From an uncultured Acidimicrobiales bacterium (GTDB taxonomy: Bacteria; Actinomycetota; Acidimicrobiia; Acidimicrobiales; SHLQ01), in NCBI GenBank assembly GCA_937969565.1, contig CALBVR010000255.1, positions 1 to 34,602 on the forward strand: a DNA stretch of 34,602 nucleotides, read 5' to 3'. Both the position numbers and the translations under genes were made by a program. A model generated the notes under the pieces. That model saw nothing but the letters and a program-made list of their open reading frames with translations. It was not told the DNA's origin and did no database searches. Position 1 is the first letter of the stretch. Each line of letters starts with the position of its first letter. Of the stretch, positions 1 through 34,602 are shown one piece after another.

Positions 1-350
1 GGCGACAGTCGTTCGAGCACGGCGAGGAAGCCAAGCGTGACCGACTCCTGCAGGAGCAGCGGATCCGCCGGGTCCTCATCTGCCGGGAGGCCGTCGAACC
101 AGGGTTCGGACAACCACGGACCCACGTACTGTTCGCGGCGATGCTGGGCCGACTTGAGCCGGTCAAGGGCAAGCCGAGTCACCACGGTCGTCAGCCAGGC
201 GGGCGGGTTGTCGATCGTTGCTCCGGACGCCGCATACCGGAGCCACGCTTCCTGCACGACGTCCTCGGCATCGTCGGGGGTACCCACCAACCGATACGCC
301 ACGCCGAGAAGGCGGCCACGTTCCTGTTCGAAGAATTCGGCGTCGGCCAC
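1..350 (-). CDS. ECF41/SigJ-family RNA polymerase sigma factor (3' part lies outside the window)
   Basis: Hand translation of the reverse strand from GTG at 350: VADAEFFEQERGRLLGVAYRLVGTPDDAEDVVQEAWLRYAASGATIDNPPAWLTTVVTRLALDRLKSAQHRREQYVGPWLSEPWFDGLP...; sigma region 2 plus the 'YVGPWLPEP'-type motif typical of SigJ/ECF41. Not in the ORF track (GTG start, open at the window edge). Confidence 0.88.
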   Translation of the reverse strand, partial: MADAEFFEQERGRLLGVAYRLVGTPDDAEDVVQEAWLRYAASGATIDNPPAWLTTVVTRLALDRLKSAQHRREQYVGPWLSEPWFDGLPADEDPADPLLLQESVTLGFLAVLERLS

Positions 351-352
351 GA

Positions 353-1558
353 TCAGTGCACCCTCGGGCGGGTCTCCACCATTCGAATCGCCGCCGCGGC
401 AGCCGCCCGGGCGCTGGCCAAACTGGCGTCGGCGAGATGACCGTCCGGACCGACCCAGTCGCCGGCGAGCGCCACGTGGTCGAAGCCACTGTCGGACACC
501 GTGGGCCGTCCGGCCAGGCCGCCACCGGCAGCCGTTGCGATTGCGCCAACCGTCGTCATCCGATGCAGCCTACGACGCACGACGATGTCGCTCTCCGCCA
601 CACCGGCAAACGAGGCGAAGGCCGTGAGGCCATCGACGTTCGGTTCCGCCTCCGGAGCGAGGTACTCCACGAGCGCAGCATGCCAGTGCCCGGCCGGTGC
701 AAGTTCAGCTGCGGCGGAGTGGTTGGAGAAGTAGAAGGGCACATCGCCGCCGAGCACGAAGTTCTGACCAGGCTTCGCTGCGAGGCCGAGATCGAGGCAG
801 CTGGCCGCGGCAGGCGGGCCTGTTGGCAGTTCCCGGCCGAGCAATCGAGCGGCCTGTGCGGGATCACCAAGTGCAAGGATCACGGCCGCCGCATCAGGCA
901 GGTGATCCACCGTCGTCCCGGTGCGGACGGTTACGCCCAGCGTCGCGGCGAGTTGATCCACCATCGTCTGCCAGCCGCGGTCGAGGTAGAGCACGCCCGG
1001 GCCGAGGGCCAGCTGCAGTTGGGAAATCGCGACCTCCGCGCTGAGCCGATCGGGGTCGTTCACGTAGGTGGACAGCCGGACCAGCGCGTGCAGAAGGGTA
1101 CGCGCCCGTCGGTCCTTCACCGAACCTTCAACCCACTCGCTGACGGTCCGGTCAGCGAAGCGGGCCGACCGGAGTCGAGGGAGCGAACCGAGCAGCCGGC
1201 CGATCTGGGCCTTCCCACGAACGCCAAGCGCCCTGGTCCGAAACAACGTCCCCGGCCCGGCCGGCGCGATCTCGGCTCGACCGTCGAAGACGACGCGCCC
1301 CGCAACAGCCGGCGGCCCACCGGTCACCTTCACACCGAGTTCGTCGAGCACCTCCTGCCCAACGCCACCCCGATACAGGGCGTGCGGGCCCTGGTTGAGA
1401 AAGAACCCATCTCGGTCGTCGGTGGCCGCCCGGCCGCCAAGCCGAGCGCTGCGCTCGAGCACCGTCACCGAATGCCCGGCCCGGGCCACATAGGCGGCAG
1501 CGGCGAGCCCTGCGAGCCCGCCGCCAACGATCACCACATCTGTCGTGTTGTCATCCAT
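353..1558 (-). CDS. NAD(P)/FAD-dependent oxidoreductase (phytoene-dehydrogenase-like)
   Basis: N-terminal dinucleotide-binding motif VVIVGGGLAGLAAAAYVARAGHSVTVLERSARLGGRA; C-terminal LAGDWVGPDGHLADASLASARAAA typical of FAD amine oxidase/desaturase-like enzymes. Confidence 0.9.
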   Translation of the reverse strand: MDDNTTDVVIVGGGLAGLAAAAYVARAGHSVTVLERSARLGGRAATDDRDGFFLNQGPHALYRGGVGQEVLDELGVKVTGGPPAVAGRVVFDGRAEIAPAGPGTLFRTRALGVRGKAQIGRLLGSLPRLRSARFADRTVSEWVEGSVKDRRARTLLHALVRLSTYVNDPDRLSAEVAISQLQLALGPGVLYLDRGWQTMVDQLAATLGVTVRTGTTVDHLPDAAAVILALGDPAQAARLLGRELPTGPPAAASCLDLGLAAKPGQNFVLGGDVPFYFSNHSAAAELAPAGHWHAALVEYLAPEAEPNVDGLTAFASFAGVAESDIVVRRRLHRMTTVGAIATAAGGGLAGRPTVSDSGFDHVALAGDWVGPDGHLADASLASARAAAAAAIRMVETRPRVH

Positions 1559-1566
1559 GTCGTATC

Positions 1567-1593
1567 GACGAGACCGCTTTCAGAAAAGTGACA
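1567..1593 (-). promoter_or_regulatory. Candidate ECF41-dependent promoter: TGTCACT-N16-CGTC
   Basis: Reverse strand reads TGTCACT(1593-1587) N16 CGTC(1570-1567), 8 nt before the oxidoreductase ATG (1558) in the 53-nt gap after the DoxX-like gene; close to the TGTCACA-N16-CGTC ECF41 motif as I remember it. Confidence 0.6.
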
Positions 1594-1611
1594 TGGTTCT
1601 GGAAGCGGGTA

Positions 1612-2298
1612 CTACCGGTGCGCGCGCATTCGGTCGACCAGCAGGAAGGCGCAAGCGCTGACGAGCCCGCCAAACGTGGCGAGCATCACTGCTGGGTCGT
1701 CGATCACTGCGGTCGGATCGATCGTGCGCATGAAGGGCACCGAGACGAGCGCAACCATCCAGCCCATTCCCATCGTGAGCAGGGCCATCTGTTCGCTGTT
1801 TCGATCCCAGCGCTGTTCGAGCACCCAGAGGAACACGGCCATCTGGGCGAGCAGGTAGAAGACCGACGGGCTCACGGCACCACCGGCAACGAAGACGAGG
1901 TTCATCGTCATACCGGCAACGAGTGCGATCCGTCGACCGAAGCCGGTGACGAGCGCCAGGCCGACAAGCCCCTGCAGCATGACCACGCCGACGATGACGG
2001 CATTGATGTTCGGCTCCACAAACAGCTCGGCGAACGTGTCGAACCATGGCAGCCGAGTGTCCGCATGTTCGGTGAGGAACTCCTCGATCGTCGCTCCGGA
2101 CCACCACTCGCCGTCGATCACCTTCTCCGTTGCTGCCCGGAGCCAACCGAGCCCGATGAAGGTCTGAATCAGCAACACCCAGACCGGCGTCTGACGCAGG
2201 CGGGCAAGCGTGGCGTCGACGACGCCGGAGGGCGCCACTTCGACCGGCGGCGAGGTTGAGGTTGGGGCGGAGGGGGGTGCGGTCTGTACCGATGTCAT
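1612..2298 (-). CDS. DoxX-like / TQO-DoxD-like membrane protein
   Basis: Several hydrophobic segments; 'IQTFIGLGWLRAATEKVIDGEWW...' and 'LQGLVGLALVTGFGRRIALVAGMTMNLVFVAGG' DoxX-type pattern. Start set to internal ATG (MTSVQT); the ORF track starts at 2310. Confidence 0.65.
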   Translation of the reverse strand: MTSVQTAPPSAPTSTSPPVEVAPSGVVDATLARLRQTPVWVLLIQTFIGLGWLRAATEKVIDGEWWSGATIEEFLTEHADTRLPWFDTFAELFVEPNINAVIVGVVMLQGLVGLALVTGFGRRIALVAGMTMNLVFVAGGAVSPSVFYLLAQMAVFLWVLEQRWDRNSEQMALLTMGMGWMVALVSVPFMRTIDPTAVIDDPAVMLATFGGLVSACAFLLVDRMRAHR

Positions 2299-2480
2299 GC
2301 CACCACCCAAACGGCAATCTCAAAACACAGGCTCAGCCAAACCAAAAGCTCACGTAAGACCAGCGGTGGTTTCGCTTCGAGTGCGTCCGAGCATCCCGGC
2401 TGGGATTACTCCCTACACGAGATACACCCGTTTTTTGTTGTCAATAGGTTCGGGTGCGATTCCACGGGTATGATCGAGGT

Positions 2481-2753
2481 ATGGATACGTGGCAGTTCCT
2501 CACCAACCACACACACGTGCTGATCGCGTTGCGCCGCAACCCCGACCTTCGCCAGCGCGAGATCGCCGACATGGTCGGCATCACCGAGGGCGCCGTCCAG
2601 CGCATCATCGGCGAACTGGAAACCGCCGGCTGCCTCACCCACGAACGTGTGGGCCGTCGCAACCACTACCAGATCCTCGAAGAGAACGATCTCCGCCATC
2701 CGATGGAGAACAACCACACCCTCGGCGAGCTCCTCGCCCTGCTCGAGGACTGA
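2481..2753 (+). CDS. Small winged-helix (MarR/ArsR-like) transcriptional regulator
   Basis: MDTWQFLTNHTHVLIALRRNPDLRQREIADMVGITEGAVQRIIGELETAGCLTHERVGRRNHYQI: clear HTH and wing. Start chosen at ATG 2481 rather than 2454. Confidence 0.8.
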   Translation: MDTWQFLTNHTHVLIALRRNPDLRQREIADMVGITEGAVQRIIGELETAGCLTHERVGRRNHYQILEENDLRHPMENNHTLGELLALLED

Positions 2754-2764
2754 CCTCCCCGACT

Positions 2765-3397
2765 TCAGTCCTCGCGAAGCTGCTGAAGCTCCTCGTAGTT
2801 GACGAAGCACCGCTGCAACAGCTCGTCATAGAGCCGGTCAGGGTCATGCTCGGCGGTGATCCCGCCGGACAGCTCACTCATCATGAAGCCATGAATCGCT
2901 GCCACCGTCATCCGCACACGGCTCTCATACACGGCATCGGGCCAGCCACCGCCTGAGCGCCCGAACCGCACAAGCTCCTCGACCATTCGGTCGCGAAGTC
3001 CCGCCTCGCCGAACGGATCCCCTCCAGGTTCGCGCACGATCAACATCCGGAACTGCGCGGGGTTGGCCAAACAGAACTGTCGATAGCCCTGGGCCGCCTC
3101 CATGAAAACACCGAGAATCGTCTGCTTCGATCGATCGTTGGCCGCATGCGAGATGGCGACATCGAAGATCTCGTTGACCGACCGGATGGCGCTCCGATAC
3201 ATCTCGTCGACCAGCGCGTCCCTCGAACCGAAGTAGGTGTAGATCGACTGGGTGGTCGTACCCGCTTCGAGTGCGATCCGACGATTCGTCAGTCCCGCCA
3301 CGCCGTCGACAGCAAAGATCGCATGCGCCGCATCGAGCAGACGCGAACGCATCTCGTCCGCCTTCTGCTGTCGCCCGGTGGGTGGAACGTCGTCCAT
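2765..3397 (-). CDS. TetR/AcrR family transcriptional regulator
   Basis: MRSRLLDAAHAIFAVDGVAGLTNRRIALEAGTTTQSIYTYFGSRDALVDEMY: canonical TetR N-terminal HTH. Confidence 0.92.
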   Translation of the reverse strand: MDDVPPTGRQQKADEMRSRLLDAAHAIFAVDGVAGLTNRRIALEAGTTTQSIYTYFGSRDALVDEMYRSAIRSVNEIFDVAISHAANDRSKQTILGVFMEAAQGYRQFCLANPAQFRMLIVREPGGDPFGEAGLRDRMVEELVRFGRSGGGWPDAVYESRVRMTVAAIHGFMMSELSGGITAEHDPDRLYDELLQRCFVNYEELQQLRED

Positions 3398-3435
3398 GAG
3401 GGAGCCGCCTGTTCTCGGCCCGCCGGTTTCAATTC

Positions 3436-3461
3436 ACCATATCATTTCGATCTGATATGGT
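3436..3461. promoter_or_regulatory. Candidate TetR operator palindrome ACCATATCA-N8-TGATATGGT
   Basis: Perfect 9-bp inverted arms, 8-bp spacer, about 39 bp upstream of the tetR start codon. Confidence 0.65.
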
Positions 3462-3479
3462 TTTCCCATCGCCGCCGAT

Positions 3480-3528
3480 ACGGGGTGTTCCTGTCCGCAA
3501 GGTCCGGAGCACCCCGTTTCTGCTTTTT
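3480..3528 (+). terminator. Candidate Rho-independent terminator hairpin, + orientation
   Basis: ACGGGGTGTTCC / GGAGCACCCCGT (12 bp, one G-U pair) followed by TTTCTGCTTTTT on the + strand; also lies just 3' of the minus-strand methyltransferase gene. Confidence 0.55.
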
Positions 3529-3537
3529 GCGCGCCGG

Positions 3538-4308
3538 TCAGCTCGCCCGGCGCCGACCGACCCACACGGACCACACGAGCACCTCCCGGTCGCGGCGCTG
3601 GTCGGCCTCCCACTCCCCCAACACGTCCCGGTACTCCTCCGCCCGAGGGCTCTGTGACACATCCGCCCATCGCTCGAACGCGCGCCTCGTTCGCTCCAGG
3701 TAGCCGTCCCAGTCGTGCGCTGAAGTGGTGACGCGCCCGAGCACATCGAGCTCATGCTCATCGAACAAGACGTCGATCTCCGACGCACCCGGAAGCCGCA
3801 CACGGGTGTCGGAGTTGACGGCATCGGATCGGCGCATGTCGCCGATCGCCACTCGACCACCCGGACGAACCCGTTCCGCCACAGCTCGCACCGTGCCGCC
3901 AAGGCCGTGCCACACCCACGAAGCGCCGAGACAGGCAACGAGATCCGCTCCCTCCACCCGATGATCGCGTGCCTCGCCAACGATCCAGTCGAGTCCATGA
4001 ACACCACGCGCCCGATCCACGGCTGCGGCAATCATCCACGGCGACAGATCAACGCCAGAACCGCGTATGCGCGCCCGCTCGGCCAACCGCAACAGGAGCG
4101 CTCCGCCGCCGCAGGCCAGGTCGACGGCCACATCGCCATCGGCGGGTTCGAGTAGATCCACGACAGCGTCCAGATCTGCGCTCGACATCGGACTCGCGAT
4201 CTCCAAGCCGTGGTGCAACGCCTCGAACACCTCGAACCGTTCGAACAGATCGTCGACATCCAGGCCCGGCTGGATGCTCACGCTCGACGGCAACACTGGA
4301 CGGCCCAT
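3538..4308 (-). CDS. Class I SAM-dependent methyltransferase
   Basis: [44 protein letters not shown] motif I/II region. Confidence 0.82.
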
Positions 4309-4391
4309 CGAAGCAGCATGTCAGACCAACGAATCCACGTCCGCGATCGCCCACGACGCCGATCCGCGGACCGGCGTGCGACACTTGCGGG

Positions 4392-7300
4392 ATGGCTCGT
4401 TGGCAATTCTGGATCGACCGTGGCGGCACCTTCACCGACGTCGTCGCCCGCCGCCCCGATGGGTCACTCGTGACCCACAAGCTCCTGTCCGAAAATCCCC
4501 GGCACTACCCTGACGCCGCCATCCAGGGCATCCGCGACCTGCTCGGAACTCGCGCCGGAGAACCGCTCGACACCGACCAGATCGAGTCCGTCAAGATGGG
4601 CACCACCGTCGCCACGAACGCGCTCCTCGAACGTGAGGGCGAACCCACGGCGCTCATCACCACGAGCGGCTTCGCCGACGTTCTCCGCATCGGCTACCAG
4701 GCACGACCAGACCTCTTCGCCCTCGACATCGTGCTCCCCGAAATGCTCTACCAACACGTCGTCGAAATCGACGAACGGGTCACGGCGACCGGCGATGTCC
4801 TCACCGCCCTGGATCTCAACCACGCCCGCGTCGCGCTCGAAACCGTCCGAGCGAACGGCATCGACTCGATCGCCATCGCATTGCTCCACGGGTACCGCCA
4901 CACCGACCATGAAGCTCAGCTCGCCGAGCTGGCGGCCGACATCGGCTTCGCCCAGATCTCCGTGAGCCACGAGGTCTCCCCGCTCATGAAGCTCGTGTCC
5001 CGAGGCGACACCACCGTCGTCGACGCCTACCTCTCCCCCATCCTTCGACGGTACGTCGCACAGGTTGCCGGAGAGCTCGGCGACACCCGCCTGATGTTCA
5101 TGCAGTCGAACGGCGGGCTCACCGACGCACACGCCTTCCGCGGAAAGGACGCGCTGCTCTCCGGTCCCGCCGGGGGTGTCGTGGGCATGGTGCGGACAGG
5201 CGAGGCGGCCGGCCACCATCGACTGATCGGCTTCGACATGGGCGGCACGTCGACCGACGTCTCCCACTACTCCGGTGAACTCGAGCGAACCTTCGAGACA
5301 CTCGTGGCCGGAGTGCGAGTTCGCGCACCGATGATCGACATCCACACCGTGGCGGCCGGCGGCGGATCGATCCTTCACTTCGACGGCAGCCGGATGCGCG
5401 TCGGCCCAGACTCCGCCGGCGCCGACCCCGGACCCGCCTGCTACGGCAACGGCGGACCGCTCGCAATCACCGACTGCAACGTCCTGCTCGGAAAGCTCCG
5501 ACCGGATCACTTCCCCCACGTCTTCGGCGCCGACGGCGCGCAGCCACTCGATGCGCAGATCGTGCGCGAACGGTTCGCCACGCTCGCCGAAGAGATCTCC
5601 CGATCGACCGGCACCCCGCAGTCACCCGAGTCCGTCGCCGAGGGCTTCCTCGCCATTGCTGTCGAGAACATGTCCAACGCCATCAAGAAGATCTCCGTGC
5701 AACGCGGCCACGACGTGACCGACTACACGCTCGCCTGTTTCGGCGGTGCCGGTGGCCAACACGCGTGCCTGGTGGCCGACCGGCTCGGCATCGAACGGGT
5801 GCTGATCCATCCCCACGCCGGCGTGCTCTCGGCGCTCGGGATCGGTCTGGCCGACGTCCGCCACGTGAACGAGGAAGCAGTCGAATCGACGCTGGCCCAG
5901 CCGAGGCTCGACGAACTGCAGGAACGGTGGGACGAGCTCGGCGCCCGGGGTACCGCGGCCGTGCAGGCGCAGGGTGTCCCCGCTGAGCAGATCCGTGCCG
6001 TGCGACGGCTCGCCCTCCGGTACGCGGGTTCCGACACGTCGATGCATGTGGCCGCCGGCCCGGTTGTCGACGTGATCGCTGCGTTCGAGTCGTTGCATCG
6101 AGCCCGCTTCGGTTTCATCAGCCCCGAGAAGGACCTCATCATCGAGTCGATCCAGGTGGAGACCATCGGGGCAGACGAAACGATCGAAACGACAAGCGAA
6201 GCGACGATCGACACCCCAGACGAATCGCTCGAACATCCGACGACCATGGCGGGGCTCGCATTCATGACGCCCTTCATCGAACGGACCAGCCTCAACCCGG
6301 ACACTCCAGTGAATGGACCGGCCGTGCTCCTCGAGGCCACCGGCACCACCGTCGTCGAACCCGGCTGGCAGGCGATGACCACCTCGACCGGCGACCTCGT
6401 GCTCGAACGCGTCATCCCCCTCCCCGATCGAGCTGCCGTCGGCACGTCCGTCGATCCCGTCCAGCTCGAGATCTTCAACAACCTGTTCATGAACATCGCC
6501 GAGCAAATGGGCGTGGTCCTCGAGAACACGGCCGCATCGGTGAACATCAAGGAGCGGCTCGACTTCAGCTGCGCCGTCTTCGACCCCGCCGGTGATCTCA
6601 TCGCCAACGCACCCCACATGCCGGTGCACCTCGGATCCATGAGCGAATCGATCAAGTCGATCATCCGACAGAACCCCGACATGACCCCCGGGCGGGTGTG
6701 GGTGATGAACGCCCCGTACAACGGCGGCACGCATCTTCCGGACATCACGGTCATCAAGCCCGTCTTCGACGACACCAACCCGACCACCCCGATCTTCTAT
6801 GTGGCGTCACGCGGCCACCACGCCGACGTGGGCGGCACGGTCCCCGGATCCGCTCCGGCCGACTCCACGTCGGTCGACCAGGAGGGCGTGCTGCTCGACA
6901 ACGTGATCCTCGTCGACGACGACCGCTTCCTCACCGACGAGATCCGTCACCTCCTCACGAGCGCCACGTACCCGGCTCGAAACCCCGACCAGAACATCGC
7001 CGATCTCAAGGCACAGGTGGCCGCCTGCGAAAAGGGCACGACGGAACTTCGCCGGGTGATCGAGCACTTCGGCCTCGATGTCGTCCATGCCTACATGCGA
7101 CATGTGCAGGACAACGCCGAGGAATCCGTGCGCCGCGTGATCGATGCGCTCTCGGACAGCAGCTTCACGTACGAGATGGACGACGGGCATCAGGTGGCAG
7201 TCACCATCTCCGTCGACCGACAGGACCGTTCGGCAGTCATCGACTTCACGGGCACGAGCGACACGCACCCGGGCAACTTCAACGCACCGAGCGCCATCGC

Positions 7301-7982
7301 GCACGCCGCCGTGCTCTACGTCTTCCGCTGCCTCGTCGACGACGACATCCCGCTGAATGCCGGATGCATGAAACCGCTGCAGCTGATCCTGCCCGATGCG
7401 TCGATGATCAACCCGAGCTATCCGGCCGCAGTGATCTCCGGCAACGTCGAGACCAGCCAGGTGATCGTGGACACGCTGTTCGGCGCCCTCGGCGTGATGG
7501 GCGCCGCGCAGGGAACGATGAACAACTTCATCTGGGGGAACGACACCCACCAGTACTACGAGACGATCTGCGGTGGTGCAGGCGCGACCGCGTCGAGCGC
7601 CGGCTGCAGCGCCGTGCACACCCACATGACGAACTCCCGGCTCACCGATCCCGAGGTGCTGGAATGGCGCTACCCGGTGATCCTCGAAACCTTCCATGTG
7701 CGAGCAGGTTCCGGCGGCGAAGGGGCGCGGCGGGGCGGTGACGGCGTGGTTCGCCGCATGCGATTCGAAGAAGCGATGGAGATCAATGTGCTCTCCGGTC
7801 ACCGGAGCGTGCCACCGTACGGCGCGGCCGGTGGCGGCGCCGGAGCGGTGGGCCACAACCGCAAGATCGCTGCAGACGGGACGATCACGGAGTTCGGGGC
7901 GACGCTGCAAACGACGGTGGAGCCCGGCGATCGCTTCGAGATCGAAACGCCCGGAGGCGGCGCCCACGGCCCCACCTCGTGA
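4392..7982 (+). CDS. Fused hydantoinase A/B, 5-oxoprolinase-type ATP-dependent amidohydrolase
   Basis: [25 protein letters not shown]...; [16 protein letters not shown] (HyuA) and the HyuB half ([51 protein letters not shown]). Start at ATG 4392; the ORF-track extension to 3969 is antisense to the methyltransferase. Confidence 0.93.
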
Positions 7983-7998
7983 CGTCCGTCACAGGTAA

Positions 7999-8029
7999 CC
8001 TGGCACCTTTTGCCCCAAAAGGTGTCAGG
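7999..8029. repeat. Stem-loop CCTGGCACCTTTT-GCCCC-AAAAGGTGTCAGG
   Basis: 13-bp near-perfect inverted repeat (one G-U pair in RNA) with 5-nt loop, directly after the oxoprolinase stop. Confidence 0.75.
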
Positions 8030-8124
8030 CCACTTTCAACCCCAATGGTGCCAGGCACGTTGATGGGGTGAAGGTGCCAGGCACGTTCGAGGGGTGAAGG
8101 TGCCAGGCACCTCGGGGCTCAGCA
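8021..8124. repeat. Four consecutive 26-bp units with GGTG(C/T)CAGGC core
   Basis: Units begin at 8021, 8047, 8073 and 8099 (exact 26-bp period); units 2 and 3 are nearly identical: GGTGCCAGGCACGTT(GAT/CGA)GGGGTGAA. Confidence 0.85.
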
Positions 8125-9462
8125 GGAGGAGTCGAGGGTGGTGAGGTCGAAGGGCGTGTACTTCGGTGTGACGCCGAACTGCGCGTTGTTGACCACGAGG
8201 TGACCATCCAACGCCGCGACGGTGGAGGCACCGGCGAGCTCACTCGCACCGATCCGGCCCTGGCTGGTACCCGAGGTGCGAGCCGCGTTCAGATCCGTGA
8301 CCCACACCCCTTCCGTCCCGGTGATCGACGAGATCTCCACCCCGTACAACCGGTTGCCACACAAGACCAGGCCATCACGACCTGCCGTCGCCGCACCCGA
8401 GATCGACACGACCGACACGGCACCGGACGACCGGTCGAAACGCAGCAGCTCGCCTTGTTCCATGTACGCCACCAACACGACGGCCCCATCCGCAACGACA
8501 CCATTGCCATGTTGCGTCCGGTTGGTGTCGACCTGGCCCGAGTAGTCGACCCACAGCTCTGCCGATGACCCGCCTGCCGCAATCCGATACAAGCGAGCCG
8601 CTCCGGTGTCGGTCACGTACGCCGTGCCATCAGGAGCGACACCGATGTCGTTGATGAGCGAACCGCCGGCAACCGGAACCGGGATCGACGCAACGAGCGA
8701 TCCCGACGCGAGGTTCAACACGTCGACGCGACCGTCGACTCCCGACACCACATAGAGCCGGTTGCGGGATGCATCGACGGCGAGACCGAACGCCGTCGCC
8801 CGCCCCGCGGCCGAACCGCTGTTGAACAACGCCCAACCCCCGGTCGGTGTGCCGGCCCAAACGTTGCCGTTGTTGAGCTCGCCGACAAAGAGTCGGCCCG
8901 TGGCCGGATCCGATGCGACGCCCTCCGTGGACGAGACCTCCGCCGGAAGATCGATACGGCTCGGGAACGAGGCCGGAGCCTGCGTCGTGGTGCTGGTCGT
9001 CGAGGTCGTTGACGACGTCGTGGTGGTGGTGGTCGAGGTGGACGTGGTCACCGCGGTCGTCGACGAGGCGTCAGTTGTCGACGTCGCCGCGCCGGTCGTC
9101 GGAGTCGTGGAGGAGTTTGCTGTGTCTTCCGGAGCCGCGGTCGACGAAGAGGCCGACGCTGCTGCTTCGGTCGTTTCGGACGACGTCGCCGTCGTACCAT
9201 CGCCGGCGTCGGTGGTGGTCGACGAGTCCGAAACCGATGGCACCGACGTCGAAGGAGCGGTCGCAACATCCGTTCCGTCGCCCGAGCCAACGTTCGCTCC
9301 GGTTGACGCCGTCGGCTCCGCCAACTGGCGGGCGTCGTCCTCCGGTGTCGTCGAGGTCGGGATGTTCTCGGTGGCCAACTCGTCGCCGTCAGAGGTACAT
9401 CCACCCAGAACGCAGATCAACGAGACGAGCCCGTACGACCCGAGGCGGCGCAGGACAGACAT
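8119..9462 (-). CDS. Secreted lipoprotein with Ser/Thr-rich linker and beta-propeller (SMP-30/NHL-like) domain
   Basis: Signal/lipobox SLICVLGGC; long TSTTTTTTSSTTSTTSTT linker; YVTDTGAARLYRI and NRLYVVSGVDGRVDVLNLASG propeller-like repeats. Confidence 0.75.
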   Translation of the reverse strand: MSVLRRLGSYGLVSLICVLGGCTSDGDELATENIPTSTTPEDDARQLAEPTASTGANVGSGDGTDVATAPSTSVPSVSDSSTTTDAGDGTTATSSETTEAAASASSSTAAPEDTANSSTTPTTGAATSTTDASSTTAVTTSTSTTTTTTSSTTSTTSTTTQAPASFPSRIDLPAEVSSTEGVASDPATGRLFVGELNNGNVWAGTPTGGWALFNSGSAAGRATAFGLAVDASRNRLYVVSGVDGRVDVLNLASGSLVASIPVPVAGGSLINDIGVAPDGTAYVTDTGAARLYRIAAGGSSAELWVDYSGQVDTNRTQHGNGVVADGAVVLVAYMEQGELLRFDRSSGAVSVVSISGAATAGRDGLVLCGNRLYGVEISSITGTEGVWVTDLNAARTSGTSQGRIGASELAGASTVAALDGHLVVNNAQFGVTPKYTPFDLTTLDSSC

Positions 9463-9539
9463 GTACAGTCAGCGTACTCGGGTCGGCTTGGCGGCTGGCC
9501 GCGGTGGGTGGTCCCCGGGTGTTCAGGAGGTTGAAGCAA

Positions 9540-11126
9540 GTGGGTGCGGTCGAAGAACTCATCGCACTCGCGCGATCCGTGTCAGGCGGACCGGATCCAT
9601 CTGCTGCGCTCGAGCAGATCGACGCTGCGATCGCCGAGTCGACCTCGCAGCTCGACACCGGACGTCTGCAAATGGCCCGCTCGCTTGCGTTGCAATGCTC
9701 CCCGGATCCAAACGATGCGGCAAACGCCATGCTCGAGGCGGTCCAGACGCTCCGTCTCACCGACGAACACGCCACCCGCGCCTACGCAGCAGCGGCCGGA
9801 GCGGTCACCTTCCACCGTGCCGGAGACATCGACCGCTCACTCGAGCTGATGGTCGATGCGATGATGCAACTCGATTCGGCCGAGCCGACAGCGCCCGATG
9901 CACTATCCGCCACGAACGCGTTGGCACAGCAGTTCGCAGCAATGTCCTCGTTCGATCGAGCGGCCGAACTGGCCCGTGCGGCATTCCTGCAATCGACCGA
10001 TCTCCCCCCGATCGTCCGAGCGCACTACGCCATCTCGCTCGGCTACTGCTCCGTCGAAGCCCTTCGAGCCCTCCCGGCTGATGAGCGGACATCCGGCAAC
10101 GACCTCGTCCGCTCGACGCTCACTGCTGCGTCATGGCTCGAAACCCACCCGAGCGTTCCGAGTGACGGACTTCTGGCCGCCGCCTACCGGGCCGAGATTG
10201 CGCTGCTCCTCGACGACCCCTCGACAGCGGAGGGCGTGGGTGGTCGCCTGAACCACGACTCCGCAGAAGATCACCCGATCTACGACGGGATGGGGCTCCG
10301 TCTCACGGCCTACCACCGACTCGTCCGCGCCGAATACGCCGCTCGATGGGGCGCACCTGTGGCGGCTCGCCAATTGTTGGAGCAGTGCGTTCCGGAGCTG
10401 CAACAGGTCGGTGATGAACTCCGGCTGATCCGTGCCCTCGAAGCCCGGGTCGACCTGCGTCGTACGATCGGAGACCTGGCAGGAGCCACGGACGACGCGC
10501 TGGCACTGGCCAACCAGGTGAAGGAGTGGCGGGCCCGTCAGGATCGTCGACTCGCCGGACAGGTCAGCCAACGCGCCGACCTCGAACTCACTCGAGCAAG
10601 GCTGTTGAGCGATGCCGATCGGCTCGCACGGGAAGCAGCCGTCGACGAGGTCACCGGCGTCGGCAACCGACGATGGTTCGAACTTCAGATCGACGAACTC
10701 TCCAGAAGTGCCGGTCCCGTGGCTGCGGTCATGTTGGACCTCGACAACTTCAAGGAGATCAATGACCACTACGGCCATCCGGTGGGTGACGCCATCCTCC
10801 GACAGGTCGGCGAGCTGCTCCGACACCGGGTCAGGAAGACCGACGTCATCGCACGGTACGGGGGCGACGAGTTCGTGATCCTGCTGTCCGACGTCGATAC
10901 GGACCAGGCCGCTGAGCTTGCCCACCGCATTCACGACGGACTCAGCTCCACCGATTGGACGACGTTCGGTTCACGCAAAGCCGTTTCCGTCAGTCTTGGC
11001 GTGGCCCACGGGCCGTCCCGCTCAGTCCGCGACCTGGTCCGGGTGGCAGACGGCGCGCTCTACGAGGCAAAGGGTCTCGGCCGGGACCGCGTCCAGATCG
11101 CATCCCCTTCTCCGCTGTCCGACTGA
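9540..11126 (+). CDS. GGDEF-domain diguanylate cyclase with N-terminal helical-repeat (TPR-like) region
   Basis: RKTDVIARYGGDEFVILL (GGDEF with upstream RxxD); start GTG 9540 preceded by AGGAGG. N-terminal 350 aa Ala/Leu-rich helical. The ORF-track start at 8913 is antisense to the lipoprotein. Confidence 0.88.
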   Translation: MGAVEELIALARSVSGGPDPSAALEQIDAAIAESTSQLDTGRLQMARSLALQCSPDPNDAANAMLEAVQTLRLTDEHATRAYAAAAGAVTFHRAGDIDRSLELMVDAMMQLDSAEPTAPDALSATNALAQQFAAMSSFDRAAELARAAFLQSTDLPPIVRAHYAISLGYCSVEALRALPADERTSGNDLVRSTLTAASWLETHPSVPSDGLLAAAYRAEIALLLDDPSTAEGVGGRLNHDSAEDHPIYDGMGLRLTAYHRLVRAEYAARWGAPVAARQLLEQCVPELQQVGDELRLIRALEARVDLRRTIGDLAGATDDALALANQVKEWRARQDRRLAGQVSQRADLELTRARLLSDADRLAREAAVDEVTGVGNRRWFELQIDELSRSAGPVAAVMLDLDNFKEINDHYGHPVGDAILRQVGELLRHRVRKTDVIARYGGDEFVILLSDVDTDQAAELAHRIHDGLSSTDWTTFGSRKAVSVSLGVAHGPSRSVRDLVRVADGALYEAKGLGRDRVQIASPSPLSD

Positions 11127-11144
11127 CCGACTACCGTTCCCGAC

Positions 11145-11810
11145 GTGGGGGACGATGAGCTCGATGACATGACGGAGTCGATGCACGACGCGATGAGCCT
11201 CGACGGCGACGTCGACCGATTGCGCCGCTTCTACGACGACTGGGCCGACGGCTACGACGCAGACGTCGGCAGCCACGGATACGGGATGCCGGACATGGTG
11301 GCCTCGACACTGGCCGACGCCGTCGACGTTCTGGGCTGGGGTGGCGATCGGACTGCGATCGCCATCGTCGACGCCGGCTGTGGCACGGGCCTCGTGGGCG
11401 AGGCGCTGCACTCCGCCGGATGGACGAATCTTCGGGGCGTCGATCTCTCGGAGGAGATGGCCGAGAAAGCGGCCGCCCGCGGCGTGTATCGCGCCGTCGA
11501 AGGCGGCGTCGATCTCACCAGCTCCGCCGCCGACCATCTTCGAGGTTCCGCCGACGCCGTGACCGTCGGCGGCGTCTTCACCGTCGGCCACGTTCCTCCC
11601 ACCGCGCTCGTCTCGATGGCGAGCCTCGCCCGCAGCGGCGGCATTCTGACAGTGAGCACCCGAGACGCCTACCACCGCGAGACGGACTGGCACGGTGTGG
11701 TCGCCGAACTCGAATCGAGCGGCCAGCTCCAGCGGCTGGTGCACACGGCCAACGAGCCGTACACGATGGACTCAACCGGCGACTACTGGGCTTGGCAGGT
11801 CAACCACTGA
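11145..11810 (+). CDS. SAM-dependent methyltransferase
   Basis: RRFYDDWADGYDADV...IAIVDAGCGTGLVGEALHSAGWTNLRGVDLSEEMAEKAAARGVY. Confidence 0.87.
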   Translation: MGDDELDDMTESMHDAMSLDGDVDRLRRFYDDWADGYDADVGSHGYGMPDMVASTLADAVDVLGWGGDRTAIAIVDAGCGTGLVGEALHSAGWTNLRGVDLSEEMAEKAAARGVYRAVEGGVDLTSSAADHLRGSADAVTVGGVFTVGHVPPTALVSMASLARSGGILTVSTRDAYHRETDWHGVVAELESSGQLQRLVHTANEPYTMDSTGDYWAWQVNH

Positions 11811-12112
11811 TGGATCCCACATTCACCTTCTCATCCGAGCTCGTTCCCTGGAACGACGACAAAGCCTCGTGGGTGTTCGCCCAACTTCCCGAAGAGGACG
11901 CAGAGGAAATTCGGGACATCGTGCCGGACCGGAACGGCTTTGGTTCGATCAAGGTGCGGGCCAGGATCGCCGGCACCGAGTGGGCGACGTCCATCTTCCC
12001 GGACTCGTCGACCAACTCGTTCGTACTGCCGATCAAGAAGCCGGTACGCAAGGCCACCGGTGTCGACGTGGGCGATGTCGTCGAGATCGAGCTCGACATC
12101 CTCATCACCTGA
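11810..12112 (+). CDS. DUF1905-like domain protein
   Basis: MDPTFTFSSELVPWNDDKASWVFAQLPEEDAEEIRDI...GFGSIKVRARIAGTEWATSIFPDSSTNSFVLPIKKPVRKATGVDVGDVVEIELDI; start overlaps the upstream stop (TGATG). Hidden inside the longer ORF 11420-12112. Confidence 0.82.
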   Translation: MDPTFTFSSELVPWNDDKASWVFAQLPEEDAEEIRDIVPDRNGFGSIKVRARIAGTEWATSIFPDSSTNSFVLPIKKPVRKATGVDVGDVVEIELDILIT

Positions 12113-12114
12113 GT

Positions 12115-13482
12115 TCAGGCCGCGCCGGCCTCGGCCAGTTCGTGCTTGAGTCTCGCTTCGTCGTAGCGACTGAACAGAGCCGCAGCGACTGCGTAGAGGA
12201 TGGCGCCACCGACGCCGGTGAGCCGCACGCCCAGGTCGTCTCCAACGTCACGACCGAACTGCAACAGCAGGGCGAACATGACCACACCAAGCGTGGTCGC
12301 CAGCTTCTGCAAGAAGGTGCGGGTGGCGTAGAACATGCCGGCCTGTGCCTCCCCGCCGGTACGGGCGGCATGCTCGGCGATGTCGGCGAGGATCCATTGC
12401 GGCATCACGCTCAGGATCGCGAACGGCAGAGCGAACACGGCGATCGGCAGTGCCGCCTGGAGGAAGGGCAGCTGGTCGAGCAGGCCCATACCGGTGATCG
12501 CGAGGAACACGAAGGCGGCGAGCAGGAACGCGAAGATCGTGAGTCGCTTGCCGCCACCTTGGCGCCGAGCCCACTTCGCCACGAGTGGAAAGAGGCCGGC
12601 CGAAACCACGACCATCAACAGGAGCAGGACGGTGGACACCCACTCGTCCAGTTCCAGAAGCACCGTCACGTAGAAGAGCACGCCGGTTTGGATGATGGCG
12701 AGGCCACCGAAGTAGGCGAAGTCGGCAGCTGCGTAGAAACGGAAGAACGGGTTCCGCAGCACGGTCCGGATCGATGCCCGCAAAGGCATCGTCGACGGTT
12801 CGTTGTGGGCCCAACGGGGTTCGTCGATCTTGACCACTGGGATGAGCATGAATCCCAACGCGATCACGCAAACGACAACGACGGAGACCTGCCACGCCCG
12901 GAAGGTCTCCAACGGACCGTCGAGCGCTGGAGCGATGAAGAAGGTCATCGCAGCGATGACGAGGCCGATGGCCCACGCCATCGAAGTCCACGTGGACAAC
13001 GTGAGACGTTCCTCCGGGTTCGCCCCCAGGTCGGCCACCAGGGCGAAGGCCGGCGTGACGTAGGCCGTGAGACTGACGTAGAGCAGGACTTGGATGCCGA
13101 GCAGCCACACGATGTTCCAGCCGCTCTCGTTTCCGACCGGCGGAACGAACATCAAGATGGTGGCGACGGTGGCGGGCACCATCCCGGCAGCCATGAACGG
13201 AATCCGTCGACCCCGACGATGCGTGCTGCGGTCCGACCACGCGGCGATGAGCGGATCGGTGATCGAGTCGGTCAAACGGCCGGCGGCGGCGATCAAGGCC
13301 ACCACGTTCAGGATGCCAAGCACCGTTGCATCAGTGACCAGCGTGGGGAGGCCCGCAGTGTCGGGCGGAAGGTAGAAGAAGACGAGCAGCGTGTTGAGCA
13401 GGTTCATCAACACCGACATGCCGAGGTAGCCGGCGGCCAGCGCGAGGATCACCGATCGTGGAAGGGGTTCGGCCCGACTCAT
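12115..13482 (-). CDS. MFS transporter, GPH (glycoside-pentoside-hexuronide:cation symporter)-like
   Basis: About 12 hydrophobic segments; AGRLTDSITDPLIAAWSDRSTHRRGRRIPFM motif typical of MFS_2/GPH transporters. Confidence 0.87.
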   Translation of the reverse strand: MSRAEPLPRSVILALAAGYLGMSVLMNLLNTLLVFFYLPPDTAGLPTLVTDATVLGILNVVALIAAAGRLTDSITDPLIAAWSDRSTHRRGRRIPFMAAGMVPATVATILMFVPPVGNESGWNIVWLLGIQVLLYVSLTAYVTPAFALVADLGANPEERLTLSTWTSMAWAIGLVIAAMTFFIAPALDGPLETFRAWQVSVVVVCVIALGFMLIPVVKIDEPRWAHNEPSTMPLRASIRTVLRNPFFRFYAAADFAYFGGLAIIQTGVLFYVTVLLELDEWVSTVLLLLMVVVSAGLFPLVAKWARRQGGGKRLTIFAFLLAAFVFLAITGMGLLDQLPFLQAALPIAVFALPFAILSVMPQWILADIAEHAARTGGEAQAGMFYATRTFLQKLATTLGVVMFALLLQFGRDVGDDLGVRLTGVGGAILYAVAAALFSRYDEARLKHELAEAGAA

Positions 13483-15611
13483 CGGTAGTCGACCCGATCG
13501 ACCAGGAGGCCCTCGCTGGTGAACAACTCGATCAGCTCACCGTCATCGTCGAGCTCCGCACCCTCATCCCATTCGATGGCGGCGACGCCCGGGTGCCGGT
13601 CGTTGAACCCGACCAGATCATTGGTCACGACGACGAAACCATCTGGCTGGATGGTGGTGCCCGACGGGAAGGTGAGCAGACCGTCGAGCGAGAAGTCAGC
13701 GAGATCGACGGCCGCAGCTTCGAGGTTGAGTAGTTCGACGAACTCCGGCCCGTCGTCTGCAGGGTTGTAGTGGATCTCGTTGATCACCACGTCGGGTGCC
13801 TCGACGAACTCGACCTGCACCACGACGATGCTGGTCGCGGGCACGAGTGTCGAGAGCGCTCCGTCCTCGATTGTGAATGCCAGATCGCTCGTACGCGTCG
13901 GAGTCGCATCATCCGGCCCCTCACCGGCAAAGACGATCCGTTCCGCTGCCGTGGTGATGAACCGCTCATCGAGGGTCACCGCGATCTCCTGGTCGGCCGT
14001 TCCCTTGTTCAGGAGGTGCACGATGACCGAGCCGGTCTCCGCGTGGATGGAAGGCCACACCTCGATGTTTCCCTGACGCGGCGGGGACTCGAGGAGCTGC
14101 GCAGTGTCCATGGTGTCGGCAAACAGTTGCGCGGCCATTCCGTTGGGCGTGAGTGCGTTGAGATCGTCGTTGAAGAACACGTTCGAGTCGTCGCCGATGA
14201 AGTCCTCTCCGGACCAGGGCGTATGCGTGGTCCAGAGCAGCGACGCGACGACGTTCGGCGTCGAGTGCTGGTGGACCAGCATCTCGAAGAGCGCCAGGGC
14301 CTTCGTCGTCGTGATCGCATCGCCGTTCAGCCAACGCTGTCCCAGGCTGTTGGTCTCCGTGACCAGGATGGGAGTGTCCGGCACCGCTGACTCGGCAACG
14401 AGGCGTTGCATGTTCGTGATGTTCGGAACCGGGTCGTCGAGCGAACGACGCCAATCATCATGGTCATCAAAGTGCAGGTACTGATGCACACCGGCGAAGT
14501 CCATCTCGCCCTCGATCGTCGCGAAGACCTCGTCGCTGTATGGCGACAGCCCGATGAGACCCGGGCCGATGGAGATGGAGGGATCGACGGCTCGCATCGC
14601 AGCCGCGAAGTCCAGGTACAGCGCGCTGTACTCAGACGATGTGAGGACGGCATCGGACGGATGGTCGGCCTCATTGCCGATCTGCCAGTGATCCACCTCC
14701 AACCCATTGTCCATGGCGTAGCGAACCCACTCGACCGCCGTCTCCCGGAGGATCTCGTAGGACGGTCCGTTCGCGTATTCATGAGCGGCTGCATTCACGA
14801 CCACAACCGTTGCGGCATCGAGTTGGACACTCATGTCGATGAACTCGTCGAAGTCCATGGCGTCGATGAGTGCGCCGTCGGGTCCGACCGCCCAGGACCA
14901 GTCCCGATTGCCGGGTGTTTGCAATCCGGGCGTCTCGTGTTGAGACGCGATTCGAGGCTGGAGCTCCTGATTCCATGGCGGGGTGTTCCACAGATAGTTG
15001 TCGGACAGATGGCCGAAGGGGAACCGCAGGATCTGGGCACCCAGGTCGTCAATCGCCTCGACGTTCGAACGCGTTCGAGGGCGGTGGATGTCCGAGTCGA
15101 GCAGCCAGTTGAGCCCGAGGCCAAGTCCAATGACTTCGTCGGGTCGGGGCACGAAGCGGGTCGGATCGACGGTCACGTCAATCCGTGGCGGCGTGTTCGG
15201 CACGGCGGCGCACGGCGCATGCTGGGAGAGCGTTCCGTCCGGTGACTTCGCCGCCACCCGGAAGTCGAAGTGGTCGAGCTCGGGAAGGTCGGTTGCGAGG
15301 TGCTCGGTGTCCGGCGCGAGCGGGGCGCCGTCCCAGGTGAAGTCATGGCCGTTGCGCGACTTCTCGACGACGTACTTCTCCACGTTCGCTCCGTCGTGGT
15401 TCCACGTGACGAACGCTGTCGGTGCGAACGGCGTGCGATCGACGACGCAGTCGACGGGACTGGTCGGCGGATTCGCATCGTCGGCGGAGACGGGCGAGGT
15501 CTCCAGCACGATCTGGACGACGAGCGCGAGGACGAGGCATGCGCCGATCACTGCCAGGACACGGCTGCGCGCCGCGGTCTGTGCCGCCATGCTGTCCCTC
15601 CATCCAACCAA
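13479..15611 (-). CDS. Secreted multidomain clan GH-A-like glycoside hydrolase: FN3-like, TIM barrel, C-terminal lamin-tail domain
   Basis: N-terminal signal/TM (VLAVIGACLVLALVVQIVLE); IGNEADH (acid/base-like) and ILVTETNSLG (nucleophile-like) motifs; C-terminal PDVVINEIHYNPADDGPEFVELLNLEAAAVDLADFSLDG lamin-tail signature. Stop overlaps the transporter ATG (ATGA). Confidence 0.75.
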   Translation of the reverse strand: MVGWRDSMAAQTAARSRVLAVIGACLVLALVVQIVLETSPVSADDANPPTSPVDCVVDRTPFAPTAFVTWNHDGANVEKYVVEKSRNGHDFTWDGAPLAPDTEHLATDLPELDHFDFRVAAKSPDGTLSQHAPCAAVPNTPPRIDVTVDPTRFVPRPDEVIGLGLGLNWLLDSDIHRPRTRSNVEAIDDLGAQILRFPFGHLSDNYLWNTPPWNQELQPRIASQHETPGLQTPGNRDWSWAVGPDGALIDAMDFDEFIDMSVQLDAATVVVVNAAAHEYANGPSYEILRETAVEWVRYAMDNGLEVDHWQIGNEADHPSDAVLTSSEYSALYLDFAAAMRAVDPSISIGPGLIGLSPYSDEVFATIEGEMDFAGVHQYLHFDDHDDWRRSLDDPVPNITNMQRLVAESAVPDTPILVTETNSLGQRWLNGDAITTTKALALFEMLVHQHSTPNVVASLLWTTHTPWSGEDFIGDDSNVFFNDDLNALTPNGMAAQLFADTMDTAQLLESPPRQGNIEVWPSIHAETGSVIVHLLNKGTADQEIAVTLDERFITTAAERIVFAGEGPDDATPTRTSDLAFTIEDGALSTLVPATSIVVVQVEFVEAPDVVINEIHYNPADDGPEFVELLNLEAAAVDLADFSLDGLLTFPSGTTIQPDGFVVVTNDLVGFNDRHPGVAAIEWDEGAELDDDGELIELFTSEGLLVDRVDYR

Positions 15612-15647
15612 CGCGGCCCACCGAGGGCTCGACTCTAGCTCGCGCGA

Positions 15648-16256
15648 TCAGGTGGTCGGGAGGGCTTCGAGTTTCTCTGCGAGTTTCTCCGCCGTCGACT
15701 GGTGCAGTGTTTCGACCGTACCGTCGGCCTGAAGAATGGCGAACGCCGGAAAACTCAGCACACGATGCTCGTCGGCCAGAGCGTTCGCTTCCTGGCGGCT
15801 CGAGTCACCGCTGATGTGTGGGAGATCCTGCGCTCCACCTTCCTCGATGAAGCGGAGGAGCTGGGGCTCGGCCCCGTCCAGCGCAACACCGATGATGGTC
15901 ACGTTCGGATATTGCTCCTGAATGGCCACGACCGTGGCCGCCTCGCGGCGACAGCGCGTTCACCACGGCGCCCAGAACCACAGGACGGTGTCCTGCCCTT
16001 CGATCGACCCTGGATCGATCTGGCCGCCGCCCACGAGATTCCAGACGACCGGCGCTGCGGTCGTGGTCGTGGTGCTCGTGGTCGTGGTGCTCGTGGTCGT
16101 CGAGACCGATGTGGTGGGCGCGACCGTTTCACCGCCGACCGCAGCGACGTCCACCGCCGCCCCATCCGGTTCGACCAGATCCACGGTGTCTCCGTCGTTC
16201 GCACAGGCGCCGGCCAGCAAGCCGAGCGCAAGGAGCAACGGGATCACGAAACGCAC
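15648..16256 (-). CDS. Candidate selenocysteine-containing TlpA/thioredoxin-like lipoprotein (Sec = TGA at 15960-15962, residue 99)
   Basis: From GTG 16256: VRFVIPLLLALGLLAGACANDGD...SVSTTTSTTTTSTTTTTAAPVVWNLVGGGQIDPGSIEGQDTVLWFWAPW-[TGA]-TRCRREAATVVAIQEQYPNVTIIGVALDGAEPQLLRFIEEGGAQDLPHISGDSSRQEANALADEHRVLSFPAFAILQADGTVETLHQSTAEKLAEKLEALPTT. Both halves in one frame; TGA replaces the first Cys of WAPWCxxC; the FPAF cis-Pro segment is present downstream. Confidence 0.75.
15924..15939 (-). promoter_or_regulatory. Candidate bacterial SECIS hairpin GGCCAC-GGUC-GUGGCC
   Basis: Perfect 6-bp stem, 4-nt GGUC loop; loop starts 27 nt after the in-frame UGA (- strand). Confidence 0.65.
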
Positions 16257-16382
16257 ACCCGCAAGATATCGCGGCACTCGAACACGCGGGCCGCGAGGGC
16301 TGCTCGACCACCATCCGCACTTCGGGGCAGCAAACATGACCCTGCTACGTTGGCGTCGTTCGGCATCGACGAGGGGGACGCG

Positions 16383-17990
16383 TTGGGGAAGATCGGCACA
16401 GCACTGCGGAGCCGACTGGACACATCCAGTGACGAATACAAGGCCAACCTCGCCGAAATGGAGTCGATGTGGGCGATGGTGGAGGCGGAGCTCGCCTCGG
16501 TGCCGACCGTCGGCGGGCAACGCTACGTCGACCGTCACCGCAAGCGCGGGAAAATGCTCGTCCGCGAGCGAATCGAGCAGCTTGTCGATCCCGACACACC
16601 CATTCTCGAACTCAGCCCACTGGCGGGCTGGGGCACCCAGGATCCCGTCGGTGTCGGAACCTGCAACGTGATCGGCGTGGTCGAGGGTGTCGAATGCCTG
16701 ATCACGGGCAGCGATCTCACCTATCGAGGCGGTTCCGCCAACCCGACCACGTTGCTCAAAAGCGCCCGGATCTACGACATCGCCCGCCGCAACCGGCTGC
16801 CGATGATCGTGCTGAACGAATCCGCCGGCGCCGAGCTGCCGCGACAGGCGGACATCTTCATCACTGGCGGCCGTCAGTTCAAGAACATCACCCAGCTCTC
16901 CAAGGAGGGCATCCCCACCATCTGCGTTGCGTTCGGACCGAACACGGCCGGTGGCGCCTACGTACCGGGCATGAGCGACTACACCGTCTTCGTGAAGGAA
17001 CGCGGCACCGCCTACCTCGGCGGCCCGCCGCTCGTGAAGATGGCCATCGACGAGATCGTCGACGAGGAGAGCCTCGGTGGTGCAGAGATGCACAGCCGAA
17101 CCAGTGGCTTGTCCGACTGGATGGCAGTCGACGAGATGGATGGCCTCCGCATCGCCCGCAAGGTGATCCGCCGCCTGCGATGGAAGAAGCTGGGGCCAGG
17201 ACCCACGGAACCGGCGGACGAACCGATCCACGACGTGAACGATCTCATCGGCTGCGCGTCCGCCGACGTGCGCATCCCGTTCGAGATTCGCGAAGTCGTC
17301 GCCCGGCTGCTCGATGGAAGCCGGTTCGAGGAGTTCAAACCGCTCTACGGGGACAAGCTGGTCTGTGGGTGGGGGTCGCTGCACGGCTTTCCCGTCGGCG
17401 TTCTCGGCAACAACGGCATTCTCTTCAGCGAGGAGGCCAAGAAGGGCGCCCAGTTCATCCAGCTTTGCAACCGCACCGACACGCCACTGGTGTTCCTGCA
17501 CAACATCACCGGCTTCATGGTCGGCTCGAAGGCAGAGCAGGGCGGCATCATCCGCAATGGTGCCAAGCTGATCAACGCCGTCTCGAACAGCGAAGTCCCT
17601 CACTTCAACCTGATGGTCGGTGCCAGCTACGGCGCCGGCAACTACGGCATGGCCGGCTACAGCTACGACCCACGATTCATTTTCAGTTGGCCGAATCACA
17701 AGATCGCGGTCATGGGCCCCAAACAGCTCGCCGGAGTGATGGACATCATCGCCCGCAACTCTGCGGCCGGCCGCGGGATTGACGTCGACGAAGCCGCCCT
17801 CGCGGCCCGCACCGCCGCCCTGGAAGGCCAGGTCGAGATCGAGTCCACGAGTCTGTTCTCCACCGGCCGGGTGTGGGACGACGGCATCATTCATCCGAAC
17901 GACAGCCGCACCGTGCTCGGCATCGCGCTGTCCGTCGCACACAGCAACGTCATCGAGGGCGCCCGCGAATACGGCGTCTGGAGGCACTGA
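16383..17990 (+). CDS. Acyl-CoA carboxylase beta subunit (carboxyltransferase)
   Basis: YVDRHRKRGKMLVRERIEQLVDPDTPILELSPLAGWG...GRQFKNITQLSKEGIPTICVAFGPNTAGGAYVPGMSDY; TTG start at 16383 is my best guess (alternative TTG 16348). Confidence 0.92.
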   Translation: MGKIGTALRSRLDTSSDEYKANLAEMESMWAMVEAELASVPTVGGQRYVDRHRKRGKMLVRERIEQLVDPDTPILELSPLAGWGTQDPVGVGTCNVIGVVEGVECLITGSDLTYRGGSANPTTLLKSARIYDIARRNRLPMIVLNESAGAELPRQADIFITGGRQFKNITQLSKEGIPTICVAFGPNTAGGAYVPGMSDYTVFVKERGTAYLGGPPLVKMAIDEIVDEESLGGAEMHSRTSGLSDWMAVDEMDGLRIARKVIRRLRWKKLGPGPTEPADEPIHDVNDLIGCASADVRIPFEIREVVARLLDGSRFEEFKPLYGDKLVCGWGSLHGFPVGVLGNNGILFSEEAKKGAQFIQLCNRTDTPLVFLHNITGFMVGSKAEQGGIIRNGAKLINAVSNSEVPHFNLMVGASYGAGNYGMAGYSYDPRFIFSWPNHKIAVMGPKQLAGVMDIIARNSAAGRGIDVDEAALAARTAALEGQVEIESTSLFSTGRVWDDGIIHPNDSRTVLGIALSVAHSNVIEGAREYGVWRH

Positions 17991-20002
17991 TGATCTCACG
18001 GCTGCTCATTGCGAATCGCGGGGAGATCGCTGCCCGCATCGCCCGTACGGCACACGCCATGGGGATTTCCACCGTCGGCGTCTATTCCGAGCCGGACCGC
18101 AACGCGCTGCACGTCGACGAAGTGGATGTCGCCGTGGCGCTCGGAGGATCCACACCGGCCGAGTCCTACCTCCGGGCGGATGCGATCATCCAGGCTGCGC
18201 TCGACTCCGGTGCCGACGCCATCCATCCCGGATACGGCTTTCTTGCCGAGAACGCCGACTTCGCCGATGCCGTGGAGGCCGCCGGCCTGACCTGGGTCGG
18301 CCCGACCTCCGAGCAGATCCGGTTGCTCGGCGACAAGGTTGCCGCCAAGGCCGCCGCAATCGAGGCGGGCGTGCCCACCACCTCCATCACGGAGGTGGCA
18401 CCCGGAGCCATCCCCGACGACGTTCCGATGCCGGCCCTCGTGAAAGCTGCGGCCGGCGGGGGCGGTCGGGGCATGCGCATCGTGCGTGCGGCCGACGAAC
18501 TCGCCGACGCGGTTGACGCGGCCGCCCGCGAGGCCGAGGCCGCCTTCGGCGATGGCACCGTGTTCATCGAGCCCTACATCGAACGAGGCCGCCACCTCGA
18601 GGTCCAGATCCTCGGGGACGCCCACGGCAACGTCGTCCACTTCGGCGAACGCGAATGCTCCATCCAGCGTCGCAACCAGAAGGTCATCGAGGAAGCACCG
18701 TCGGCAGGCATCGACGATGCCACCCGAACGGCGCTCCTCGACGGCGCCCTCGCACTCGCATCCCACGTCGGCTACCGGAACGCCGGCACGATCGAGTTCC
18801 TCGTCGGCGACGATGACAGCATCACGTTTCTCGAGGTCAACACCCGGCTTCAGGTCGAGCATCCCGTGACGGAGGCGGTCACCGGCGTCGACCTCGTCGA
18901 GCTACAACTTCGGGTGGCGGCCGGCGAGCCCCTCCCGCTCACCCAGGACGACGTGTCGATCTCCGGTCATGGCATCGAGGTCCGCATCGTGGCCGAAGAC
19001 CCGGCCACCGGATGGCTGCCGTCCACCGGAGTCGTCCACGTTTTCGACATCGGCGACGGCGTCCGGGTCGACACCGGATTCCGCTCCGGCAGCGAGGTGT
19101 CTCCGGACTATGACTCGCTGCTCGCCAAGGTGATCGCACACGCATCGTCGCGAGAAGCCGCCGCAGCGAAGATGGCCCGGGCACTTCGAGGCAGCCAGAT
19201 CGTCGGCGTGAACACGAACGTGGACATGCTCGCCGCCACCATGGCGGAGACCGACTATCTGGCCGCCGCCACCCCCACCGCCTACCTTTCCGAACATCCC
19301 GAGGTTGAGGCCGCAAGCGGTCCGACCGGTGACGACCTCGACGCCATGATCGTGGCCGCCACGCTCGCCCTCGAGGGCGAACACCGCTCCGCCGCCACCG
19401 TCCTCGGGTTCGCTCCCTCCGGTTGGCGAAACCTTCGAACCCGCGGTCAGCGACGCACCTGGCTCGATGGGGAGACCCGTCACTCAATCGAATACGTGCG
19501 CTGCGGAGACGGCGTCGGCATCCATCTCGGCCAATGGCCCGAACCCGATGACGACGGTGTCCTGCCCGACGATGACCGCACCGGCCGACAAGCGCGCATT
19601 CTCGACCGCAGCGATGGACGGATCATCGTGGAACTCGACGGAGTTCGACGTGTGCTCCAAGTTCGACTCGACATCGATGAGGATGCGGTCCGAGTCGACG
19701 TCGCCGGCCCGGCCGGCAGCCGCTCGTTCATGCTGGCGCCACGATTCGAAGATCACGACGCCGAGCAGGCCGGCGGCGGTCCGATCTGTCCCCTGCCAGG
19801 AACGGTGATCGCCGTCCACGTGAGCTCCGGCGAGGCCGTCGTGGAGGGTCAGCTTCTGATGGTGGTGGAGGCGATGAAGATGGAGCACAAGATCACCGCC
19901 GGTGCCGCCGGCATCGTCGAGTCGGTCCGCTTCAACGAAGGTGATCGGGTCGACACTGGCGACCTGCTCGTCGAACTCGATAGTGAGACCGGCGCAGGGT
20001 GA
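17990..20002 (+). CDS. Acyl-CoA carboxylase alpha subunit (biotin carboxylase + BCCP)
   Basis: MISRLLIANRGEIAARIARTAHAMGI...; HPGYGFLAENADFA; ECSIQRRNQKVIEEAPS; BCCP biotin motif VVEAMKMEHKI. ATG overlaps the beta-subunit stop. Confidence 0.96.
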   Translation: MISRLLIANRGEIAARIARTAHAMGISTVGVYSEPDRNALHVDEVDVAVALGGSTPAESYLRADAIIQAALDSGADAIHPGYGFLAENADFADAVEAAGLTWVGPTSEQIRLLGDKVAAKAAAIEAGVPTTSITEVAPGAIPDDVPMPALVKAAAGGGGRGMRIVRAADELADAVDAAAREAEAAFGDGTVFIEPYIERGRHLEVQILGDAHGNVVHFGERECSIQRRNQKVIEEAPSAGIDDATRTALLDGALALASHVGYRNAGTIEFLVGDDDSITFLEVNTRLQVEHPVTEAVTGVDLVELQLRVAAGEPLPLTQDDVSISGHGIEVRIVAEDPATGWLPSTGVVHVFDIGDGVRVDTGFRSGSEVSPDYDSLLAKVIAHASSREAAAAKMARALRGSQIVGVNTNVDMLAATMAETDYLAAATPTAYLSEHPEVEAASGPTGDDLDAMIVAATLALEGEHRSAATVLGFAPSGWRNLRTRGQRRTWLDGETRHSIEYVRCGDGVGIHLGQWPEPDDDGVLPDDDRTGRQARILDRSDGRIIVELDGVRRVLQVRLDIDEDAVRVDVAGPAGSRSFMLAPRFEDHDAEQAGGGPICPLPGTVIAVHVSSGEAVVEGQLLMVVEAMKMEHKITAGAAGIVESVRFNEGDRVDTGDLLVELDSETGAG

Positions 20003-20003
20003 G

Positions 20004-20585
20004 TCAGGGTCTCCGGTAGGGGCCGTGAACGTAGTACTTCGGATGGTCATCGAGCCGGAGATGCAGCCAAGCGACGCCACCACCGGACGTGCTCACCCAG
20101 ACCGGTCGATGATCGACCCGTGCTTCGATGGCTGCTCCCGCCGCCCGCCAGAAGGCGTGAATCTGTTCGGCACCCGCAGTCCGGAGAAATGACAGAAGGT
20201 AATTGTGGGTGGTGCCGTCACCCAGGTCCGTCGGCACGACAAGCGTTGCGTCTCCACCAAGGTTCGTGAAGGTGACCACTGGATCGATCGCTTCCACGAT
20301 GTATCGAGCGAACGGTGTCGGATCCGGAGATCGATGAAGCCCAGCGTTCGACACCACAAACTCGAACGGCGCCTCGAGCGCGTCCCTGGTCACAGCCGGC
20401 GTCTCCCAGAACACCTGCTCCTCGGGACGCTCGCACAACGTGGCGGTCAACGCATCTCGACAGTTCGCCGACGACTGCAGCCCACTGATCACGTCTCGCC
20501 ACGTGGCCGCACGCTCACCTTGTCGAGCGAGGTGTCGAATCGGGTCGCCGGAGGGCTCGAAGCTCCACTGAAGCTCATTGTCCAT
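20004..20585 (-). CDS. Conserved hypothetical protein (possibly DUF6940-like)
   Basis: MDNELQWSFEPSGDPIRHLARQGERAATWRDVISGLQSSANCRDALTATLCERPEEQVFWETPAVTRDALEAPFEFVV...; family assignment from memory, low certainty. Confidence 0.6.
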   Translation of the reverse strand: MDNELQWSFEPSGDPIRHLARQGERAATWRDVISGLQSSANCRDALTATLCERPEEQVFWETPAVTRDALEAPFEFVVSNAGLHRSPDPTPFARYIVEAIDPVVTFTNLGGDATLVVPTDLGDGTTHNYLLSFLRTAGAEQIHAFWRAAGAAIEARVDHRPVWVSTSGGGVAWLHLRLDDHPKYYVHGPYRRP

Positions 20586-20646
20586 CACGGTCACCGTAGG
20601 GCGAAGCGGCATCGCGCGAGACGTCCGAAGAAAATCTGAGATTCTG

Positions 20647-20672
20647 TGTCGAATTCGCCGGCGACGTGCGTC
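20647..20672 (+). promoter_or_regulatory. Candidate ECF42-type promoter TGTCGA-N16-CGTC
   Basis: TGTCGA (20647-20652), 16-nt spacer, CGTC (20669-20672), 47 nt upstream of the SRPBCC gene that begins the DGPF/ECF42 gene set. Confidence 0.5.
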
Positions 20673-20719
20673 ATCGGGTCGAGACGGAGCAATCGGCTCC
20701 GCTCGAACCGAGAGGATGC

Positions 20720-21184
20720 ATGATGCCAGAACCGATTCACGTCGAGGTCTCCACGATCCTCGACGCCGAACCTGAAACGCTGTACGACATGGTCGCCGAC
20801 GTGACCCGCATGGGTGAGTGGAGCCCGGAGACTCGAGCCGCCGAGTGGCTCGAGCCTGGCGCCGCGGCACAGGTGAGAGCTCGCTTCAAGGGAACCAACG
20901 AACTGGGCCCCAACACGTGGAGCACCAAGCCGACCGTCACCGTCGCCAAGCGAGGACGCGAGTTCGCCTTCGAGGTGCCGGGCAAGGCCGGCCCCACATG
21001 GCGCTACCGCTTCGAGCCGGTCGACGGCGGGACCCGGGTGACCGAGTCCGTCCACCAGCAGAAGGCTTCGCCCTTCTTCATCCGGATGCTGCAGAAGCGG
21101 GCCGGCGTCACCGACCGTGCCGCCAACCTTCGGCACAACATCGAAACGACCCTCGACAACCTGGCCCGTGTGGCCACGGTCTGA
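20720..21184 (+). CDS. SRPBCC (START/polyketide cyclase-like) family protein
   Basis: MMPEPIHVEVSTILDAEPETLYDMVADVTRMGEWSPETRAAEWLEPG...PTWRYRFEPVDGGTRVTESV. Confidence 0.87.
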   Translation: MMPEPIHVEVSTILDAEPETLYDMVADVTRMGEWSPETRAAEWLEPGAAAQVRARFKGTNELGPNTWSTKPTVTVAKRGREFAFEVPGKAGPTWRYRFEPVDGGTRVTESVHQQKASPFFIRMLQKRAGVTDRAANLRHNIETTLDNLARVATV

Positions 21185-21236
21185 CCACCACCGACTACCA
21201 CCACCGCACCGAAGACACGAAGAGAAGGAACGAACA

Positions 21237-21599
21237 ATGGAATACATGATTCTGGCCCACAGCGAAGAGGCGAACGGCCCCGGTCCCGGCGACCCCGGGT
21301 TCGAGGAGATGATGGGCGAATGGATGGCGTACAACCAGCGCCTCATCGACGGCGGCCACTGGGTCTCCGGCGCAAGCCTCGCCCCCTCGGTCACGGCCAC
21401 CAAGATCACGAAGGGCGACGCCGACGTGACGGTCACCGACGGTCCGTTCATGGAGACAAAGGAGATGCTCGGGGGCTACTACCTCATCTCGGCGAAGGAC
21501 CTGGATGAGGCGATCGAGCTCGCCACGGCCATCCCGATCCCCGTGGGCACCATCGAGGTTCGACCGGTCGCATTCCGGCCGGACGCGGACCACGGCTGA
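21237..21599 (+). CDS. YCII-related DGPF-domain protein
   Basis: MEYMILAHSEEAN...VTVTDGPFMETKEMLGGYYLISAKDLDEAIELATAIP...GTIEVRPV; TDGPF motif. Confidence 0.93.
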   Translation: MEYMILAHSEEANGPGPGDPGFEEMMGEWMAYNQRLIDGGHWVSGASLAPSVTATKITKGDADVTVTDGPFMETKEMLGGYYLISAKDLDEAIELATAIPIPVGTIEVRPVAFRPDADHG

Positions 21600-21606
21600 C
21601 GCCGGA

Positions 21607-22860
21607 GTGGAGCACTCGTCCGAGGTCGACACTGCGCTGACCGCGCTGGCCCGAGATCACTCGGGCCGGGTCCTGGCCATCCTGGCCAGCCGGTTCAGCA
21701 GTGTCGACCTCGCCGACGACGCTGTACAGGATGCGCTGATCCGGGCCCACGAGCGATGGCCAACCGATGGCATTCCGGACAATCCCGGTGGTTGGTTGAT
21801 GACCGTCGCCGGCCGTCGGGCCATCGACTTGCAGCGTCGAACTGACGCCGCCACCCGGCAGCTCCGATCCTCGGCCCCCGAGCTCGACATGGATCCGAAC
21901 GAACCGTCCGCAAACGAGCCGCTGATCGACGACATCGGTCCGGCCATCGATGAGCAGCTGCGGCTCATGTTCCTCTGCTGCCATCCGGCACTCAGCCCGG
22001 ACGCCCAGGTCGCCCTGACGCTTCGCCTCGTCGGTGGCTTGACCACCGAGGAGATCGCCGCTGCGTTCCTCGTACCCCGGGCGACGCTTGCGCAACGGGT
22101 GAGTCGAGCGAAGGCGAAGATTCGCACGGCCGGTATTCCACTTGCGATCCCGGCAGATCCCGCTTCCCGAGTCGACGTCGTGCTCTCGGTCCTCTACCTC
22201 GTCTTCAACGAGGGCTACCTCAGCCATGGTGATGTGGTCGATCGGGTGGATCTGTGTGACGAGGCGATCCGACTCACCGGACTCGTGCGCGAACTGTTGC
22301 CCGACTCGGCGGAGTCCCATGGACTCGCTGCGCTGATGGCCTTCCACCGTGCTCGGCGAGCGAGTCGCTTCACCGCGGACGACGAGATCGTCCTTCTCGA
22401 CGAGCAGGATCGGACGAGGTGGGACTTCGAGGAGATCCAGGCCGGGAACGCCCACTTGCAGCAGGCGATGCGCCTGCAAACGCCCGGGCGCTATCAGGTG
22501 CAGGCGTTGATTGCGTCGTACCACGCCAACGCTCGCACGCACGACGACACGGATTGGACGCGGATCGTTGCGTTGTACGACCAGCTCCGTGCCATGGACC
22601 GATCACCTGTCGTGGCGCTCAACCATGCTGCGGCGGTGGCCATGGCCGACGGGCCGCTGGCCGGACTTCGGCTTCTCGAGGACATCGACGGGCTCGACGA
22701 CTACCACCTGTTCCACGCCACGCGGGCCGAACTCTTGCACCGATCCGGCGATCCGAATGCTGCGGTCGTGGCGTGGACCCGTGCCGCAGCCCTCACCGAC
22801 AACCCCGCCGAGCGGCGCCTGATCGCCGCTCGGATGGCTACGGCTGAACGAGAGGTCTGA
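21607..22860 (+). CDS. ECF42-type sigma factor with C-terminal TPR-like extension
   Basis: VLAILASRFSSVDLADDAVQDALIRAHERWPTDGIPDNPGGWLMTVAGRRAIDLQRR...; long C-terminus with NEGYLS, LMAFHRARRASR, ARTHDDTDWTRIVALYDQL typical of DGPF-associated ECF42. Confidence 0.92.
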   Translation: MEHSSEVDTALTALARDHSGRVLAILASRFSSVDLADDAVQDALIRAHERWPTDGIPDNPGGWLMTVAGRRAIDLQRRTDAATRQLRSSAPELDMDPNEPSANEPLIDDIGPAIDEQLRLMFLCCHPALSPDAQVALTLRLVGGLTTEEIAAAFLVPRATLAQRVSRAKAKIRTAGIPLAIPADPASRVDVVLSVLYLVFNEGYLSHGDVVDRVDLCDEAIRLTGLVRELLPDSAESHGLAALMAFHRARRASRFTADDEIVLLDEQDRTRWDFEEIQAGNAHLQQAMRLQTPGRYQVQALIASYHANARTHDDTDWTRIVALYDQLRAMDRSPVVALNHAAAVAMADGPLAGLRLLEDIDGLDDYHLFHATRAELLHRSGDPNAAVVAWTRAAALTDNPAERRLIAARMATAEREV

Positions 22861-22863
22861 GCG

Positions 22864-23367
22864 TCAGAGCTCCCGCGGCCGAACGAGGGCCGCAAGTCGG
22901 CCGCTGGTGGGCCCGAGGTCCGACCAGCCGCCATCGAACTGCAGCCGGGCGATCGCCGCGGTTGTCATCAACTTGCCGTCGTCGTTGTACGGAGGAGGCT
23001 CCGCCGAGAGCCACTCGACGAGATCGTCGAAGCCGGGATTGTGGCCGCAGATCAACACCAGCGGGGCCGTCTCCAGGCGGAGCGCGTCGATCCAGTCCCA
23101 CGCCCCCGCGAGGTAGAGGTCGTCTCGGAACTCGACGGCCGCGGCATCCAGACCGAGCTCGTCGACCAGATGGGCGACGGTCTCCCGTGTACGTACCGCA
23201 GCCGACGAGAGGATCCGGACGGGCTCGATCCCCTCGTCCTGCAGCCACGACGCCATCCGCATCGCTGCCCGATGGCCCCGAGCCGCGAGCGGACGCTGCA
23301 CGTCGGGAAGTCCGGGGTCGCCCCAGTCCGACTTCGCATGGCGCATCACCAGGAGCTCGACGGCCAT
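22864..23367 (-). CDS. SixA-like histidine phosphatase
   Basis: LLVMRHAKSDWGDPGLPDVQRPLAARGHRAAMRM; LICGHNPGFDDL. Confidence 0.92.
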   Translation of the reverse strand: MAVELLVMRHAKSDWGDPGLPDVQRPLAARGHRAAMRMASWLQDEGIEPVRILSSAAVRTRETVAHLVDELGLDAAAVEFRDDLYLAGAWDWIDALRLETAPLVLICGHNPGFDDLVEWLSAEPPPYNDDGKLMTTAAIARLQFDGGWSDLGPTSGRLAALVRPREL

Positions 23368-23376
23368 GCCGGGTCC

Positions 23377-23805
23377 TCAGCCGCTGACGTCGTCGAAGGC
23401 CGCAACCTTGACGGGCGTGAGCTCGACGACCACCTCGCCCTCGACGCCGTTTCGGGCCCCGTACTCGTCGGCCCGTTCGGTGCCCATGTATCTTCCGCCG
23501 GCGGCGGTGGCCACACGTCGGGTCAGTTCTGGATCGTCGACGATGCGAGCGGTCGCCTCGACGCGGACGAAGGCATACGGCGGTTCTTCCATGTCGACGA
23601 GGAGGGAAACGCGGGGCTCGGCCCGCATCGCCTTCGCCTTCGCCGACGTGCCCCACGTGTTGAATCGAAAGCAGCCGTCGTCCTCGTAGACGAACCAGAC
23701 GGGCGTCACCGCCGGCCGGCCGCTCGGCAGAACCACGCCCAGCTTTCCGGTACGCGTTCCCGCATTGACGAAGTCGGCCCATTCATCGTGCGTCATCTCT
23801 CGCAT
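23377..23805 (-). CDS. Pyridoxamine 5'-phosphate oxidase-like (PPOX class, possibly F420-dependent) protein
   Basis: NAGTRTGKLGVVLPSGRPAVTPVWFVYEDDGCFRFNTWGTSAKAKAMRAEPRVSLLVDMEEPPYAFVRVEATA. Confidence 0.85.
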   Translation of the reverse strand: MREMTHDEWADFVNAGTRTGKLGVVLPSGRPAVTPVWFVYEDDGCFRFNTWGTSAKAKAMRAEPRVSLLVDMEEPPYAFVRVEATARIVDDPELTRRVATAAGGRYMGTERADEYGARNGVEGEVVVELTPVKVAAFDDVSG

Positions 23806-23844
23806 GACGCCATCTTCGCGGATGTGCGGACGCCGCGCCTCGGG

Positions 23845-24726
23845 TCAGGCCGGAACGTCTGCCTGCTGTTGTGCCACCCACGGCCGGACCGCGTCGAGGA
23901 ATCGGTCCGGTGTCTCCATCTGTGGCGTGTGGCCGACACCGTCGAATGTCACGAGCGTCCAGTCGGGTCGCACGGACCGACACAGCCAACGAGCGGAAGC
24001 GATGTGCACGAGTCGATCCTTGTCGCCGTGAACCACAATGGCGTCCGCCTCGATCGACTTGAGGCCCCTGGTGAAGCGAATGCGGTTGGAGATGACTGCG
24101 AAGAGGGAGCTCGCCGCCTGCCCGAACGATGCCGCAACCCAGGGCATCTCCGCCCGTTCCCTCGCCATGGCGACCGCCTTCTCCCGATCGGATTCGGCCA
24201 CCCGCGACGGGTCTGCGCACACGAGCGAGAACGCCTCCTCCACATACCGCTCCGGATTGGAGGCCGCCAGTTCGGCCCGCTTGCGGCCAAGGGCCGGGAT
24301 CAGCGGAGCAACCAACGCCTTGGCCACGCCAAGGTCGAAGACCGGGCGGATCATCGGCAGCGCCGGGTCGACCAGGATGAGCGAGCGGACGAGCTCGGGG
24401 GCCTCCTGCGCAACGAGCATCGACACCAGACCGCCCATCGAGTTGCCGACCAGGATCGCCGGCGAATCGTACGTGGCGGCGAGGTAGCGAATCACCAGTG
24501 CCACCTGCTCGTCGATTTTTGCGGTTCGTCCGTCCGGCGGGGTTCGCCCGAAACCGATGAGGTCGATCGCCGAAACGGCGCCGAGCTCGGCAAGCGGGTC
24601 CGCCACGGCAGACCAGTTGACGTGCGAGCCGCCCAGTCCGTGGATCAGGAGGATCGGCTGGCCCGATCCGCCGTGGTCCATGACATGGACCTCTCCACCG
24701 AGGTCGAGCGTGCGTGATTCAGCCAT
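23845..24726 (-). CDS. Alpha/beta hydrolase
   Basis: PILLIHGLGGSHVNW...; nucleophile elbow VGNSMGG; C-terminal FDGVGHTPQMETPDRF catalytic His region. Confidence 0.92.
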   Translation of the reverse strand: MAESRTLDLGGEVHVMDHGGSGQPILLIHGLGGSHVNWSAVADPLAELGAVSAIDLIGFGRTPPDGRTAKIDEQVALVIRYLAATYDSPAILVGNSMGGLVSMLVAQEAPELVRSLILVDPALPMIRPVFDLGVAKALVAPLIPALGRKRAELAASNPERYVEEAFSLVCADPSRVAESDREKAVAMARERAEMPWVAASFGQAASSLFAVISNRIRFTRGLKSIEADAIVVHGDKDRLVHIASARWLCRSVRPDWTLVTFDGVGHTPQMETPDRFLDAVRPWVAQQQADVPA

Positions 24727-24735
24727 GACGCAAGG

Positions 24736-26211
24736 CTACGACGTCGCCGCTGTCGCCAACGCATCGATCTCTTCGAGGAGGAGATCGGCGAGTCGGTCCA
24801 GGTCGGGCACGAGATCGGCGCAGGCGACCAGGCCGAAGTCGAGACAGTCCAGGTAACTCTGGACGGTGATGTTCAGGCCCTGACCTTCGATGAGCGTGGA
24901 CACCGGGTAGTAGTGCTCGAGTTCCGCCCGGTCGAGGTACAGCGGCTGCCGTGGGCCAGGGACGTTCGAGATCACCAGGTTGAACGGGAGCGACACGCGG
25001 CCACCAAGACGGAAGCGGCTCGCCAGACGCGAGGCTCGAATGGCGAACGCCGGTGGGGCCATCTGGCTGAGCTCGCTGAGCATGTCAGCCGGCATCATCT
25101 CGAACTGTTCCTTGCCCTTGGCCATTGCCATCTGCACGCCGCGCAGCCGTTCGATCGGATCCGGGAGGTGCGTCGGAATCGTCGCAAAGATGGCAGAGAC
25201 CCGGTTGGTCCAGGGATCGGTCTCTTCGCCGGTGCGTATGGAGACCGGGATCATCGAAACCAACGGATCGGCAGGCAGCTCCCCCTTCTCGTCGAGCCAC
25301 GTACGCAACGCTCCGGCACACACGGCCATGACGACATCGTTCACGGTTGCGCCCGCCGCGGTCTTGATGGCCTTCACGTCGGCCAGCGCAGCGGTTCGGG
25401 CTTCGAATCGTCGATGCGGGCCGATGCTCTGGTTGAACGACGTCGGCGGAGCGGCGGTCGCCGGGATCAGCGGCGTCTGATCGTCGTCGTCGGTTGCCCA
25501 GTTGCGAACCATCTCGCCGATCGGCCCGGGCACCGCCCGCGAGGCTGCATCCAACACCGATTTCGCGCCGTGGTTCCGCGATGACTCGACGAGGTCTCGA
25601 ACCATCCGTGCCTGGAAGCGCACCATGCGTGCCGGTTCGAACAGCATGGACATCGAGCTCCGCGTGAGCATCTCGATCGACGACGGCGACCGGTCGGCCG
25701 GAGACAGCGGCACGTTCAGCTCGGGGCGCTCGGCGCCGGGTGAGGTGTCCGTGATGAGACCCAGCATCTCTGCACCGGCGGCGCCGTCGACGGTGGCGTG
25801 GTGCATCTTCATGAAGAGCGCGAAGCGGTCGTCGGGCAGTCCGTCGATGACGTAGGCCTCCCATAGCGGGCGGGACTGATCCAATGGACGGGCGGCGAGT
25901 CGGGCCACCTGCGTCTGCAGTTGTTGGAAGTCGCCGGGAGGCGGCAGTCCGAGATGCCGCACGTGAAAGTCGAGGTCGAACGCTTCGTCGATGATCCAGT
26001 GCGGAAGGTCCAGATCGAGGGGGTCGCGAAGCAGTTTCCGCCGAAGCGGTTCGAGCACCCCGAGGCGGTCCTCGATCGTCGAACGCAGCGCGGTGAAGGC
26101 GTCGTAGCCGGGCTCGGGGCGGGCGTAGATCGAGACGCTGGAAACGTGGCCGTAGCTGTATGGCGTTTCCATGTAGAGAAACGTTGCGTCGAGTGCCGTC
26201 AACTGCTTCAT
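24736..26211 (-). CDS. Wax ester synthase/diacylglycerol O-acyltransferase (WS/DGAT) family
   Basis: MKQLTALDATFLYMETPYSYGHV...; ALFMKMHHATVDGAAG (HHxxxDG); NLVISNVPGPRQPLYLDRAELEHYYPVS. Start at MKQL. Confidence 0.94.
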   Translation of the reverse strand: MKQLTALDATFLYMETPYSYGHVSSVSIYARPEPGYDAFTALRSTIEDRLGVLEPLRRKLLRDPLDLDLPHWIIDEAFDLDFHVRHLGLPPPGDFQQLQTQVARLAARPLDQSRPLWEAYVIDGLPDDRFALFMKMHHATVDGAAGAEMLGLITDTSPGAERPELNVPLSPADRSPSSIEMLTRSSMSMLFEPARMVRFQARMVRDLVESSRNHGAKSVLDAASRAVPGPIGEMVRNWATDDDDQTPLIPATAAPPTSFNQSIGPHRRFEARTAALADVKAIKTAAGATVNDVVMAVCAGALRTWLDEKGELPADPLVSMIPVSIRTGEETDPWTNRVSAIFATIPTHLPDPIERLRGVQMAMAKGKEQFEMMPADMLSELSQMAPPAFAIRASRLASRFRLGGRVSLPFNLVISNVPGPRQPLYLDRAELEHYYPVSTLIEGQGLNITVQSYLDCLDFGLVACADLVPDLDRLADLLLEEIDALATAATS

Positions 26212-26290
26212 GCGCGACGATACCACCCACCCTGTCCGAGCCGCCGGGGAACTCCGCTGACGGTCCGGCTCCGGTCACTACGATCGGGCG

Positions 26291-26812
26291 ATGCGCACGG
26301 AACGACTCGAGCTTCGCCCACCGGTGGCGGCCGACCGTGCTCGGCTCGTCGAGCTCTGGATGGACGAGGACTTCATGGTGTTCTCCGAGGGCGTCCGGAA
26401 CCGGGAAGACGCCAACGAACGGTTCGACCGGATGCTGAAGGTGGCGGATCGGTTCCCGTTTGCGAAGCAGCCAGTGTTCGACCTCGCCAGCGGAACTCTG
26501 CTCGGCTACTCCGGCATCGACACGTTCCACTACGACGGACGCGAACGCCTCGAGTATGGCTATCGCCTCGACGTACAAGCCCGTGGCCGTGGGCTGGCGA
26601 CCGAAGCCGCACAGGCGCTGCTTTCCGTCGCTGATTCGATGGTCGAGGAACTCGATCCGGTGTGGCAGCGGGAAGTTCATGCGCTCATCGACCCCACCAA
26701 TCGGCCGTCCCAACGGGTGGCGGAGAAGTGTGGGTTCCGTTTCTGGCGTCACGATCTTGTCGAGGGCTTTCACGACGACATCCTTCGCCGACCCCTCGGC
26801 GTTGCGCAGTAG
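26291..26812 (+). CDS. GNAT family N-acetyltransferase (RimJ/RimL-like)
   Basis: MRTERLELRPPVAADRARLVELW...YGYRLDVQARGRGLATEAAQALL...IDPTNRPSQRVAEKCGFRF. Confidence 0.9.
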   Translation: MRTERLELRPPVAADRARLVELWMDEDFMVFSEGVRNREDANERFDRMLKVADRFPFAKQPVFDLASGTLLGYSGIDTFHYDGRERLEYGYRLDVQARGRGLATEAAQALLSVADSMVEELDPVWQREVHALIDPTNRPSQRVAEKCGFRFWRHDLVEGFHDDILRRPLGVAQ

Positions 26813-26849
26813 ACGACAACTCCCGTCGCCCCGCTGCTAGGAAGGGGTC

Positions 26850-27608
26850 ATGGTGTCCGCCCAGCAGCGATATCTCGCCGACTTCCGGAAGAGCCTCGGC
26901 CTCGATCGGCTCGACGTTCCGGCCACCCACGTCCTCATCGAGGACGATCGGGCCGGCTCGAACCTGATCGTCGGGTATGTCGCGGAGGCGGCGACGGTGG
27001 TCCGGGCCGGGCCGGAACACACCGACCTCGTGAAGCCACTCGCGTCGCCTGATCGGGCGCAGTCGTTCGACGACTTGCGGAGTTGGGCGACGGCACAGGG
27101 GTGGGTCGAGTTCGACGGCGGGTTGAGCCACGTCGCCGACCCCGAAGACATTCGACCCGCGCCCGTGCCCGACGGGCTTCATGCGGTGCGCCTGGACTCG
27201 AACGGCGCAGACAACGAGCGTGTGGTGCGCTGGCTCGAGGCAGCCGACCCCAACGACGTGGACGAGGCGGACTTCGAACTGGACGAGCTCGACGATCGGA
27301 TGGTCGCACTCGTCGACCAGGACGAGCGGATCGTTGCGCTCGCCTCGTGCTACCCGTGGGAGCTCGCTCCGGCGTTCGAAGACATCGGGGTGATCGTTGC
27401 CCCGAGCGTCCGGGGCCGGGGTGCCGGGCGGGCGGTCGTTCGAACCTTGCTCGACGACCTCCATGCCGACGGCCAACTCGGCCTGTACCGATGCAACTGG
27501 TCCAATCCGACCTCGCGCCGTCTGGCGCTCGGACTCGGATTCGAACTGGTCACCGACCTCATCGCGCTCTGCCCCGAGGGCGATCCGAAAGCCACGTCCT
27601 CGTCCTGA
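26850..27608 (+). CDS. GNAT family N-acetyltransferase
   Basis: IGVIVAPSVRGRGAGRAVVRTLLDDLHADGQLGLYRCNWSNPTSRRLALGLGFELV. Confidence 0.85.
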   Translation: MVSAQQRYLADFRKSLGLDRLDVPATHVLIEDDRAGSNLIVGYVAEAATVVRAGPEHTDLVKPLASPDRAQSFDDLRSWATAQGWVEFDGGLSHVADPEDIRPAPVPDGLHAVRLDSNGADNERVVRWLEAADPNDVDEADFELDELDDRMVALVDQDERIVALASCYPWELAPAFEDIGVIVAPSVRGRGAGRAVVRTLLDDLHADGQLGLYRCNWSNPTSRRLALGLGFELVTDLIALCPEGDPKATSSS

Positions 27609-27665
27609 GCAATCGGACGGTCCGCAGCCCGCGCCATCGTCGCTGTGGCTGCTAGGAACGTGGTC

Positions 27666-29438
27666 ATGACCGATCCCATTCGTATCGCCAACTGCTCGGG
27701 GTATTTCGGCGACCGCTCGTCGGCGGCCCGCGAGATGGTCGAGGGCGGACCGATCGATGTGCTCACCGGCGACTGGCTCGCCGAGCTCACCATGCTCATC
27801 CTCAGTCGCATCCGGGCGAAGAAGCCAGGTGGCGGCTACGCCGGCACCTTCGTCGGGCAGATGGAGGAGGTCATGGGCACCTGCCTCGATCGGGGCATCA
27901 AGGTCGTCACCAACGCCGGCGGCCTGGACCCGGACGGGTGCGCCGACGCCGTGGCCGAGGTGGCGGATCGGCTGGGCCTGGCACCTCGGATCGCCTGGGT
28001 GGGAGGCGACAACCTGATGGATCGAATCGACGAGCTGGTGGCCGCTGGTGCCATCGGTCCGTTCGACGATCGCACGCCCTTCTCGGCCGAGGGCATGCTC
28101 ACCGCGAACGCGTACTTCGGATGTTGGGGAATCGTCGACGCTCTCGAGCGCGGTGCCGACATCGTGATCACCGGCCGCACGACCGATGCAGCCGTCGTCT
28201 GCGGACCGGCCGCCTGGCACCACGGATGGACCCGCGACGACCTGGATCCGCTGGCTGGCGCCGTGGCCGCCGGACACGTCATCGAATGCAGCGGTCAGGC
28301 CACCGGCGGGAACTACTCGTTCTTCACCGAGATCGAGGGCTGGGATGAGGTCGGTGGACGAGCTCGATTCGGCTACCCGTGGGCGGAGATCGCCGCCGAC
28401 GGTTCGTCCATCATCGGCAAACACGACGGCACCGGTGGTGCGGTCACCGTCGGCACCGTGACATCGCAGCTCCTCTACGAGATCGGCTCGCCCGCCTACC
28501 CGGGACCAGACGTGACTGCACGGTTCGACGCCACGGAGCTTGAACAGGTCGCACCGGATCGAGTCCGCATCTCTGGAACCGTCGGTGAACCTCCGCCCCC
28601 GACACTCAAGGTGGCGACCAATCGGATGGGGGGTTTCCGCAACTCGGTGACGCTCGGCCTCGTCGGATTGGACATCGAAGCGAAAGCGCAGCTGTGTGAG
28701 GCGGTCTTCTGGGACGCGTTCCCGTACCGTCGCGACGAGATCGACGACGTGCAGATCACCCTCAGCCGCACCGATCACGAAGACCCGGTGTCCAACGATG
28801 CTGCCACCGCTCGCTGGACCGTCACGGTCAAGGACGCCGACTCCACCAAGGTCGGCCGACCCTTCTCGAACGCGATCTTCCAGACGGCGCTCGCCAGCAT
28901 TCCCGGCATGCACGGCCTCTCCGGCGGCCCACGAGCCGCCGATCCGTTCGGCGTGTACCAGCCGGCCGCGGTGCAGCGAGACCTCGTCCCGCAGTACGTG
29001 CACCTCCTCGGCGGTGAAACCACCATGGTGGATTCGATCGAACCGTCCGGCGTTGCCCCCGATCTCGATCTGCTCCCCTCGAGGGGGCCGGTCGACGGAC
29101 CGACGACGCCAGCACCGTTGGGGCTCCTCTTCGGCGCCCGGTCCGGCGACAAGGGAGGCAACGCCAACCTCGGGGTCTTCGCCCGGGATGAGAGGGCGTG
29201 GGCCTGGCTGGATCACTTCCTCACGACCGAACGGCTCCGCGAACTGCTTCCGGAAGCAAGCGAACTGGCCATCGATCGGTATCGACTGCCGCGGATTCGA
29301 AGCCTGAACTTCGTCATCCATGACCTGTTGGGCGAGGGTGTGGCGGCCTCGACCCGCAGCGACGCCCAGGCCAAATCGCTGGGAGAGTGGTTGCGCGCCC
29401 GGGTCGTGCCCATTCCCCGTGATCTTCTGCCGGACTAG
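27666..29438 (+). CDS. AtuA-like (acyclic terpene utilization / DUF1446) protein with C-terminal ferredoxin-like domain
   Basis: MTDPIRIANCSGYFGDRSSAAREMVEGGPIDVLTGDWLAELTMLILSRIRAKKPGGGYAGTFVGQMEEV...NAGGLDPDGC; C-terminal LLFGARSGDKGGNANLGVFAR. Confidence 0.9.
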   Translation: MTDPIRIANCSGYFGDRSSAAREMVEGGPIDVLTGDWLAELTMLILSRIRAKKPGGGYAGTFVGQMEEVMGTCLDRGIKVVTNAGGLDPDGCADAVAEVADRLGLAPRIAWVGGDNLMDRIDELVAAGAIGPFDDRTPFSAEGMLTANAYFGCWGIVDALERGADIVITGRTTDAAVVCGPAAWHHGWTRDDLDPLAGAVAAGHVIECSGQATGGNYSFFTEIEGWDEVGGRARFGYPWAEIAADGSSIIGKHDGTGGAVTVGTVTSQLLYEIGSPAYPGPDVTARFDATELEQVAPDRVRISGTVGEPPPPTLKVATNRMGGFRNSVTLGLVGLDIEAKAQLCEAVFWDAFPYRRDEIDDVQITLSRTDHEDPVSNDAATARWTVTVKDADSTKVGRPFSNAIFQTALASIPGMHGLSGGPRAADPFGVYQPAAVQRDLVPQYVHLLGGETTMVDSIEPSGVAPDLDLLPSRGPVDGPTTPAPLGLLFGARSGDKGGNANLGVFARDERAWAWLDHFLTTERLRELLPEASELAIDRYRLPRIRSLNFVIHDLLGEGVAASTRSDAQAKSLGEWLRARVVPIPRDLLPD

Positions 29439-29537
29439 AAGCAAACAACGGGTGAACGATGTCGATGGGCGATGTCGCAGCGGAATGCATGGCCCATGAT
29501 CAGGGTTCCATCTCTTGGACGATACGAAAGCTCTCAC

Positions 29538-30800
29538 GTGCAGACACCCCTACGAACCACGGTCGACATCGCCGACTACCAGGCGATCCGGGACGAGACC
29601 GAGATGCTCGCCGCACCGCTCACGCCCGAGGATCAGCAGATCCAATCGATGCCCGATGTGTCGCCCACCAAGTGGCACCGCGCCCATATCACCTGGTTCT
29701 TCGAGACATTCCTGCTCCTCCCCCACCTCCCGGGCTACACCACGCCTGACGAGCAGTTCGGCTATCTCTACAACTCGTACTACGAGGCGGTCGGCGACCG
29801 TCATCCGCGCCACGAGCGTGGGCTCGTCTCCCGGCCGACCGCCGACGAGGTGACCGACTACCGGGCGCACGTCGACCGAGCCATGCAGCGACTGATCGAC
29901 GATGTGGTCCCGGGTCGGCCCGACCTCGAAGAACTCGTCCGGCTCGGCCTCCACCACGAGCAGCAGCATCAGGAGCTGCTGCTGATGGACATCAAGCACG
30001 TGTTCTCGACCAACCCGCTCCGGCCCGCCTACCAAGCCCGCGCAACCGCTGGAGATGCCGATCCGGGCCCGATCGGATGGGTCGCCTTCGACGGCGGTCT
30101 CATCGACGTCGGCCACGAAGGCAGCGGCTTCCACTTCGACAACGAGGCACCACGTCACAAGACGTGGCTCGAATCCTTCGAACTCGCCGACCGCGCGGTG
30201 ACCTGTGGCGACTGGCTCGAGTTCATGGCCGACTCCGGCTACCACGATGCCCGGTGGTGGCTCTCCGAGGGTTGGGCGACGATCACCCGCGAAGGCTGGG
30301 AATCGCCCATGTATTGGGAGACGACGGCCACCGGATGGCACGTACACACCCTGCATGGCATGCAGCCGGTCGACCGCAACGAGCCGGTATGTCACGTCAG
30401 CTATTACGAGGCCGACGCCTACGCCCGCTGGGCGGGCGCACGCCTGCCGACCGAAGCCGAGTGGGAACATGCGGCCGCCACGGTCGACCCGACCGGCAAT
30501 CTCGGCGACACCGGAGCCCTTCATCCCCTCCCCGCCGAGACCGCCGACGGATCCCTCCGTCAGATGTTCGGCGACGTGTGGGAGTGGACCAGCAGCTCCT
30601 ACTCGCCATACCCGGGCTTCCGCGCCGCCGAAGGCGCAGTCGGCGAGTACAACGGCAAGTTCATGGTGAACCAGTACGTGCTGCGCGGCGGCTGCTGCGC
30701 CACCCCGGCCGGCCACGTGCGACCCACCTATCGCAACTTCTTCCCCACCCACAGCCGCTGGATGTTCAGCGGCCTGCGCCTGGCCCGCGACGCCGGCTGA
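29538..30800 (+). CDS. egtB: Ergothioneine biosynthesis protein EgtB-like (DinB + FGE-sulfatase domains)
   Basis: KWHRAHITWFFETFLL; LGLHHEQQHQELLLMDIKHVF iron-ligand motifs; FGE domain ARLPTEAEWEHAA...FGDVWEWTSSSYSPYPGF...VLRGGCCATP...RWMFSGLRLARD. Start uncertain (GTG 29538; alternatives ATG 29496, 29472). Confidence 0.9.
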   Translation: MQTPLRTTVDIADYQAIRDETEMLAAPLTPEDQQIQSMPDVSPTKWHRAHITWFFETFLLLPHLPGYTTPDEQFGYLYNSYYEAVGDRHPRHERGLVSRPTADEVTDYRAHVDRAMQRLIDDVVPGRPDLEELVRLGLHHEQQHQELLLMDIKHVFSTNPLRPAYQARATAGDADPGPIGWVAFDGGLIDVGHEGSGFHFDNEAPRHKTWLESFELADRAVTCGDWLEFMADSGYHDARWWLSEGWATITREGWESPMYWETTATGWHVHTLHGMQPVDRNEPVCHVSYYEADAYARWAGARLPTEAEWEHAAATVDPTGNLGDTGALHPLPAETADGSLRQMFGDVWEWTSSSYSPYPGFRAAEGAVGEYNGKFMVNQYVLRGGCCATPAGHVRPTYRNFFPTHSRWMFSGLRLARDAG

Positions 30801-30859
30801 CCCCCGCCACAACCGACGCCCTTCCCCACCTCCTGCTTCACCGACCCCGAAAGGCCGCC

Positions 30860-31834
30860 ATGACCGACGCGCTCCGCATCGACAACCACCTCGACGCCGA
30901 CTATTTCGAACGCACCCTTCGATCCGATGTACTCAACGGTCTCACGGCAGAGTTCAAGGAGCTCCCGCCGAAGTGGTTCTACGACGATCTCGGATCCGAG
31001 TTGTTCGACGAAATCACCCGCCTCGAGGAGTACTACCCGACCGAGGCCGAGCGGAGCATCCTCCGAGCGCGTGCCGCCGACGTGGCTCGACTCTCCGAAG
31101 CCGACACCCTCGTCGAGCTCGGCTCCGGCACCGCCGACAAGACCCGCGTCCTGTTGGACGCGATGACGACGACCGGACAGCTCCGACGGTTCGTTCCGTT
31201 CGATGTCAGTGAAGGCATCCTCCGGTCCAGCTCCGAACAGCTGCTTGAGGAGTACCCGGGGCTCAGCGTTCACGGGGTCGTCGGGGACTTTGAAGAGCAC
31301 CTCGATCGGATTCCGGCAGGCGGTCGTCGTGTGACCGCGCTGCTCGGTGGGACCGTCGGGAACTTCGGGCCGCGGGAGCGCAAGGGACTCCTCACCGACA
31401 TCGCACGTGGCATGCAGTCGGGAGACATGTTCCTCCTTGGCACCGACCTCGTGAAGGAAGAGGGGCGGCTCGTCGCCGCCTACGACGATGCCCGGGGCAT
31501 CACGGCGGCGTTCAACAAGAACGTGTTGCGCGTGCTGAACCGTCGGCTCCGAGGCAACTTCGACCTCGACGGGTTCGAGCACGTCGCCCGGTTCGACCAC
31601 GACGACGAATGGATGGACCTCCGACTCCGGTCGCTACGCGACCAGGACGTCCACTTGACGGAGCTCGACCTGGACCTGCACTTTGCTGCAGGCGAGGAGA
31701 TGCGCACGGAGATCTCGGCCAAGTTCCGCCGCGCGGGCGTCGAAGCAGAGCTCGCTGCCGTCGGCCTCGACCTCATCGAATGGTGGACCGATGAGCGCGG
31801 TGACTACGCCCTGTCACTCTCTCGAGTCCGCTGA
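30860..31834 (+). CDS. egtD: L-histidine N(alpha)-methyltransferase EgtD
   Basis: GLTAEFKELPPKWFYDDLGSELFDEITRLEEYYPTEAERSIL...LVELGSGTADKTRVLLDAM...TALLGGTVGNFGPRER...LLGTDLVKEEGRLVAAYDDARGITAAFNKNVLRVLNR. Confidence 0.96.
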   Translation: MTDALRIDNHLDADYFERTLRSDVLNGLTAEFKELPPKWFYDDLGSELFDEITRLEEYYPTEAERSILRARAADVARLSEADTLVELGSGTADKTRVLLDAMTTTGQLRRFVPFDVSEGILRSSSEQLLEEYPGLSVHGVVGDFEEHLDRIPAGGRRVTALLGGTVGNFGPRERKGLLTDIARGMQSGDMFLLGTDLVKEEGRLVAAYDDARGITAAFNKNVLRVLNRRLRGNFDLDGFEHVARFDHDDEWMDLRLRSLRDQDVHLTELDLDLHFAAGEEMRTEISAKFRRAGVEAELAAVGLDLIEWWTDERGDYALSLSRVR

Positions 31835-31843
31835 GGCGGCCGG

Positions 31844-32569
31844 TCAGCCGAGGAACGAACCCTGCAAGCCGCCGGGTGAATGGACGTAGCAGAGCGACTT
31901 GCGGTCGCCCATGCGTTCCCAACCCTGCTCGACAGGTGAGAAGAAGTTGAGTTCGGTGTCCGCGGGCAGCTCGTCCAGACGAGTGAGCAGGCTGTCGGCC
32001 TGTTGTGCGCAGGCGTTGAACACGCTCTGCCAATAGTCGCTGGTCTCCGATGGGTATTCGTTCGGGCCGTCGAGTTCGACTTCGGCGATGATCTGCCCAT
32101 CGTGGGGCGAGTCGCACGATTCGGTGTTGAGGCGTTCGAACTCTTCATCAGCGGCCGGCATCACGAAGCAGTCCCCAGCCTTCAGGTCTTCCGCGCTCGT
32201 CGTTCCCTGCGTGACCCAGAATCCGACCCCGGCCAAGACGATCACGAGCGGGATCAGGAGCAACCGCGGATTGAATCCGCCAGTGTCGGCGAGCCCCTGT
32301 CGCATGTCGTTGAACGATTCAGGCCCCATCTGGGCCGGCGGCCGTGGCGCGATGGCAGTCGCCATCGGCGCGGGGGCTGCGGACTGGGCCGGGGCGGAGA
32401 CGGCGGGAGCCGATGCCAACGGCGCAGGCGGCGTCGCCGATGCGGCGGGCACACCGTCCGGACCCGTGGGCGACACGGGAGGGGGCAACGGAGGCAGGTG
32501 CGGTCGTGGTACGCCGGCGTGGCTCGACGGGCCGACGCCCGCTGCGGATGCAGAGTCTTCGTTCGCCAT
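31844..32569 (-). CDS. Pro/Ala-rich single-TM protein with septum-formation-like extracellular domain
   Basis: Pro/Ala-rich N-terminus, TM PRLLLIPLVIVLAGVGFWV, then DLKAGDCFVMPAADEEFERLNTESCDSPHDGQIIAEVEL, a Cys-containing pattern like Septum_form domains. Confidence 0.7.
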   Translation of the reverse strand: MANEDSASAAGVGPSSHAGVPRPHLPPLPPPVSPTGPDGVPAASATPPAPLASAPAVSAPAQSAAPAPMATAIAPRPPAQMGPESFNDMRQGLADTGGFNPRLLLIPLVIVLAGVGFWVTQGTTSAEDLKAGDCFVMPAADEEFERLNTESCDSPHDGQIIAEVELDGPNEYPSETSDYWQSVFNACAQQADSLLTRLDELPADTELNFFSPVEQGWERMGDRKSLCYVHSPGGLQGSFLG

Positions 32570-32658
32570 CGATCCGGTCCTCCCCTTGACTGCGATGGAC
32601 GCATCGCGAGTTGAAGAACGAATCGGTTCGTTTCGGCTCGGCCTTTAGAGGCGACCGA

Positions 32659-33096
32659 TCAGTCGAAGGCGTAGCGGTAGACGTTCGTCTCGCGCTGAAC
32701 GAAACCGATCCGTTGGTAGAGGCGATTGGCGGCCTCTCGGCTGGGACGGCTCGTGAGATCGACCGTGGTGGCACCAGCCGCTCGGGCGATCTCCAGCGCG
32801 TGCTCGTTCAGCACCCGACCGACGCCCTTGCCACGAGCGTCCTCGTCGACGACGACGTCTTCGATCCAGGCTCGCAACCCGGTCGGGATCCGGAACATCG
32901 CCAGAGTCATCGATCCGACGATCGCACCGGATTCGTCGTCCCGCGCGATGAGCAGCGTGGACGCTTCCGACCCGATGATCGCGCCCAGCGTGGCCGCATC
33001 GGGCGCCGGGTTCGACCGGGAGAGTTGAGGGATGAGCCGTTCGAAGGCGGCGACGAGTTCGTCTGTCACCTCGGTTGCTTCAGAGATCGTGATCAC
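32659..33096 (-). CDS. GNAT family N-acetyltransferase
   Basis: From GTG 33096 (upstream GAAGGAAA): VITISEATEVTDELVAAFERLIPQLS...AWIEDVVVDEDARGKGVGRVLNEHALEIARAAGATTVDLTSRPSREAANRLYQRIGF. Confidence 0.9.
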   Translation of the reverse strand: MITISEATEVTDELVAAFERLIPQLSRSNPAPDAATLGAIIGSEASTLLIARDDESGAIVGSMTLAMFRIPTGLRAWIEDVVVDEDARGKGVGRVLNEHALEIARAAGATTVDLTSRPSREAANRLYQRIGFVQRETNVYRYAFD

Positions 33097-33209
33097 GCTT
33101 TTCCTTCGGCCGGAGAGTCCCCAATCGTAAGCGAACGCGAGGGTTCCGTTGGTCAGGCCGCGACGGATCGCGGTGTCAACCACACGCGTCTCCGATACCG
33201 TTTTCGCTC

Positions 33210-34082
33210 GTGACCACGTCCGACCATACGGCGAACCACGTGCGGTATACGTCCCAACCGGACCTTCGAGCCCCGGTGCTCATCTGTGCCTTCGAAGGTT
33301 GGAATGACGCTGGCGACGCCGCGTCCACGACCGTCCGTCACCTGATCGACCGGTGGTCGGCCGAACGCTTTGCAGACATCGATCCGGAAGAATTCTTCGA
33401 CTTCACCGCCGTTCGACCGACGGTCGAGATTCTGGATGGTCTCGAACGAAACCTTCATTGGCCGGAAAACGTCTTCCACGCCGCTCACCTCGCAGACGCA
33501 CCGTTCGACGCTGTGCTGATGCTCGGGATGGAACCGCAGATGAAGTGGCGCACGTTCTGCGAGAGCATTCTCGAGACCGCTCGCACGGTGGGCGCCGAGA
33601 TGATCGTGACACTCGGTGCGCTCCTGGCGGACGTGCCCCACACCCGCCCACCGCAGGTCGTCGGAACCGCTTACGACGCAGCGACCGTCGAAAAGCTCGG
33701 GCTCGAACCATCGAGCTACGAAGGGCCGACCGGAATTCTGGGAGTCCTGCACGCCGCCGCGAAGGACGAGGGTCTGACCGTCGCGTCGTTGTGGGCTGCG
33801 GTGCCCGCGTACATTCCCGGCGCCACCTCGCCGAAGGCCGCTCTGGCGCTCGTCGAACGCCTGACGCGGTTGCTGGACGTGAACGTCTACACCACCGACC
33901 TCGAGATCGCTTCGGTGTCCTACGAGCGACAGGTCAGCGAACTCGTCGGTGAAGACGAAGAGACCGTCGAGTTCGTCCGTGAACTCGAGGAACGCTTCGA
34001 TGAAGAGGCCGAGTTCCTGGCGAACGACGACCTTGTTGATGAGGTCGAACAGTTCCTCAAGAACCTTCCACCCCGCGACTGA
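33210..34082 (+). CDS. PAC2 family protein
   Basis: APVLICAFEGWNDAGDAASTTVRHLIDRW...VLMLGMEPQMKWRTFCESIL...MIVTLGALLADVPHTRP; GPTGILGVLHAAAKDEGL. Confidence 0.93.
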   Translation: MTTSDHTANHVRYTSQPDLRAPVLICAFEGWNDAGDAASTTVRHLIDRWSAERFADIDPEEFFDFTAVRPTVEILDGLERNLHWPENVFHAAHLADAPFDAVLMLGMEPQMKWRTFCESILETARTVGAEMIVTLGALLADVPHTRPPQVVGTAYDAATVEKLGLEPSSYEGPTGILGVLHAAAKDEGLTVASLWAAVPAYIPGATSPKAALALVERLTRLLDVNVYTTDLEIASVSYERQVSELVGEDEETVEFVRELEERFDEEAEFLANDDLVDEVEQFLKNLPPRD

Positions 34083-34094
34083 CGAAGCGCTGGC

Positions 34095-34602
34095 TCAGTC
34101 GCCGGCATTCAGGGCGTCGAGCTGCTCATCCACGAACGCGACGAGTTGTTCCATCGTGTCCGGCCAGTTGGGCTCATTGAGCACCTCATGCTCGAGCCCT
34201 TCGAGAACGACTCGGGTCGCGAGGTCGAGCGCACCGATCGGTGCGGAGAACTCGGGCGGGACGATGCGGTCCGCACCACCGTGCACCACCATCGTGGGCA
34301 CCCGAAGCCGGTCGACCCGTTCATTCGCTTCCTTCATCGCCTCGAACGCCGCCTGGCCAAGACGAGCGGTCGAACCCTTCACCCGAAGCGGATCACTCTC
34401 GTATACGGCGCCGACGTCCGGGTCGGTGGCCAGCAGGCCTCCGTCGAACTCACTCTTGATGAACAGGCGTGGTGCGACCCGACCGAAGATGGGTGCGGCG
34501 ATTCGCTGCCACGCCGGGGTTTCTGCACCGAGGGCCGGACCGCTCAGGAGCAGGATGTCGGGTTGAGGACGGTCGCTCACGGCATAGCTGAAGGCAATGA
34601 GG
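34095..34602 (-). CDS. Alpha/beta hydrolase (monoacylglycerol lipase-like), 5' part outside the window
   Basis: Open past the ORF-track ATG: ...LIAFSYAVSDRPQPDILLLSGPALGAETPAWQRIAAPIF...LRVPTMVVHGGADRIVPPEFS...LEGLEHEVLNEP. Confidence 0.8.
   Translation of the reverse strand, partial: LIAFSYAVSDRPQPDILLLSGPALGAETPAWQRIAAPIFGRVAPRLFIKSEFDGGLLATDPDVGAVYESDPLRVKGSTARLGQAAFEAMKEANERVDRLRVPTMVVHGGADRIVPPEFSAPIGALDLATRVVLEGLEHEVLNEPNWPDTMEQLVAFVDEQLDALNAGD

Follow-up and report, generated by a model that had tools for sequence, protein, structure and literature searches.

The window analysed here, a stretch of 34,602 nucleotides from an uncultured Acidimicrobiales bacterium, carries on its minus strand a thioredoxin-like gene with a single in-frame UGA, and raises the question of whether the stem-loop that lies within the reading frame right after this codon, as expected of a bacterial SECIS, serves to recode it as selenocysteine (Sec) or arose by chance in GC-rich DNA. 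A first-pass annotation of the sequence had described the hairpin as SECIS-like while allowing for chance, and had proposed a covariance-model search of the stretch after the UGA as well as a comparison of conservation and compensatory changes between homologs with UGA and homologs with cysteine (Cys). Our analysis along these lines indicates that this thioredoxin-family gene, lipoprotein-like and of the UxxC type, almost certainly contains a canonical bacterial SECIS.

Results

A GGUC hairpin follows the in-frame UGA

Re-reading of the minus strand returned the hairpin as it had first been described (15924-15962 including the UGA, with a 6-bp stem, a GGUC loop and a 27-nt spacing): the 5' arm (15939-15934) and the 3' arm (15929-15924) form a perfect 6-bp stem around the loop (15933-15930), and 26 nt separate the UGA from the loop, which begins at the 27th nt past it. 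The competing CGCC-GCGA-GGCG hairpin, said to overlap the base of this stem, is real as well (15950-15939). In unconstrained folding the free 48 nt favour the alternative fold (-20.5 kcal/mol, z = -0.98 vs. shuffles); we have dropped single-sequence folding as proof of the hairpin, since the free 48-nt RNA takes the competing helix and is no more stable than shuffled sequences. The GGUC stem forms with a probability of 0.98 once the UGA and 9 nt are withheld from folding, which is apt because a ribosome holding the UGA in the A site would shield those nucleotides; the worry over the competing helix is answered because that helix needs nucleotides close behind the UGA.

A perfect 6-bp GGTC hairpin occurs once in the whole window on either strand, against 0.35 expected, and GGUC with a stem of at least 6 bp has p = 0.023 when the window's own protein is written with random synonymous codons. 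Given these two values, the window hairpin taken alone is weak evidence and only suggestive. The reservation that it might be a chance product of GC-rich DNA therefore stands for the window by itself, but is excluded by the comparative tests across the family. An Rfam search of the window gave no match, a result that is uninformative about bSECIS elements.

Features of the selenoprotein gene in the window, with the loci of the UxxU clade
Feature	Position	Strand	Remarks
Thioredoxin-like selenoprotein gene	15648..16256	-	GTG start at 16256; 202 aa with U99; TGA end 15650-15648
Probable lipoprotein signal peptide VRFVIPLLLALGLLAGAC (Cys18)	16203..16256	-	Lipobox-like LAGAC, read by eye
In-frame UGA, selenocysteine codon	15960..15962	-	Residue 99, motif WFWAPW-U-TRC; UGA likewise in the ortholog and 76 family members
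Family covariance model match, UGA to +48	15912..15962	-	Model R2, 44.0 bits, E = 2.4e-14
Competing CGCC-GCGA-GGCG helix	15939..15950	-	Particular to the window sequence; absent from the family consensus fold
SECIS apical stem-loop GGCCAC-GGUC-GUGGCC	15924..15939	-	Covarying stem, near-invariant loop across the family
UxxU loci	L067 at G000:C240:11238-12280		L067 in own genome; also L060, L063-L065, L068, L069, L072, L073, L077, L080, L082, L083, L097

The hairpin is conserved and covaries among UGA homologs

We searched 119 related genomes and found homologs in 43, most of them with an in-frame UGA; the 85 loci that were read comprise 62 UxxC, 14 UxxU and 9 CxxC forms, i.e. 76 Sec genes, thioredoxin-like and with the UGA in the active site. 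All but one of the 76 Sec genes (75) have GGUC at an identical spacing from the UGA, and 72 of them close it with a stem of three or more base pairs, whereas the synonymous-codon null predicts 4.1 and reached at most 13 in 2000 draws.

Compensatory changes are abundant among these homologs. In a gapless alignment of 74, the stem shows 60 double changes vs. 13.9 after shuffling; pairing amounts to 91.1% vs. 79.6%; and covariation is 0.422 vs. 0.199; none of 500 shuffles reached the observed values. The pairing signal is lost when the structure is slid by 1-3 columns. The commonest stem-loop is CUGC-GGUC-GCAG, and others read CUAC-GGUC-GUAG or CCAC-GGUC-GUGG, so that both arms change in step; RNAalifold on its own recovers the identical 4-bp apical stem. 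Beneath this stem the family commonly has a 1x1 mismatch and three further pairs, where the window has six unbroken pairs instead; in the outer consensus stem, the window departs from standard pairing at two base pairs.

These observations bear on the explanation that the GGUC hairpin has no function and simply results from encoding a conserved peptide, E-A-x-x-V-[AV], in GC-rich DNA. The stretch does encode a conserved helix, and the p value of the window alone leaves room for such an origin; under the same null, however, the family count of 72 far exceeds the expectation, and codon choice is skewed: GCA accounts for 51 of 54 Ala codons at +11 (16% elsewhere), and Val is encoded by GUC in 76 of 76 (49% elsewhere). 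Cys homologs encode EAP..V without the hairpin, and the stem covaries. We consider a by-product origin very unlikely, and for the family as a whole it is refuted.

Cys homologs lack the hairpin

The hairpin that marks 72 of the 76 UGA genes in the first set is found in none of its nine Cys genes, and a second set of 54 further homologs from named genomes repeats the pattern, with the hairpin in 31 of 32 Sec genes and in 0 of 22 Cys genes. Two outcomes that the first-pass annotation had held against a SECIS, a hairpin unconserved among UGA homologs or equally present in Cys homologs, are both contradicted by these counts. On the tree the hairpin is kept in no Cys row; the Sec/Cys label changes 7-8 times most parsimoniously and at least three times on well-supported branches alone, for a tree built on few columns. 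Two genomes (G013 and G009) contain both Sec and Cys forms, with the hairpin on the Sec copies only.

The proposed covariance-model search, with a model (R2) from whose training the window and its ortholog were left out, found the window at E = 2.4e-14, the next best match in the window scoring 9.8 bits. On the second set, none of the 32 Sec genes fell below 40.9 bits under R2 and no Cys locus rose above 18.0 bits, although such a model learns coding sequence too, which inflates its bit scores beyond the structural contribution. We treat the covariance score as a secondary argument, the synonymous-codon and pair-count tests being cleaner. It is because of the comparative tests across relatives that the hairpin lies far beyond chance.

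The source genome encodes the selenocysteine machinery

SelA and SelB genes lie side by side in the same genome, SelB carrying a C-terminal wing domain (SelB-wing_3); SelD is present, itself with an in-frame UGA (motif HGAGUGCK), and a tRNA-Sec was detected (Rfam and ARAGORN). By its named relatives the genome belongs to Acidimicrobiales, with JAHDEJ (MAG-179) as the closest record. Across genomes, SelA occurs in 35 of the 36 with the Sec form, the exception being 73% complete, and among the 39 genomes lacking SelA this 73%-complete one is the only one with a Sec form.

The distribution of the machinery weighs on a second explanation, namely decoding of the UGA without SelB, as Trp or Cys or by simple leakage. 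UGA can leak, and the proteins have UxxC, in which Cys would work too; yet other genes here terminate at UGA, the window gene included (15650-15648), the UGA is confined to the catalytic chalcogen position with the hairpin alongside, the Sec form tracks SelA, and the genome, SelD included, has the full Sec machinery. Decoding by any of these routes seems highly improbable to us.

The window gene is predicted to be translated past the UGA

Read with selenocysteine, the window protein consists of the signal peptide, a Thr/Ser-rich linker and a thioredoxin domain, in which U99 aligns with the Cys of homologs, placing Sec at the first active-site Cys position; FPAF, C-terminal to WFWAPW-U-TRC, is a probable cis-proline loop. 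The fold is that of thioredoxin, as sequence matches to Pfam Thioredoxin (PF00085, 6e-8, 33.1 bits vs. a cut-off of 23.5) and to the nearest solved structures in the PDB (DsbF 3ios, 9e-12; MPT53 1lu4, 2e-11) already fix. The product, which has the redox motif U-T-R-C within this fold, is probably exported and lipid-anchored, and its role is most likely that of a DsbE/DsbF/TlpA-like thiol-disulfide oxidoreductase with selenocysteine as the attacking residue. Directly downstream, a 710-aa ORF (13479-15611, minus strand), Thr/Pro-rich and secreted in appearance, has a C-terminal lamin-tail domain (PF00932).

An ortholog from an independent MAG (G007:C94) is 96% identical and has the UGA at the same place. 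Of the codon changes that separate the two genes past the UGA, 24 are synonymous and 3 nonsynonymous, and codons +6 to +16, which contain the hairpin, have none; this ratio argues that the downstream protein is under strong purifying selection. An artefactual UGA, whether from faulty sequencing or as the stop of a pseudogene, that ends an ordinary CxxC thioredoxin chain is extremely improbable and is refuted by the comparison: the window does come from a fragmentary MAG (67.5% complete, 436 contigs), but the UGA recurs in the independent MAG and in 76 family members, purifying selection is strong past it, and the downstream frame is intact with thioredoxin features up to the C-terminus.

A sister clade has two UGAs and one hairpin

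The UxxU genes form one supported group of 14 on the tree. In each, the motif UPFU or UPTU is encoded with two UGAs at a spacing of 9 nt, and one GGUC hairpin follows, 26 nt past the first UGA and 17 nt past the second. The two distances fall within the published range of 16-37 nt, and a further conserved hairpin downstream is not predicted in this clade. We lean towards the view that the single GGUC hairpin recodes both UGAs.

Discussion

Our data establish the sequence of the hairpin, its conservation and covariation, its absence from Cys homologs, the machinery genes and purifying selection past the UGA, and together with the compensatory changes and the cognate machinery in the genome they support the SECIS reading. 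We hold with high confidence that the hairpin is a bacterial SECIS, and that SelB, once attached to the GGUC stem-loop, supplies Sec-tRNA(Sec) to a ribosome positioned at this UGA. In such a mechanism, as a ribosome arrives at the UGA (15962-15960), SelB would grip the stem-loop 26 nt downstream with its C-terminal winged-helix region; SelB, carrying GTP and Sec-tRNA(Sec), would then deliver selenocysteine to the A site in place of release factor 2 action. For the window system we infer SelB binding, actual recoding, export and the redox role from the sequences.

In the E. coli fdhF SECIS, SelB reads a GGUC loop at the tip of a short, GC-rich stem; the upper part of that stem contains a bulged U, and the loop lies some 8 nt nearer the UGA than in the window. 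The likeness to fdhF noted in the first-pass annotation thus holds for the GGUC loop and the GC-rich stem; it does not extend to the bulged U, which the six unbroken pairs of the window lack, or to the spacing, which is about 8 nt longer.

The published bSECIS model places the element in the coding region directly after the Sec-UGA, with a small apical loop at a distance of 16-37 nt that has G in its first two positions and then G or U (PMC13188914). The early G that had been cited as a requirement of bacterial SECIS elements is part of this published description, and GGUC agrees with it; the window loop, 26 nt from the UGA, fits the model, and nothing in the window breaks it. Within that model the family is distinguished by a nearly invariant GGUC loop, a stem of 4 bp and, beneath that stem, a conserved 1x1 mismatch.

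SECIS elements and UxxC/UxxU thioredoxin-fold selenoproteins are already known (PMC13188914, PMC9312934, PMC2398784). Table 1 of PMC13188914 lists a 'Prx-like thiol:disulfide oxidoreductase' (UxxC, UxxU) and a 'thiol-disulfide isomerase-like protein' (cd02966, UxxC); our family resembles both as a thioredoxin-fold oxidoreductase with Sec for the first Cys, and UxxU forms exist. Mycobacterial DsbF (3ios) and MPT53/DsbE (1lu4) are likewise exported actinobacterial thioredoxin-fold oxidoreductases, but have CxxC where the window has UTRC. The WFWAPW-UxxC group of Acidimicrobiia matched no named entry, the broad entries of that Table 1 being compared by description only. No NCBIfam 20.0 model exceeded its cut-off for four members (best: ResA, 32.4 of 170; WAxxUGC_long, 19.6 of 300), and a literature search of limited coverage found no description of Acidimicrobiia selenoproteins. 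The mechanism is known, while the WFWAPW-UxxC protein family seems to be unnamed, judged from limited libraries.

The family provides a large and clean natural data set for one bacterial SECIS, with more than 100 genes that have it and 31 Cys relatives that do not, and it reveals a group of exported thioredoxin-like selenoproteins, present in multiple copies in Acidimicrobiia, which automatic annotation would probably cut short. UxxU is known elsewhere, and the UxxU clade is a variant, no new kind. Because the sister clades UxxC and UxxU share one hairpin, they allow the spacing rule for SelB-dependent recoding to be put to the test; if one hairpin does recode both UGAs, the family would be a natural series for how one SECIS serves two codons.

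The source appears to be a selenoprotein-rich actinobacterium, judging by SelD and at least five further thioredoxin-like UGA genes in its genome (L047 on C430, L049 on C268, L067 on C240, L094 on C395 and L193 on C307). Weak matches of model R1 in the same genome (E of 1e-2 and worse) look like chance. L193 (G000:C307:13224-13265), the best weak match, was rejected as a GGUC-hairpin gene: it has a real thioredoxin-like frame (WFWSPHUPTC), but is without the GGUC hairpin. It and L194 (G007:C2:203252-203293) represent a divergent lipoprotein-like WFWSPH-U-PTC gene present in two genomes; with the GGUC hairpin absent at the usual place, their SECIS, if any, is of another form. The SelD gene (L008:1534-1590) has a SECIS-like hairpin of its own, GGCGCAC-GUC-GUGCGCC, about 33 nt past the UGA in HGAGUGCK.
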